From: Pseudomonas cannabina
GTDB taxonomy: Bacteria > Pseudomonadota > Gammaproteobacteria > Pseudomonadales > Pseudomonadaceae
Assembly: GCF_900100365.1 (NCBI RefSeq)
Contig: NZ_FNKU01000001.1
Span: forward strand, 2,976,001 to 3,040,000
Direction of reading: 5' to 3'
DNA length: 64,000 nt
This document shows, one piece after another, positions 1 to 64,000 of the stretch; positions within the stretch are counted from its first letter, which is position 1, and each line of letters starts with the position of its first letter. A program made the position numbers and the translations under genes. A model generated the notes under the pieces. The model was not told the DNA's origin. It worked only from the letters and a program-made list of their open reading frames with translations, and did not search any database.

Positions 1-1122
1 CGCCTTGCGCAGTTCGAACACAGTACGACGGGTGACCACCTCGCGACGGTGACGGACGAACGCTTCCAGCAGATCCTTGAGGTTCAGGATGCGTGGACGG
101 CCGTCGATCAGGGCAACGATGTTGATGCCGAAAACGCTTTGCAGCTGGGTCTGGGCGTAAAGGTTGTTCAGAACAACCTCAGGCACTTCGCCACGACGCA
201 GCTCGATGACCACGCGCATGCCGTCCTTGTCGGACTCGTCGCGCAGCTCGGTGATGCCTTCGAGTTTCTTTTCCTTGACCAGCTCGGCGATCTTCTCGAT
301 CAGACGCGCCTTGTTCAACTGGTAAGGCAGCTCGGTAATGACGATCTGCTGGCGACCGCCCACCTTGTCGATGTCTTCGACGATGGAGCGGGCACGCATG
401 TAAATGCGTCCACGGCCGGTGCGGTAGGCTTCGATGATACCGGCGCGACCATTGATGATCGCCGCTGTCGGGAAGTCCGGACCGGGGATGTACTGCATCA
501 GTTCGTCGATCGTCAACTCGGGGTTGTCGATCAGCGCCAGACAGCCGTCGATGACCTCACCGAGGTTGTGCGGCGGAATGTTGGTCGCCATGCCCACGGC
601 GATACCGCTGGAGCCGTTGACCAGCAGGTTGGGAATACGGGTCGGCATGACCGCAGGGATCATTTCCGTGCCGTCGTAGTTCGGCACCCAGTCCACGGTT
701 TCTTTATGCAGGTCGGCCAGCAGTTCGTGGGCCAGCTTGGTCATGCGCACTTCGGTGTATCGCATCGCCGCGGCGTTGTCGCCGTCGACCGAACCGAAGT
801 TGCCCTGGCCGTCTACCAGCAGGTAGCGAAGCGAGAAGGGCTGAGCCATACGAACGATGGTGTCGTACACGGCCGTGTCGCCGTGCGGGTGATACTTACC
901 GATCACGTCACCAACCACACGGGCGGATTTCTTGTACGGCTTGTTCCAGTCGTTACCCAGCTCGCTCATAGCGAACAACACGCGCCGGTGCACGGGCTTC
1001 AAGCCGTCGCGCGCATCGGGCAGTGCTCGACCGACGATTACGCTCATTGCGTAGTCGAGGTAGGACTGCTTCAGCTCGTCTTCGATATTGACCGGGAGGA
1101 TTTCTTTGGCCAGTTCGCCCAT
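1..1122 (-). CDS. gyrA: DNA gyrase subunit A, N-terminal part (truncated by window edge)
   Basis: GyrA is the breakage-reunion subunit of the A2B2 type II topoisomerase that introduces negative supercoils. The 374 residues visible start [16 protein letters not shown] and run through the winged-helix domain into the tower; the rest lies left of the window. The catalytic tyrosine is Tyr122 in AMRYTEVRM. The quinolone-resistance region reads [10 protein letters not shown], with Thr83 and Asp87, the usual susceptible form in Pseudomonas (family knowledge). An AAGGA lies about 11 bases before the ATG. It is followed upstream by mtnA on the same strand, 302 bp away, so it probably has its own promoter. 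Identification is certain. Confidence 0.99.
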
Positions 1123-1424
1123 GAGAAGCCTGATTCCTTTTTCTGGTGAAACCTCATAAATCCATGCGGGATTCACGAAGCTCGCCGCTGTCAGCATTTG
1201 CGGGCAGCGACTTACGACAAATCAACGAGTTATGACATGCAGCTACGCAGGGTGGGCGAGCACTATCAGTGTCCCCGGAAAGCGCCGGATGTTACCACAA
1301 TCGCGGAGGTGCTCACATCCTTTGCAGGCGCTGAAAACGAGCCCCCTGCGCACAAGTCGCCTGAGAGACGCTTACAGGCCCGCGCAGGCGCTTTGCTCAA
1401 GTAGCGAGCGGTGCGCCAGGACGA
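1123..1424. other. gyrA upstream region, no gene seen
   Basis: This 302-bp spacer between the mtnA stop and the gyrA start should contain the gyrA promoter on the minus strand. Open frames here are short and lack family resemblance. I could not pick a convincing -35/-10 pair by eye. Confidence 0.5.
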
Positions 1425-2501
1425 TCAATGCAGATGTTTACGGCTCATCAATTGCGCCATTCGAGCTGTGTCGGGGCGCTCGACGATACCCTTCTCGGTC
1501 ACGATCGCGTCGATCAGGTCCGCTGGCGTCACATCGAACACCGGATTGAACGCCTCGACATTCGCGCCGACCCTCTGCCCGCCGACTTCAAGCAACTCGC
1601 GACCGTCGCGCTCCTCGATGAAAATGTCATCGCCACTGGCCATGTCCATGTCGATGGTCGAACTCGGCGCCACGACCATGAAGCGCACGCCATGGTGCAT
1701 CGCCGCAACTGCCAGCTGGTAGGTGCCGATCTTGTTCGCCACATCGCCATTGGCGGTGATGCGGTCGGCGCCAACGATCACCCAGGTGATGCCTTTGGTG
1801 CGCATCAGGTGCGCGGCGGCGGAATCGGCGTTGAGGGTCACCGGGATGCCTTCATTGGCCAGCTCCCAGGCGGTCAGCCGCGAACCCTGCAGCCACGGGC
1901 GGGTTTCATCGGCGTAAACGCGTTCGATCATGCCTTCCAGATGCGCTGCGCGAATCACCCCCAACGCCGTGCCGAAACCGCCGGTGGCGAGCGCACCGGT
2001 GTTGCAATGGGTCAGGACGGTCTGCAGATTGCCCTGATGCCTGCGGATCAGGTCGGCACCCAGCTGCGCCATGGTCAGGTTGGCTTCACGGTCACTCAGA
2101 TGGATTGCCACGGCTTCGGCTTCCAGCGCGACCAGCGCGTCATCGCCTTCCTTGACCCGCAGCAGACGGTCACGCATGCGGTTCAACGCCCAGACCAGAT
2201 TGACCGCGGTCGGGCGCGAATCGGTCAGCATCAGGAAATCCTCTTCCAGTGCTGCGTACCAGTCTCCGCCTTCGGCAATCCGTGCACGCGCACTGAGCAC
2301 CGCGCCATAGGCGGCACTGATGCCAATGGCCGGTGCGCCCCGTACCACCATCGTGCGAATGGCCTCGGCAACGCCTTGCGCAGTGGTATAGGGGTGCCAG
2401 ATTTCCTCGAACGGCAGTACCCGCTGATCCAGCAGGTAGAGAGTGTTGTCTCGCCAATCGATGGCCTTTACTTTCTCCGCAGCCAACAGTCGATCGCGCA
2501 T
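1425..2501 (-). CDS. mtnA: methylthioribose-1-phosphate isomerase
   Basis: MtnA converts 5-methylthioribose-1-phosphate to methylthioribulose-1-phosphate in cytosolic methionine salvage. The protein (358 aa) belongs to the eIF2B-alpha/MtnA family. Visible signatures are [15 protein letters not shown] near the start, the catalytic cysteine in [15 protein letters not shown] (about residue 166) and the catalytic aspartate in [11 protein letters not shown] (about residue 246). The start was placed at [11 protein letters not shown] because GGAG lies 6 bases before it; an in-frame ATG 7 codons upstream has a weaker site. It diverges from a methylthioadenosine deaminase gene, so two steps of the same salvage route share an intergenic region. 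Confidence 0.97.
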
Positions 2502-2621
2502 CGCCAACTCCATCTTGAACATCCGAAACTCAGCATCAAAAGCGACTGATTATAGCGAGCCGTCCGCGAAGACGCTCGGGTATACTTCGTCATCAACGTA
2601 ATAAGCTCTGGAAACCTTCTC

Positions 2622-3953
2622 ATGCCGAACGCCATGCCACCGCTCGACCTTTTGCTCCTGCCCGCCTGGCTGGTGCCGGTCGAGCCCGCAGGCGTGGTAC
2701 TCAAGGACCACGGTATCGGCATTCGCGACGGTTGCATCGTCTATATCGGTCCACGGGCCGAGGCGTTGCGGCAAAATGCCGTGGAGGTCCGGGAACTGCC
2801 TGGCATGCTGCTCAGCCCCGGCCTGATCAACGCCCACGGTCACGCGGCGATGACCCTGTTTCGCGGCCTGGCCGACGACCTGCCGCTGATGACCTGGCTG
2901 CAAGACCATATCTGGCCTGCCGAAAGCAAATGGGTCGATGAAGACTTTGTGCATGACGGCACCGATCTGGCGATTGCCGAGCAGCTCAAGGGCGGTATCA
3001 CCTGTTTCTCGGACATGTATTTCTACCCCAAGGTCGCGGCCGAACGTGTCCATGCCAGCGGTATGCGCGCACAAATCACCGTGCCCGTGCTGGACTTCCC
3101 GATTCCGGGCGCCCGCACCACGGACGAAGCCCTGCACAACGGCATAGAGCTGTTCAACGACCTCGCCCATCACCCACGCATCAAAATCGCCTTTGGCCCG
3201 CATGCGCCTTATACCGTCGGTGACGACAACCTGGAAAAGGTCCGGGTCATCGCCGATGAGCTGGACGCCATGATCCAGATGCACGTGCACGAGACCGCGT
3301 TCGAAGTCGAACAGGCTGTCGAGCAACGTCAAGAGCGCCCTCTCGCACGCCTTCACCGCCTGGGCATGCTCGGCCCGCGTTTTCAGGCCGTGCACATGAC
3401 GCAAATCAGCGATGACGACCTTGAACTACTGGTGGAAAGCAACTCCAGCGTGATCCATTGCCCCGAGTCCAACCTGAAACTGGCCAGTGGCTTCTGCCCG
3501 GTCGAGCGACTATGGCAGGCCGGTGTGAATGTTGCAGTGGGCACCGACGGCGCGGCCAGCAACAACGATCTGGATCTGCTCGGCGAAACCCGCACCGCCG
3601 CCCTGCTCGCCAAGGCTGTCGCCGGCTCAGCCACGGCGCTGGATGCCCACCGGGCCCTGCGCATGGCCACCCTGAACGGCGCGCGGGCGCTGGGCATCCA
3701 GGACGAAACCGGCTCGCTGGAGCTCGGCAAGGCAGCCGACATGGTCGCTTTCGATTTATCCAGGCTGGCCCAGCAACCGATCTATGACCCGGTATCCCAG
3801 CTTATATATGCCACCGGCCGCGATTGCGTGAGCCACGTCTGGGTCGCGGGCAAACAGCTGCTTGACCACGGCCGCCTGACCCGGATGGACGAGCAGGCCC
3901 TGTGCGAAACCGCCATTGCCTGGGGCAGGCGCATTGCAGGCAAGGCTGAATAA
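2622..3953 (+). CDS. 5-methylthioadenosine/S-adenosylhomocysteine deaminase (TRZ/ATZ family amidohydrolase)
   Basis: This is a 443-residue cytosolic metal-dependent amidohydrolase. Metal and catalytic motifs are in order: INAHGHAAM (HxH), FGPHAPY, MHVHET and [12 protein letters not shown]. The orthologue by position and length in P. aeruginosa (PA3170) is a methylthioadenosine deaminase giving methylthioinosine, which a phosphorylase then splits to methylthioribose-1-phosphate, the substrate of MtnA (established knowledge). The divergent mtnA fits that route. It is followed by ubiG on the same strand after 82 bp. S-adenosylhomocysteine or another aminopurine could also be a substrate. A second ATG four codons in is a possible start. 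Confidence 0.9.
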
Positions 3954-4035
3954 CACAGCCAGATCGAACACATGACGGTCAGGCTTATCTATAACCTGAC
4001 TGATGAAACGAATTTCGAGTTCAAGAGGGACACCC

Positions 4036-4734
4036 ATGAGCAACGTCGACCGCGCAGAAATCGCCAAATTCGAGGCCCTGGCCCATCGCTGGTGGGACCG
4101 CGAAAGCGAATTCAAGCCGCTGCATGATATCAACCCGCTGCGCGTCAACTGGATCGACGAACGCGTCAATCTGGCCGGCAAAAAGGTGCTGGACGTCGGT
4201 TGCGGCGGCGGCATCCTCAGTGAAGCGATGGCGCTGCGTGGCGCAACCGTGACCGGTATCGACATGGGCGAGGCACCGCTGGCCGTGGCGCAACTGCATC
4301 AGCTGGAGTCCGGCGTGAGCGTCGAATACCGGCAGATCACCGCCGAAGACCTGGCTGAAGAAATGCCTGAGCAGTTCGACGTGGTGACGTGCCTGGAAAT
4401 GCTTGAGCACGTACCCGACCCGTCTTCGGTGATTCGCGCCTGCTACCGCATGGTCAAGCCGGGGGGCCAGGTATTTTTCTCGACCATCAACCGCAACCCC
4501 AAGGCGTATCTGTTTGCCGTGATCGGCGCGGAATACATTCTGGGCCTGCTGCCGCGCGGTACCCACGACTTCAAGAAATTCATTCGCCCTTCGGAACTGG
4601 GTGTCTGGAGCCGCGACGCGGGCCTTGAGGTCAAGGACATCATCGGCCTGACCTACAACCCGCTGACCAAGCATTACAAGCTGGCCTCCGACGTAAGCGT
4701 CAACTACATGATCCAGACCCTGCGGGAGGCATGA
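4036..4734 (+). CDS. ubiG: ubiquinone biosynthesis O-methyltransferase
   Basis: UbiG carries out both O-methylations of ubiquinone synthesis using S-adenosylmethionine, at the cytoplasmic face of the membrane. The 232-aa protein has the class I methyltransferase motif [16 protein letters not shown], then [16 protein letters not shown] and [14 protein letters not shown], and ends in the UbiG-typical [16 protein letters not shown]. The start MSNVDRAEI is preceded by AGAGGGA at good spacing; an open frame extends 11 codons further upstream without a better site. It is followed after 3 bp by mupP, so the two are very likely co-transcribed. Confidence 0.98.
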
Positions 4735-4737
4735 GCC

Positions 4738-5409
4738 ATGCGCTTGAGAGCGGTCTTATTCGACATGGACGGCACCCTGCTCGACACCGCACCGGACTTC
4801 ATCGCCATTGCCCAGGCGATGCTGGCTGATCGCGGCCTTCCGGCAGTGGCGGACAAACTGATTCGCGACGAAATCTCGGGGGGCGCCAAAGCCATGGTTG
4901 CCGCCGCTTTTGCCCTGTCGCCCGAGGCACCGGAGTTCGAGGCCTTGCGCTTGGAGTTTCTGGAGCGCTACCAGCGTGACTGCGCCACCCACAGCAGGCT
5001 GTTCAACGGCATGCCCGAACTGTTGGCTGATATCGAAAAGGCCGGCCTGATCTGGGGCGTCGTGACCAACAAGCCGGTGCGCTTCGCCCAGCCAATCATG
5101 GAGCAACTCAAACTCGCCGAGCGTTCGGCGGTGTTGATCTGCCCGGATCACGTCACGCACAGCAAACCGCACCCTGAGCCGATGATTCTGGCCTGCAAGC
5201 TGCTCGACCTAGACCCGGCCAGTGTGCTGTTCGTCGGCGACGACCTGCGCGATATCGAATCCGGGCGCGATGCAGGTACTAAAACCGCTGCCGTGCGTTA
5301 CGGCTACATCCATCCCGATGACAACCCGGATCACTGGGGTGCCGACGTGGTGGTCGATCATCCGCTGGAACTGCGCAAAGTGCTGGATAACGCGCTGTGC
5401 AGCTGCTGA
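4738..5409 (+). CDS. mupP: N-acetylmuramic acid 6-phosphate phosphatase (HAD family)
   Basis: MupP dephosphorylates MurNAc-6-phosphate in the Pseudomonas cell-wall recycling pathway that bypasses de novo UDP-MurNAc synthesis and gives intrinsic fosfomycin tolerance (established for the gene next to ubiG in P. aeruginosa and P. putida). The 223-aa protein is a HAD hydrolase: motif [11 protein letters not shown], motif II GVVTNKP, motif III lysine in SKPHPEP and motif [14 protein letters not shown]. Older annotations call such genes phosphoglycolate phosphatase (gph); the position after ubiG favours mupP. It starts 3 bp after the ubiG stop. Confidence 0.9.
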
Positions 5410-5435
5410 GTAGCCCCCCATACGTGAGGCCTGAC

Positions 5436-6176
5436 ATGTTTGATTATTCCGCCCGCCCCGGCCTGCTCGCAGACCGGATCATTCTGGTGACCGGCGCCGG
5501 TCGTGGCATAGGTGCTACTGCGGCCAGAAACTACGCTGCTCTGGGTGCAACCGTCTTGCTGCTGGGCAAGACTGAAGCCAATCTCGCCCGGGTCCGTGAT
5601 CAGATCGTAGCCGCCGGCCAGCGGCAACCAAAGGTCATTCCGTTCGACCTGGAAAGCGCCGGGCCGGCTCGGTATGACGAGCTGGCAACCCTGATCGACA
5701 ATGAATTCGGTCGCCTTGACGGCCTGCTACACAACGCATCGATCATTGGCCCGCGCACGCCGCTGGAGCAATTGTCCGGTAAAGACTTCATGCAGGTCAT
5801 GCACATCAACGTCAATGCCACCTTTATGCTGACCCACGCACTGCTGCCGTTGCTCAAACGCTCGGCCGACGCCTCGATAGCCTTCACCTCCAGCAGTGTC
5901 GGCCGCAAGGGTCGCGCGCAATGGGGCGCCTACGGCGTATCGAAATTCGCCACTGAAGGGCTGATGCAAACCCTGGCAGACGAACTGCAGGACGTCACCA
6001 CGGTTCGCGCCAACAGCATCAACCCTGGCGCCACCCGCACTGACATGCGCGCATTGGCCTATCCAAACGAAAACCCGCTGAACAATCCGACTCCTGAGGA
6101 CATCATGCCGGTCTACCTGTACCTGATGGGGCCGGACAGCAAAGGCATCAACGGGCAGGCGTTGAACGCTCAATAG
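5436..6176 (+). CDS. YciK-type short-chain dehydrogenase/reductase
   Basis: The 246-aa protein has a Rossmann NAD(P)-binding motif VTGAGRGIGATAARNYA, the HNASIIGPR structural motif, and the catalytic Ser (SSSVGRKGRAQ) with Tyr and Lys in AYGVSKFATEG. It resembles E. coli YciK, an SDR with no firmly assigned substrate. The start MFDYSARPGLL is preceded by GTGAGG; an upstream in-frame ATG at 5397 would overlap mupP and is less likely. It begins 26 bp after mupP and completes the ubiG-mupP-SDR cluster. Its function cannot be named from the sequence. Confidence 0.92.
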   Translation: MFDYSARPGLLADRIILVTGAGRGIGATAARNYAALGATVLLLGKTEANLARVRDQIVAAGQRQPKVIPFDLESAGPARYDELATLIDNEFGRLDGLLHNASIIGPRTPLEQLSGKDFMQVMHINVNATFMLTHALLPLLKRSADASIAFTSSSVGRKGRAQWGAYGVSKFATEGLMQTLADELQDVTTVRANSINPGATRTDMRALAYPNENPLNNPTPEDIMPVYLYLMGPDSKGINGQALNAQ

Positions 6177-6366
6177 GCTGCAGCGCATTCGCAAGACAGT
6201 CGTCCCGGATTGCAGATCCGATCGGATCGGGTCAGAAAACTGGCGCTGTCAGACAGGCAGAGTTTGCCAAGCCATTGATTTTTAATATGCTCGCATCACT
6301 GAACCGAATGGTCGGCATGTCGCTCTAACCCAGCCAAGCCAGCGATATGTGCTGAGGAGCGATGAA

Positions 6367-7293
6367 ATGAATTCTCCTACCCAGACCCATGCGATCGATT
6401 TCGATACGGCTGAATTGCAGCGACTCGGTTTTCGAAATCGGCCCAACGCCACACTTCCACCCCCGTCACTGCCCGAGCTGGTCATCCAGCTCGGGCGCCA
6501 ATTGCAGACCAGTCTGGAAGCAGAGCGGATACTCACGCTGTTTTTTCAGGGCGTGCAACGGCTGATACCCCTGAGCGGCCTGGTCTATCGTCATGCTGAA
6601 AGCGACCTGCACCTGTGTCTGGGCGAAACCTCGTCCGACAGCGCGAGGTTCCGCCTGCGCCACGAAGGCGAATGCATCGGCGAGGTTGAGTTTCAGAGTG
6701 CGCAGCCTTTCGACAGCCGCCAGTTGAGTGACCTGGAAGCGCTGCTGGCATGCCTGCTGTACCCTTTGCTCAATGCACTGTTGTACCGGATTGCCACTCA
6801 GACCGCGCTTCGCGACCCGCTGACCAATACCGGCAATCGCATTGCCATGGATCAGAATCTGGCTCGGGAAATCGAGATTTCGCGGCGCCACAAGCAGCCG
6901 TTGTCGGTGCTGATGCTCGATATCGATCACTTCAAGCGAGTGAATGACGACTACGGGCATTACACAGGTGATGAAGTGTTGAAAACGGTCGCGCACGGCC
7001 TGAAAGCACAGCTGCGCAATATCGACCGCGTGTTCCGCTATGGCGGAGAAGAATTCGTGGTCATTCTGTCGAACACCAGCGCCAATGCGGCGCAGATGGT
7101 CGGCGAACGTCTGCGCCGGGCGGTGCGCAGTCTGGAATTTCGTGAACTCGATCCGGCCCTGACCATGACCGTCAGCCTCGGCTGCTCGACGCTGCTGCCG
7201 ACGGAAACCGCCGACAGCCTGTTACGCCGCGCCGATAACGCCCTGTATGTCGCCAAGCGCCAGGGCCGCAACCGACTCGCCATGGCCAGTTAG
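6367..7293 (+). CDS. diguanylate cyclase (GGDEF domain)
   Basis: The 308-aa soluble protein has an N-terminal part of about 150 residues with no motif I recognise (possibly a degenerate GAF-like sensor), then a complete GGDEF domain starting around DPLTNTGNRIAMDQ. The active-site signature is GGEEF in YGGEEFVVIL, and an RxxD inhibitory site (RNID) sits five residues before it, so synthesis of c-di-GMP with product inhibition is expected. The start MNSPTQTHA has GGAG 7 bases upstream. It converges with undA and lies near a second c-di-GMP gene at 8135-10591. Confidence 0.93.
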   Translation: MNSPTQTHAIDFDTAELQRLGFRNRPNATLPPPSLPELVIQLGRQLQTSLEAERILTLFFQGVQRLIPLSGLVYRHAESDLHLCLGETSSDSARFRLRHEGECIGEVEFQSAQPFDSRQLSDLEALLACLLYPLLNALLYRIATQTALRDPLTNTGNRIAMDQNLAREIEISRRHKQPLSVLMLDIDHFKRVNDDYGHYTGDEVLKTVAHGLKAQLRNIDRVFRYGGEEFVVILSNTSANAAQMVGERLRRAVRSLEFRELDPALTMTVSLGCSTLLPTETADSLLRRADNALYVAKRQGRNRLAMAS

Positions 7294-7316
7294 CCAGCCC
7301 TCTTTGCTGCCTGCCC

Positions 7317-8102
7317 TCAGACTTCCATCTCGGCCACACGTCCGCGTGGGGACTTGACCTTTTCCAGTTGCATGCAGCGTTCCAGAAACAGATACATGTA
7401 GTCGTAGCTCTTGGTGATCGCCTGGCGCAACTCGGCCTGCAATTGCGTACTCGGCGTGTTGCCCACCAGCGTACAGATGATTTCCAGCGCCTCCCAAGGG
7501 TGCGCATCATCGTACTGGGCATGCATCTTGAGCCATTTCATGGCTTTTTTGCGGGTCTCTTCAGGAAAGGCCTCGGCATAGACGCCAGTCGAACACACCA
7601 CCGCCGACCACTCGCCTGTCGCCCCTTCAATTGCGTAGTTGGTTGCCGCCATGGCAACTGCCAGCGAGTCCGAAGAGCTGGTCTGCCAACACCAGTGGCT
7701 AAGCGCGTGCAGCTCGGGTGCGACCTTCTGATCATGCAGGTCTTCAAGGGTTACACCATGGGCAGCGCACCAGTTCACCCAGTAGTCGGCATGATTGAGT
7801 TCGACGCGGATATTACGCATCAGCCAGCGGCGCGCCATGTCTTCACCGGGATGACGACCGAAACGGGTCTTGGTCAGGTTTTTGGCCATGTACACCGCAA
7901 ATTGCTCGACCACCGGCCAGCCGCCGATCAGGTACTGGCGCATGATGGCGGGACTGAGCGTTGCATCACGCATCTGCTGATACAGCTCGTGTTCGACCAC
8001 GCGCGCCTTGGCAGCGCTGCAATCCTTGATCAGTTGCTGGGCCCAGACGGGATAACTACTGGCTTCCATGAGCGGACCGGTTCTTTCGAAAGTGTCGATC
8101 AC
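7317..8102 (-). CDS. undA: 1-undecene synthase UndA (haem-oxygenase-like diiron decarboxylase)
   Basis: UndA oxidatively decarboxylates medium-chain fatty acids such as lauric acid to terminal alkenes, giving volatile 1-undecene in pseudomonads (established for P. fluorescens Pf-5). The protein is 261 aa, the reported UndA length, and the six iron ligands known for UndA fall at the same numbers: Glu101 and His104 in RVELNHADYW, Glu159 in YAIEGATGEW, His194, Asp198 and His201 in MHAQYDDAHPW. General pipelines often call it a TenA-family or iron-containing redox enzyme. It lies 32 bp downstream of the GGDEF-EAL gene on the same strand, so co-transcription is possible. Confidence 0.9.
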   Translation of the reverse strand: MIDTFERTGPLMEASSYPVWAQQLIKDCSAAKARVVEHELYQQMRDATLSPAIMRQYLIGGWPVVEQFAVYMAKNLTKTRFGRHPGEDMARRWLMRNIRVELNHADYWVNWCAAHGVTLEDLHDQKVAPELHALSHWCWQTSSSDSLAVAMAATNYAIEGATGEWSAVVCSTGVYAEAFPEETRKKAMKWLKMHAQYDDAHPWEALEIICTLVGNTPSTQLQAELRQAITKSYDYMYLFLERCMQLEKVKSPRGRVAEMEV

Positions 8103-8134
8103 TGTGTAGCTCCTTATAAAAGGTTGCGACTGAT

Positions 8135-10591
8135 TTAACGTAGCGTTCCTGGCGCGCCGAACATCAAGGGGTCAGGGCGTACGGGCTCAATGTACAGACT
8201 TTCACACGTAAACAGCTCGGGGCGTCCGATCAGATAGCCTTGTGCAAAATCCACGCCCATTTCCTGCAATGCGGATTCGATCTGCGGCGTCTCAACGAAC
8301 TCGGCAATCGTGAGCTTGCCCATGACATGGCCGATGTTATTAATGACCTCAACCATCGCCCGGTTGATCGGATTGTCGAGCATATCCTTTACAAAACTGC
8401 CATCGATTTTCAAAAAGTCCACCGGAAGATGCTTCAGGTACGCAAAAGAAGACATCCCGGAGCAGAAATCGTCCAGAGAAAACAGACAGCCCAGCGCTTT
8501 CAACTCGTTGATGAATCGAATCGCACTTCCCAGATCGGCAATGGCACTGGTCTCAGTGATTTCAAAGCAGATCATCTCAGGCGCGATGTTGTAGGTAGCG
8601 AACTGCAGTTTCAGGTATTCGAGAAAAGTATCGTCACCGATGCTGGTACCGGACAGATTGATTGCACACAGGGCCTGCGGTGCTTTGTGCCGGTCATCGC
8701 TTGTGCACTCGGCGATGATTTTGAATACATTGCGCACCACCCAGCGATCCAGCGTACTCATCAGGCCATATCGCTCGGCCGCCGGAATGAAACTGTCTGG
8801 AGCCACCATCCTTCCCGACTCGTCCCGCAGCCGCAGAAGAATTTCAATATGCCGGACTCCGTCGCCGGATTCCTTGATCGACGCAATTTCCTGTGCGTAC
8901 AGACAAAAGCGATTTTCCTCGATGGCCATGCGCAAACGCTGTATCCAGGCCATTTCGCCAAAGCGCATCGACAACGTCAGGTCATCGATACTGTAGACCT
9001 GAACCCGGTTGCGGCCCTTCTCCTTGGCCATGTAGCAGGCCATATCAGCCGCTGACAGCGAGGTTTCCAGCGTGGCGGAGTCTTCACCTAAATGGACCAG
9101 ACCGATACTGACAGTAGTCATGAATGGCCGACCTTTCCACATGAAATGCAGACTCTGCACGATCTGACGTAAGACTTCGGCGATGTCGTGAGCCGTATTC
9201 GGCGGGCAATCGACCAGCAACACGCCAAACTCGTCGCCACCCAGACGGGCCAGCGTATCGCCATCACGCAATCCCTGCGGGAGCGCTTTGCACAGCTTGC
9301 GCAACAGTTCGTCACCGGCAGCGTGACCGCCAGTATCGTTGACCAGCTTGAACTGATCGAGATCGAGAAACATCAGGCAATGGCTGCCTGTCCCGACATC
9401 GTCGAGGACCAGTTGCAGACGACGCTCGAATTCGCTGCGATTGACCAGCCCGGTCAGCGGATCATGGGCCGCCTGCCAGGAAAGGTCGGCAATGTACTGA
9501 TGCTCCTGGGTCATGTCGTGCAACACCAGCACCGCGCCGCTGACCATGCCGTCCGCGTAGATCGGCGTGCCGACCAGCGCGACCGACACCGTGCTGCCGT
9601 CAAGTCGCTGGATCAGTTTGCTGTTGGCGCTGCCGCCCTTGAGTTTGCCGGCGAGTATCTGGTCGATCAGCGCCGCACTGTCGCGCTGATCGTTCTCATC
9701 CACCAGATTGAACAGTGCGGCCAGCGGCAATCCGCATGCCTGAGCGCTTTGCCAGTGGGTCAGCCCTTCTGCCGCCGGGTTCATGTAGACGATGGTACCG
9801 GTCATGTCGGTGCTGATGACCCCGTCGCCAATCGACTCGAGGGTGATCTGCGCGCGCTCTTTTTCCAGCACCAGCGCGTCGGCGAACAGTCTTCGCTGAG
9901 CAATCAGTCGACGCACGCGCAGCAACGCCAGCAGAATCAGCAGCACGGCAGTGATCAGATTGACCGCCACCAGCAATTTCAGAATGACGCGTGACCCTTC
10001 GCCCAGCGCATCGCTGAATGCGCGGGCGGCGGGCGTGACGCTTTCGTTGATGTCATTGATCTGCACCCGCCACCTGGCGATCTCGGCAGGGCTGACATTG
10101 CCTTCCGTGACGCGGGCATGAATCTGCCTGGCCAGTTCATCGAGCTGCATGAGGTAGCCGTCACCCACGGCCCAGAAGTGAATGGCCTGCTTCATGAAGC
10201 TGAAATCATGAAAGTTCAGGTACATCCAGATGACACCATTCACGTCATCCGGGTGATTGCCCCCCTGAATGATCCCTGCCCGCGCATCGGCTAACGAGGG
10301 CTTGGGCCGATCCAGTGCTTCACGCAGAGCATGGCCACCCTGCGGCACGGCAAAGGCGCTCTGATACTTCAGGTAATCACGTTCGTCGTGCCAGTTGGCG
10401 TACAGACTCAAGTAATGAATGGCGTCTTTCTGGCCCTTGGACCAGAGACTTTCGCCCACCGCGTAGCTGCGCACAGCTGACATCGTGTAGAGGCTGACGC
10501 AGCCCAGCAACGCCTGGAACAGCGCGACTGCAATGAAAGGCCATACGATGCCCAATAGACGGGGCCTGGTGAAGGTCCATGCTTGCTTCAT
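8135..10591 (-). CDS. membrane PAS-GGDEF-EAL c-di-GMP turnover protein
   Basis: The protein (818 aa from the ATG) has a first transmembrane segment near residues 15-40, a periplasmic region to about 205, a second membrane segment, a PAS domain (GVISTDMTGTIVYMNPAAEG), a GGDEF domain with intact LGGDEFGVLL and an RDGD inhibitory site, and an EAL domain. The EAL motif reads EIL, and other motifs are NLSGTSI, EITETSAI, DDFCSGMSS, KIDGSFV and AEFVET; the metal and catalytic residues appear kept, so phosphodiesterase activity is plausible. An in-frame TTG 3 codons earlier (10600) is an alternative start; neither has a strong ribosome site. undA follows after 32 bp. Confidence 0.92.
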   Translation of the reverse strand: MKQAWTFTRPRLLGIVWPFIAVALFQALLGCVSLYTMSAVRSYAVGESLWSKGQKDAIHYLSLYANWHDERDYLKYQSAFAVPQGGHALREALDRPKPSLADARAGIIQGGNHPDDVNGVIWMYLNFHDFSFMKQAIHFWAVGDGYLMQLDELARQIHARVTEGNVSPAEIARWRVQINDINESVTPAARAFSDALGEGSRVILKLLVAVNLITAVLLILLALLRVRRLIAQRRLFADALVLEKERAQITLESIGDGVISTDMTGTIVYMNPAAEGLTHWQSAQACGLPLAALFNLVDENDQRDSAALIDQILAGKLKGGSANSKLIQRLDGSTVSVALVGTPIYADGMVSGAVLVLHDMTQEHQYIADLSWQAAHDPLTGLVNRSEFERRLQLVLDDVGTGSHCLMFLDLDQFKLVNDTGGHAAGDELLRKLCKALPQGLRDGDTLARLGGDEFGVLLVDCPPNTAHDIAEVLRQIVQSLHFMWKGRPFMTTVSIGLVHLGEDSATLETSLSAADMACYMAKEKGRNRVQVYSIDDLTLSMRFGEMAWIQRLRMAIEENRFCLYAQEIASIKESGDGVRHIEILLRLRDESGRMVAPDSFIPAAERYGLMSTLDRWVVRNVFKIIAECTSDDRHKAPQALCAINLSGTSIGDDTFLEYLKLQFATYNIAPEMICFEITETSAIADLGSAIRFINELKALGCLFSLDDFCSGMSSFAYLKHLPVDFLKIDGSFVKDMLDNPINRAMVEVINNIGHVMGKLTIAEFVETPQIESALQEMGVDFAQGYLIGRPELFTCESLYIEPVRPDPLMFGAPGTLR

Positions 10592-10712
10592 GGGTTTCAA
10601 GTCAACGTGCCTGAATAAACGTCTAGCGCAGAGACTAGGCTAAATTCAGCCATGATGGCAGTTGAATCTCCCGGAAATGAGCGCGAGCGCACGACGCTAG
10701 AGGCCTTGCCCA

Positions 10713-12530
10713 TCAGATTTGCTGCAGATGCCCGTACAGTTTTGCGTACAGACCTCCATCAGCGATCAACTGCTGGTGGTCGCCGTCTTCGACGATACGC
10801 CCGCCGTCGAAAACCAGTACGCGGTCAGCCTGTTTAACGGCAGACAGACGATGCGCGATGATCAGCGTCGTACGGCTGCGCAGAAACCTCGCCAGCGCCT
10901 GATGCAGGTTGTATTCGGTCGCCGCATCCAGCGCCGACGTTGCCTCGTCGAGAATCACCACTTTGGGATCGGACAACACCATGCGCGCGATTGCCAGGCG
11001 CTGGCGCTGGCCGCCCGACAGGCGCACGCCGGAACGCCCGAGTACGCTGTCCAGGCCCTTGGGCATCTCACGAATGGCCGATTCCAGCTGCGCGACGTCG
11101 AGCGCCCGCCAACAAGCCTCAACCGTGCAATCACGGCCCATCGTCAGGTTGGCGCGCACGGTATCGTTGAATAGCGCCGGATGCTGCAACACCACGGCGA
11201 CGTTCTCGCTCACGGTCTCCAGGCCAATATCCTGCTGACTGACCCCGCCAAAGCGAATGACCCCGGTGCGGGCGCTGTACAGCCCGAGCAGCAGTTGCAC
11301 CAGTGTGCTTTCACCGCCGCCGCTGGCACCGACAATGGCGACCTTTTCGCCCGGCGCAATGTGCAGGTTGAGTTGATCCAGCACCAGATCATCGCCGTAG
11401 CCGAAATTCAAGCCGCGCACTTCGATGCCGACCGTCTCCTGCCCTTCGAACGGGTCCGTGCCGCCCGCATACTGCGGCTCGTCAGCCCGCGCCAGCAGTT
11501 CGTTGATACGCGTCAATGCGCCGCCCGCCGCGTAGTAGGCGTATTGCAGATTCAGCAATTGCTCGACCGGGGTCATCATGAACCACAGGTAACTGAACAC
11601 TGCCAGCATCTGGCCGATGGACAAGTCCGAGAACAGTACGGTGAGCATTGCTGCCGCGCGAAAGATATCGATACCGAACTGAAACAGCAGCCCGCTGGCC
11701 CGCCCGGACGCGTCGCTTTTCCATTGCGAGTTGATCGCGTAGTCGCGCACTTCCTGTGCTCGCAACCCCAGGCGACCGAGGAAAAAGCCCTGCCGATTAC
11801 CCGCGCGCACTTCCTGAATCGCATCCAGCGTTTCGCTCAACGCCTGGGTGAAGCGCGATGCGCTGTCGTTCTCCAGCTTCTTCAGGTGCTTGACCCGCTT
11901 GCCGAGCTTCACAGTGAGTAGAATCACCAGCGGGTTGAACAGCATGATCAGCAGCGCCAGCTTCCAGTGCATCCACATCAGAATGCCCGCAGTGCCGGCC
12001 AGGGTCAGCGTGGCGACCAGCAGGCGGCTGAGGGTTTCGCCGACAAACTTGTCCAGTGTGTCGAGGTCGGTGACCAGATGGGTGGTCACCGTGCCGCTGC
12101 CCAGGCTTTCATATTCGCGCAGAGAAATGCGCTTGAGGCGCTCGATCAAGCGCAGCCGGATACGATAAACGATGTCCTTGGCCAGACCGGCGAATAACCT
12201 CGCCTGCAACACATTGAACACCAGCGCCCCGACACGCAGCAGCAGGGTCAGCACCAGCATCAGGCCGATGTAACCGACAGCCTTTTGCAGGCTGTCGGGC
12301 AGCAGGTGATCCATGACTTTCAGCGCCGCATCGCCGCGCCCCAGCAGCACTTCGTCGACCAGCAGCGGCAGCAGCAACGGAATCGGCACGCTGCACAGCG
12401 TCGCCAGAACCGCCACACCGTTGGCCAGCCACAGCGACTTTTTGTGGCGCAACGCCAGGCGCCGGATCTCGGCCCAGCTCAGTGCGTCGGTGCGACTGGA
12501 CGAGGCCCCGTCAGACGAAGTTTCACTCAC
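10713..12530 (-). CDS. ABC exporter, fused permease and ATPase, with altered Walker A
   Basis: This is an inner-membrane half-transporter of about 605 aa with six membrane helices (residues about 35-310) followed by an ATPase. The Q-loop (VVLQHPALFND), signature LSGGQRQRLAIARM, Walker B VVILDEATSALDA and H-loop IIAHRLS are intact. Walker A reads GASGGGESTLVQ: the essential lysine is glutamate, codon GAA at 11312-11310 on the minus strand, one base from AAA. Family members have GGGKST. As written, ATP hydrolysis should be badly impaired. The likely start is GTG at 12530, overlapping the DsbA-like gene stop; the longer frame from 12578 lies wholly inside that gene. Confidence 0.9.
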   Translation of the reverse strand: MSETSSDGASSSRTDALSWAEIRRLALRHKKSLWLANGVAVLATLCSVPIPLLLPLLVDEVLLGRGDAALKVMDHLLPDSLQKAVGYIGLMLVLTLLLRVGALVFNVLQARLFAGLAKDIVYRIRLRLIERLKRISLREYESLGSGTVTTHLVTDLDTLDKFVGETLSRLLVATLTLAGTAGILMWMHWKLALLIMLFNPLVILLTVKLGKRVKHLKKLENDSASRFTQALSETLDAIQEVRAGNRQGFFLGRLGLRAQEVRDYAINSQWKSDASGRASGLLFQFGIDIFRAAAMLTVLFSDLSIGQMLAVFSYLWFMMTPVEQLLNLQYAYYAAGGALTRINELLARADEPQYAGGTDPFEGQETVGIEVRGLNFGYGDDLVLDQLNLHIAPGEKVAIVGASGGGESTLVQLLLGLYSARTGVIRFGGVSQQDIGLETVSENVAVVLQHPALFNDTVRANLTMGRDCTVEACWRALDVAQLESAIREMPKGLDSVLGRSGVRLSGGQRQRLAIARMVLSDPKVVILDEATSALDAATEYNLHQALARFLRSRTTLIIAHRLSAVKQADRVLVFDGGRIVEDGDHQQLIADGGLYAKLYGHLQQI

Positions 12531-13155
12531 TGGCAGCACGCTCGATCCAGCGCCCCAACAAGGGCGAAAGGTCGCCAAGCGGCTGATAACCGTTGGTCAG
12601 CAGTGCCAGTTGACCGTTGCGCTCGGCGAGCAGGGTCGGGAACCCGGCGATGCCCAGGTCCTGCGCCCAGGTGAAGTCAGCCGCGGTCGCCGCCTGCTGC
12701 TCACGACTTTCAAACGCATCGGCAAAGGCCTGCCGCGACAGGCCGGTCTGTTCGGCCAGTTCGGCCAGCAGCGAAGGCAGCGTCACGTCCCGCCCCTGGG
12801 TGTAGAACGCCTGCTGAATCAGCCCGACCAGTGCCCAGGCCCGGTCCGGGTCGAGATAGCGTGCAGCAGTGACCGCCAGGCAGGCCGGCGTGGTGTCGTA
12901 GATGAAACCTTCAGGCAAGGCGCCCTCATGCTGGAAAGGCTGGCCGGTCGCCTCTTCAACGGCCCGCCAGTGCTCAAGAATGTAACGCCGCTTGGCGGGC
13001 TCCAGCGCCACCGTGCCGGAGCGCAATCCGCCCATCACCAGATGCAGCGGCACGCCCGCCGCCCGAGCCTGCTGCACCAGCGCATCGGCCACCGGAGCGA
13101 AGCCCCAGCACCAGGAACACATGGGGTCCATGACATAGATCAGGCGGGCGGACAT
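12523..13155 (-). CDS. DsbA/FrnE-family thioredoxin-fold protein
   Basis: The 210-aa protein has a CSWC redox motif (MDPMCSWCWGFAPV) at residues 12-15 followed by a helical insertion and the cis-proline loop AGFPTLL, as in FrnE-like DsbA proteins. No signal peptide is visible, so it is probably cytosolic rather than a periplasmic disulfide oxidase. It starts 3 bp after trhO and its stop overlaps the GTG start of the ABC exporter, giving an apparent trhO-dsbA-ABC operon. The substrate is unknown. Confidence 0.9.
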   Translation of the reverse strand: MSARLIYVMDPMCSWCWGFAPVADALVQQARAAGVPLHLVMGGLRSGTVALEPAKRRYILEHWRAVEEATGQPFQHEGALPEGFIYDTTPACLAVTAARYLDPDRAWALVGLIQQAFYTQGRDVTLPSLLAELAEQTGLSRQAFADAFESREQQAATAADFTWAQDLGIAGFPTLLAERNGQLALLTNGYQPLGDLSPLLGRWIERAASE

Positions 13156-13158
13156 GGC

Positions 13159-14112
13159 TCAGGCCTCGGATGGCAGACGATAGTTGCGCCCGATAGGGTG
13201 GGGCTGATTGCGAGCCTTGGCCAGTTCGATCTGCTTTTGCCGGTCGATGGCGCTGCGGCGGGTCTTCTCGCTCAGCGAGTCCCAGCAATACGGGCAACTG
13301 ATACCTGGCGAATAGTGCTCGCTGGCGCGGTCTTCGGCACTGATCGGCGTGCGGCATGCGTGACACTGATCGTAATCACCTTCGGTCAGATCGTGACGCA
13401 CTGTCACCCGGTTGTCGAACACGAAACACTCGCCCCGCCATTGGCTTTCCTGCTCAGGCACTTCTTCCAGGTACTTGAGAATCCCGCCCTTGAGGTGGTA
13501 AACCTCTTCGAAGCCCTCGCCAAGCATGTAGCTCGAGGCTTTCTCGCAACGAATGCCACCGGTGCAGAACATGGCGACTTTCTTGTGCACCGCCGGGTCG
13601 AAATGCGTCTTGATGTAGTCCGGGAATTCACGGAACGACGTGGTCTTGGGATCGATTGCGCCTTCGAAGGTGCCGATGGACACTTCGTAATCGTTACGCG
13701 TGTCGATCAACAGCACTTCAGGGTCGGTGATCAGGTCGTTCCAGTCTTTCGGCTCGACGTAGGTTCCCACGTTCTTGTTCGGGTCAACGCCCTCGACGCC
13801 CAGGGTCACGATCTCTTTCTTGAGCTTGACCTTGGTGCGGTAGAACGGCTGCTCGTCGCAGTAGGATTCCTTGTGATCGATGTCGACCAGACGCGGATCG
13901 TTCTTCAGCCAGGCCATCAGGCCATCGATGCCTTCGCGGCTGCCGGACACTGTACCGTTGATGCCTTCTTCGGCAATCAACAACGTGCCCTTGATGCCGT
14001 TGTCGACCATCGCCTGCAACAGCGGCTCGCGCAGGGCAACGTAATCGCTGAGGGTGACGAACTTGTATAGCGCAGCTACGACGATCGGCTGAGTCATCGG
14101 CTCTTGAGTCAT
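13159..14112 (-). CDS. trhO: oxygen-dependent tRNA uridine(34) hydroxylase (rhodanese domain)
   Basis: TrhO (YceA) forms 5-hydroxyuridine at tRNA position 34, the first step towards cmo5U/mcmo5U (established in E. coli). The 317-aa protein has an N-terminal acylphosphatase-like domain ([18 protein letters not shown]), then a rhodanese domain with active-site loop [12 protein letters not shown], and a C-terminal cysteine-rich tail ([15 protein letters not shown]). The start MTQEPMTQP has GGAGAG upstream; a second Met five codons later is possible. It is the first gene of a leftward group with the DsbA-like and ABC genes. Confidence 0.95.
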
Positions 14113-14286
14113 GCATCTCTCCAGTGGCGACCCTCGCAAAGGGCCTACCGGGCAAAAATTCCGAACAAAAAAAACGCACCGGCCAGGCGGCGCGGTGCGG
14201 ATTCTAGCAAAAACCGACAGGGTACAGGCGAGTCAGCGAAGCAAATAATGCTCCTGCAAAAGGGGCAGGATCACCACCTGTGCCCG

Positions 14287-14580
14287 TCAGTGGCCACCGG
14301 CACAGGTGGGTGACGCCGGCGCTGCACCGGTCTTCGCCCACTCTTCCGGGGTGTAGGTGTGCAGTGCCAGAGCATGAAATTCGCCCATCAGACCGCCCAG
14401 CGTGGCATAAACCTTCTGGTGCCGTTTGACCGAATTGAGGCCCTGAAACTGGTCACTGACCAGAATCGCCTTGTAGTGCGTCTGTTCGCCACGGCTGTGC
14501 ATGTGGCTCTCGTCGAGCACTTGCAGATGGTGCGGTTGCAGCAACGCAAGTGCCGACTCGATTCGTTTTTGCATGGTCAT
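14287..14580 (-). CDS. bolA: BolA family protein
   Basis: This 97-aa protein has the BolA fold signature: [22 protein letters not shown] followed by [13 protein letters not shown] and [13 protein letters not shown]. BolA proteins work with monothiol glutaredoxins in iron-sulfur and iron handling and, in enterobacteria, influence morphology and stress response (family knowledge). It lies 15 bp downstream of a DUF2059 gene on the same strand. An ATG two codons in is an alternative start. Confidence 0.93.
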
Positions 14581-14595
14581 GGTATGACTCGCCGA

Positions 14596-15129
14596 TCAGG
14601 GCTTCTTGGCAGGGGCGGCAGCGGGTGCGGCGGCCTTGGCAGGTTCAAGCTCGGCGGTCATGTCAGCCAGCAGCTTGTTGACGACAGGCACGGCGCTTTC
14701 CAGTTTGCTCTGGGTCAGTTGAGCAGACTGTTGAGCCAGTTCAGGCATCTTAGTCATCACTTTCTTGCCCAGTGGCGACTGATAGAACGCAACCAGGTCC
14801 TTCAGCTCGCTTTCGGTGAAATTGGCGGTGTAGAGCTTGACCATTTCAGGCTTGAGCTTGTTCCAGCCAATGGCTTGGTCCAGAGCAGTGTTGGCCTTGG
14901 CCTGATAGGTTTCAAGCAGAGCCTTTTTCGATGCAGGCGCCTTGGTTTCAGCGAAACGCTGAGCGAACATCTGCTGAACCTGCGCATAGACCGGAGCGCC
15001 CAGGCGATCGGCGTTGGCGAGTTTCAGGAACGTTTCGGCGCTCGCGTTGTGACTGGCGGTGTCGGCGAAGACCTGACCGCTGGCACAGACCAGGGCTACC
15101 GCGGTACAGATGGCACGAAGACGGGTCAT
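14596..15129 (-). CDS. DUF2059 secreted protein
   Basis: The 177-aa protein starts with a signal peptide ([22 protein letters not shown], cleavage after the final Ala), so it should be periplasmic. The body has the DUF2059 pattern, in particular [20 protein letters not shown], and ends in an Ala-Pro-Lys tail. The family has no assigned biochemical function. It is divergent from fumC, with 168 bp between them, and precedes bolA, an arrangement also known in P. aeruginosa from memory. Confidence 0.9.
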
Positions 15130-15297
15130 CGAGTTTCCTTATCTAGCAAACGAGGCTTTACCCCAGGGCCGACCATTCTGCGCTTATGTGGGCTTTTGGC
15201 TCAACCCCCGGTTCACCGAGCGGTTAAAAAGCACTGTTCGGGAACCCTGCCTGCTTATGGCTACCTAACCTGCAACGTACTTAAAGGAGTAAGACCT

Positions 15298-16692
15298 GTG
15301 AGCCGCACCGAAACCGACAGCATCGGCCCGATCGAAGTCCCCGAAGACGCTTATTGGGGGGCTCAGACCCAACGCTCACTGATCAACTTTGCGATTGGCG
15401 ATCAGCGCATGCCGCTGCCCGTGCTGCACGCGCTGACCCTGATCAAGAAGGCTGCCGCGCGGGTCAACAACCGTAACGGCGACCTGCCTGCCGATATCGC
15501 CCGCCTGATCGAACAGGCTGCCGACGAGGTGCTCGACGGCCAGCACGACGCGCAGTTCCCGCTGGTCGTCTGGCAGACCGGTAGCGGCACGCAGAGCAAC
15601 ATGAACGTCAACGAAGTGATCGCCGGTCGCGCCAACGAACTTGCGGGTCAAGGCCGTGGCGGCAAGTCGCCGGTCCACCCCAACGACCACGTCAATCGCT
15701 CGCAAAGCTCCAACGACTGCTTCCCGACCGCCATGCACATCGCCACCGCTCAGGCAGTCAAGAACAGCCTGCTGCCAGCGATTGCCGAACTGTCCAACGG
15801 GCTGGCCGAACAGGCCGCCCGGCACATGAAACTGGTCAAGACCGGGCGCACGCACATGATGGACGCGACGCCGATCACCTTTGGCCAAGAGCTTTCAGGC
15901 TTCGTTGCCCAACTCGATTACGCAGAAAAAGCCATTCGTGCCGCCCTGCCCGCCGTCTATGAGCTGGCGCAAGGCGGTACCGCTGTCGGCACCGGGCTAA
16001 ACTCGCCGAAAGGTTTTGCCGAGGCCATCGCGGCAGAACTGGCTGCGTTGTCAGGGCTGCCTTTCGTCACGGCGCCCAACAAATTCGCCGCGCTGGCCGG
16101 ACATGAGCCGCTTGCGGCACTCTCCGGCGCACTGAAAACCCTGGCCGGGACGCTGATGAAGATCGCCAATGACCTGCGCCTGTTGGGCTCCGGTCCGCGT
16201 GCAGGGCTGGCAGAAGTCCGCTTGCCAGCCAACGAGCCGGGCAGTTCGATCATGCCTGGCAAGGTCAACCCGACCCAATGCGAAGCGCTGTCGATGCTCG
16301 CCTGTCAGGTCATGGGTAACGACGTGACCATCGGCTTTGCGGCCAGTCAGGGTCATCTACAGTTGAACGTGTACAAGCCGGTAATCATTCACAACATTCT
16401 GCAATCGATCCGCCTGCTGGCCGACGGCTGCAGCAATTTCAACGAACACTGCATCGCCGGCATGGAGCCGGATGCGGAAAAAATGGCCGAGCACCTGGAA
16501 CGCGGCCTGATGCTGGTGACCGCGCTCAATCCGCACATCGGCTATGACAAGTCCGCGCAGATTGCCAAAAAGGCGTACACCGAAGGCCTGACGTTGCGCG
16601 AAGCCTCGCTGGCGCTGGGCTACCTCACCGATGAGGAGTTCGACGCCTGGGTCCGGCCGGAAAAAATGCTCGAGGCAGGCAGCAATGGCTGA
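15298..16692 (+). CDS. fumC: class II fumarate hydratase
   Basis: FumC interconverts fumarate and malate in the TCA cycle without an iron-sulfur cluster, so it works under oxidative or iron-poor conditions. The 464-aa protein has substrate-site motifs [26 protein letters not shown] and the superfamily signature [15 protein letters not shown]. The start is GTG (GTGAGCCGCACC) with GGAG 8 bases before it; the reading frame is open far upstream but that part has no coding character. The stop overlaps the next gene by 8 bp, so co-translation with the flavodoxin-fold oxidoreductase is likely. Confidence 0.98.
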
Positions 16693-17299
16693 TGCCAAAA
16701 GCGGCGCCACGCCACTGGAAGGCAATGGCAAACGAATCCTGATGGTGTACGGCACGCCGAAAGCCATCAGTTTTTGTCACGCCCTGGGTGACGCCTACGC
16801 ACAGGCGGCGCGAGGCGAAGGCCATGTGGTGCGGATCATCAAACTGGGCGAACTGGATTTCGACCCGATTCTGCACCACGGCTACGACCAGACGCAGACC
16901 CTGGAAGCCGACCTGCTCGACGCCCAGCGTCAGATTCACTGGGCGGAGCATCTGGTGTTCGTCTATCCAGTCTGGTGGGGCGGTCTGCCTGCCCTGCTGA
17001 CAGGCTTCTTCGACCGGGTGCTGATGCCCGGTTTTGCGTTCAAGACTCACGGCCGCAAGCATGCATCCAATGAGCTGCTCAAGGGCCGCACCGCGGAATT
17101 GCTGGTTGCCATGGACACGCCCGTCCGCTACTTCCACTGGATATACGGCGCACCTGCGCACCGCCAGATGGTCCGCACCATTCTCGGGTTATGCGGGATC
17201 AAGACCAAACGCCTGACCGAGTTCGCTCCGGTGCACAGTGCTACCGAGCAACAGCGTCAGGAGTGGATCCTGCAAGCACAGAGGCTGGGCAAACGCTGA
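16685..17299 (+). CDS. NAD(P)H:quinone oxidoreductase-like flavoprotein
   Basis: The 204-aa protein has a flavodoxin-like fold of the NQO/KefF type: [18 protein letters not shown] at the FMN/FAD site, then [20 protein letters not shown], the family hallmark, and ILGLCGIK. It is probably a cytosolic two-electron quinone reductase. The ATG lies inside the end of fumC, overlapping by 8 bp. The exact electron acceptor cannot be told from the sequence. Confidence 0.9.
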
Positions 17300-17326
17300 C
17301 GCTCATTCAGCGTTGAACGCAAGCCG

Positions 17327-18286
17327 TCAGGCTTGGGCCAGCCTCGCCTTGCGCGCCCGCAGCCCGGCAATCAGCGAAGGCCCGAGCGCGGTCAGTGCCG
17401 ACCCCATAACTACCAGCAGTGCCCCACCATAACCCAGTACATTCAGCTCTTCGGCCTGCACATAATCCGGCCACAACCAGGCGGCGCACGCGACAGCTGC
17501 CAGCGTGACCAGCGGCGTCAAGGCGAGCGTGGCACTGACCCTCGATGCTTCCCAGTGCGCCAGAGCCTCGGCGAACGCGCCATAAGCAACCAACGTATTC
17601 AGGCAGCAGGCCAGCAGCAGCCAGCCTTGCAACGGGCTCAGCGCCAAGGCCTCGGCAGGGTGCGCCCACGGCGTGAGCAGCAAGGCGCAGAACAGGTAGA
17701 TCACCATCATGACCTGCAGCGAATTCCATACGGTCAGCAACTGTTTCTGGCTCAACCCGTAAAACGTCCAGATGGTCGACGCCAGCAGCACAACCAACAC
17801 CCCGAGGGTGTAATCACCCAGCGAGGTGAACAGTTCGACCAGCCGCTGGTTGAAAAACAACCCGAAGCCGATCAACAGCACCAGCAAGCCGATACCCTGC
17901 CCCACGCTGAAGCGTTCCTTGAACAGAAAGATGCTGCCGATCAACAGAAAAATCGGCCCGACCTGGACCAGCAATTGCGTGGTGCCAGGGCTCAGCAGGC
18001 GCAAGCCGATCAGGCACAACACGTAATTCCCGACCAGCCCGAACACCGCCAGCAGCACCAGTATTTTGCCCTTGCGACCCAGCACCTTGAAGCTGGGCAG
18101 ACGCTTGACCGAGGCCAGCCAGACGAATAACAACGCGCCGGAGACCAGCAGCCGGAACCAGGTAACAGTCACCGGATCCATCGCCTGCAAAACCTGCTTG
18201 AGCTTGATGGGCAGAATGCCCCAGAGCAGCGCAGTCAGCAGCGACAGACACAGCCCATAGGCCCGGCGACCAGAAGAAATATGCAT
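17327..18286 (-). CDS. EamA/DMT-family transporter
   Basis: The 319-aa protein is almost entirely hydrophobic with about ten transmembrane helices in two EamA repeats (first around residues 12-150, second around 165-305). Motifs include LLWGILPIKLKQ in helix 1 and a positively charged C-terminal tail (GLRARKARLAQA). Such drug/metabolite transporters export amino acids, metabolites or unknown compounds; the substrate is not predictable. It converges with the preceding oxidoreductase gene, 27 bp apart. Confidence 0.92.
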   Translation of the reverse strand: MHISSGRRAYGLCLSLLTALLWGILPIKLKQVLQAMDPVTVTWFRLLVSGALLFVWLASVKRLPSFKVLGRKGKILVLLAVFGLVGNYVLCLIGLRLLSPGTTQLLVQVGPIFLLIGSIFLFKERFSVGQGIGLLVLLIGFGLFFNQRLVELFTSLGDYTLGVLVVLLASTIWTFYGLSQKQLLTVWNSLQVMMVIYLFCALLLTPWAHPAEALALSPLQGWLLLACCLNTLVAYGAFAEALAHWEASRVSATLALTPLVTLAAVACAAWLWPDYVQAEELNVLGYGGALLVVMGSALTALGPSLIAGLRARKARLAQA

Positions 18287-18392
18287 CGGAAATCCCGTGA
18301 GAGGTGGAACGACAGCATCATTCTAGGTGCAGTGCAGGAAAACGACAGGGACAGCCGGGCGCGGTTAATGCCGCAAATTGTGTTATCGCCGC

Positions 18393-18986
18393 TCAACCGC
18401 CGTGATTACGTTGATACGTTTCGCTGCCCATCGCTTGAATCTGGCCCTCGATCAAAGCATCGAAGGGCTTCAGCAGGGCCTCATAGGAGGCAGGTGCTTC
18501 CAGCGCTTGCAAGGCATGCACGATCGCCTCCAGCGTCGACAACGCATCCGGGCCCGGCGCTTTACGCAGCCGATAGCGCGTCGCGGGCACGTCACGCAGG
18601 CTGACGCGCGGCAATGCCGCCAGCAACGGGTTGAGGTGCAGCATTTTTCGCACTTTGCGCCAGGTGCCATCCGGCACGACCAGCAGCATCGGCAGCGAAT
18701 CACCGGCATAAGGCGTCAGTGTTTCGGCAGTTTCGCCTGGAAACAGCAGCCGCGCCCGGTAGCCGGGCGGGTTCAACAGCGTGTGCAGATCGTCGAATAC
18801 CTCGCCAGTGCGCAACGCTGCATTGACCAGCCCCAACGCGGCCAGCCGCGCGGTGTTCAGCGCGTGATTGACCTCACCGGGATGTTGCAGGATCAACACG
18901 CGGGTGCGACTACCCAACTGCGGGATCAATGCGCACAGACAATAGGCAGTCGGGCGCAGACAGCGTTCACAACGGGCACGGGACAT
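18393..18986 (-). CDS. DTW-domain tRNA-uridine aminocarboxypropyltransferase
   Basis: The 197-aa protein belongs to the DTW family, which includes TapT, the enzyme placing acp3U in tRNA. It begins with a zinc-binding cluster RCERCLRPTAYCLC, followed by QHPGEVNHALNTARLA, the DTW-site VVPDGTWRKVRKM and a basic loop TRYRLRKAPG. The start MSRARCERC has a GAGAGAA upstream; the frame continues 12 codons further without a better site. Whether it is TapT or a DTW paralogue of unknown target cannot be decided here. Confidence 0.88.
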   Translation of the reverse strand: MSRARCERCLRPTAYCLCALIPQLGSRTRVLILQHPGEVNHALNTARLAALGLVNAALRTGEVFDDLHTLLNPPGYRARLLFPGETAETLTPYAGDSLPMLLVVPDGTWRKVRKMLHLNPLLAALPRVSLRDVPATRYRLRKAPGPDALSTLEAIVHALQALEAPASYEALLKPFDALIEGQIQAMGSETYQRNHGG

Positions 18987-19227
18987 CGATTCTCTCTCGG
19001 GCAGCCCTGCGGCAAGGGTCAACAGCGCAGATCCGCATCAGCGGCAGGGATGGCGAGCGGCTCGTGCAGCCCACCGCCTGTCGAACAATCGCGCAGTTTA
19101 AACAACTTCACTCACTTGCGCCCCCGCAATCCCGGGTCGTGCCGCCTATTTGAACTAATCTGAACGGTCCAAGCTGGTGACGTGATGTACGCCTGCCTAA
19201 TCCTGAAGATCACTATCAGGAGTACTC

Positions 19228-19536
19228 ATGAATCGCGCGGCAATTAAACAGAGTGTGTTTGACACGCTGGGCATCATCCTGGTGGACAAATCCGAAATTC
19301 GCGAAGATGCCACGTTTGAGGACTTGGTTCTGGATAACGAAGACATCAAGGAGCTGCTCGATACACTGGGAAAAAAGTTCGGTTTCACGTTCCCTGACTT
19401 CATAACGACGCAAACCACCGCACTGACCATGGTGGTGGACATGATTCTGTTGCTGGGACGGGAATCGGGACGAGAGACGCCATCGAACGAGGGCAAGAAA
19501 AGTCGGACAAGAACAAAGCCGAGGCATCGGCATTGA
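19228..19536 (+). CDS. acyl-carrier-protein-like protein lacking the phosphopantetheine serine
   Basis: The 102-aa protein has the length, acidic character and four-helix spacing of an acyl carrier protein (start MNRAAIKQSVFDTLGIIL, third-helix region KKFGFTFPDF). Where carriers have DSL with the modified serine, this one reads VLDNEDIKELLDTL, so no serine is available for 4'-phosphopantetheine. After residue 85 there is a basic tail (GKKSRTRTKPRHRH) that is unusual for a carrier. AGGAG precedes the ATG. It may be a non-acylated regulatory or structural relative; no partner synthase lies nearby. Confidence 0.75.
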   Translation: MNRAAIKQSVFDTLGIILVDKSEIREDATFEDLVLDNEDIKELLDTLGKKFGFTFPDFITTQTTALTMVVDMILLLGRESGRETPSNEGKKSRTRTKPRHRH

Positions 19537-19629
19537 GTCAATATCTACTGCCGGGACGCCCTTTACGCCCCGCTGCGATACTTGAGGTGACTAAGCATGC
19601 GCCCCGGTGGACCGGGTGAAGCGAAACGT

Positions 19630-19752
19630 TTAGCGGCGTGGGCGACGACGGTTATCGTCGGCACGAACCGGAATGGGCTGCAGTTTAGGTCTTTCGATAA
19701 GACCCAGCGCAACGCCCAGATCATGAAGCCACTCTTGCAACTTGCTATTCAT
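19630..19752 (-). CDS. small conserved-looking protein, 40 aa
   Basis: A 40-codon frame on the minus strand encodes MNSKLQEWLHDLGVALGLIE followed by a proline-rich stretch and an Arg-rich end (DDNRRRPRR). An AAGGGGG site lies 4 bases before the ATG. The layout (amphipathic helix, then PIPVR-type linker and basic tail) matches from memory a small Pseudomonas family called PA1414-like; in P. aeruginosa that locus gives the oxygen-responsive small RNA SicX. That link is recollection, not a search result. I see no TTGAT-N4-ATCAA Anr site upstream. It converges with the carrier-like gene. Confidence 0.6.
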   Translation of the reverse strand: MNSKLQEWLHDLGVALGLIERPKLQPIPVRADDNRRRPRR

Positions 19753-19951
19753 AAAGCCCCCTTGAGGGAAAAACCCGGCAGTCAATCTTTACTCATTACT
19801 CACTAATAGATCATAGAAGCAAATGAACCGTTAGCCGAGTGACACGGAAAACAATTTTCCGATGCCGCCAATGTGACATTTGTGCAGGGCCGCTTCTAGT
19901 CTTTACGACGGACGGCCTGTTACCGGACATTACACCAACGCCTCGAAGGCG

Positions 19952-21430
19952 TCACTCCGGCTGGCGAATCAGCCCTTCTCCATCGGTCATCGCTCTTTCC
20001 AGCAAGTCCGCAGGCAGGCTCTTGCTGGCACGCGCACCCAGCAACTTGAGCTGTTCGCTGCGACTGATCAGATTGCCGCGCCCCTCGGTCAGCTTGTTAC
20101 GCGCCGCCGAATAAGCTTTGTCCAGTTGCTGCAGGCGGTTACCCACCTCGTCCAGATCCTGAATGAACAGCACGAACTTGTCGTACAGCCAGCCTGCGCG
20201 CTCGGCGATTTCCCGGGCGTTCTGACTCTGTCGCTCCTGCTTCCAGAGGCTGTCGATGACGCGCAAGGTCGCCAGCAACGTGGTCGGGCTGACGATCACG
20301 ATATTGCGGTCGAACGCCTCCTGAAACAGATTGGGTTCAGCCTGCAATGCCGCCGAAAAAGCGGCTTCGATGGGCACGAACAGCAAGACGAAATCCAGGC
20401 TGTACAGCCCTTCAAGACGCTTGTAATCCTTGCCGGAGAGACCTTTGACGTGATTGCGCAGCGACAACACGTGCTGCTTCAGCGCCGCCTGACCAATCAC
20501 GTCATCGTCGGCCGACAAGTATTGCTGGTAAGCGGTCAGGCTGACCTTGGCATCGACGACCACCTGCTTGTCGCCCGGCAACATGATCAACACGTCTGGC
20601 TGAAAGCGCTCGCCGTCCGGTCCCTTGAGGTTGACCTGGGTCTGATATTCACGCCCTTTTTCCAACCCGGCATGCTCGAGCACCCGCTCCAGAATCAGCT
20701 CACCCCAATTGCCCTGAGTTTTCTGCCCTTTGAGCGCACGGGTCAGGTTGGTAGCCTCATCGCTCAGACGCAGGTTCAACTGCTGCAGACGCTCGAGTTC
20801 CTTGGCCAGCGAAAAACGCTCGCGCGCCTCGTTCTGATAGCTTTCTTCGACGCGCTTTTCGAACGACTGGATGCGCTCCTTGAGCGGCGTGAGCAATTGC
20901 CCCAATTGTTGCTGGCTGGTCTCGGCGAAACGTTGTTCCCGCTCGTCGAAAATCTTGCCTGCCAGTTCCGCAAACTGCGCACGCAATTCGTCCCGGGAGC
21001 CCTGCAAATCGTTCAGGCGTTGCTGATGGCTGTCCTGCTGCTCCCGCAACTCGGCGCTCAGCACGGCACATTGGGCATCCAGGCGACGCAGCTCGGCTTC
21101 TCTTCCGGCACGCTCGACCGTCCAGCTCTGGGCCATTTCGCGGGCATTGTAGCTTTCATCGCGCAGCAATTCGACTTCACGGCGCAGCGCGGCAAGATCA
21201 GCCTGCTTGGCGGAGTTGGCCTGCCCCAGATCGCTGACCTCATCACGGCAGGCATCCAGTTGCGCGTTAAGGCCTTCCTGAGCCATCTGCGCCATGCTCA
21301 GACGCTCGTCCAGCAAAGCGCTCTCGGCCTGACGCGACGCGAGGCGCCGCTGCATGTGCCAAAGCAGTGCCAACAATGGCAATCCTGCTGCGGCAAGCCC
21401 CAGTAACAGGCTGTTGAGGTCCAGTGCCAT
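19952..21430 (-). CDS. rmuC: DNA recombination protein RmuC
   Basis: RmuC limits inversions at short inverted repeats and has a restriction-endonuclease-like core (family knowledge). The 492-aa protein has an N-terminal membrane anchor (LLLGLAAAGLPLLALLWHM), a long coiled coil (about residues 35-185) and a C-terminal domain with GNWGELILERVLEHAGL, DVLIMLPGDKQVVVDAKVSL and LDFVLLFVPIEAAFSAAL. The start MALDLNSL has GGAG 6 bases upstream; the ATG four codons earlier is less well placed. A short GC hairpin lies 15-30 bp beyond the stop but without a T-run. Confidence 0.96.
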   Translation of the reverse strand: MALDLNSLLLGLAAAGLPLLALLWHMQRRLASRQAESALLDERLSMAQMAQEGLNAQLDACRDEVSDLGQANSAKQADLAALRREVELLRDESYNAREMAQSWTVERAGREAELRRLDAQCAVLSAELREQQDSHQQRLNDLQGSRDELRAQFAELAGKIFDEREQRFAETSQQQLGQLLTPLKERIQSFEKRVEESYQNEARERFSLAKELERLQQLNLRLSDEATNLTRALKGQKTQGNWGELILERVLEHAGLEKGREYQTQVNLKGPDGERFQPDVLIMLPGDKQVVVDAKVSLTAYQQYLSADDDVIGQAALKQHVLSLRNHVKGLSGKDYKRLEGLYSLDFVLLFVPIEAAFSAALQAEPNLFQEAFDRNIVIVSPTTLLATLRVIDSLWKQERQSQNAREIAERAGWLYDKFVLFIQDLDEVGNRLQQLDKAYSAARNKLTEGRGNLISRSEQLKLLGARASKSLPADLLERAMTDGEGLIRQPE

Positions 21431-22065
21431 TAAAGACTCCATGCAGGCTGAATCGTCGCCAGCGGCAGTGTGATGAAAGCGTGGATAGTGCAGTAGAAAC
21501 GGCCTCTCAGGCGAGGCGAGATCACAGGCGGGGGCAAATCGGGGGGTAGGATTCTACGCACTTTCGCTGCCACGCACAGCCCCCATTTTGGGGACATTTG
21601 ATTCGGGACAATCCACAGAAGCTGTGGATAACTCAGTGGACAACCCCCCTTTAACCTCCGCAAACGTAGACGGGATGGGGCCTGCACTCAAACTGACGAT
21701 TTTTTCACCAGCTAAAAAAAAACGATGTTTTTCATTGACTTAATAATTCACCATCATAAATCAAACCCTTAGCCACGCTTGTGACAGTGATGTGGCAGCT
21801 TGTGCAGCTAATGTGCACAATTCACCGCCATGGCCTTTTCCAGTCATTTCACACACGTACGCAAAAAGGCTCAATTGCGGCGAATTCTCAATGAATACGC
21901 GGCCCACAGCCCTGTTTTTGCGACAGGAAATTCCATTCTGCATTCGCCTGTTTCATACTCCGCGCCAGCCGTGGAAGCCGCCAGGGCGAAAAATTGCGCT
22001 TGTTGCAGTAAAAGGCCTGCCTGAAGGCTTTATCGCCAGTCACTATCGATTCAGTAAAGGGATCC
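21431..22065. other. gene-poor spacer between rmuC and a small membrane protein gene
   Basis: This 635-bp stretch holds no gene I can support. Overlapping frames at 21792-22250 and 21888-22133 contradict each other and look random. At 21611-21629 there is an inverted repeat ATCCACAG-aag-CTGTGGAT whose right arm is a DnaA-box-like TGTGGATAA. An AT-rich patch lies at 21700-21765 and could hold promoters. Confidence 0.4.
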
Positions 22066-22371
22066 ATGAAGGAGATATCGAAGTTCTTCTTGCTGCTGAT
22101 GGCCGTCTGCGTCATCGCCCTCGCAACCAGCATCGTTCTGCCCCCACCGGACGGCGGCGTTTTTGCCTATACCGTGCTGTTGTCTGCCATCGCTCTGATG
22201 CTGATCATCAGCAGCGGCCTGAGCAAAGGGCGTATCAACGAGTCCGGTGACATCATGCGCGCCATCAGAGATCGACACCCGCTGCGCCTGACCATCGCCG
22301 CCTACGTGCTCGGATGCTCGATGGTCGCGTCTGCAACGGTGCTTATCTACCGACTGGCCGGGCACTGGTAA
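22066..22371 (+). CDS. small inner-membrane protein, unknown
   Basis: The 101-aa protein has three hydrophobic segments: residues about 6-25 (FFLLLMAVCVIALATSIVL), 33-50 (AYTVLLSAIALMLIISSG) and 75-95 (IAAYVLGCSMVASATVLIY), separated by a charged loop (SKGRINESGDIMRAIRDRHP). AAGGGATC precedes the ATG. I do not recognise a family. No neighbour suggests a role. Confidence 0.65.
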   Translation: MKEISKFFLLLMAVCVIALATSIVLPPPDGGVFAYTVLLSAIALMLIISSGLSKGRINESGDIMRAIRDRHPLRLTIAAYVLGCSMVASATVLIYRLAGHW

Positions 22372-22853
22372 ATTTATTTCGACCGCCTCTTGCAATGATC
22401 GAACAGCGCAGATAGTATCGCCGCTGTTAGTACCAAGCTGAAAATCAATTCCGGTCGACACGTCCCCCGACAGACACTCCTCCATGCGACGAGAATGTTG
22501 GCAACAAGGGATCGACCACCTCGATGGTTTCCAGGCATGAACCTTTAGCACTCATTCGCCACATTAGACGACAGTGCAGAAACGGCGCTCATGGCCTGCT
22601 TCAACCAGCCTGCAATTGATCAGGATCTTCACCCGGAGCGTAGAACCTTTGCTCCTGTTGTGCTGCCTGCCCTCCTAAGTACCTACCGGTCAGCCAGAGC
22701 GCCATACGATAAAAGTGCGCTTAAACTGCCTGTCTTTGTTCCAGTCAGGTTCTCCGCCCAGCCAGGCTTTTATATCAAATGTCGGCCCGCGTTTACTGGA
22801 ATCTTTATTTATGCACGGTATTGTTCCGTGTTGTTTCAGGAAACACCTTGATT
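22372..22853. other. spacer, nothing clear
   Basis: 482 bp between two small genes. Short frames are present (for example 22591-22851) but have no convincing ribosome site or family resemblance. The region probably carries the promoter of the next gene; I could not assign it. Confidence 0.35.
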
Positions 22854-23072
22854 ATGAATACTCAAAGTCAACACGCTATTCACACGCTTACCCATGCGTT
22901 TGCCCCGATGAACTGCCTGATCATGGCCGCTCGCAAAGGCTGCTTCAGTTTCACCATTGTCAACGAACACGGCATCGCTCGTCACAGCGAACGCCTGTAC
23001 CCCGATCAATATGCAAGCGCAGAGCCGCTGCAGGCCGTGATCGAGCGTACTCGTCAGGCGCTCGTTGCCTGA
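22854..23072 (+). CDS. small hypothetical protein, 72 aa
   Basis: The protein begins MNTQSQHAIHTLTHAFAPMN and continues with ARKGCFSFTIVNEHGIARHSERLYPDQY, ending in a helix (LQAVIERTRQALVA). It looks like a compact soluble alpha-beta protein; I do not know the family. The start was set at this ATG rather than 25 codons earlier because the upstream extension lacks coding character; the ribosome site (AGGA at 12 bases) is weak. A strong terminator follows 30 bp after the stop, which supports this as the end of a real transcription unit. Confidence 0.6.
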   Translation: MNTQSQHAIHTLTHAFAPMNCLIMAARKGCFSFTIVNEHGIARHSERLYPDQYASAEPLQAVIERTRQALVA

Positions 23073-23102
23073 CAGCGGTGATGTTCTGAGCGAACGCGTC
23101 TG

Positions 23103-23133
23103 AAAAGCCCCGCCCTGCAAGGCGGGGCTTTTT
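23103..23133 (+). terminator. rho-independent terminator
   Basis: A stem AAAGCCCCGCC with loop CTGCAA and GGCGGGGCTTT is followed by T residues. It ends the small gene at 22854-23072. Confidence 0.9.
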
Positions 23134-23422
23134 ATTGTGCGTCCTTTAAGGAAGGTCTGAAAAAGCCTTTTCTTCAAAAGTCGAAGCCAGTAAATACAGG
23201 CGCTCCAGCCCGGTTCCTCTCCAAAAAAATGGGCTTTTTCAGAGGATACTTAATGATTGGATCGGCAGACGCATATACACCAGAGCTTCGCCAAAAATAA
23301 AATCCCTACTGCCCTATCACGATTGTCCTACAAGAATAGCTCTAAATCGGGCTCCTCAGCCTATAGCGCGCCGTCGAAAATGTTGGTAATTTTCCAGCGG
23401 TGAACAACAAGGAGTTCTAATA

Positions 23423-24706
23423 ATGAAAATAATGACAAAAACACTTAACCGGACAACGCTTGGGCTCGCTCTGGGTCTCGCGTCTTCTCAACTGCTCGCT
23501 GCCGGCTTCGCCCTCAACGAACAAAGTATCAGCGGCATGGGCACCGGTTTCGCAGGTCGCTCCTCTTCAGCCGATGATGCCAGCACTGTGTTTGGCAACC
23601 CAGCCGGCATGTCCCGTCTCAAACGCGAACAAATCAGCGTAGGCGCCGCAGCGGTGATCGCCAAGACCGACATCGACAACGGTCGTGGCACTTTCGGCGG
23701 CAGCAACGACGGTGACATGGTTCCCGTGGTTGGCGTGCCGATGGGCTACTACGTAAAACCTATCGACGATCATTGGGCATTCGGCCTGGGCGTGTACGTA
23801 CCGTTCGGCCTGGTCACTGATTATGAAAAAGGCTTCGCAGGTCGCTACTGGGGTGACAAGAGTCACGTCCAGGTGGTCACCTTCCAGCCGACTGTCAGCT
23901 ACGCCTTCAATGACAAGGTTTCCATCGGATTCGGCCCGACCATCAACCGCATCGCTGGCGAGCTGACCTCGGCCACGCTGAACGCCCGAAGCCCTGGCCG
24001 CAATGACGGCAAGGTGAAGATCGAAGGCGATGACACCGCTATCGGCTTCAATGCGGGCATTCTGGTGCAGGCGACTGACACCACGCGCCTGGGCCTGACC
24101 TACCATTCCAAGGTCGATTACAAGCTTGACGGCAAGACCAAGATCGAGGGGTCGGGCTTTGGCGGTTTCTCCGGTCAGAAATACGACGCTTCGCTGGACA
24201 TCTCGACACCTGAGTCGGTTGACCTCTCCGTCACCCAGAAAATCGATGAAAACTGGACCGTCTACGCAGGCAGTACCTGGACTCGCTGGAGTCGCCTGCA
24301 AGACATAACCGTCAACAACGACGGCGTCCCTGCCCTGTTGGGCGGTTCGAATGGCGCTATCGGCACTATCACCGAAGAACAGAACTGGCATAACACCTGG
24401 GCTCACGCCATCGGTGCTTCGTACAAGGTCAATAAAGAGTGGACCCTGCGTACCGGCTTCTCGGTCGATCAGTCGCCAACCAACAATAACAACCGTTCTC
24501 CACGCATCCCGACTGGCGATCGCAAGATCATCAGCTTCGGCGCTGGCTGGAGCCCGAGTGACGAGCTGACCATCGATGTGGCGTACTCGTACCTGCGTGA
24601 AGATGAAACCAAGATCCGCGACAGCAGCCCGACCAAACAGTCGTACAGTGCCGACTACCGCAACACGGCGCACGGCCTGGGTACTTCGGTTACCTATCGT
24701 TTCTGA
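23423..24706 (+). CDS. FadL-family outer-membrane transport protein
   Basis: The 427-aa protein has a signal peptide (about residues 1-27, ending SSQLLA-AGFALNE) and the FadL/TodX beta-barrel layout: the N-terminal plug starts with GFALNEQSISGMGTGFAG, followed by FGNPAGMSRL, and the last strand ends TSVTYRF with terminal Phe, the usual outer-membrane assembly signal. FadL proteins move long-chain fatty acids or other hydrophobic compounds across the outer membrane. AAGGAG lies 8 bases before the ATG, and a strong terminator follows. Substrate specificity (uptake or export) cannot be read from this sequence. Confidence 0.93.
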   Translation: MKIMTKTLNRTTLGLALGLASSQLLAAGFALNEQSISGMGTGFAGRSSSADDASTVFGNPAGMSRLKREQISVGAAAVIAKTDIDNGRGTFGGSNDGDMVPVVGVPMGYYVKPIDDHWAFGLGVYVPFGLVTDYEKGFAGRYWGDKSHVQVVTFQPTVSYAFNDKVSIGFGPTINRIAGELTSATLNARSPGRNDGKVKIEGDDTAIGFNAGILVQATDTTRLGLTYHSKVDYKLDGKTKIEGSGFGGFSGQKYDASLDISTPESVDLSVTQKIDENWTVYAGSTWTRWSRLQDITVNNDGVPALLGGSNGAIGTITEEQNWHNTWAHAIGASYKVNKEWTLRTGFSVDQSPTNNNNRSPRIPTGDRKIISFGAGWSPSDELTIDVAYSYLREDETKIRDSSPTKQSYSADYRNTAHGLGTSVTYRF

Positions 24707-24724
24707 TAGGCAATTGCCAAGCTG

Positions 24725-24762
24725 AAAAAAAGCCCGCGACCGGTAATGGTTGCGGGCTTTTT
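24725..24762 (+). terminator. rho-independent terminator after the FadL-family gene
   Basis: Stem AAAAAGCCCGC / GCGGGCTTTTT with a 14-base loop and T-run, 20 bp beyond the stop codon. Confidence 0.9.
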
Positions 24763-24796
24763 GTTGCGCGCCTGGTGTACTCAGGCCTGCATTGCT

Positions 24797-24980
24797 TGAC
24801 TATCGTGCCGACGCTCCGCGCTGCATGCAGTTCTGGACGCTCTGCGTCCTCTTTGTGGCGCTGCGCGTCACACAGCGGTTCTGCGAGGTCAGCTGGATAT
24901 ATTTACGGCCCGACTTCGCCCTGACACTGGTCCGAGGGTCGCACTCTGTGTCGTCAGCGCCAACGCGATAAAAAGCACCG
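24797..24980. repeat. short, internally deleted copy of an intergenic repeat element
   Basis: The stretch contains ACTATCGTGCCGACGCTCCG, GTTCTGGACGCTCTGCGTCC, GCGTCACACAGCGGTTCTGC and CGCACTCTGTGTCGTCAG in the same order as the longer element at 37672-38043, but lacks the middle, including the second arm of the 20-bp inverted repeat (only a variant of the first arm, CCCTGACACTGGTCCGAGGG, remains). It occupies the space between the FadL-type gene and gpx. Confidence 0.8.
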
Positions 24981-25020
24981 CTAAGGGCAGGACATGACAC
25001 CGTATTCATACCCCCACTCC

Positions 25021-25572
25021 CTAAGGCTTCGACGCAATCGCTTTTTCAATCGCTGCAATCAGCTCAGGATCGTCCGGTTTGGTAATGCTGGAAAAATTGG
25101 CCACTACTTTGCCTTGGCGATCCACGACGTATTTGTAGAAGTTCCAGCGTGGCGCGCTGCTTTGTTCGGCCAGCACTTTGAACAGGTGGGTGGCATCGTC
25201 ACCGCGCACGGGCTGTGGCTCGGTCATAGTGAAGGTCACGCCGTAGTTGACGTAGCAAACCTTGGCGGTTTCTTCACCGTCTTTGGCTTCTTGTTTGAAG
25301 TCGTTGGACGGCACGCCGAGCACTTCGAGCCCCTGCCCTTTGTAGCGCTGGCTCAGTTCTTCAAGCCCTTTGAACTGCGGGGCGAAGCCACAGAAGCTGG
25401 CGGTATTGACCACCACCAGCGGCTTGCCGGCGAAGCGTTTGCACAGGTCGATGTTTTCCTTGGCGCGCAGCTTCGGCAGTTCGCCTTGCAGCAACGGCGG
25501 GCAGTCGGCGGCCATTGCCGCGCCGCTCATGGCCAGCAGCAGAAGAGGGATCGAAACAAAGCGAATTTTCAT
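25021..25572 (-). CDS. glutathione peroxidase-family protein, exported
   Basis: The 183-aa protein has a signal peptide ([21 protein letters not shown], cleavage before ADCPP), so it should be periplasmic. The thiol peroxidase core shows the catalytic Cys in [18 protein letters not shown], then [10 protein letters not shown] with an asparagine in the usual Gln/Asn motif, and [12 protein letters not shown] with the conserved Trp and Asn. It reduces hydroperoxides, using thioredoxin or glutathione. The start is the second of two adjacent ATGs (25572), 7 bases after AGGGA; the first is 25575. It is the last gene of the leftward group after the MFS gene. Confidence 0.92.
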
Positions 25573-25633
25573 CATGGCGTCCCTGAAGAGTGTTGTCGTC
25601 TGCCGACACGCTACCCCAAGCCATGCCGTCTGC

Positions 25634-25756
25634 CTAGCAGGCACCCAGGCCCAATTGCAGTGCCGCCAACCCGACCTGTTGCCAGCCCCACCAGACCAAC
25701 CCCAACAACACCGCACCCGCCAGCACGGCAGACAGTAATGGCCAGCGCCCGCTCAT
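25634..25756 (-). CDS. 40-aa single-span membrane protein coupled to the MFS gene
   Basis: A 40-codon frame whose ATG overlaps the stop of the MFS gene (ATGA, 25753-25756). The product starts [20 protein letters not shown] and continues with [20 protein letters not shown], one transmembrane span rich in Gly, Leu and Trp with a C-terminal Cys. Stop-start overlap points to translational coupling with the transporter. I recall similar short proteins after this MFS gene in other pseudomonads but cannot verify it. The function is unknown; it could be a small transporter partner. Confidence 0.6.
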
Positions 25757-26961
25757 GCCAGACCGCCCTGCGCCTGCAACCTGGCCACCGGGCGTTCGCG
25801 CACCGGCCAGTTAAGCGCTGCAGCGAGCAGGCTCAGCAGCACCGACACCTGCCAGATCAGGTCGTAGCTGCCGGTTCGGTCGTACACCAGACCACCCAGC
25901 CAGCCACCCAGAAATGCGCCCAACTGATGGAACAGGAAAACGATACCGCCCAGCATTGACAGGTTACGCACGCCGAACAGCGTCGCCACCGTGCCGTTGG
26001 TCAAAGGCACGGTGGACAGCCACAGCAAACCCATCGCCACGCCGAACAAGTAGGCGCTGGCCTGACTGAGCGGGACCGAAATAAATAATATGATTACCAC
26101 CGCGCGCAGCAGATAGAGCGCTGTCAGCAACCTTGGTTTGGACATGCGTCCGCCAAGCCAGCCAGCGGTGTAAGTGCCGAAGATATTGAACAGCCCGATC
26201 AGTGCCAGCACGGTGGTGCCTACTTTGGCCGGCAAGTGCTCGTCCACCAGATAAGCAGGCAGATGCACGCCGATGAACACCACCTGAAAGCCGCAGACAA
26301 AAAAGCCCAGCGCCAGCAGCCAGAACCCCGAATGCCCACAGGCCTCACGCAGCGCTTCACCGAGGGTCAATTCGACACCGGTCGATACGCTCGGCGTGTC
26401 CTTGAGCATACCCACCAGCGGCAGAATCAGCGCGACCATCACGCCCAGCACCAGCGAAGCACCCGCCCAGCCCAGCCAACTGATCAGTCCCAGTGTGCCG
26501 GGCAGCATGGCGAACTGGCCGAACGAACCTGCCGCGCTGGCAATCCCCATGCCCATGCTACGCTTCTCGGCAGGCAGCGCTCGGCCCACGACGCCGAGGA
26601 TGACCGAGAACGAGGTGCCGGACAGGCCGATGCCGATCAACAATCCCGCACTCAACGAAAGACTCAGGGGCGAATCCGCCATGCTCATGCACAGCAGCCC
26701 CACGGCATACAGGATACCGCCGACAAACACGACTTTCGCCGCGCCAAAGCGGTCCGCCAGCGCGCCGGCAAATGGCTGTGCCAGCCCCCACATCAGGTTT
26801 TGCAAGGCGATAGCGAACGCGAAGACTTCACGCCCCCAGCCAAAGTCCGCGCTCATTGGCGATAGAAACAGCCCAAAACCGTGGCGTGTGCCCAGCGATA
26901 ACGCCAGAATCAACGCGCTGCCCAACAGAATCCAGCCGCTGGTACGCCAGATCGATGTCAT
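25753..26961 (-). CDS. MFS transporter (OFA/monocarboxylate-like)
   Basis: The 402-aa protein has about 12 transmembrane helices. The loop 2-3 motif GALADRFGAAK matches the MFS signature and RHGFGLFLSPMSADFGWGRE is typical of oxalate/formate-antiporter and monocarboxylate-like members. It lies 97 bp after cobS on the same strand; in other pseudomonads a transporter also follows the cobalamin operon (from memory), but nothing in the sequence shows that it carries a cobalamin precursor. The substrate is unknown. Confidence 0.9.
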   Translation of the reverse strand: MTSIWRTSGWILLGSALILALSLGTRHGFGLFLSPMSADFGWGREVFAFAIALQNLMWGLAQPFAGALADRFGAAKVVFVGGILYAVGLLCMSMADSPLSLSLSAGLLIGIGLSGTSFSVILGVVGRALPAEKRSMGMGIASAAGSFGQFAMLPGTLGLISWLGWAGASLVLGVMVALILPLVGMLKDTPSVSTGVELTLGEALREACGHSGFWLLALGFFVCGFQVVFIGVHLPAYLVDEHLPAKVGTTVLALIGLFNIFGTYTAGWLGGRMSKPRLLTALYLLRAVVIILFISVPLSQASAYLFGVAMGLLWLSTVPLTNGTVATLFGVRNLSMLGGIVFLFHQLGAFLGGWLGGLVYDRTGSYDLIWQVSVLLSLLAAALNWPVRERPVARLQAQGGLA

Positions 26962-27058
26962 GGTTGAGCTCCCTGCACGTTGTGTTACATGATTTTACCT
27001 GCGAATCGCGAAGCTACGCGCTGCCGATAAAAGCTGTCAACCACGCATTGGCAGCGTG

Positions 27059-27790
27059 TCAGCGCAAGGCCAGCGTCAACAGCACCGCCAGTTCCAACAG
27101 CTCAAGCAGCGCCCCGGCTGTGTCACCCGTGCTCCCGCCCAGACGGCGCATCATCAGGTACCGCAACCAGAAGAAACACACCACGCAGACCAGCAGCGCC
27201 GCGACCCCTGACCCACCAGCCAACAGCACGCAGGCCACCGCACTGGCCAATAGCACCTTGCGCCCGGGGCTGCGCGGCAAATGATCGGCAAGCGCTTGCC
27301 CCAACCCGCCAGCACGCACATAGGGCGTGCCCAGAAACAAAGCGAGCATCGCGCTGCGCCCGATCAGCGGTGCCAGCAGTAATCCGATGCTGTGGTTGCT
27401 TTCGATCAGCGCCAAGATGGCGGCAAATTTGAGCAGCAGCACCAGCACCAGCGTGACCACCGCGATAGGCCCGCTGCGCGGGTCTTTCATGATGGTCAGT
27501 GTGCGTTCGCGATCACCGAAACCGCCCAGCCAGGCGTCGGCGCTGTCCGCCAGACCATCCAGATGCAGACCACCACTGAGCAGCACCCATAAACTGAGCA
27601 GCAGCGCCGCATGCAGCATCGGCGGCGAACCGTCGAGCACTGCGTTGAAACCCAGCAACAGCATGCCGAACACCACGCCCACCAGCGGATAGAACAGCAG
27701 CGAACGCCCCAGTTCTTCGGGGCGCGGCATGCCGGGCAGGCGGATCGGCAGGCTACTGAGAAATTGCAGGGCGATCCAGAACGGCAACAT
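27059..27790 (-). CDS. cobS: adenosylcobinamide-GDP ribazoletransferase
   Basis: CobS (CobV) joins adenosylcobinamide-GDP and alpha-ribazole(-phosphate) to make adenosylcobalamin (phosphate), at the inner membrane. The 243-aa protein has several membrane helices and the family motif GGLHLDGLADSADAWLGG, with the DGLADxxDA metal/substrate site, and RERTLTIMKDPRSGPIAV. It starts 5 bp after cobC and is the last biosynthetic gene of the riboswitch-controlled operon. Confidence 0.97.
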   Translation of the reverse strand: MLPFWIALQFLSSLPIRLPGMPRPEELGRSLLFYPLVGVVFGMLLLGFNAVLDGSPPMLHAALLLSLWVLLSGGLHLDGLADSADAWLGGFGDRERTLTIMKDPRSGPIAVVTLVLVLLLKFAAILALIESNHSIGLLLAPLIGRSAMLALFLGTPYVRAGGLGQALADHLPRSPGRKVLLASAVACVLLAGGSGVAALLVCVVCFFWLRYLMMRRLGGSTGDTAGALLELLELAVLLTLALR

Positions 27791-27795
27791 GAATG

Positions 27796-28368
27796 TCAGG
27801 CCTCTGTGAGGACGCCGCCCGCGGCGACTTGAATCGACAGCAGCGCGCCGTGACCGACCAGCACTTGCAGCAGTTGCTCGCGTGGCAGGCCGCGCGCCTG
27901 TGCCAGTAACAGACGCATGACACCGCCGTGACTGACCAGCAGAATGCGCTCACCGGCATACGCCTGATGCAAGCGCTGCACGGCACTCAGCACCCGCGCC
28001 GAAAAATCAGCCACCGGCTCGCCATTGGGCGGCGTGAAGGTATACGGATCAGCCCAGAACAGGCCCAGACCTTCAGCATCGGTGTCCATCAGTTGCGCAG
28101 GGCTGTGGCCTTCCCAGTCACCGAAATGCAGTTCCTGTAAACCCGGCTCCAGCTGTAGCGGCAATGACAAGCGCTGCGCCAACTCCTCGGAAAACCGTGC
28201 GCAACGCTGCAAAGGAGAGCTGACAATCCGGTCCCAGGGGCCAGCGTCAATAACAGCCGAACGCATCTGCTGCCAGCCGAGGTCGGTCAGCGCATCGTCG
28301 AGGCTGCCGCGCAGGCCACCGCCCAGCTCGGTTTCACCATGGCGCAGCAGGTCCAGACGCAAGGTCAT
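27796..28368 (-). CDS. cobC: alpha-ribazole phosphatase (histidine phosphatase)
   Basis: CobC removes the phosphate from alpha-ribazole-5'-phosphate or adenosylcobalamin phosphate. The 190-aa protein is in the phosphoglycerate mutase superfamily: catalytic RHGE in [13 protein letters not shown], phosphate pocket SPLQRC, a Glu in [14 protein letters not shown] and the second histidine in [12 protein letters not shown]. Its ATG overlaps the cobT stop by 4 bp (28365-28368). Confidence 0.93.
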
Positions 28369-29417
28369 GCCGGACGATCCGCCACAGCCGCTTCGGCAAA
28401 TGTCGCCATGCCGTTGTGCAGTTCACAGGCCAGACGTACCAACGGCACCGCCAGCGCTGCACCACTGCCCTCGCCCAGACGCAAGCCGAGGTCCAGCAAT
28501 GGTTCGGCTTGCAGGGTCTCCAGCAAATGCCGATGGCCCGGCTCGGCGCCGCGATGGCCAAACAGCAACCAGTTGCGGCAGGACGGGTTGAGACGCACCG
28601 CCACCAGTGCGGCCACGCTACAGATAAAGCCGTCGACCAGCGCCACGATACCTTCCTGCGCGCACGCCAGATAAGCGCCGGTCAGCGCGGCAATTTCGAA
28701 GCCGCCGAGACAGAACAGGCTTTGCAACGGATCGCCAGACTGTTCGGCGTGCAAGGCCAATGCGCGTTCGATGACCTGAGTCTTGCGCGCAACACCCTCG
28801 GCGTTCAGCCCGGTGCCCGGACCAACCAGCAGCGGCGCGGCGCATTCCAGTAGCGAACAGGCTACCGCGCTGGCTGCCGTGGTATTGCCAATGCCCATCT
28901 CGCCACCAATGAACAACTCGGTGCCGACCGCCTTGGCCCGTAATACGCTGTCACGTCCGGCCTGCAGCGCAGCCATGCCCTGCTCGGCCGTCATGGCCGG
29001 CCCGTGGGCAAAATTGGCAGTGCCAGCGCCAAGACGCAGATGACGCACCCCCGGCAAATCCATCGGCGACACCGTACCCAGATCCACCACATCCAGTTGC
29101 GCAGAAAGCTGACGCGCCAGCACGCTGATTGCCGCGCCGCCGTTGACGAAGTTGTGCAGCATCTGGCCAGTGACTTCCTGCGGATACGCCGACACACCCT
29201 CAGCGACGACGCCATGGTCACCGGCAAAGATCGCGATCCACAGCGTGTCGGCAGCCGGACGCTCACGCCCTTGCAGCCCGGCAAGCTGCACCGCCAGCCG
29301 CTCCAGTTGCGCCAGCGAGCCGGCTGGCTTGGTCAGTTGCTGTTGACGCGCCAGTGCAGCTTCGCGCATCGGCACATCAATGGCCTGTGCGGGCGTGAGC
29401 CACCAGGAATTACTCAT
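28365..29417 (-). CDS. cobT: nicotinate-nucleotide--dimethylbenzimidazole phosphoribosyltransferase
   Basis: CobT makes alpha-ribazole-5'-phosphate from dimethylbenzimidazole and nicotinate mononucleotide. The 350-aa protein contains [48 protein letters not shown] and [13 protein letters not shown], all typical of CobT, with the catalytic glutamate near the C-terminus. The start [11 protein letters not shown] has AAGGAA 5 bases upstream; the frame extends 20 codons further without support. Start and stop overlap cobU and cobC by ATGA. Confidence 0.97.
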
Positions 29418-29935
29418 AGCGCGGTTCCTTTCAAAGTCAGGGGCAGGCCTGCAACGGTCAACACGACACGCTGGCAACGCTCGGCCAGCGCCTGATGCAA
29501 CAGACCGGCTTCGTCGACATAACGGCGGGTCAGCTCACCGAGCGGCACAACGCCAAGCCCGGTCTCGTTGCTGACAAAAATGATTTCACCCGGCAACCCG
29601 GCCAGGCAGTCGAGCAGCGCTTCACGCTCTCGAGCCAGACGCTCGGCGTCGCCAAGCATCAGCAGATTGGTCAGCCACAGGGTCAGGCAATCCACCAGCA
29701 GGCAACGGTCAGGCGCGGCGTTTTCGCGCAGCACCCGCGCCAGTTCGACAGGTTCTTCGACCAGTCCCCAACGCTCGGGACGACGGGCGCGATGGCTGGC
29801 AACCCGCTGATTCATTTCGCCGTCGAGGGGCTGACTGGTGGCGATGTAAATCACCTTCAGCGCCGAGTCGGTTGCCAGCTTCTCCGCCAGCCGACTCTTG
29901 CCGGAACGTGCCCCACCCAGGATCAGTTGCAGCAT
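29414..29935 (-). CDS. cobU: bifunctional adenosylcobinamide kinase / guanylyltransferase
   Basis: CobU (CobP) phosphorylates adenosylcobinamide and then transfers GMP to it. The 173-aa protein begins with a P-loop, [16 protein letters not shown], and shows the guanylylated-histidine region [31 protein letters not shown] and [12 protein letters not shown]. It starts directly next to the cobQ stop and its own stop overlaps the cobT start. Confidence 0.97.
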
Positions 29936-31396
29936 TCAGTTTGCTTCCAGGCCGCACAGTTCGCGGAGCAACGTGCCGTCCAGGTGTTTTTCTACCAGGT
30001 CCGCCAGCCGCTCGATGTCGCGCTCGCGCAACGCGTGATAATCCACCGACTGTACGTTTTCCAGCCCCGCCCAGCGCAACAGTGCGCTGCACGCAGCAGG
30101 TGCTTCGAACAGGCCGTGCAGGTACGTGCCGAGAATCTGGCCGTCTGCACTCTGCGCGCCGTCACAACGACCATCATCCAGTTGAACGGCAGCGTGCTCG
30201 AGCGCTGCGCCCGTGGTCACGCCGGCATGAATTTCATAGCCGCTGACTTCTGCGTCTTCCAGCGTCAGGCGGCCGCGCACGTTGCGCAATTGTTTTTCGC
30301 TTTCCAGCACGGTGCTCATCGCTAGCAGGCCAAGCCCGGCGCTGGAACCCGCCGCGCCTTCCAGTCCCAGCGGGTCGTGTAATTGCTCGCCAAGCATTTG
30401 CAGGCCGCCGCAGATGCCCAGCAATTTGCCGCCGTAGCGCAGGTGCCGGTCGATGGCCGTGTCCCAGCCATTGGCGCGCAGGTAATTCAGGTCGCTGCGC
30501 ACGCTTTTCGAGCCGGGCAGGATAATCAGGTCAGCCGCCGGAATCGCCTGGCCTGGGCCAATGAATTGCAGGTTGACCTGCGCATGCAGGCGCAGCGGGT
30601 CGAAATCGGTGTGATTGCTGATGCGCGGCAGCACCGGCACGACCACATTCAGCACCTGCTCGACCTTGTCGGTCTGGCGCTGATCGAGACCGTCCTCGGC
30701 CTCCAGGTGCAGGTCCATCACGTAGGGCAGCACGCCGACCACCGGTTTGCCGGTGCGTGCTTCCAGCCAGTCCAGCCCCGGTTGCAGCAAGGCAATGTCA
30801 CCACGAAAGCGGTTGATGATGAAGCCTTTGACGCGCGCCTGCTCGCTGGGCGACAGCAGCTCCAGCGTGCCGACCAGATGGGCAAAAACCCCTCCGCGAT
30901 TGATGTCGGCAATCAACAGTACCGGGCAGTCGACCGCCTCGGCGAAGCCCATGTTGGCGATATCGTTGGCGCGCAGATTGATCTCGGCGGGCGAGCCGGC
31001 GCCTTCAACCATGATCACCGGGTAGCTTTCGCCCAGCCGTTGGTGCGACTCCAGCACCGCCTGCATGGCGATCTCTTTATAGCCGTGATAAGCCACTGCA
31101 TTCATGGTGGTGACGGCGCGACCGTGAATGATGACCTGCGCGCCGGTGTCGCTGTTGGGTTTGAGCAGCACCGGGTTCATGTCGGTGTGCGGCTCAAGAA
31201 AGCACGCCTGCGCCTGCACCGCCTGCGCGCGGCCGATCTCGCCGCCGTCTGCTGTCACGGCACTGTTGAGCGCCATGTTCTGCGGCTTGAAGGGCACAAC
31301 GCTCACGCCCTGCCGGGTCAGCCAGCGGCACAATGCCGTCACCAGCGTGCTTTTTCCGGCATCCGAGGTGGTGCCTTGTACCATCAGCGTAGCCAT
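29936..31396 (-). CDS. cobQ: cobyric acid synthase
   Basis: CobQ amidates four carboxyl groups of adenosylcobyrinic acid a,c-diamide with glutamine and ATP. The 486-aa protein has an N-terminal dethiobiotin-synthetase-like domain ([20 protein letters not shown]) and a C-terminal glutaminase-like domain with the nucleophile Cys in [13 protein letters not shown] and histidine in GTYLHGLFE. Its start overlaps the cobD end by 13 bp; an ATG four codons later is possible. It is flanked by cobU. Confidence 0.97.
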
Positions 31397-32397
31397 GGGT
31401 ATTCCTTGCGGTATTCAAGCAGAACAGTGTGCAGACGCCGCCAGTCAGCCTCGTTGCCGGGCAGGCCGAAGCGCAGGCTGGCGGATTCCGGCGTGGCACC
31501 CGCGAACAGGCGCAACAATAAGCCACGTCGGGCACAGAACTCGTAGAGCGACGGGGCTTCGGCAGTCACCCGCCATTGAAACAGTGCACAGCCGCCGTCC
31601 GGCGCCAGATGGTATTGGGTGAGCAATGCCACTAACCGATCACGCGCCTGATCACTGCGCTCGATCTGCCGGGCCTGCCCTTGCCGATCACTCAGGCAGG
31701 CCTGACCGATGATGCGGGTCGGCCCGCTGACAGACCAGGGGCCTATTTCCTGCGCCAGGGATTTGAGCAGTACCGGTTCAGCCAGCACAAAACCCAGCCG
31801 GACCCCGGCCAGGCCAAAAAACTTGCCGAACGAGCGCAGCACGATCAGCCCGATACGCCAGGTTTCGGCCGCCACGCTCAGGCCCGGCGTGTTGTCCATG
31901 AACGCTTCGTCGACCACCAGCCAGCCACCCCGCTCAGCCAGCCGCGCGTGCCACGCCAGCAAGCGCTCGGCACTGAGGTGCAGGCCGGTCGGGTTGTTGG
32001 GGTTGACCACCACCAGAACGTCGAGGCTGTCGAGAAAATCATCGACTTCTTGCTCACCCACCTCGCGAACCACATAACCGCCTTTGCGCCAGGCATGTGC
32101 ATGCTCGGCATAACACGGTGACAGGACGCCCACTCGCCCTCCGCGACGCACCCGGGGCAATGCCTGAATCGCCGCCTGCGAACCGGACACCGGCAATAAT
32201 CGGGGCACACCGTAATAGGCGCAGGCCGCGGCTTCCAGACCGTCGTCGGTTTCAGGCAGTCGCGCCCAGGCGCGCAGCGGAATCTCCGGAATCGGCCACG
32301 GCCAGGGTGCGATGCCGGTGGACAGGTCGAGCCAGTCGGCCTGATTGATACCGTAATGCTGCGCCGCCGCGCGCAGCCGCCCGCCGTGCTCAAGCAT
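31384..32397 (-). CDS. cobD: threonine-phosphate decarboxylase
   Basis: This enzyme (CobD in Salmonella, CobC in P. denitrificans nomenclature) makes (R)-1-aminopropan-2-yl phosphate, the linker of the cobalamin nucleotide loop. The 337-aa protein is a class I/II PLP aminotransferase-fold enzyme: [14 protein letters not shown] at the N-terminus, [22 protein letters not shown] with the PLP aspartate, and the PLP lysine in [16 protein letters not shown]. It overlaps cbiB by 8 bp. Confidence 0.95.
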
Positions 32398-33298
32398 AGA
32401 ATTCAGCCGCCACGCAGATCACCAGCAGCCACAACCAGACACCGCGCTGCACCAATTGCCAGCCGCGCTCGATCGAGTCCGCATCGGCCGGAACGCCTTC
32501 GCCCAGTTGCGGACGTTGATGCAACTCGCCGTGATAGATCGCCGCGCCCCCCAGTTCGACACCCAGCGCGCCCGCGCCAGCCGCCATTACCGGGCCTGCA
32601 TTCGGGCTGTCCCAGGTCGGGCCCTGAGTGCGCCAGCAGCGCCACGCCAGTCGGGTTTTGCCCAATAGCGCGTAGGTCAGTGCCACCAGGCGTGCGGGAA
32701 TGTAGTTGAGCAGGTCATCGATTTTTGCCGCGGCCCAGCCGAAACGCTCGAAACGCTCGTTGCGATAGCCCCACATGGCGTCCAGCGTGTTGCTCAGCCG
32801 ATACAGCACCACGCCGGGCGCACCGGCCACGACAAACCAGAACAGCGCAGCGAACACCGCGTCGCTGCCGTTCTCCAGCACCGACTCGGTGGCGGCGCGG
32901 GCGACCTCGGTGGCGTCCAGTTCGCTGGTCTGGCGGCTGACCAGATAACCGACCCGCTGCCGCGCTTCGACCAGATCATCGCTGCGCAACGCCTGCGCTA
33001 CTGGCTGGACGTGTTCACCCAGGCTGCGCATGCCCAACGCACAGTAAAGCGCCAGAATCTCGAACAGCCAGCCGATATAAGGCAACCAGCTGAGCAACGT
33101 GGCCAGCAGCGTCAACGGCACCACGGTAATGAACCACGCCGTCACGCCATGACTGCGCCAGCCACGGCCGCCACTGTTGAAACGTTGTTCGACACGGCTG
33201 GCAAACCCGCCAAACCCCACCAGCGGATGGAAGCGTTTCGGCTCACCGAGCAACGCATCCAGCGCTACCCCGGCGACGCTCAACAGCGCCACACTCAT
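32390..33298 (-). CDS. cbiB: adenosylcobinamide-phosphate synthase
   Basis: CbiB (CobD of P. denitrificans) attaches the aminopropanol linker to adenosylcobyric acid at the inner membrane. The 302-aa protein has [16 protein letters not shown] near the start, several hydrophobic segments, and [20 protein letters not shown] with [20 protein letters not shown], all typical. The start MSVALLS was chosen because GGGGAG lies 7 bases upstream and its ATGA overlaps the bluB stop; five further upstream codons are open but unlikely. Confidence 0.95.
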
Positions 33299-33945
33299 TG
33301 ACTGACTCCCCATTGATTCTCGTACAGCAGTTCATGCAGCGGACGCGCTTGCGCCCAGCCTTCCATGACCAACATGGGCGCCGGGTAAAACTCCTTGACC
33401 GGCCCCAGGCAAATGATCGCCAGCGGCTTGGCGCCGTCGGGCATGCCCAGCAATCCAGCCAGCGCTTCAGGGTCGAACAGCGATACCCAGCCCATGCCCA
33501 GCCCTTCGGCACGCGAGGCCAGCCACAGGTTCTGGATCGCGCAGGACAGCGAGGCCATGTCCATTTCCGGCAAGGTGCGACGGCCGAAGATGTGCTGCTC
33601 TCGCCCTTCCATCAGCGCGGCGACCAGCACTTGCGCGCAGTCATTGATGCCTTCGACTTTCAGCTTCATGAACTCGTCAGTACGCTCGCCCAGCGCTTCG
33701 GCGGTGCGAATGCGCTCTTCTTCTACCTGCGCCTGCATCTTGCGGCGCAACACAGGATCGCTGATGCGGATGAACCGCCACGGCTGCATCAGGCCAACGC
33801 TGGGCGCTTGATGCGCGGCTTCCAGCAAACGGGCCAGCAGCTCGGGCGCCACCGTACCGCCGATGAAGTGCCGCATGTCGCGGCGCTCGGCAATGGCTCG
33901 GTACACTGCTGCCCGCTCTTCAGGGCTGAACGCTGGCTCGGTCAT
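33295..33945 (-). CDS. bluB: 5,6-dimethylbenzimidazole synthase
   Basis: BluB breaks down reduced FMN with oxygen to make dimethylbenzimidazole, the lower ligand of cobalamin, so this organism can complete B12 aerobically. The 216-aa protein has a nitroreductase fold: [16 protein letters not shown] near the start, [15 protein letters not shown], and [15 protein letters not shown]. Both ends overlap neighbours by ATGA (cobB before, cbiB after), indicating tight coupling. Confidence 0.95.
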
Positions 33946-35237
33946 GGTTTGAACAGCGCCGCGATCGCCTGCGGGCAGGACGGGAAATAGAAATGCACGT
34001 AGGAAGCGGTCAGGCGTCCGAGGCGATACACCGCCTCCGCGCCGCGCCCGCCATTGGGGCTGACGCCACGGGCAATCGGTTGCAGCTCGGTGCTGGTCAG
34101 CGAATGGTGATAGGTGTGCCCGTGCAGCGTGCCTTCGGGCAGTTCGACCGCTTGCAGCGCCAGCGCTGCCAGACGCTTCTGCATCACCGCTTCACCGGCC
34201 AGCAACCCGACCAGCTCGGCGCGTACGCCGTCCACGTCGGTCAGGGCATTGAGCAGGTAAAGCATGCCGCCGCACTCGGCGAGGATCGGTTTGCTGGCGA
34301 TATGGTGCGCCCTGATCGAGGCCTGCATCGTCAGGTTGGCCGCCAGCGCGACGTGATGCAGCTCCGGGTAGCCGCCCGGCAGGTACAGGCTGTCGGCTTC
34401 AGGAAGCTCGCTGTCATGGATCGGCGAGAAAAAGCTCAGCTCGGCCCCCATGTTGCGCAACAGCTCGAGGCTCGCGCCATAGAGAAAAGCGAAGGCTTCG
34501 TCACGCGCTACGGCAATGCGCACGCCACGGAGCAGCGGCTCGACCTGAACCGGGTCGGGTGCCGTGAACGTCACGGCAGGCGGCAATGTCACTTCACAGG
34601 TGCTGGTCAGCGCCGCGGCAGCCATGTCCAGACGCAGGTCGAGGTCATTCAGCTCGCTGGCCTGTACCAGCCCGAGATGGCGGCTGGGCAACTCGAAACC
34701 GACTTCCCGTGACAACGCGCCGTACCAGCGCAGGCCCTCGGTCAGGCTGTTTTCCAGCAGTTGCGCGTGGCGTACCGTGCCGACGCGGTTGGCCAGGACC
34801 CCGGCGAACGGCAAGTCCGGCTGATAGCGCGCCAGCCCCAGCGCCAAAGCGCCAAAGGTTTGCGCCATGGCCGTGCCGTCGATCACGCCGAGCACCGGCA
34901 CGCCGAAGTGCCGCGCGAGATCGGCACTGGACGGTGTGCCGTCGAACAGGCCCATGACGCCTTCGATCAGGATCAGATCCGCTTCGTCGGCCGCTTCCCA
35001 AAGCAGGCGCCGACTTTCATCAGCGCCAACCATCCACATGTCCAGTTGGTAAACCGGCGCGCCGCTGGCCCGCTCGAGAATCATCGGATCGAGAAAATCC
35101 GGCCCGCACTTGAACACCCGAACCTTGCGGCCCTGATTGCGATGCAGGCGTGCCAGTGCGGCAGTCACCGTGGTTTTGCCTTGCCCGGAGGCTGGCGCGG
35201 CGATCAATACCGCCGGACAGTGGCGCGGGGCTCTCAT
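33942..35237 (-). CDS. cobB: (hydrogeno)cobyrinic acid a,c-diamide synthase
   Basis: CobB (CbiA) amidates the a and c side chains of (hydrogeno)cobyrinic acid. The 431-aa protein has the P-loop APASGQGKTTVTAALARLH, FKCGPDFLDPMIL, LIEGVMGLFDG and a C-terminal glutaminase-like domain with the Cys in LAECGGMLYLLNAL; near the end is HGHTYHHS. It is not the sirtuin that shares the name cobB (here at 40005-40769). It lies 38 bp after cobO. Confidence 0.97.
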   Translation of the reverse strand: MRAPRHCPAVLIAAPASGQGKTTVTAALARLHRNQGRKVRVFKCGPDFLDPMILERASGAPVYQLDMWMVGADESRRLLWEAADEADLILIEGVMGLFDGTPSSADLARHFGVPVLGVIDGTAMAQTFGALALGLARYQPDLPFAGVLANRVGTVRHAQLLENSLTEGLRWYGALSREVGFELPSRHLGLVQASELNDLDLRLDMAAAALTSTCEVTLPPAVTFTAPDPVQVEPLLRGVRIAVARDEAFAFLYGASLELLRNMGAELSFFSPIHDSELPEADSLYLPGGYPELHHVALAANLTMQASIRAHHIASKPILAECGGMLYLLNALTDVDGVRAELVGLLAGEAVMQKRLAALALQAVELPEGTLHGHTYHHSLTSTELQPIARGVSPNGGRGAEAVYRLGRLTASYVHFYFPSCPQAIAALFKP

Positions 35238-35275
35238 TGGCGGGCTCTCATTGCAGTGCTCTCATGACGAATGAC

Positions 35276-35887
35276 TCACAGCTCGATACCTTTTTGCGCG
35301 CGGATACCGGACTGGAACGCATGCTTGACCACGCCGATCTCTGAAACAGTGTCGGCCAGGTCGATCAGTTCAGGCTTGGCACCACGGCCGGTGACCAACA
35401 CGTGTTGCATCGGCGGACGTGCCTGCAAGTCGGTCAACACCTGTTCCAGGTCGAGGTAGCCATGCTTGAGGGCGATGTTCAATTCGTCGAGCACCACCAG
35501 ACCGATGCTCGGGTCGCGGAGCATTTCCTGCGACACGGTCCAGGCGGCTTCGGCGGCGGCGATGTCGCGCTGGCGGTCCTGGGTCTCCCAGGTGAAGCCC
35601 TCGCCCATCACGTGATAACGCACTTGCTCGGGGAAGCGCCGAAAGAACATTTCTTCCCCGGTGCTGTTGCGGCCTTTGATGAACTGCACCACACCGCACT
35701 GCATGTCGTGACCCATGGCCCTGGCGAGCATGCCGAAAGCGGAGCTGCTCTTGCCTTTGCCGTTGCCGGTCAAGACCAGCAGCAGGCCGCACTCGTTGGG
35801 CGAACTGGCAATGCGCTCGTCCATCACGGCCTTTTTGCGCTGCATGCGCGCCAGATGACGTTCGTCGCGTTCGGGGGATTCGTTCAT
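35276..35887 (-). CDS. cobO: corrinoid adenosyltransferase
   Basis: CobO (BtuR/CobA type) transfers the adenosyl group of ATP to the cobalt of corrinoids. The 203-aa protein has the P-loop TGNGKGKSSSAFGMLARA, FIKGRNSTGEE and VVLDELNIALKHGYLD. The start MNESPERDE has GGAGAG 5 bases upstream; the frame reads 24 codons further up into the leader, which is untranslated. It is the first gene of the cobalamin operon, 100 bp after the riboswitch aptamer. Confidence 0.97.
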   Translation of the reverse strand: MNESPERDERHLARMQRKKAVMDERIASSPNECGLLLVLTGNGKGKSSSAFGMLARAMGHDMQCGVVQFIKGRNSTGEEMFFRRFPEQVRYHVMGEGFTWETQDRQRDIAAAEAAWTVSQEMLRDPSIGLVVLDELNIALKHGYLDLEQVLTDLQARPPMQHVLVTGRGAKPELIDLADTVSEIGVVKHAFQSGIRAQKGIEL

Positions 35888-35989
35888 GTCGGCTCTCCGC
35901 TCGGGGCAGGCGAAAGCACACGGAAGGACAGCACTGGACAGCACGGCAACGGCCTGCACAGAACATCACCCTCTGTGATGCCATTGACT

Positions 35990-36180
35990 GATTCAGGCCG
36001 GTCTCCGGGCTCATGAGCGGGTTACCCCGGCTGTGCGCCTTCCCGTGTCGAAACACAGTGGCACGATGCACAGCCTTGACTCATTTACCGTTGCGGGGGC
36101 AGCGCCGGGATCGGATCGGTCGATCCACACCGGCTTCCCTGTTTCACTCTGCCAATCGAGGATTGCAGAGCACCTGAAAC
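35990..36180 (-). promoter_or_regulatory. cobalamin riboswitch
   Basis: Read on the minus strand, the stretch has all the hallmark blocks of the adenosylcobalamin riboswitch in order: AACAGGGAAGCCGGTG, GCTGCCCCCGCAACGGTA, GCCACTG, GGGAAGG and the B12 box AGCCCGGAGACCGGCC. A closing P1 helix can form between TTCAGG at the 5' end and CCTGAA at the 3' end. It lies upstream of cobO, so it should lower expression of the cobO-cobS operon when cobalamin is plentiful. A hairpin (CATCACAGAGGGTGATG) in the downstream leader may be part of the expression platform. Confidence 0.96.
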
Positions 36181-36314
36181 AAGCCGCGAAGGGTAGAGGG
36201 TTGGGCCGGGAGCGTCAATCGACAGCGCAGGCGTTATGGAACGCGATTGAACCTCGGCGGATCAGCACGCCTCTATCAGTTACAGGACTACGCCTTTGTT
36301 TATGGAGATCCAAC

Positions 36315-37643
36315 ATGTTCAAACTCAGACCCCACTACGCAGTGCTGCTTCTGGTTGCCGGCGGCCTTGCAGCCTGTGGCGAGTCGTCCAGACTGCAAGT
36401 CTCGGACGGAACAGGCCCCTCGCCCCACCTGCCGGAGCCCAACAAGACGTTGATCCCGACCGTCAATATCGCGCCTGCCATCGGCTGGGAAAAAGGCGCC
36501 AGACCGGTGGCCGCACCTGGCACCCAAGTGGCTGCCTTCGCTGAAGGCCTGGACCATCCGCGCTGGCTGTACGTGCTGCCCAACGGCGATGTGCTGGTGG
36601 CGGAAACCAACTCGCCCGCCAAGCCGGATGACTCCAAGGGCATTCGCGGCTGGGTCATGGAAAAAGTCATGGGCCGAGCGGGCGCTGGCGTACCAAGCGC
36701 CAACCGCATTACGTTGCTGCGCGATGTCGACAAGGACGGCGTCGCGGAAACCCGCACCGTGTTCCTGCAGAACCTCAATTCGCCGTTCGGCATGACCCTG
36801 GTGGGCAACAAGCTGTATGTCGCTGATACCGACCGCCTGATCAGCTTCCCGTATGAAGCGGGCCAGACGTCGATCAGCGCACAGCCCACCAAAGTGGTCG
36901 ACCTGCCGGGCGGCACGCTCAATCACCACTGGACCAAGAACGTCATCGCCAGCAAGGACGGCAGCAAGCTGTACGTGACCGTCGGCTCGAACAGCAACGT
37001 GGCCGAGAACGGCATGGACAAGGAAGAAGGTCGCGCAGCGATCTGGGAAGTGGACGCCGCCACCGGCAAGCACCGCATCTTCGCGTCGGGCCTGCGCAAC
37101 CCCAACGGCATGGATTGGGAGCCAAAAACCGGCAAGCTGTGGACGGCCGTCAACGAACGCGACGAGATCGGTAGCGATCTGGTGCCTGACTACGTAACGT
37201 CGGTGCAGGATGGCGCTTTCTATGGCTGGCCTTACAGCTATTACGGCCAGCATGTCGACCAGCGTGTGACACCGCAAAACCCGGAACTGGTCGCCAAGGC
37301 AATCGCCCCGGATTATGCCGTCGGCCCGCACACGGCCTCACTGGGCCTGGTGTTCGCGGATGGCAAAACATTGGCCGCGCTGTTCAACGAAGGTCTGTTC
37401 GTCGGCCAGCACGGCTCATGGAACCGCAAACCGCACAGCGGCTATAAAGTGGTGTTCATCCCGTTCAGCGGTGGCAAACCCAACGGTGCGCCCGTCGACG
37501 TGCTGACCGGCTTTCTCAACAAAGACGAAAAAACCATGGGCCGCCCGGTCGGTGTGGTCAACGATCAGCATGGCGGCTTGCTGGTGGCGGATGACGTCGG
37601 CAACAAGATCTGGCGCGTGACATCGGCCAAGGCTGCGCAATAA
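36315..37643 (+). CDS. PQQ-dependent sugar (L-sorbosone-type) dehydrogenase lipoprotein
   Basis: The 442-aa protein has a lipoprotein signal peptide with lipobox LAAC ([12 protein letters not shown]), so it should be anchored in the envelope. The rest is a beta-propeller of the soluble glucose/sorbosone dehydrogenase family: [68 protein letters not shown] and [17 protein letters not shown]. The start has GGAG upstream; the frame runs further 5' across the riboswitch region without coding sense. The real sugar substrate is unknown. It is divergent from the cob operon. Confidence 0.9.
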
Positions 37644-37659
37644 CGCCTCAGCGCTCTTC

Positions 37660-38110
37660 GGTCACACAAGTCTTGATTATCGTGCCTGCGCTCTGCGTAG
37701 GCATGCCGTTCTGGACGCTCTGCGTCCGACCTTGAGTGTGCGTCACACAGCGGTTCTGCGATATCAGTGCTGTTTGCTTACGGCTCAAGTCACCTTTTCG
37801 CCCCTCGGCGACCTACTTTGATGGGGCCAAAGTAGGCAAAACCCCTTGCTCCGTTTCCGGCCCGACTTCGTCGGGTTCCTTCGCCCTGACACTGATCCGG
37901 GGGCAGCTGCAATGGGCCATCCTTGGCCCGGTGCAGCTTGCTCGGCGTCCTGCCTCGCATCCCCCGGATCAGTGTCAGGGCTCAGCCGTCACTTACGTCG
38001 CACTCTGCGTCGTCAGTGCCATTGCGATAAAAAAGCGCTTTCTTTCAACTATCGTGCGACGCTCTGCGTCGGCATGCCGTACTGGACGCTCCGCGTCCGA
38101 TCTTGAGCAG
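37660..38110. repeat. composite intergenic repeat element filling the spacer
   Basis: The spacer between the sugar dehydrogenase and NlpC gene (37644-38133) has no gene. It contains two copies of the ACTATCGTGCGACGCTCTGC-type repeat (37672-37735 and 38043-38105) and between them a conserved middle with GCGTCACACAGCGGTTCTGC, a palindromic TTTGATGGGGCCAAAGTAGG stretch and a perfect 20-bp inverted repeat. A shorter copy lies at 24797-24980. Confidence 0.8.
37884..37980. repeat. perfect 20-bp inverted repeat forming a long hairpin
   Basis: CCCTGACACTGATCCGGGGG (37884-37903) is exactly complementary to CCCCCGGATCAGTGTCAGGG (37961-37980). Inside, GCTGCA-ATGGGCCA and TTGGCCC-GGTGCAGC can pair as a second stem. 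The whole could fold as a cruciform or RNA hairpin. Confidence 0.85.
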
Positions 38111-38133
38111 GACCAAGCTGGTCAGCGGGGGCG

Positions 38134-38679
38134 CTAAGGCCGAATCTGCGCCAGGCTCGCAGGCTGGATCACGCGCTTGGCGTTGAGGTAGGCGCGCTGC
38201 CAGTAAGGCTTGTCGAGGCTGTCGAGCTTGACCGTGCCACCGGTGGCCGGCGCATGCACAAAGCGGCCTTCGCCGACATAGATTCCCGCGTGAGACACCT
38301 GCGAACCACCCGAGGTGGCGAAGAACACCAGATCACCTGACTGCAACTGCTCACGACGAATATTCGGTGCGCCCATCACGATCATTTCGCGGGTAGAACG
38401 GGGCAGGGAAATGCCCGCCGCATCACGATAGACGTAACCTATAAGACCGCTGCAATCAAAACCCGAGTCAGGCGTGTTGCCGCCCCAGCGGTAAGGCGTG
38501 CCGACCAGGCCCAGCGCACGGAAAAGTACGTCTTCGGCAGCCGGCGAGAGAATCTGCGGGGGAGCGGTTACCACCGGACGCTGAACGATCCGGGGCGCAT
38601 GGGGCGGTGGCGGCGCGCTGGCACAAGCACCCAACAGTGCGACAACAGAGATGACCATCAGGCGTAACGCAATCGACAT
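38134..38679 (-). CDS. NlpC/P60-family cell-wall hydrolase, lipoprotein
   Basis: The 181-aa protein has a lipoprotein signal (LMVISVVALLGACASAPPPP, Cys about residue 19), a short proline-rich linker and an NlpC/P60 domain with catalytic Cys in SGFDCSGLIGYVYRD, LPRSTREMIVMGAP, GDLVFFATSG and catalytic His in SHAGIYVGEGRFVHAP. It should cut peptide stems of peptidoglycan. An ATG was chosen over a GTG two codons before. A terminator separates it from the upstream paralogue. Confidence 0.92.
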   Translation of the reverse strand: MSIALRLMVISVVALLGACASAPPPPHAPRIVQRPVVTAPPQILSPAAEDVLFRALGLVGTPYRWGGNTPDSGFDCSGLIGYVYRDAAGISLPRSTREMIVMGAPNIRREQLQSGDLVFFATSGGSQVSHAGIYVGEGRFVHAPATGGTVKLDSLDKPYWQRAYLNAKRVIQPASLAQIRP

Positions 38680-38726
38680 AACCACAACAACCTGATCTGG
38701 ATGCGGCTTACGCTGCCGAGAAGCTC

Positions 38727-38761
38727 AAAAACGCAGAAAGACCCGAAGGTCTTGGTCTGCG
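38727..38761 (-). terminator. rho-independent terminator between two NlpC/P60 genes
   Basis: On the minus strand CGCAGACCAAGACC-TTCG-GGTCTTTCTGCG forms a stem closed by a UUCG-type tetraloop and is followed by TTTTT. It ends the frameshifted upstream paralogue. Confidence 0.88.
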
Positions 38762-38773
38762 CGTTCTATTGGG

Positions 38774-39498
38774 TTATTTACGCTGCTTTAGCGCGGTCTT
38801 GACTGTAGTCGATGTCATCGCCGTTGTCTGCGTGGCAACCGGTGTAGATTTTACAGCGACTGTGCCCGGCACCATCGCCAAAGGCCGTTTGGCCTCGATG
38901 AAGGTCCTGCTCCAGTAGGCGTCATCGAGGCTGTCGATGCGCACCCCGCCACTGCGGCGACTGCTGGAGTGAATGAACTGCTGGTTACCGGCGTAAATTG
39001 CCGCGTGGCTTACCACGCTGCTCTTGCCACGAGTGCTGAAGAACAGCAGATCGCCAGGCTTGAGGTTGTTGCGTGAAACCAGCGGAGCGTCGACGTTGAT
39101 CATTTCGCGCGTGGAGCGCGGCAGGCTCATGCCGGCCTCTTCACGGAACAGGTAACGATGAAACCGCTGCAATCGAAGCCTGACGACGTGGACGTGCCGC
39201 CGAACTTGTAGCGAGTACCGATCAGTGACTTGCCACGTTCGAGGATGCTGTCGGCCAGAACCGGCAGTTTGTAGGATTTGTTATCAGCGAACTGGGCCAG
39301 CTCATCTTCAGTGGCCATCTCGTCCTGCAGAGCTGCGGCATCGGCGCGGCGGGCTGCGGACTGTGCGGTGACCGTGTTCTGATAACGCGGAACCGGCTGG
39401 GCCTGTTCTTGCTGTGCAACCGGCATATTGGCCGAGCAACCGAACAGAAAGGTGACGAGTGCGAGGGGCACGAGGGGTGCGAAGCGAACAACTTGCAT
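38774..39498 (-). pseudogene. NlpC/P60-family lipoprotein gene, frameshifted
   Basis: Two overlapping frames together give one NlpC/P60 lipoprotein of about 240 aa. The first (from 39498) has the signal and lipobox (ALVTFLFGCSAN), a linker and the start of the domain with catalytic Cys (SGFDCSGFI). The second continues YLFREEAGMSLPRSTREMIN, GDLLFFSTRGKS and SHAAIYAGNQQFIHSS to the stop. Comparison with the paralogue shows a single missing base near 39156 (ATCGTTACCTG where ATCGGTTACCTG is expected), just after the Cys. As written, the active site is split. A sequencing error is possible. The start lies 17 bp from a 440-bp octanucleotide array. Confidence 0.85.
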
Positions 39499-39515
39499 GG
39501 GCACAACCGTGGCTG

Positions 39516-39955
39516 ACTGTTAAACTGTTAAACTGTTAAACTGTTAAACTGTTAAACTGTTAAACTGTTAAACTGTTAAACTGTTAAACTGTTAAACTGT
39601 TAAACTGTTAAACTGTTAAACTGTTAAACTGTTAAACTGTTAAACTGTTAAACTGTTAAACTGTTAAACTGTTAAACTGTTAAACTGTTAAACTGTTAAA
39701 CTGTTAAACTGTTAAACTGTTAAACTGTTAAACTGTTAAACTGTTAAACTGTTAAACTGTTAAACTGTTAAACTGTTAAACTGTTAAACTGTTAAACTGT
39801 TAAACTGTTAAACTGTTAAACTGTTAAACTGTTAAACTGTTAAACTGTTAAACTGTTAAACTGTTAAACTGTTAAACTGTTAAACTGTTAAACTGTTAAA
39901 CTGTTAAACTGTTAAACTGTTAAACTGTTAAACTGTTAAACTGTTAAACTGTTAA
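39516..39955. repeat. 55 perfect tandem copies of an 8-bp unit (ACTGTTAA / TTAACAGT)
   Basis: The unit ACTGTTAA is repeated without interruption or mismatch for 440 bp, which is 55 copies. It fills nearly the whole space between the sirtuin gene stop (40005) and the frameshifted NlpC/P60 gene start (39498). All six frames across it meet stops, so it is not translated. On the minus strand the unit places TTAACA and TTTAAC hexamers 17 bp apart, resembling weak -35/-10 elements. Perfect identity means recent expansion or ongoing slippage; the copy number in an assembly may be unreliable. Confidence 0.97.
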
Positions 39956-40004
39956 GAAGTCGAGACTATGCCCGCAATGAAAGCGATTTGCAAATTCAAT
40001 CGAA

Positions 40005-40769
40005 CTAGATGTGACTTATGAGATCGGCCATGACATGTGCCGCGCGGCACTGCAGAAAAACGTCCATCTGCGCACTGTGGTCAGTTGGCTGCGGGTTGAT
40101 TTCTGCGGTGAACCCCCCGGAAACGCGGGTGCGAATGACCGGTTCATGGATATAAGGGAAGCTGGCGGTGGTGCCGATACTCAGCACTGCGTCATAGCCT
40201 ATAGCCAGCTGTTCATACAGTGTTTCCAGGGCCCTTTCAGGAAGCATTTCCTGAAAAAGAACGACGGGCGATCGCAAAACGCCACTACATACCCGGCATA
40301 ACGGCGGCAATGGACGCTGCAAGTGCTCGCTGAGCTGCGGATCTTGCGCACCACAGGACTGGCAGAACAGCGGCGCAAGTTGCCCGTGGATCTCGATCAG
40401 ACGCTCGGGCGGACTGCCCGCCGCGCGATGATAGCCATCGACATTCTGGGTCAGCACCCAGCACTCGGGTTTGAGGCGTTGCAACTGGGCAATTGCGTAG
40501 TGCGCAACGTTCGGCTCGCCGCCCAGGCAGGCCTTGCCCAGCTCGGCAATGTATTTCCAGCACAGCTCAGGATCGCGGCGCAGCATCGGCCCGGACAGAG
40601 CAACTTCGATAGGCAGCCCGTCATCGGTCTTGCCATTATAGAGCCCGCCCACGCCGCGATAGGTGGGTAACCCGGAGTCTGCGGACAGGCCTGCCCCGGT
40701 AATCACCAGAATCCGCTGTGCATGACGTAACGCTGCGGCGGTTTGCAGAACCAGCGCCTGATCTACCAC
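40005..40769 (-). CDS. Sir2-family NAD-dependent protein deacylase
   Basis: Sirtuins remove acyl groups from protein lysines with NAD. The 254-aa protein has the NAD motif VITGAGLSADSGLPTYRG, TQNVDGYH, the catalytic histidine in LIEIHGQLAPL, a zinc site (FCQSC then LCRVC) and VLSIGTTASFPYI. The start is GTG, inside the end of hda (7-bp overlap), which suggests co-transcription with hda. Acyl preference cannot be judged. It is unrelated to the cobalamin gene also called cobB. Confidence 0.94.
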   Translation of the reverse strand: MVDQALVLQTAAALRHAQRILVITGAGLSADSGLPTYRGVGGLYNGKTDDGLPIEVALSGPMLRRDPELCWKYIAELGKACLGGEPNVAHYAIAQLQRLKPECWVLTQNVDGYHRAAGSPPERLIEIHGQLAPLFCQSCGAQDPQLSEHLQRPLPPLCRVCSGVLRSPVVLFQEMLPERALETLYEQLAIGYDAVLSIGTTASFPYIHEPVIRTRVSGGFTAEINPQPTDHSAQMDVFLQCRAAHVMADLISHI

Positions 40770-41467
40770 CCAAGCGTCTCTTTAAGGAAGGGAATGGTCA
40801 GCTTGCGTTTTTCCTGGAGCGAGGCTTGATCGAGGCGCTCTAGCAGTTCGAACAACGCGCTCATGCTGCGCGTACCGCGCGTCAGGATGAAATGGCCTAC
40901 ATCATCGGTCAGGTGCAGGCCACGCCGTGAAGCACGCAATTGCAGCGCACGCAGCTTGTCCTCGTCGGACAGCCCGCGCATCTGGAACACCAGCGCCATG
41001 GTCAGTCGGGATTTGAGGTCAGGCAGTTTGACCGGCAGTTCGCGGGGCGACTTGGACGCTGCGATCAGCAGGCGACGGCCGCTGTCACGCAGGCGGTTGA
41101 AAAGGTGAAACAGGGCCTCTTCCCAGTCCGGCTTGCCGACCACGGCCTGAAGGTCGTCGAGACAGACCAGCTCGTACTGCTCCAGGTGGTCGAACAGCTC
41201 GATACCTTCATCGATGACTTCGGCCAGCGGCAGGTAAACCGCCGGTTCGCCCATCTGCTCGAAACGCAGGCAAGCAGCCTGCAGCAGGTGCGTGCGCCCT
41301 ACTCCGTCCTTGCCCCACAGGTAAATGAGGCTTTCCGTCCATCCGGCGTCGGCTTCGCACAGCCGCTCGACATAGCCGAGTGCAGCGGCGTTGGCGCCTG
41401 GATAGTAATTGACGAAAGTGGCGTCATCACGCAGACGCACACTCAGGGGCAGCTGAATCGGTTTCAT
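40763..41467 (-). CDS. hda: DnaA regulatory inactivator Hda
   Basis: Hda, with the DNA-loaded sliding clamp, stimulates ATP hydrolysis by DnaA and so prevents re-initiation of replication. The 234-aa protein begins MKPIQLPLSVRLRDDATFVN, with the clamp-binding QLPLSV motif, and has an AAA+ core: Walker A-like WGKDGVGRTHLLQA, Walker B LVCLDDLQAVVG and arginine-finger region. Arg replaces the Walker A Lys, which is normal for Hda. The start was set at this MKPIQL; the upstream frame is open but lacks support. Confidence 0.96.
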   Translation of the reverse strand: MKPIQLPLSVRLRDDATFVNYYPGANAAALGYVERLCEADAGWTESLIYLWGKDGVGRTHLLQAACLRFEQMGEPAVYLPLAEVIDEGIELFDHLEQYELVCLDDLQAVVGKPDWEEALFHLFNRLRDSGRRLLIAASKSPRELPVKLPDLKSRLTMALVFQMRGLSDEDKLRALQLRASRRGLHLTDDVGHFILTRGTRSMSALFELLERLDQASLQEKRKLTIPFLKETLGW

Positions 41468-41701
41468 GCTGACTAACGGCTCATGCAAACCGTCAAGGGC
41501 CTCTGTGTAAAGTGCACGAAGTTTATACCCGTGAGGCGGGTCGCACAATGCGACAGACCTCAAGCAAAATCAAAGGTTTGCGTCAGGACAGGTAAAGCGC
41601 GGACGGAGCAAGCCGGTTTGGCGCAGTGCATGCGCCCTTCCGGCGGACCTCCACACGGGGCTGTGCAGAGGCCTTTTGACGTGAAGCAACCGCTTGAATG
41701 G

Positions 41702-42775
41702 TTACAACTCAGGATCTTCCGCACCGGCGTAGATTTCCGAGTCTTTGTAGACGTCGTGCATATGGCGCACCAGCACCATGATCACCGCTGCCACCGGCAG
41801 GGCCAGCAGAATGCCGGTGAAACCGAACAGCTCACCACCGGCCAGGATCGCAAAGATCACCGCCACCGGGTGCAGACCGATGCGGTCGCCCACCAGCAGC
41901 GGCGTCAGCACCATGCCTTCAAGGGCCTGGCCGATCATGAACACCGCGACAATGCCCATCATCGGGTACAGATCACCGCCGAACTGGAACAAGCCGGCCA
42001 CCAGCGCCGAACCAATGCCGATCACAAAGCCCATATAAGGCACGATGGCCGCCAGACCGGCGATCACCCCGATCAACAACCCCAGCTCCAGGCCGACCAG
42101 CATCAGACCGGCTGCGTAGATCACTCCAAGACCGACCATGACCAGCAACTGCCCGCGAATGAACGCGCCCAGCACCTCATGGCATTCGCCTGCGAGTTTG
42201 ACGATCTGCCCTTCACGCTGACGCGGCAGCAGCCCGCGGATCTTGCCGGTCATGATGTCCCAGTCACGCAACAGGTAGAAACACACCACCGGGATCAGAA
42301 CCAGATTGGTCAGCCAGCCGATCAGCGCCAGGCTCGACGCCGTGGCCTGAGACAGGACGACAGAAACGATGTCCCCGGCCTGCCCCATGTGCTCGGAAAT
42401 AGCGGCCTTGATCTTATCGAATTTCCAGAAGCCGTCCGCCAGACCGAACTTGGCCTGCACCCACGGCAGGGCCGAGTGCTGCAACCAGTCGAGAATCTGC
42501 GGTGCCAACTCGTACAGACGGAACAGCTGCTTGGCGAGCATGGGCACCAGCACCAGCAGCAAGGCCATCAATATCAGGGTGAACAGGCCGAACACCGCCA
42601 CCACACTCAGGGTTCTGGACAACCCGGCACGCTCCAAACGATCGACCAGCGGATCGCCCATGTACGCCAGCAGCAACGCCACCAGAAAAGGAGTGAGGAT
42701 CGTGTGCAGCAGCACCACGAAAGCGACCAGCAAGGCCAGCCCGCCAATCCAGAACCAACGCCGCGTATCAGTCAT
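41702..42775 (-). CDS. AI-2E family (PerM-like) permease
   Basis: The 357-aa protein has about eight membrane segments and the family's features: N-terminal pair of helices, a soluble stretch around residues 90-135, PVVCFYLLRDWDIM, and the C-terminal half with GVIAGLAAIVPYMGFVIGIG, LVGDRIGLHPVAVIFAILAGG and GFTGILLALPVAAVI. Such proteins export small molecules or ions; despite the family name a role in AI-2 is unproven here. The start is the second ATG, 6 bases after GAGGG. It is in the usual hda-perM-DUF2066 row. Confidence 0.92.
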   Translation of the reverse strand: MTDTRRWFWIGGLALLVAFVVLLHTILTPFLVALLLAYMGDPLVDRLERAGLSRTLSVVAVFGLFTLILMALLLVLVPMLAKQLFRLYELAPQILDWLQHSALPWVQAKFGLADGFWKFDKIKAAISEHMGQAGDIVSVVLSQATASSLALIGWLTNLVLIPVVCFYLLRDWDIMTGKIRGLLPRQREGQIVKLAGECHEVLGAFIRGQLLVMVGLGVIYAAGLMLVGLELGLLIGVIAGLAAIVPYMGFVIGIGSALVAGLFQFGGDLYPMMGIVAVFMIGQALEGMVLTPLLVGDRIGLHPVAVIFAILAGGELFGFTGILLALPVAAVIMVLVRHMHDVYKDSEIYAGAEDPEL

Positions 42776-42814
42776 CAACATCCCTCAACCCAATGAAAAA
42801 GCATTCTTGCCGGG

Positions 42815-43891
42815 TTACCAGCGGAAATACAGTTGTGGCGCTGCGGCCGGAACAATCATCGGTGCCGGTGCCGGTGCCGGTGCCGGTGCCGAGGCATCGA
42901 CAGGCGCGACGGCTGGCGCAGTTGCAGCCGTTGCTTCAGCGGCAGGCACTTCCTGCAATCTGGCCAGCGCCATCTGCGAGCGTAGCTGATCGGCGCTGCC
43001 ACTGACGTCGAAGACCACCCGATCACCCTGTACAGAGCTCAGACGCACGCCGAACGGTTCGAGTAACTGCAGCAACTGCGCATATCGCTCCAGCGTCATG
43101 CCTTGCACCTGCACCAGCATGCCGGTCGAAGCACCCGGCTTGGCGACGAAGCGCGGCGCCAGGCGCTCGCTGACTGACAGCAGTACTGCATCGGCCAGCG
43201 CTTCGGAGGTTGCCCCGGTCGCGGCGCCCTGCTCACGCTGGTCGCCCAGCCACAGGCGCCATTTACCCTGCCACTGGCCGGCGTCTTCTCTGGCGTGCAC
43301 GGCGAGAATCGCGTCAGCGCCGTAGCGTTCGGACGCCGTCTTGAGCGGCGCAGGATCAGTGCCTTCAAGGGTCTTGGCGTTACCAATGCTTTGTTCGCTC
43401 AGGTCCGCCAGCGGCAGGCGCAAGGGCAGACCACGATGCTGCGCAGCACGTCGCAAGGGTTCGGCGGCTGCCTGACCGTCGCCGACCAGATTGACGCCTT
43501 CGACCGAGTCATTTAGCCACCAGCCGAGAATCGACGGACGATTGCTGCCCCAGATCGACAGCCCGGCGTCGCGCAACGCACGCTCGGTGGTCGCCGGATC
43601 GAAGTCCACCAGCAGGGTTTCCGGCGGACCGGCCTCATAGCCATACTGGCTGATGATTTGCTGCGGGTCTTTGCGCAACGCGGCAATCGCCGAACCCTGC
43701 GCAGCCTTGGCATCGCCGGTCAGGCGCAGCACCAGCGTTTCGACGGCGGCCTGGGTCGCGCGGGTGCGCTCATCGGGCGACTGGCCGCTGACGGGCTCGC
43801 GCACCTGGTAAAGATTGCTCACCGTTTCGGCAAGACCGGGAAGGCTGACCAGGGACAGACAGCCGACGAGAAGGATTCTGGAAAAACGCAT
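42815..43891 (-). CDS. DUF2066 secreted protein
   Basis: The 358-aa protein has a signal peptide (MRFSRILLVGCLSLVSLPGLA) and the DUF2066 body: LYQVREPVSGQSPDERT, VLRLTGDA, YGADAILAVHARE. It should be periplasmic; the family's function is unknown. Near the C-terminus a run of APAPAPAPAP comes from five copies of the hexamer GGTGCC (42861-42890, plus-strand reading), a possible in-frame length-variable tract. It is divergent from purM, a standard arrangement in pseudomonads. Confidence 0.92.
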   Translation of the reverse strand: MRFSRILLVGCLSLVSLPGLAETVSNLYQVREPVSGQSPDERTRATQAAVETLVLRLTGDAKAAQGSAIAALRKDPQQIISQYGYEAGPPETLLVDFDPATTERALRDAGLSIWGSNRPSILGWWLNDSVEGVNLVGDGQAAAEPLRRAAQHRGLPLRLPLADLSEQSIGNAKTLEGTDPAPLKTASERYGADAILAVHAREDAGQWQGKWRLWLGDQREQGAATGATSEALADAVLLSVSERLAPRFVAKPGASTGMLVQVQGMTLERYAQLLQLLEPFGVRLSSVQGDRVVFDVSGSADQLRSQMALARLQEVPAAEATAATAPAVAPVDASAPAPAPAPAPMIVPAAAPQLYFRW

Positions 43892-44230
43892 GGACAGTTC
43901 CCGAACGGAAAAAATAAAAAGAAGCAGCTTCAGGAGGTGCACAGACTGGGACAGCCGTGAGCCGCCAATCATTCAATTTCGGCATAAAGTACACCTTAAC
44001 CGTCTGGAATCGCACTGATCGTGCACCTCAGGTCAGGTTTATTTAGCCCGACGCCGTCCTGTTGTCGGCGCAAGGATGGCCCCTGAGGAGCAAGCCTGAT
44101 AAAATCGCGCGCCTTCGCAGACCGGCAATCGCCAAGGCCCAACCTTAACATCGCCTTACAGCGCGGTGCTGAACGGGTCCTAACGCAGCGGTCGATACCT
44201 CCGAATCCCCCCTAAAGGCCTGGATTTTCT
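43892..44230. other. divergent promoter region of purM and the DUF2066 gene
   Basis: The 339-bp spacer has no gene. A TGATAAAAT resembling an extended -10 element occurs about 130 bp upstream of purM, but I cannot pair it with a good -35. No PUR box was recognised. Confidence 0.4.
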
Positions 44231-45289
44231 ATGAGCAAGCAACCTTCCCTGAGCTATAAAGACGCCGGTGTAGACATCGACGCCGGTGAAGCATTGGTCG
44301 AACGCATCAAGAGCGTCGCCAAGCGCACCAAGCGTCCGGAAGTCATGGGCGGCCTGGGAGGCTTCGGCGCCCTCTGCGAAATCCCGGCTGGCTACAAGCA
44401 ACCGGTGCTGGTCTCAGGCACCGACGGTGTTGGCACCAAGCTGCGTCTGGCCCTGAACCTGAACAAGCACGACAGCATCGGCATCGACCTGGTCGCCATG
44501 TGCGTCAACGATCTGGTGGTGTGTGGCGCAGAGCCGCTGTTCTTCCTCGATTACTACGCCACCGGCAAGCTCAACGTCGACACCGCCACTCAGGTAGTTA
44601 CCGGTATCGGCGCTGGCTGCGAACTGGCGGGCTGCTCGCTGGTGGGCGGCGAAACCGCTGAAATGCCGGGCATGTACGAAGGCGAAGACTACGACCTGGC
44701 AGGCTTCTGCGTCGGTGTTGTAGAGAAAGCCGAAATCATCGACGGTTCGAAAGTGGCTGCCGGTGATGCCCTGCTCGCCCTGCCATCGTCCGGCCCGCAC
44801 TCCAACGGCTACTCGCTGATCCGCAAGATCATCGAAGTCGCGGGTGCCGACATCGAAAACATCCAGCTGGACGGCAAGCCGTTGACCGAGCTGCTGATGG
44901 CGCCGACGCGTATCTACGTCAAGCCGTTGCTCAAGCTAATCAAGGACACCGGCGCGGTCAAGGCCATGGCGCACATCACCGGCGGCGGCCTGCTGGACAA
45001 CATCCCTCGCGTACTGCCGCAAGGCGCTCAGGCGGTGGTGGATGTGGCGAGCTGGCAGCGTCCGGCGGTGTTCGACTGGTTGCAGCAGCAGGGCAACGTC
45101 GACGAAAACGAAATGCACCGCGTGCTCAACTGCGGCGTCGGCATGGTCATTTGTGTCGCTCAGGAGCACGTCGAAACAGCTCTGAACGTTCTGCGTGAAG
45201 CCGGCGAGCAGCCATGGGTGATCGGCCAAATCGCGACCGCCGCCGAAGGTGCCGCACAGGTCGAGCTGAAAAACCTCAAGGCGCATTGA
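44231..45289 (+). CDS. purM: phosphoribosylformylglycinamidine cyclo-ligase
   Basis: PurM (AIR synthetase) closes the imidazole ring in de novo purine synthesis, using ATP. The 352-aa protein has [33 protein letters not shown] (ATP site), [33 protein letters not shown] and [17 protein letters not shown]. Its stop overlaps the purN start (TGATG), so the two are translationally coupled. Confidence 0.99.
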
Positions 45290-45939
45290 TGCCAGCTATC
45301 TGCGATGTCGTGGTGCTGCTGTCCGGCACCGGCGGCAACCTGCAAGCGATGATCGACAGTTTCCAGGACGCGGCCAGCTCCGTCCGCATTCGCGCGGTGA
45401 TTTCCAACCGCGAAGATGCCTTCGGTCTGCAACGCGCCCGGGACGCAGGCATCGATGCCTGCGTACTGGATCACACCGCCTACGAGGGCCGCGAGGCATT
45501 CGATGCGGCGCTGATCGAACTGATCGATACGTTCCAGCCGCAACTGGTGGTACTGGCCGGGTTCATGCGCATCCTCAGCGCCGGGTTCGTGCGCCACTAT
45601 CAGGGTCGCCTGCTCAATATCCACCCTTCCCTGCTGCCGCGTTACAAAGGCTTGCACACCCACAAGCGGGTGCTGGAAGCCGGTGACGCCGAACACGGTT
45701 GCAGCGTGCATTTCGTCACCGAGGAACTCGATGGCGGCCCACTGGTCGTACAGGCAGTTATTTCGGTACAGTTGCACGACACGCCCGCAGCGCTCGCGCA
45801 ACGGGTCCATGTCCAGGAGCATCATATTTATCCGCTGGCAATTCGCTGGTTCGCAGAAGGCCGATTGAGGCTTGGCGAACAAGGCGCTTTACTGGATGGC
45901 CAGCTACTCCCGGCCAGTGGCCACTTGATTCGAATCTAG
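45289..45939 (+). CDS. purN: phosphoribosylglycinamide formyltransferase
   Basis: PurN transfers a formyl group from 10-formyltetrahydrofolate to GAR in purine synthesis. The 216-aa protein has VVVLLSGTGGNLQAMID, AVISNREDAFGLQRA, the catalytic region LNIHPSLLPRYKGLHTHKRV and GCSVHFVTEELDGGPLVVQA with the catalytic aspartate. The start at 45289 overlaps purM by one base; longer frames run inside purM. It is followed by a DUF3108 gene after 8 bp. Confidence 0.98.
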   Translation: MPAICDVVVLLSGTGGNLQAMIDSFQDAASSVRIRAVISNREDAFGLQRARDAGIDACVLDHTAYEGREAFDAALIELIDTFQPQLVVLAGFMRILSAGFVRHYQGRLLNIHPSLLPRYKGLHTHKRVLEAGDAEHGCSVHFVTEELDGGPLVVQAVISVQLHDTPAALAQRVHVQEHHIYPLAIRWFAEGRLRLGEQGALLDGQLLPASGHLIRI

Positions 45940-45947
45940 GAGATATT

Positions 45948-46661
45948 ATGCGTCGCGCTCTGCTCTTCGCTTTCGCTCTGCTCGCACTGCCTGCTGTACA
46001 GGCGGCAGACCTTCAACCTTTCTCCGCCAGCTACACCGCCGACTGGAAACAGCTGCCCATGAGCGGCACCGCTGAACGCAGCCTGGAAGCCGGGGCCAAT
46101 GGCACCTGGACGCTGAATTTCAAAGCCTCGATGATGATCGCCAGCCTGACTGAAGTCAGCACGCTGAAAGTCGACAAGGATGCGCTGCTGCCTCAGACCT
46201 ACAGCTTCGAGCGTAGTGGTCTGGGCAAGTCCAAGAAGGTCGATCTGGTGTTCGACTGGAACACCAAGTTCGTCACCGGGACCGACCGTGGCGATGCGAT
46301 CAAGCTGCCGCTCAACCGTGGCATTCTCGACAAGTCCACTTACCAGCTGGCGTTGCAGCATGACGTAGCTGCGGGCAAGAAAAGCATGAGCTACCAGGTC
46401 GTCGACGGTGACGAGGTGGATACTTATGACTTCCGCGTGCTGGGCTCTGAAAAAGTGGAAACCAAGACCGGCCAGGTCGACGCCATCAAGGTCGAGCGCG
46501 TCCGCGACCCGACGCAAAGCAAGCGCACTACCGTGCTGTGGTTCGCCAAAGACTGGGATTACCTGCTGGTCCGCCTGCAACAGGTCGAAACCGACGGCAA
46601 GGAATACAACATCGTGCTGCTCGACGGCACCGTCAACGGCAAGGCCGTCAAAGGCAGCTGA
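45948..46661 (+). CDS. DUF3108 periplasmic protein
   Basis: The 237-aa protein has a signal peptide (MRRALLFAFALLALPAVQAA) followed by a beta-rich DUF3108 domain (PFSASYTADWKQLPMSG, TYSFERSGLGKSKKVDLVFD, WFAKDWDYLLVRLQQVE). Members resemble lipid-binding folds but have no firm function. AGGAG precedes the ATG by 6 bases. It ends the purM-purN transcription unit, and a strong terminator follows at once. Confidence 0.9.
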   Translation: MRRALLFAFALLALPAVQAADLQPFSASYTADWKQLPMSGTAERSLEAGANGTWTLNFKASMMIASLTEVSTLKVDKDALLPQTYSFERSGLGKSKKVDLVFDWNTKFVTGTDRGDAIKLPLNRGILDKSTYQLALQHDVAAGKKSMSYQVVDGDEVDTYDFRVLGSEKVETKTGQVDAIKVERVRDPTQSKRTTVLWFAKDWDYLLVRLQQVETDGKEYNIVLLDGTVNGKAVKGS

Positions 46662-46686
46662 TTGCCCTGACAGCCTCCGTGGTACA

Positions 46687-46715
46687 AGAGCCCCGCTTTT
46701 CAGCGGGGCTTTTTA
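46687..46715 (+). terminator. rho-independent terminator of the purM-purN operon
   Basis: Stem AGCCCCGCT, loop TTTC, AGCGGGGCT followed by TTTTT, 26 bp after the DUF3108 stop. Confidence 0.92.
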
Positions 46716-46756
46716 TTGGCTGCGAGAATATGCCTACGCAGCGTCGCACGAAGTTT

Positions 46757-46895
46757 AAGTTATCGTTCCCTACGCTCCAGCGTGGGAATGCCGTTCTCGA
46801 CGCTCCGCGTCGCAAAGAGGACGCAGAGCGTCCGGAACGGCATGACGACGCAGAGCGTCGCACGATAGTTGGGATTATCGTTCCCTACGCTCACA
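46757..46895. repeat. intergenic repeats in both orientations
   Basis: The stretch contains ATCGTTCCCTACGCTCCAGC, GCCGTTCTCGACGCTCCGCG and then the same family in reverse (GACGCAGAGCGTCCGGAACG, GACGCAGAGCGTCGCACGAT) and ATCGTTCCCTACGCTCACAG again. The opposed copies could fold into a long imperfect hairpin. The remaining part of the spacer to 47106 has nothing I can name apart from the likely promoter of the next small gene. Confidence 0.8.
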
Positions 46896-47106
46896 GCACA
46901 TGAAAAATCCTTCACTTTGCCACCACGCCGCTGCAAGCCTCGCCATGCAAGGGCTGCAAGCGTTCGATCATTTTCTGAGCAACCGGGAACCTGAACAGGC
47001 TATTTACTTAGGTAGCTAACAACCTCTATAAAAGAGGCCTGCGACACATCGCCGCAGTATCCAGAGGCCTAACCATTCAGGCCATCAAAGTCAGGAGCTA
47101 ACTACT

Positions 47107-47286
47107 ATGACTGTCAGAGTTACTGAACGCGACGACGCCCACCTCTCCCACGAAGCTGTAGCCGACGGTATTCAGATCTGGGACGTGCATCAACAGGACC
47201 AGCTCGTCGGCATGTTCCATGTCAAATCCGATGCCCTTCGGTACAAGGAAGAGCTGGAAGCGCAGGAAAGCCAGGGCAACCACTGA
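47107..47286 (+). CDS. small conserved-looking protein, 59 aa
   Basis: A 59-residue acidic soluble protein beginning MTVRVTERDDAHLSHEAVAD, then IQIWDVHQQDQLVGMFHVKS and ending in a charged helix (DALRYKEELEAQESQGNH). AGGAG lies 9 bases upstream of the ATG and a terminator follows 40 bp after the stop, so it forms its own transcription unit. I do not recognise the family. It is shorter than common gene-calling cutoffs and could be missed. Confidence 0.7.
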   Translation: MTVRVTERDDAHLSHEAVADGIQIWDVHQQDQLVGMFHVKSDALRYKEELEAQESQGNH

Positions 47287-47324
47287 GTACTGTCCCTGAA
47301 CCAGAAACCCCCAGAACAAGAAAC

Positions 47325-47353
47325 GACAAAACCCGCTGAATGCGGGTTTTGTC
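47325..47353. terminator. rho-independent terminator, probably bidirectional
   Basis: GACAAAACCCGC-tgaat-GCGGGTTTTGTC is a 12-bp stem with T-runs in both directions. It lies between the 59-aa gene and the convergent DUF2058 gene and can serve both. Confidence 0.88.
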
Positions 47354-47381
47354 TTGTTGAACGGTTCAATGGGTCAGCGGA

Positions 47382-47921
47382 TCACCACATCAGATCGTCA
47401 GGCACCTGATAGGCCGCATACGGATCATCAGCATCCGGCGCCTCGGTCGGGGTGTTGAGCAATACAACGCGGCGCGGATCGCGTTCCTGGATCTTCAGTG
47501 CCGCCTCACGCGGGATGATTTCGTAGCCGCCGCCGTGATGCACGATCGCCAGCGAGCCGCTGCTGAGCTTGTTGCGCACCATGGCGTTGACCGAGATCCG
47601 CTTGACCTTCTTGTCGTCAACGAAGTTGTAGTAATCCTCGGTGATCAGCTTGGGCAGACGCGACACTTCGATCAGTTGCTTGACCTGCGCGGCACGGGCT
47701 TTCTGCTCGACCTTTTCCTGCTGCTGACGATTGAGCTCCTGATCACGCTTGGCTTTTTCAGCCTGAGCCTCCTGAGCCGCACGTTTTTGCGAGTCGTCGG
47801 CCTGAGCCTGGCCCTTGTGCACCAGACGCTGCTCTTTCTGCTTTTCTTTGCCGACCTGCTTGGCCTGCTTTTGGTTGACCAGACCTGCCTTGAGCAACTG
47901 GTCGCGAAGGGAAAGGCTCAT
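47382..47921 (-). CDS. DUF2058 (YaiL-like) protein
   Basis: The 179-aa protein starts MSLSLRDQLLKAGLVNQKQA, followed by a long, highly charged coiled coil rich in Lys, Gln and Glu (about residues 15-85), and a C-terminal globular part with YNFVDDKKVKRISVNAMVRN and GYEIIPREAALKI. Relatives have been called nucleoprotein/polynucleotide-associated enzymes, without a proven activity. It is 30 bp downstream of mazG on the same strand. Confidence 0.9.
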   Translation of the reverse strand: MSLSLRDQLLKAGLVNQKQAKQVGKEKQKEQRLVHKGQAQADDSQKRAAQEAQAEKAKRDQELNRQQQEKVEQKARAAQVKQLIEVSRLPKLITEDYYNFVDDKKVKRISVNAMVRNKLSSGSLAIVHHGGGYEIIPREAALKIQERDPRRVVLLNTPTEAPDADDPYAAYQVPDDLMW

Positions 47922-47951
47922 TGTCTACTCACTTATGCCGTTACCGCACCC

Positions 47952-48785
47952 TCAGCCGCAGCCGGGCGTGCTCTTTTCCTGACGTTTGGCTTCGCCCCAC
48001 AACGCGTCCATGTCTTCGAGCGAGCACTCTTCGATAGGACGCTGGAGGTGGCGCAATGCCTGTTCAATGAATCGAAAGCGTCTGTCGAACTTGTTATTGG
48101 CCGAGCGTAACGCAGTTTCCGGATCAACTTTAAGATGCCGGGCCAGATTGACGACACTGAACAGCAAATCGCCGACTTCCTCAGCGATGCCCTCGGCGTC
48201 ATTGTCGACCATGGCCTCAAGAATTTCATCGAGTTCTTCACGCACCTTGTCGATCACCGGCAACGCTGCAGGCCAGTCGAAGCCAACCTGGGAAGCACGC
48301 TTCTGCAGTTTGCTGGCCCGGCTCAGCGCAGGCAAGGCAGCCGGCACGTCGTCCAGCAGCGACAACTGTTCGGGCGCGCCGGACTTCTCGGCACGCTCTT
48401 GAGCCTTGATTTCGTCCCAACGCCGATTGACCTGCTCATCGGTCAGACGCGGCGTCTCCGGCGGCGCATACAGCTCGCCGGTCGGGAACACATGCGGATG
48501 GCGACGCAGCAACTTGCGGGTAATCCCGTCCACCACGCCGTCAAACTCGAAGCGCCCTTCCTCTTTGGCCAACTGGGCGTAAAAAACCACCTGAAACAAC
48601 AGGTCGCCCAACTCACCCTGCAGTTGATCAAGATCGCCCTGCTCGATGGCATCCGCCACTTCATAGGCTTCTTCCAGCGTATGCGGCACGATGCTGGCAT
48701 ACGTCTGCTTCAAATCCCACGGGCAACCGAACTGCGGATCACGCAGCCGGGCCATGAGATGAAGCAGGTCTTCTACTGTGTACAT
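47952..48785 (-). CDS. mazG: nucleoside triphosphate pyrophosphohydrolase MazG
   Basis: MazG hydrolyses nucleoside triphosphates to monophosphates and in E. coli affects ppGpp-linked survival. The 277-aa protein has two MazG domains: the first with CPWDLKQTYASIVPHTLEEA and ELGDLLFQVVFYAQLA, the second with VREELDEILEAMVD and EEVGDLLFSVVNLARHL, both with the EExxE-type metal sites. The start MYTVEDLLHL has AAGGAAG 4 bases upstream. It lies next to relA, a typical pairing. Confidence 0.96.
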   Translation of the reverse strand: MYTVEDLLHLMARLRDPQFGCPWDLKQTYASIVPHTLEEAYEVADAIEQGDLDQLQGELGDLLFQVVFYAQLAKEEGRFEFDGVVDGITRKLLRRHPHVFPTGELYAPPETPRLTDEQVNRRWDEIKAQERAEKSGAPEQLSLLDDVPAALPALSRASKLQKRASQVGFDWPAALPVIDKVREELDEILEAMVDNDAEGIAEEVGDLLFSVVNLARHLKVDPETALRSANNKFDRRFRFIEQALRHLQRPIEECSLEDMDALWGEAKRQEKSTPGCG

Positions 48786-48810
48786 GGGGCTTCCTTCGGT
48801 CGCAGCAGGT

Positions 48811-48852
48811 AGCTTCAAGCTTCAAGCTGCAAGCTGCAAGCTGCAAGCTGCA
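48811..48852. repeat. six tandem copies of a 7-bp unit between mazG and relA
   Basis: AGCTTCA twice, then AGCTGCA four times, without gaps. Reverse-complement runs (TTGCTTGCAGCTTG, ACTTGCAGCTGA) lie 30-60 bp further right, so the relA 3' transcript can form hairpins; this may act as its terminator region. Confidence 0.8.
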
Positions 48853-48917
48853 AGTCAAAGCGGGTTGCGGTGGCTTCTTGCTTGCAGCTTGCCGCTAGAA
48901 ACTTGCAGCTGACCCTC

Positions 48918-51161
48918 TCAAGGCGTCCTGTTCCGGCGCGTTTCGATAATGTTCGGCAACTGCGATATCCGCCCCAGCAACCGCCCCAGCGCGTCTAGCC
49001 CCGGAATCTCGATGGTCAGGGACATCAGCGCGGTGTTGTCTTCCTTGTTCGAGCGGGTGTTGACCGCCAGTACGTTGATGCGCTCGTTGAGCAGCACCTG
49101 GGTGACGTCGCGCAGCAGGCCGGACCGGTCGTAGGCGCGGATGATGATGTCCACCGGATAGGTGAGCACCGGCACCGGGCCCCAGCTGACCTGGATGATC
49201 CGTTCGGGTTCGCGGCCGCCCAGTTGCAGCACCGAGGCGCAATCCTGGCGGTGGATGCTGACGCCACGGCCCTGAGTGATGTAACCGACAATCGCGTCAC
49301 CCGGCAGCGGCTGGCAGCAGCCGGCCATTTGTGTCATCAGGTTGCCGACGCCCTGAATCTGGATATCACCGCGCTTGCCCGGCTTGTAGCCGGTGGCCTT
49401 GCGCGGGATCAGTTCCAGTTGTTCGTTGACCCGATCCGGCTCGACCTGCTGCTGAGCCAGGTTGACCAGTTGCGCCAGACGCAGATCGCCCGCGCCCAGG
49501 GCCGCGAACATGTCGTCGGCCGTCTTGTGGTTGGCTTTATCCGCCAGCTTGTCGAAATCGACCTGTGGCAGCGCAAGCCGCGCCAGTTCGCGCTCGATCA
49601 GGGTTCGACCGGCAGCAACGTTCTGGTCGCGCGCCTGCAACTTGAACCAGTGAACGATCTTGGCCCGCGCCCGCGAGGTGGTGATGTAACCCAGGTTCGA
49701 GTTCAGCCAGTCGCGGCTCGGCGTGCCGTGCTTGCTGGTGATGATCTCGACCTGCTCACCGGTTTGCAGGCTGTAGTTGAGCGGCACGATGCGGCCATTG
49801 ATCTTCGCGCCACGGCAGTTATGGCCGATCTCGGTATGCACCCGATAGGCGAAGTCCAGCGGCGTCGCGCCTTTTGGCAGGTCGATGGCGTGGCCGTCGG
49901 GAGTGAAAACGTACACCCGGTCCGGCTCGATATCGACCCGCAGTTGATCGGCCAGACCACCGATATCGCCCAGCTCTTCATGCCATTCAAGAACCTGACG
50001 CAGCCAAGAAATCTTCTCTTCGTAATGATTGGAACCGGATTTGACGTCGGTGCCTTTGTAACGCCAGTGCGCGCAAACACCCAGTTCAGCCTCTTCGTGC
50101 ATGGCGTGGGTGCGGATCTGCACTTCCAGCACCTTGCCTTCCGGCCCGATGACGGCAGTATGCAGCGAGCGATAGCCGTTTTCCTTGGGGTTGGCGATGT
50201 AGTCGTCGAACTCCTTGGGAATATGCCGCCACAAGGTATGCACGATGCCCAGCGCGGTGTAGCAATCGCGCATTTCCGGGACCAGCACGCGCAACGCACG
50301 CACGTCGTAGATCTGACTGAATGCCAGACCTTTGCGCTGCATTTTGCGCCAGATGGAATAGATGTGTTTGGCTCGGCCGCTGATGTCAGCGGTGACACCG
50401 GTGGCTTGCAGTTCGTTGTCGAGCTGCGACATGACCTCGCTGATGAAACGCTCGCGATCCAGCCTGCGCTCGTGCAACAGTTTGGCGATCTGCTTGTACT
50501 GGTCCGGCTCCAGGTAGCGGAAAGACAGGTCTTCCAGCTCCCATTTGATGTGGCCGATGCCCAGGCGGTGGGCCAGCGGCGCATAGATGTCGAAGACTTC
50601 CCGCGCCACCCGGTTACGCTTCTCGTCGTCGGCGTTCTTCACCGCACGAATCGCGCAGGTGCGCTCGGCCAGCTTGATCAACGCCACGCGCACGTCGTCG
50701 ACCATCGCCACCAGCATCTTGCGCAGGTTTTCGACTTGCGCCTGGCTGCCCAGTACCAACGATTGTCGCGGGCTGAGGCTGGCACTGATCGCGGCCATGC
50801 GCAGCACGCCGTCGATCAGTTTGGCCACGGTCGAGCCGAAACGCTGCTCGACTTCCGGCAACGGAATGACGCCTTCACGCACACCGCGGTAAATCACCGC
50901 AGCGACCAGCGAATCCTGATCCAGCTTGAGGTCAGCGAGGATCTCGGCGATTTCCAGACCGGTCTGGAAACTGGAGGTGTCGTCTGCCCAGTGATTCTTG
51001 TGGGCCTTGTCGTTCTGCTCGGCTTGCCGGGCAAATTCACAGGCCTTTTTCATGACTTCCCGGTCCAGGACCAGGTCGACGCTGACAATATGATCGAGCC
51101 ATGCGTCGAGATTGATACTGCCGTCTGTGTTTATCGGCTGGTTCGCTCTCACCTGTACCAT
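48918..51161 (-). CDS. relA: (p)ppGpp synthetase RelA
   Basis: RelA makes (p)ppGpp on ribosomes with uncharged tRNA, driving the stringent response. The 747-aa protein has a degenerate hydrolase domain (VAAVIYRGVREGVIPL instead of an HD site), so it is synthetase-only, then the synthetase domain (ENGYRSLHTAVIGPEG, VQIRTHAMHEEAELGVCAHW), TGS (RVYVFTPDGHAIDLPKGATP), a zinc-finger region (AGCCQPLPGDAIVGYITQ) and a C-terminal ACT domain. The start MVQVRANQP has GGAAGG 8 bases upstream; the longer frame lacks support. Confidence 0.98.
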   Translation of the reverse strand: MVQVRANQPINTDGSINLDAWLDHIVSVDLVLDREVMKKACEFARQAEQNDKAHKNHWADDTSSFQTGLEIAEILADLKLDQDSLVAAVIYRGVREGVIPLPEVEQRFGSTVAKLIDGVLRMAAISASLSPRQSLVLGSQAQVENLRKMLVAMVDDVRVALIKLAERTCAIRAVKNADDEKRNRVAREVFDIYAPLAHRLGIGHIKWELEDLSFRYLEPDQYKQIAKLLHERRLDRERFISEVMSQLDNELQATGVTADISGRAKHIYSIWRKMQRKGLAFSQIYDVRALRVLVPEMRDCYTALGIVHTLWRHIPKEFDDYIANPKENGYRSLHTAVIGPEGKVLEVQIRTHAMHEEAELGVCAHWRYKGTDVKSGSNHYEEKISWLRQVLEWHEELGDIGGLADQLRVDIEPDRVYVFTPDGHAIDLPKGATPLDFAYRVHTEIGHNCRGAKINGRIVPLNYSLQTGEQVEIITSKHGTPSRDWLNSNLGYITTSRARAKIVHWFKLQARDQNVAAGRTLIERELARLALPQVDFDKLADKANHKTADDMFAALGAGDLRLAQLVNLAQQQVEPDRVNEQLELIPRKATGYKPGKRGDIQIQGVGNLMTQMAGCCQPLPGDAIVGYITQGRGVSIHRQDCASVLQLGGREPERIIQVSWGPVPVLTYPVDIIIRAYDRSGLLRDVTQVLLNERINVLAVNTRSNKEDNTALMSLTIEIPGLDALGRLLGRISQLPNIIETRRNRTP

Positions 51162-51318
51162 GCTGCTTACCTTCCCTACGGCGCGATGAATAGCGCCATC
51201 AGTCGCCAGCCTTCTGAGCGAATGCCCCTTGCCGGGCAAGCAAGGACCGGCATTCGCGGGCCAGTCGGATTGAATGAGATTCCCTGTCAGCAGCCAGACT
51301 CTATCCAGTGAAAGCTGC

Positions 51319-52674
51319 TCACTTACTCATTTCGAATAAAGCCATCGCCTCGACATGCGCCGTTTGTGGAAACATATCGAGAATTCCGGCACGTTTTAAT
51401 CGGTAGCCCTGTTTAACCAGTTCGACCGTGTCACGAGCCAAAGTTGCCGGGTTGCATGAAACATAAAGCAACCGTTGAGCGCCTGTTTTTCTGATCTGGC
51501 GCACCACTTCAAAGGCTCCGTCACGCGGTGGGTCCAAGAGTACCGCAGAAAACCCCTCTGCCGCCCAGTCGGCGTGTGTCAGCGGCTGGGAAAGATCCGC
51601 CTGAAAAAACCGCACATTGTGCAGATCATTACTCATTGCGTTTACCGCTGCACGTTCGACCATGGTCGCAACGCCTTCCACCGCCACCACCTCTTTTGCC
51701 AGACTCGCCAGCGGCAGGGCGAAGTTGCCCAGGCCGCAAAACAGGTCCATCACTCGTTCATCAGCCGCAGGTGCCAGCCAGTGCAGCGCCTGCTCGATCA
51801 TCGCGGTATTGACCGCCGCGTTGACCTGAATGAAATCCCCCGGTCGCCATGCCAGTTGCAGGTTCCACGGTTCAAGCCGGTAACCCAGCGTATCGCCAGG
51901 GCTGGCCGGTTGTGGCTCACCTTCGCCGTGCAGCCAGAGCTGCGCGTCATGCGTTGAACAGAAGGCCTGCAAGGTTGCCAGGTCGGCATCGGCCAACGGC
52001 GCGGTATGGCGCAACAACACGGCGCTCGACGAGCCGCTGAACAATTCGACATGCCCCAGCACTTGCGGCTTGCTGAAACTTTTCAGCATCGTCGGCAACT
52101 GACGCATGATCGGTTGCAAGGCCTGTACCAGCACCGGACACTCATCGATGCTGACGATATCCTGACTGGCGGCGGCGCGGAATCCAACATCCAGCCGTTT
52201 GGCCTTGGCGTCCCAGCGCACCGCGACCCGCGCACGTCGGCGATAGGCCAGTTCGGCCCCGCTCAACGGCGCGGCCCACTCATCAGGCGTGACGCTCGCC
52301 ACCCGCAACAATTGTTCGGCGAGCATGCGCTGTTTCAGGGCAAGCTGTTCTTCATGGGGCACGTGCTGAACACTGCACCCGCCACAACGCCCGAAATAAT
52401 CGCAGGCCGGTGCGCGACGCATGTCGCTGGCGTTAAAGACACGTTCAGTGCGCGCCTCGACCACCTTGCCGCGCGCATTGAGCACCCGCGCTTCGACTTC
52501 CTCACCGGCCAGACTGCCAGCGACGAACCAGGTCTTGCCGTCCAGAAAAGCAATGCCGCGCCCGTCATCGGACAGCCGCTCGATGCTCAACCGCTGCTTT
52601 TTACCGGCAGGAATCTGCACGCTTTTGACGCCGCCGGTCGGCTGAAAGCGCAAACCTCTTTCATGCTTGGCCAT
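51319..52674 (-). CDS. rlmD: 23S rRNA (uracil(1939)-C(5))-methyltransferase
   Basis: RlmD (RumA) methylates U1939 of 23S rRNA with SAM. The 451-aa protein has an N-terminal TRAM domain ([20 protein letters not shown]), the iron-sulfur cysteines [14 protein letters not shown] with a further Cys in SIDECPVL, the SAM site [16 protein letters not shown] and the catalytic Cys in [14 protein letters not shown]. Its ATG overlaps the cysM stop by one base, so it follows cysM in the same transcript. Confidence 0.97.
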
Positions 52675-53576
52675 CAGTTGGGCAAATCGTAAACGCCGGT
52701 CGACAGGTAGCGGTCGCCTCGGTCACAGATGATCGCCACAATCACGGCGTTTTCGACTTCCTGGGAAATGCGCAGCGCCCCGGCCACCGAACCACCGGAA
52801 GACACACCGCAGAAGATGCCTTCTTCACGGGCCAGGCGGCGCATGGTTTCTTCGGCTTCGGTCTGGCCCATGTCCATGATCCGGTCGACGCGATCTGACT
52901 GGTAGATTCTCGGCAGGTATTCAGTCGGCCAGCGGCGGATGCCTGGGATCGAAGCGCCTTCCATCGGTTGCAGACCGACAATCTGGACGTCGGGATTCTG
53001 CTCTTTCAGGTAGCGCGAGGTGCCCATGATGGTGCCGGTGGTGCCCATCGAACTGACGAAATGGGTGACGGTGCCGGCCGTCTGCTGCCAGATTTCCGGA
53101 CCAGTGGACGTGTAATGCGCCTCGGGATTGTCGCCATTGGCAAATTGATCGAGCACTTTTCCACGTCCTTCGGCCTGCATGCGCTCGGCCAGATCACGAG
53201 CGCCCTCCATGCCTTCTTCCTTACTGACCAGAATCAGCTCGGCGCCGTAGGCCGTCATTGCTGCCTTGCGCTCGGCACTGGAGTTGTCCGGCATGATCAG
53301 AATCATGCGGTAACCCTTGATCGCGGCAGCCATGGCCAACGCGATGCCGGTGTTGCCAGACGTGGCCTCGATCAGCGTGTCACCCTGCTGAATCTGGCCG
53401 CGCAGCTCGGCACGGGTGATCATCGACATCGCCGGGCGGTCTTTTACCGAACCAGCCGGGTTGTTACCTTCGAGTTTCAACAGGAGGGTATTGCTGGTAC
53501 TGCCCGCCATGCGTTGTAGGCGCACAAGCGGGGTGTTGCCGACGCAATCGGCAATGGTTGGATACTGCAGGGTCAT
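52674..53576 (-). CDS. cysM: cysteine synthase B
   Basis: CysM makes cysteine from O-acetylserine and sulfide or thiosulfate with PLP. The 300-aa protein has the PLP lysine in [15 protein letters not shown], the substrate loop [31 protein letters not shown] and [13 protein letters not shown]. The length and the RPAM-type sequence favour CysM over CysK. The start [10 protein letters not shown] was chosen over an open extension of 30 codons. It is divergent from gacS and is followed by rlmD. Confidence 0.97.
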
Positions 53577-53825
53577 GGCGTATTCGCGATCCGGTCTGCG
53601 GGGGCGCCTATCATAACGGCAAACGCCCAAAGCCCATATCACGCAAAGTGCGGTCGTTATTCCCAAAAGACATAACGAGCTGTTTTGTTACCGCGGCCAC
53701 AGCCCGGCAAAAGAGTTAAGTGCCCATGACGGCGCTAAATAGCTAAACTCATTGCCTCGTGCCGATACAGCCAGGCAGCCGATGCCTGTTATCGACGGAT
53801 TGATACCTGTTGCTGGAGAGAAAGC

Positions 53826-56579
53826 GTGCTGACCAAGCTGGGTATAAAAGGCCGTGTGCTGCTACTGACGATTCTGCCTGCCAGCCTGATGGCCGCGATG
53901 CTCGGTGGCTATTTCACCTGGATGCAGTTGAGCGAACTGCAAAGCCAGTTGCTGCAGCGCGGCGAGATGATCGCGCAGGACCTCGCGCCGTTGTCGGCCA
54001 ATGCTCTGGGCCGCAAGGATAACGTGCTGTTGAGTCGCATCGCCTCGCAGACGCTGGAACAGAACGACGTGCGTGCCGTGACGTTTCTGGATGTCGATCG
54101 CACGCCGCTGGCCCACGCCGGGCCGACCATGATCAGCCCGGTGCCCATCGGCAACAGCTCGCAACTGCTCAGCTCGACCGGGGTCGATGCCACCCGTTAT
54201 CTGCTGCCGGTGTTTGGCCATCAGCGCCACCTGACCAGCCCGATCATTCCCGCCGAGGCCGACACGCTGCTGGGCTGGGTGGATCTGGAGATTTCCCACA
54301 ATGGCACTTTGCTGCGCGGCTACAGAAGCCTGTTTGCCAGCCTGCTGCTGATCTTCACCGGGCTGGCCTTTACCGCCATCGTTGCCGTGCGTCTGAGCCG
54401 CACGATCAACGGGCCGATGAGCCTGATCAAGCAGGCGGTTTCGCAACTCAAGGACGGCAACCTCGAAACCCGCCTGCCACCGCTGGGCAGCCGCGAGCTG
54501 GACGAACTGGCCTCTGGCATCAACCGCATGGCGGCCACGTTGCAGAATGCGCAGGAAGAACTGCAACTGAGCATCGACCAGGCCACCGAGGACGTCCGGC
54601 AGAATCTGGAAACCATCGAAATCCAGAACATCGAACTGGACCTGGCGCGCAAAGAAGCGCTGGAAGCCAGCCGCATCAAGTCTGAATTCCTCGCCAACAT
54701 GAGCCATGAAATCCGCACCCCGCTCAACGGCATTCTGGGCTTCACGCATTTACTGCAAAAAAGCGAGCTGACGCCGCGCCAGTTCGACTATCTGGCAACC
54801 ATCGAAAAGTCCGCCGACAACCTGCTGAGCATCATCAACGAGATTCTCGACTTTTCGAAGATCGAAGCCGGCAAGCTGGTGCTCGACAATATTCCGTTCA
54901 ACCTGCGCGATCTGTTGCAGGACACGCTGACCATCCTCGCCCCCGCCGCCCACGCCAAACAGCTGGAACTGGTCAGTCTGGTGTATCGCGACACGCCGCT
55001 GGCACTGTCCGGCGACCCGCTGCGCCTGCGGCAGATTCTGACCAACCTGGTCAGCAACGCGATCAAGTTCACCCGCGAAGGCACTATCGTCGCCCGCGCC
55101 ATGCTCGAAGACGAAACCGAAGAACACGCGCAGCTGCGCATCAGCGTGCAGGACACCGGCATCGGCCTGTCCAGTCAGGACGTGCGGGCGTTGTTTCAAG
55201 CCTTCAGCCAGGCCGACAATTCGCTGTCGCGCCAGCCGGGCGGCACCGGTCTGGGCCTGGTGATTTCCAAGCGTCTGATCGAGCAGATGGGCGGCGAGAT
55301 CGGTGTCGACAGCACGCCGGGCGTGGGTTCGGAGTTCTGGATCAGCCTGAAACTGCCCAAGGCCCGCGAAGACAAGGAAGAGTCGCTCAATATTCCACTG
55401 GAAGGTCTGCGTGCTGCGGTGCTCGAGCATCACGACCTGGCGCGTCAGGCGCTGGAGCACCAACTGGAAGATTGCGGCCTGCACACCGTGGTGTTCAATA
55501 ATCTGGAAAACCTGCTCAACGGCGTCACGGCGGTGCACGAATCGCCGTTGGCGATCGATCTGGCGGTGCTGGGCGTGACCGCGCTGGAAATCTCGCCAGA
55601 ACGGTTGCGCCAGCACATCTGGGACCTGGAAAACCTCAACTGCAAGGTCATGGTGCTGTGCCCGACCACGGAACATGCGGTGTTTCAATTGGCGGTGCAT
55701 GACGTTTACACCCAGTTGCAGGCCAAGCCCGCCTGTACTCGCAAGCTGCAAAAGGCCCTGTCGGAGTTGATCGCGCCCAGAGCGGTGCGGGCCGACATCA
55801 GCCTGCCGTTGTCCAGCCGTGCGCCGCGTGTGCTGTGCGTGGACGACAACCCGGCGAACCTGTTGCTGGTGCAGACGCTGCTCGAAGACATGGGCGCCGA
55901 AGTGATGGCGGTCGAAGGCGGTTATGCGGCGGTCAACGCTGTGCGTCAGGAGGCGTTCGATCTGGTGCTGATGGACGTACAGATGCCTGGCATGGACGGG
56001 CGGCAGGCCACCGAAGCGATTCGCGCCTGGGAAGCCGAACGCAACCAGACTTCGCTGCCCATCGTCGCACTGACCGCGCACGCCATGGCCAACGAAAAAC
56101 GCTCGTTGCTGCAAAGCGGCATGGACGACTACCTGACCAAACCGATCAGCGAACGGCAATTGGGGCAGGTGGTACTCAAATGGACCGGGCTGGCGCTGCG
56201 CACTCCGGCACCGGAGCGCCAGCATGAAGCGACGGTGACTCACGTCGGGCCGCTGGTGCTCGATCACGAAGAGGGGCTGCGTCTGGCTGCGGGCAAGCCA
56301 GACCTGGCGGCCGACATGCTGGCCATGCTCTTGGCATCGCTGGACGCCGACCGCGAGGCCATTCGCACGGCGCGTGCCAGCAACGACGTACAGGCCCTGA
56401 TCGAGCGCGTCCATCGCTTGCACGGCGCAACGCGCTACTGTGGCGTGCCGCAACTGCGCACGGCCTGCCAGCGCGCCGAAACACTTCTGAAACAGGACGC
56501 CCCGCACACTGATGACGCACTGGACGATCTGGACAAAGCCATTATTCGTCTGGGGGCGGAGGCGCGGGTGTCTGCGTGA
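53826..56579 (+). CDS. gacS: hybrid sensor histidine kinase GacS (LemA)
   Basis: GacS phosphorylates GacA, which turns on small RNAs that release RsmA/CsrA control over secondary metabolites and virulence; in P. syringae the gene was found as lemA. The 917-aa protein has two membrane segments (about residues 11-35 and 170-190), HAMP, a histidine kinase with His294 in [12 protein letters not shown], a receiver with Asp717 in [11 protein letters not shown] and an HPt domain with His863 in [11 protein letters not shown]. All three phosphoacceptors are intact. The start is GTG with GGAGAG upstream. Confidence 0.98.
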
Positions 56580-56589
56580 CCTGACGCTC

Positions 56590-56690
56590 GGAAGCCTCTG
56601 CGCTCTGGACTGCGTCATAAAGAGGACCCGGAGCGTCCAGAACGGCGCACCAACGCAATGGCACGGTAGTCGCAGCCATGCGCCAGGAAC
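56590..56690. repeat. degenerate intergenic repeat, reverse orientation
   Basis: GACCCGGAGCGTCCAGAACG and GCACGGTAGTCGC match the reverse complement of the ACTATCGTGCGACGCTCTGC family with several changes. It lies between gacS and the next gene. Confidence 0.6.
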
Positions 56691-56735
56691 GATCAGCACG
56701 GAGCATGGTAGGATGCGCGCAATTTTGGAGGACCC

Positions 56736-57173
56736 ATGGTCGAACACGATTTCCGCTACAGCATGCTCAACCCGCAACATACCCTGACTGAATGCCGCAC
56801 CCTGGCCCCCGGTCGCTATCAGGTCACCGGCAACGGCGGCTCGATTCACGATCATGACCAGTTGCTGGTGACCATAAAAGGCAGCAAAAGCCTGCACATG
56901 CGCCTGACGGTCGAAAAGGTCCGCCACCTGATCAATCCGCCCGGTCAATGGATCGCAGTCGCCAAAGGTCCGGTGTTCGACGAACTGGCGATCCATCAGT
57001 GGCAGGTGCATTGCGACAGCTGCAACGCCGAACTGAATTTCGAGTTCATGGTCGAGAGCAAGCTGGGCGTCAAGGCACAGAAACCGGCCGCTACTGCACG
57101 CATCGCGGAGCTGGGCTGGAAAACCGAAGGCGAAAAGCACATCTGCAAGAAGTGTCAGGAGAAGGCCGCATGA
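56736..57173 (+). CDS. conserved hypothetical protein with two CxxC pairs
   Basis: The 145-aa soluble protein starts MVEHDFRYSMLNPQHTLTEC and contains two cysteine pairs, CDSC (about residue 93) and CKKC (about residue 138), likely to bind zinc. I do not know a function. GGAGG lies 6 bases before the ATG. Its stop overlaps the start of a META-domain lipoprotein gene by ATGA, so the two are probably an operon. Confidence 0.8.
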   Translation: MVEHDFRYSMLNPQHTLTECRTLAPGRYQVTGNGGSIHDHDQLLVTIKGSKSLHMRLTVEKVRHLINPPGQWIAVAKGPVFDELAIHQWQVHCDSCNAELNFEFMVESKLGVKAQKPAATARIAELGWKTEGEKHICKKCQEKAA

Positions 57174-57577
57174 GACAGCTCGCGCTTCTTGGCCTGATCG
57201 GCGGCGCGCTGCTGGTCGGATGCACCGCAGACCCGCTGCCGATTCGGCAGGATAAAAGCTACGTCATGGAATGGATCGGCGAACGTCCGCTGATCGACAA
57301 CAGTCACCTGACCATGACCCTGGGTGCCGATGGCCGCGCATACGGCAATGCGGGCTGCAACCACTGGTTCGCGCCCTACACCCTGAACGACCACACCATC
57401 AGCTTCGGCGCAGTAGGCAAAACCCGCAAAATGTGCGCGCCGGCGCTGATGGAACAGGAACAACGCTTCATCAAAGCCATCAGCAGCGTACAACGCTGGG
57501 ACATCTCACCCATCGAACAACTGCGCCTGTGGCCCGCTGAAGGCAAAGCGCTGCGCTTCTGGCTGGAAGATAGCTGA
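57170..57577 (+). CDS. META-domain (HslJ-like) lipoprotein
   Basis: The 135-aa protein has a lipobox LVGC (LIGGALLVGCTADP) and a META domain: YVMEWIGERPLID, GRAYGNAGCNHWFAPYTL with the family GxxGCN motif, and TRKMCAPALMEQEQRFIKAI. HslJ relatives are heat-shock or stress-linked envelope proteins (novobiocin tolerance in E. coli). The ATG overlaps the previous stop. A repeat region follows. Confidence 0.88.
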   Translation: MRQLALLGLIGGALLVGCTADPLPIRQDKSYVMEWIGERPLIDNSHLTMTLGADGRAYGNAGCNHWFAPYTLNDHTISFGAVGKTRKMCAPALMEQEQRFIKAISSVQRWDISPIEQLRLWPAEGKALRFWLEDS

Positions 57578-57582
57578 TATCA

Positions 57583-57740
57583 CTATCGTGCGACGCTCTG
57601 CGTCGCATGCCGTTCTGGACGCTCCGATTTACTGGGCTGTACCGGCCTCTTCGCGAGCAAGCTCGCTCCCACAGGAGCAGTGTGTGCTTCAACTATCGTG
57701 CGACGCTCCGCGTCCTCGCTGCGACGCAGAGCCTGGTTAA
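57583..57740. repeat. intergenic repeats with a classical Pseudomonas REP
   Basis: Two copies of ACTATCGTGCGACGCTCTGC-type sequence flank GGGCTGTACCGGCCTCTTCG and CGCGAGCAAGCTCGCTCCCA, the REP core known from fluorescent pseudomonads. The layout is the same as the 111-bp unit at 63436-63657. Confidence 0.85.
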
Positions 57741-57749
57741 CTGATCTGA

Positions 57750-58217
57750 TCAGCCCTCCCCGCGCAGCGCCTTGAGCTTCTGGATCACGGTCGCGGCGGA
57801 TTGCTCGCCGAGCAATTGTTCGCGCATCTTGCCTTTGTCGTCGATGATGTAGGTCACCGGCAGCGCCTCGGAAGGCGGCAGGCTGTACTGTTCGGCCGGA
57901 TCTTGGGCCAGTACGGTGAACTTGATGCCCAGCGCGTTGGCGGCATTTTTCAGTTCGTCACCTTGCAGATTGTCAAAGTTGACGCCCAATACTGTGACCT
58001 TCTTGTCCTTGAGCTGCTCGAACAGTGCATTGAATTCCGGCACCTCGGTCCGGCACGGGCCACACCATTCAGCCCAATAGTTGACCACCAGCCAATGGCC
58101 CTTTATCCGCTCGCTGGCGACCTTCTGACCGTTCTGGTCGGTGCCCAGGTCCACGCCACAGCCGCTGAGCAGCAAACTGCCGAGAAGTATCACCGCTGCT
58201 GTCAATCGCATTGCCAT
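57750..58217 (-). CDS. TlpA-like thioredoxin-fold lipoprotein
   Basis: The 155-aa protein has a lipoprotein signal (LTAAVILLGSLLLSGCGVDL) and a redox thioredoxin fold with WCGPC in NYWAEWCGPCRTEVPEF and the cis-Pro loop EALPVTYIIDDKGK. It should act as a periplasmic thiol-disulfide reductase, in the TlpA/ResA group. The start MAMRLTAAV has GGAAGG upstream; a nearby ATG two codons later is possible. It is divergent from arsC. Confidence 0.9.
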   Translation of the reverse strand: MAMRLTAAVILLGSLLLSGCGVDLGTDQNGQKVASERIKGHWLVVNYWAEWCGPCRTEVPEFNALFEQLKDKKVTVLGVNFDNLQGDELKNAANALGIKFTVLAQDPAEQYSLPPSEALPVTYIIDDKGKMREQLLGEQSAATVIQKLKALRGEG

Positions 58218-58362
58218 TAATTTCCTTCCTCGCCTGTTCAACCTGCATTACCGATGACCAGGCTTTCTTATACCCATGTTACGACTATTGACCATCCGAT
58301 ATGTCGAACAGTGTCATCGCTGGGTAGAATACGCCCCACCCCATACAAGATGCGACCTGCAA

Positions 58363-59318
<956 letters not shown>

Positions 59319-59424
59319 CCGGTTCGCCAGAAGCGCCACCACCCGCTTTCGCTAAAATCGCAAACTTGCAGCTCAAGGGTCGGTCTGAGCCCTTGACCTG
59401 CCTGTTGAATCTTCTGGAGAACCG

Positions 59425-60096
59425 ATGCACGACTACAAATGGCTGAACGAGTATTGCCTGAATCGATTCGGCTCTGCCAAAGCTCTGGAAGCTCATCTGC
59501 CCTCCCCCAAAACGCCGAAACAACTGCAGGCCATCAGCGCCGACCGTTACCTGTCGACCATGGCGCTGCGGGTGTTTCGTGCCGGTCTGAAACACAGTCT
59601 GGTGGATTCCAAATGGCCCGCTTTTGAAGAAGTGTTCTTCCGCTTCGACCCGGAGAAAGTCGTGCTGATGGGCGCCGACCATCTGGAGCGGCTGATGCAG
59701 GACGCGCGCATCATTCGTCACTTGGGCAAGCTCAAGAGCGTGCCACGCAATGCGCAGCTGATTCTGGACATCGAACAGGAGCATGGCAGCTTTGGCACAT
59801 TCATCGCCGAGTGGCCGGTCGATAACATTACCGGCCTGTGGCAGTACCTGGCCAAGCACGGTAATCAGATGGGTGGCCTGTCATCGCCGCGCTTTTTGCG
59901 CATGGTCGGCAAGGACACCTTCATTCCGACCTGGGATGTAGTCGCCGCCCTGAATGCGCAGGATATCGTCGACCGCGTGCCGACCAGCAAACGCGATCAG
60001 GCCATCGTGCAAGACGTGTTCAATCAGTGGCATGCCGAAAGTGGCAGACCGATGTGCCAGTTGTCAGCAATGCTGTCGTTTACGGTCAACCACTGA
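59425..60096 (+). CDS. DNA-3-methyladenine glycosylase I-like protein
   Basis: The 223-aa protein looks like a helix-hairpin-helix base-excision glycosylase of the Tag-related group: VFRAGLKHSLVDSKWPAFEE resembles the Tag region around its catalytic site, followed by DARIIRHLGKLKSVPRNAQL. The N-terminal sequence MHDYKWLNEYCLNRFG does not show the RCxW start of E. coli Tag, so this is a divergent member and the substrate is uncertain. GGAG lies 5-6 bases before the ATG. It converges with ttcA, 6 bp apart. Confidence 0.75.
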   Translation: MHDYKWLNEYCLNRFGSAKALEAHLPSPKTPKQLQAISADRYLSTMALRVFRAGLKHSLVDSKWPAFEEVFFRFDPEKVVLMGADHLERLMQDARIIRHLGKLKSVPRNAQLILDIEQEHGSFGTFIAEWPVDNITGLWQYLAKHGNQMGGLSSPRFLRMVGKDTFIPTWDVVAALNAQDIVDRVPTSKRDQAIVQDVFNQWHAESGRPMCQLSAMLSFTVNH

Positions 60097-60102
60097 TCGG
60101 GC

Positions 60103-60927
60103 TCAGATATTCACCACATTGACGAACCGTGACGTCGCGGTTTCGTCGATGCGCAGGTTACTGAAGTCGAACAGCTTGCGATCGGCCAGTTGCGAAGGCT
60201 GAACATTCTGCAGCGCGCGGAAGATGCTTTCGGTGCGGCCTGGCGTCTTGCGCTCCCAGTCCAGCAGCATGTCCTTGACCACCTGGCGTTGCAGATTTTC
60301 CTGCGAGCCGCAGAGATTGCAGGGAATGATCGGAAACTGCTTGAGGTCCGAATAGGCCTGAATGTCTTTCTCGTGGCAGTAGGCTAACGGACGAATCACC
60401 ACATTGCGACCGTCATCGGCACGCAGCTTGGGCGGCATGGCTTTCAACGAGCCGTTGAAGAACATGTTCAGGAAGAACGTCTCGACGATGTCATCACGGT
60501 GATGCCCCAACGCCATCTTGGTGGCACCGATTTCGTCGGCGAAGGTGTACAGCGTGCCGCGACGCAGGCGCGAACACAGCGAGCACGTGGTCTTGCCTTC
60601 GGGGATCAGCTCTTTGACCACCGAATACGTGTCCTTCTCGACGATGTGGTACTCGACACCCAGTTCTTTCAGGTAGGCAGGCAGCACATGCTCGGGAAAG
60701 CCCGGCTGCTTCTGGTCCATGTTGACGGCAACGATATCGAACCTGATCGGCGCGACTTTCTGCAAGTGCAGCAACACGTCGAGCAGGGTGTAACTGTCTT
60801 TGCCACCGGACAGGCAAACCATCACCTTGTCGCCGTCTTCGATCATGTTGAAGTCAGCCACCGCTTCGCCGGCCAGTCGACGCAGACGTTTCTGCAGTTT
60901 GTTCTGATTGACTGAAAGGGTGCCCAT
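60103..60927 (-). CDS. ttcA: tRNA 2-thiocytidine(32) synthetase
   Basis: TtcA thiolates C32 of certain tRNAs, using ATP and an iron-sulfur cluster. The 274-aa protein has the PP-loop [16 protein letters not shown], cluster cysteines [13 protein letters not shown] and CNLCGSQ, and [20 protein letters not shown]. The start [10 protein letters not shown] was picked because family members start here; the frame runs 151 codons further upstream through non-coding sequence. No strong ribosome site is seen. Confidence 0.96.
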
Positions 60928-61119
60928 TTGTTGGAGGTATCCGCCGGTGACTTGAGAAAAGGCGGTTATTTTACGCATAACCGATACGGGGTTAAACAGA
61001 CTGCGCGCATGCCGTTCAAACTGGCAACAGCACTGACTCGAAAACGACCACCGGGCGGCTGGCATGTTCAGCCGCGCGTGACCTTGCGGCATACTGGGCG
61101 CATTGGAGAGCCATAACGC

Positions 61120-61614
61120 ATGCCCGAACAACTCAATGCCCGCGTCGAAACCTGTTATCAGCAAGCCGAAGCCTTCTTCAAACGCACGTTCAAACGGCCG
61201 GTGGTCAGTTTTCAGTTGCGTGGCCAGAAGGCCGGCGTCGCGCACTTGCACGAAAACCTGCTGCGCTTCAATCCGCAGCTCTATAAAGAGAACGCCGAAG
61301 ACTTCCTGCGCCAGACCGTGCCGCACGAAGTCGCGCACCTGATTGCCCATCAACTGTTCGGTGGCAGTATTCAGCCGCATGGCGAAGAGTGGCAGCTGAT
61401 CATGCGCGGCGTCTACGAGCTACCGCCCAATCGCTGCCATACCTACGCCGTTCAGCACCGCAGCGTGACGCGTTACATTTATCGCTGCCCATGCCCGGAC
61501 AGCGATTTCCCGTTCACCTCCCAGCGCCACAGCATGGTTCGCAAAGGACGGCGTTACCTGTGCCGCCGTTGCCGCGAGCCGCTGGTGTTCAGTGGCGAGA
61601 CCCGCATGGAGTAA
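61120..61614 (+). CDS. sprT: SprT-family zinc metalloprotein
   Basis: The 164-aa protein has the metallopeptidase motif [14 protein letters not shown] (HExxH) with a further His in [10 protein letters not shown], and a C-terminal zinc ribbon ([19 protein letters not shown]). SprT relatives in eukaryotes (Spartan) cut DNA-protein crosslinks; the bacterial role is not settled. It is followed by a terminator. Confidence 0.93.
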
Positions 61615-61634
61615 CCCGGGCAAAATCCAGGCAT

Positions 61635-61663
61635 AAAAAAACCCATCCGAAGATGGGTTTTTT
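61635..61663. terminator. rho-independent terminator, bidirectional
   Basis: AAAAAAACCCATC-cgaa-GATGGGTTTTTT has A/T-runs on both sides and lies between the convergent sprT and dctA genes, so it can stop both. Confidence 0.92.
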
Positions 61664-61678
61664 CATGGCCTGAGGTTA

Positions 61679-63031
61679 TCAGACGGTCTTGGTGGTATTC
61701 ACCGCAGCGGCTGGGGTCGGGCCTTCGGCAACGCCGAGGTCGTCTTCAGGACGGGTTTCCAGAATGGCGCTGCCACCGGAAGCCAGCTCGGATTGCAGCT
61801 TGTCGGTGTCCAGCTCGCCAACCCACTTGGCAACCACCACTGTGGCAACAGCGTTACCCACCAGGTTGGTCAGGGCGCGGGCTTCGGACATGAAGCGGTC
61901 GATGCCCAGAATCAGCGCCAGACCGGCAACCGGCAGGTGGCCAACAGCCGACAGGGTTGCAGCCAGTACGATAAAGCCGCTACCGGTCACGCCAGCAGCA
62001 CCTTTGGACGACAGCAACAGCACCAGCAGCAGGGTGATCTGGTGGCTGATGTCCATATGAGTGTTGGTCGCCTGAGCGATGAACACCGCAGCCATGGTCA
62101 CGTAGATCGACGTACCGTCCAGGTTGAACGAGTAGCCGGTCGGGATAACCAGACCTACGACGGACTTCTTGGCACCCAGACGTTCCATCTTGATCAGCAT
62201 GCGTGGCAGGGCCGATTCCGACGAGGACGTACCCAGTACGATCAACAGCTCTTCGCGGATATAGCGAATCAGTTTGAAGATGCTGAAGCCGTGAGCGCGG
62301 GCGATTGCGCCCAGTATGAACACGATGAACAGAACGCAGGTGACGTAGAAGCAGATCATCAACTGACCCAACTGCACCAGCGAGCTGACGCCGTAGGCGC
62401 CGATGGTGAAGGCCATGGCACCGAATGCACCGATAGGCGCCAGTTTCATGATCATGTTGATGATGTTGAACATCACGTGGGCGAAACGATCGATGAAGTC
62501 CAGAACCGGTTTGCCGTATGAACCCAGGCGATGCAGGGCGAAGCCGAAGATCACCGAGAACATCAGCACTTGCAGGATGTCACCGTTGGCAAACGCGCCG
62601 ACGATGGTGTTGGGAATGACGTTGAGGATAAAGCCGACGATGCTCTGATCCTGACCGGCAGTGACGTAGGCCGCGATCTTCGAGGCGTCGAGCGTGCTGA
62701 CGTCGATGTTCATGCCGACACCCGGCTGAACCACGTTGACCACGATCAGACCGATCAGCAGGGCGATAGTCGACACGATCTCGAAATACAGCAGCGCGTA
62801 GCCGCCTGTCTTGCCCACCGATTTCATGTTCTGCATACCGGCGATACCGCTGACGACGGTACAGAAGATGATCGGGGCAATAACCATCTTGATAAGTTTG
62901 ATGAACCCGTCACCCAGCGGCTTCAGTGCCTTGCCGGTGTCCGGGTAGAAGTGACCGATCAGGATACCGATGACAATCGCAACGATTACCTGAAAATAGA
63001 GGGATTTGTAGATGGGCTGACGAGTCGTCAT
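61679..63031 (-). CDS. dctA: C4-dicarboxylate transport protein DctA
   Basis: DctA is an inner-membrane symporter for succinate, fumarate and malate with protons. The 450-aa protein is a DAACS (glutamate-transporter fold) family member: [20 protein letters not shown], the first hairpin [34 protein letters not shown] and [20 protein letters not shown]. The start [11 protein letters not shown] has GAGG 9 bases upstream; upstream codons are open but unlikely. A sigma-54 promoter lies 130 bp upstream. Confidence 0.97.
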
Positions 63032-63159
63032 TGCAGTTTTCCTCAAGGGCGTCGTCGGCATCTTCACCTGATGCACGCGAGCCTATAAAGCGCTAACCCT
63101 CCTGCACTGGAGGGATTTGTTTTGTCGAGCTGCACAGGGCAGGCCTCTACCCTCTGAAT

Positions 63160-63175
63160 AGCAATACGCGTGCCA
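63160..63175 (-). promoter_or_regulatory. sigma-54 promoter of dctA
   Basis: On the minus strand TGGCACGCGTATTGCT matches the -24/-12 consensus TGGCAC-N5-TTGCW exactly. Transcription should start about 10-12 bp downstream, giving a leader of about 120 nt before dctA. In pseudomonads and rhizobia dctA is activated through DctB/DctD with sigma-54 (established knowledge). No enhancer site was identified by eye. Confidence 0.9.
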
Positions 63176-63435
63176 TGGAGTCAGATTGATATCAAGTCCG
63201 CGCTGTGCAAGGCCTGGACGGGTAACGGTAGCCGGGATTCGACGGTAGAGGTGGCGGTTTTCCGCCGTATCGAGGAAAAAACAGAGGTTGAGTGGCGGTT
63301 ATCCGCCTTTTGAGGGTCGTGAGGAACATGGTTTTGGAAACTCGGCGTCCGATCTACAGTACGCAGTGCGGCGCAGATATGTGACGCAGAGCGTCACGAA
63401 AGGCATTCCTACGCTGGAGCATAGGAACGATAACC

Positions 63436-63715
63436 TCAACTATCGTGCGACGCTCTGCGTCGGTATGCCGTTCTGGACGCTTCAATTTACTAGGCTGTAC
63501 CGGCCTCTTCGCGAGCAAGCTCGCTCCCACAGGAGCTGCGTGTGCTTCAACTATCGTGCGACGCTCTGCGTCGGTATGCCGTTCTGGACGCTTCAATTTA
63601 CTGGGCTGTACCGGCCTCTTCGCGAGCAAGCTCGCTCCCACAGGAGCTGTGTGTGCTTCAACTATCGTGCGACGCTCTGCGTCGGCATGCCGTTCTGGAC
63701 GCTCCGCGTCCGATC
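63436..63715. repeat. 111-bp tandem repeat, two full copies and a partial third
   Basis: Units at 63436-63546 and 63547-63657 are nearly identical, and a third starts at 63658 and runs about 58 bp. Each has CAACTATCGTGCGACGCTCT, CGTTCTGGACGCTTCAATTT, GGCTGTACCGGCCTCTTCGC and CGAGCAAGCTCGCTCCCACA. A reverse member of the family (GTGACGCAGAGCGTCACGAA) lies just before (63380-63402) and after. The rest of the spacer from dctA to the kinase gene has no gene. Confidence 0.92.
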
Positions 63716-63824
63716 TTGGGTGTGCGTGCGGCGTAGATGTGTGACGCGGAGTGTCACGAAAGGCATAACCACTGGAGCGTGAGGAATGAGAATCCTGCTC
63801 TCGTGCCAATGCCTTTAACCGCCG

Positions 63825-64000
63825 TCACTGCGCCAGAAAATGAATCCTGAACGCTGCGCCGCCCAGTGGCGAATCGTCCAGTGTCAGTTGTGCGCCGTAG
63901 CTCTCGATGATGTCCTTGACCACCGCCAGACCGATCCCTTGCCCGGGGTTCTGGCGATCCAGCCGTTCACCACGTTCCAGAATGCGCGCACGCTGGCTGT
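63825..64000 (-). CDS. phoQ: sensor histidine kinase, C-terminal end (probably PhoQ)
   Basis: The 58 codons visible end a histidine kinase ATPase domain: ERGERLDRQNPGQGIGLAVV contains the G2-type GQGIGLA box, followed by KDIIESYGAQLTLDDSPLGG and AFRIHFLAQ before the stop. The rest lies right of the window. The GQGIGLAVVKDI style and the position near dctA, where phoP-phoQ sit in P. aeruginosa (from memory), suggest PhoQ, the Mg2+ and antimicrobial-peptide sensor. The kinase assignment is firm, the name less so. Confidence 0.7.
   Translation of the reverse strand, partial: SQRARILERGERLDRQNPGQGIGLAVVKDIIESYGAQLTLDDSPLGGAAFRIHFLAQ

Follow-up and report, generated by a model that had tools for sequence, protein, structure and literature searches.

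An octamer array of 55 perfect copies in the predicted leader of an NlpC/P60 gene of Pseudomonas cannabina

In Haemophilus influenzae, expression of hmw1A is reported to come mostly or wholly from the P2 promoter, and the repeats lie between P2 and P1 (PMC8262952). Higher repeat numbers go with lower expression and change the length of the 5′ UTR, through a mechanism that the authors leave open (PMC8262952). Up to 38 copies of a heptamer have been reported upstream of hmw2A (PMC2651432), and the hmw genes of two strains are described with an upstream octamer, GCATCATC, in 12–15 copies (PMC2651432, PMC8262952). VNTR typing of P. syringae pv. actinidiae yielded at most 18 units in 142 strains (PMC4532359, Table 4 of that study) and revealed genome sequences that miscount some loci. 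In P. syringae pv. tomato DC3000, VNTRs are described as constant under the treatments tested (PMC4133955). Arrays of the TAACTGA repeat reach 43 copies (PMC4679880). P. aeruginosa has two MepS homologues, PA1198 and PA1199, which are predicted outer-membrane lipoproteins, and its MepS-like proteins are degraded by LbcA-CtpA (PMC6050968). The PA1199 promoter is described as constitutive, and PA1198 expression as dropping in stationary phase (PMC12569750).

Here we analyze a 64,000-nucleotide stretch of the Pseudomonas cannabina genome (the window), in which a first-pass annotation had described an octamer array upstream of an NlpC/P60 lipoprotein gene and interpreted it as a contingency locus. 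The array is a real, extreme and lineage-specific VNTR of a predicted leader, of a kind already known. The perfect, slippage-prone repeat directly upstream of an NlpC/P60 gene stands as first described; its seat in the promoter does not.

Position of the array relative to a conserved promoter-like block

TRF run on the window reports a period of 8, 55.0 copies and 100% matches for the unit ACTGTTAA, which reads TTAACAGT on the minus strand, in agreement with the 55 perfect copies counted earlier (Table 1). By direct reading of the sequence, 17 bp separate the array from the minus-strand ATG, which begins with the A of position 39498. Neither ATG, GTG or TTG nor AGG occurs in the array when it is read on this strand, so that the array adds an untranslatable stretch. 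The doubled octamer has no second site in the genome (6,388,314 bases in 9 contigs, with 5,817,980 bases in the contig of the array and 8 to 184 kb in each of the other eight); its 54 overlapping two-copy matches all fall within the array. The length of the array is an outlier as well. A search for perfect arrays with units of 2–15 bp in another 2,568,314 bases of this genome (132 stretches, about 40%) gave one array of 166 bp and otherwise none longer than 41 bp. A literature search with some spellings of the unit returned, among the papers listed, no published account of the array.

The array had been thought to fill the promoter space. A promoter-like block, TTGCAA-N17-CATAGT (39965-39993), lies beyond its far side, with sigma-70 geometry and, by our count, a match to the E. 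coli consensus at 8 of 12 positions (4 of 6 in each hexamer). The longer element ATTTGCAAAT-N13-GGCATAGTC, which contains this block (window 39964-39995), has a single match in each of 50 Pseudomonas genomes out of 59, among them our own. The scan was run across the genus with ATTTGCAAAT-N(6-14)-GGCATAGTC and covered the element and its spacer, which was always 13; an exact match is absent in nine of the 59 genomes, and the reversed control pattern is found in none of them. ATTTGCAAAT itself is a perfect 10-bp palindrome and, besides providing a −35 element, may bind a regulator.

Position relative to the gene was examined in 80 loci, nearly all from named Pseudomonas genomes (the best 80 of 273 relatives, with the second piece of the gene as query; records very near our genome were possibly left out). 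A script found TTTGCAAAT-N13-GGCATA, then 23–26 nt, then CACGGTYGTG upstream of the gene in 78 of the 80 loci, with one- or two-letter variants allowed in GGCATA; L018 and L022 missed the pattern by one letter, and their leader is 24 nt by eye. The block-to-start-region distance is 455 nt (11 + 440 + 4) in our strain versus 23–26 nt in the relatives, which makes the predicted untranslated leader about 16-fold longer. The array thus appears to lie between the predicted transcription start (near 39958) and the start codon, and because the conserved promoter-like block sits upstream of it, it would lengthen the leader.

We also considered a promoter within the array and rejected it as the main reading: a simple promoter scan of 39400-40150, which missed the conserved block as well, found no sigma-70-like site on either strand, and the conserved block is outside the array. 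The first-pass annotation had further suggested that the minus strand of the array could act as a ladder of overlapping weak promoters. The TTTAAC hexamer of that proposal lacks the A at position 2 and the T at position 6 that the scan requires, and no minus-strand stretch of the array matches the extended −10 pattern TGNTANNNT. Against the alternative of a binding ladder speaks the distribution of the octamer, which belongs to a variable portion of the leader and occurs in just 11 of the 80 loci.

Table 1. Features of the array locus, with window coordinates.
Feature	Position	Strand	Remarks
Hda	40763-41563	minus	upstream of the Sir2 gene
Sir2-family NAD-dependent deacylase gene	40005-40769	minus	upstream neighbour of the array
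Promoter-like −35 hexamer TTGCAA	39988-39993	minus	within conserved palindrome ATTTGCAAAT, 39986-39995
Promoter-like −10 hexamer CATAGT	39965-39970	minus	17 bp from the −35 hexamer
Predicted transcription start	39957-39959	minus	placed by position, about 7 bp after the −10 hexamer
Octamer array	39516-39955	minus	TTAACAGT in 55 perfect copies, read as ACTGTTAA on the plus strand; inside the predicted transcribed leader
Leader remnant, array to start codon, CAGCCACGGTTGTGCCC	39499-39515	minus	identical to L009 (P. syringae pv. cilantro)
NlpC/P60 lipoprotein gene, first piece	39127-39498	minus	ATG to premature stop past the frameshift near 39157
NlpC/P60 gene, second piece	38774-39172	minus	other frame; most of the NlpC/P60 domain; 132 aa
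Second NlpC/P60 gene	38134-38685	minus	open; directly downstream of the split gene

The split NlpC/P60 gene

The gene that follows the array is an NlpC/P60 gene as annotated, but in this assembly two different frames share it. One of 125 aa (39127-39504) and one of 132 aa (38774-39172) carry the two ends of one NlpC/P60 domain; PF00877 matches both pieces, the first with a score under its cut-off. A search of the genome for the family gave five matches in four places, the split gene accounting for two of the five. The N-terminus of the putative lipoprotein reads ...LVTFLFGCS (compared by eye with the lipobox pattern). In all 80 relatives the frame that starts at the corresponding ATG stays open for more than 180 aa, whereas the frame of the window gene is broken.

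The closest relative fetched is L009, P. syringae pv. cilantro, which aligns with the window in three segments around the locus at 94.7–96.5% nucleotide identity and matches both flanks of the array. Its protein has MepS as the best PDB match (8xud, E 2.1e-25) and scores 101.2 bits against the NCBIfam equivalog for E. coli-type MepS (NF008096), under the cut-off of 186; among its relatives, the best 120 of 1879 all carry PF00877. The split gene is a putative MepS-like NlpC/P60 gene.

We compared the window with 77 kb of the L009 genome, merged into one stretch, and considered 57 long ORFs. Ten clusters of length difference fall inside these ORFs, seven of them not a multiple of three, and the difference at 39157 is the only one of the seven that splits a window frame in the middle. 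The other frame-changing differences lie at most about 125 bp from an end of the window frame or just past it; at one of them, near 61.6 kb, the C-terminal end differs (467 versus 543 codons, stop to stop). On both sides of the break the split gene differs from L009 by 14 synonymous codons and 1 nonsynonymous codon, compared with 27 and 9 in the Sir2 gene and 31 and 3 in the second NlpC/P60 gene. These counts suggest purifying selection on both pieces, and because of them the gene was probably selected until very recently, or still is if the frameshift is a sequencing error.

Several other repeats lie in the window and elsewhere in the genome. Within a 385-aa ORF, CGGTGC is repeated 5.3 times (42860-42891), and since the L009 copy is 21 bp net longer, this in-frame repeat differs between close relatives. 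The window also holds a 111-bp unit present 2.4 times with 98% matches (63436-63703) and the 7-bp repeat AGCTGCA in 6.3 copies (48811-48854). A second long perfect octamer array of this genome, 20.8 copies of TCACAACC (L174:14989-15154, on the 48,472-base contig C5), is followed after about 80 bp by two ORFs, a small one and one that is ParA-like by eye, neither with a Pfam match; this array may be a further VNTR or else a partition site.

Origin of the array and possible effects on expression

The relatives indicate where the array came from. Among the 80 loci, TTAACAGT occurs once in 11, is absent in 69 and occurs twice in none (the leader of L043 lay beyond the stretch scanned for copies and was covered by the leader-length script), so that the search for further arrays at this locus, which the first-pass annotation had suggested, found no second example. 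In L009 the leader is the same except that TTAACAGT stands in it exactly once. Our genome is the only one with at least three octamer copies anywhere (1 of 149 genomes), with the promoter end followed by two octamer copies at up to one mismatch (1 of 398) and with two octamer copies anywhere (1 of 57); these sets overlap, and each species is represented in them by one genome. A mobile or viral origin of the octamer was considered as well: one IMG/VR contig carries three copies, around which about 110 bases were inspected. Since the relatives have leaders of 23–26 nt, L009 has one TTAACAGT and no locus has two, the locus reads as a lineage-specific expansion within the predicted leader, and growth from a single copy in the lineage of our strain is the simplest reading. 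Replication slippage is the usual mechanism for such arrays.

MutS acts on small loops. We looked for signs of a mutator genome, but mutS and mutL are both open, so that the strain is no obvious mutator, weak as this evidence is; an 8-bp unit can evidently expand to 55 copies despite open mutS and mutL. A special hairpin as the driver of expansion was also rejected. The 481-nt leader RNA is predicted to fold into a long imperfect hairpin of three-pair steps at −100 kcal/mol, with z of −10.7 against 100 shuffles, which remove the periodicity; compared with 140 octamers of the same composition, the unit ranks an ordinary 73 as RNA and an only somewhat favourable 36 as DNA. A known RNA element was likewise discarded: with E values up to 1, Rfam gave 29 matches, every one of which overlaps the array and falls far under its gathering score, and they are taken as chance matches to a hairpin.

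On balance, and with some reserve, we favour a slippage-grown leader VNTR that would at most damp expression in a graded way and would not act as an on/off switch. We infer that one TTAACAGT in a leader of 23–26 nt was duplicated by replication slippage and then expanded to about 55 copies. Because the promoter-like block and the last 17 bp match the closest relative fetched, initiation should be near normal. The message would gain about 430 untranslated nucleotides, which lack a start codon and are predicted to form a long imperfect hairpin. Predicted openness near the AUG is 0.52 for a single copy and 0.51 for any number from 2 to 55, and because it is so constant across copy numbers, folding predicts no effect on translation initiation. 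The additional 430 nt may still act by way of termination or decay; the longer untranslated RNA would then undergo more early termination or decay, and both the existence and the sign of such graded damping are presumptive. Since the gene is frameshifted, its expression is perhaps irrelevant in our own strain, and because the enzyme gene reads as broken, a deliberate on/off switch is at most hypothetical.

That the array is instead debris of a newly lost gene, with a real frameshift in a dispensable endopeptidase and a leader thereby free to expand, is unlikely but not negligibly so. The mid-frame break at 39157, alone of its kind among the seven frame-changing differences, the otherwise nearly constant leader length of the 80 loci and the adjoining open NlpC/P60 paralogue fit such a loss. 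A single sequencing error would account equally well for the frameshift, however, and because only one nonsynonymous codon stands against 14 synonymous ones, any loss would be very recent.

We regard as improbable the contingency locus proposed at first, in which frequent and selected changes of copy number would vary the level of a peptidoglycan endopeptidase. Its attraction is that a perfect long array in a predicted leader is placed much as the hmw1A repeats are, in front of a gene under apparent purifying selection until recently, and that P. syringae VNTRs of 6–9 bp are reported to differ between strains (PMC4532359). The frameshift in the assembly and the absence of the array from the other genomes searched make this account less likely; no locus among the 80 has more than one copy, so that the array is not maintained across species. 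The constancy of the DC3000 VNTRs in the reported stress experiment (PMC4133955) argues against presuming rapid change.

An assembly artefact, with fewer than 55 copies in the real array or with an array that was assembled wrongly, is quite improbable. There is precedent in the ICMP 9855 genome, where 36 and 52 units stand for 10 and 14 confirmed by Sanger sequencing (PMC4532359, Table 5 of that study), and 55 copies far exceed the maximum of 18 units in the 142 P. syringae pv. actinidiae strains. Most other miscounts given there are too low, though, such as 7 for 17 (PMC4532359). The array, at 440 bp, is short relative to long reads, both of its flanks match L009, and the contig set, one of 5.82 Mb and eight small ones, resembles the chromosome and plasmids that a long-read assembly would give.

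It is very unlikely that the array serves as a leader-length rheostat, in which rapid octamer copy change would tune the MepS-like endopeptidase and be joined by antisense transcription into the Sir2 gene. Scarcely credible is an antisense promoter array or protein-binding ladder, with an extended −10-like TGTTAAACT per copy on the plus strand directed toward the 3′ end of the Sir2 gene: 54 of the 67 plus-strand TGNTANNNT matches in the whole window lie in the array, as against 0 on its minus strand, and would make a possible set of antisense extended −10 elements pointing away from the NlpC/P60 gene, but this is a motif match only, at a place where the promoter scan was negative on both strands and the octamer is unconserved (11 of 80 loci).

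The leader VNTR that we favour amounts to a clean natural experiment, with promoter spacing and leader length near-constant in 80 loci, 55 copies in one strain and both conserved ends kept as in the closest relative fetched. This makes the effect of pure leader length on expression directly measurable. Should the gene be functional and the copy number change, the locus would be, to our knowledge, the first copy-number dial known for a peptidoglycan endopeptidase. If not, the locus is a caution against treating every long microsatellite as a switch.

Comparison with known repeat loci

Many of the MLVA loci of P. syringae resemble the array in having units of 6–9 bp, and they are mostly intergenic and strain-variable (PMC4532359, PMC4133955). 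It is unlike the 13 typed loci in its neighbours, as none of those named in Table 3 of that study is NlpC/P60 or Sir2, some loci being listed there with no named neighbour (PMC4532359). The TAACTGA repeats of Beggiatoaceae, cyanobacteria and Bacteroidetes are likewise short A+T-rich direct repeats, many of them immediately upstream of start codons (PMC4679880). In the main species each genome is described with many such loci, and the repeats are proposed as binding sites (PMC4679880), whereas the window has a single locus and another unit.

In gene content the locus recalls PA1198 and PA1199 (PMC6050968), with two MepS-like NlpC/P60 genes in each case, a likeness of kind; unlike those genes, one window copy is frameshifted. 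By analogy, hmw1A of Haemophilus influenzae appears to be the nearest known arrangement (PMC8262952). The hmw1A and hmw2A repeats are described as intact adhesin genes' repeats that vary in copy number and recur across strains (PMC8262952, PMC2651432), in contrast to one genome, 55 copies and a broken gene here. What the window locus shares with them is a perfect short-unit array between a promoter, here a predicted one, and the start codon, where in the window it would alter the length of the 5′ UTR.
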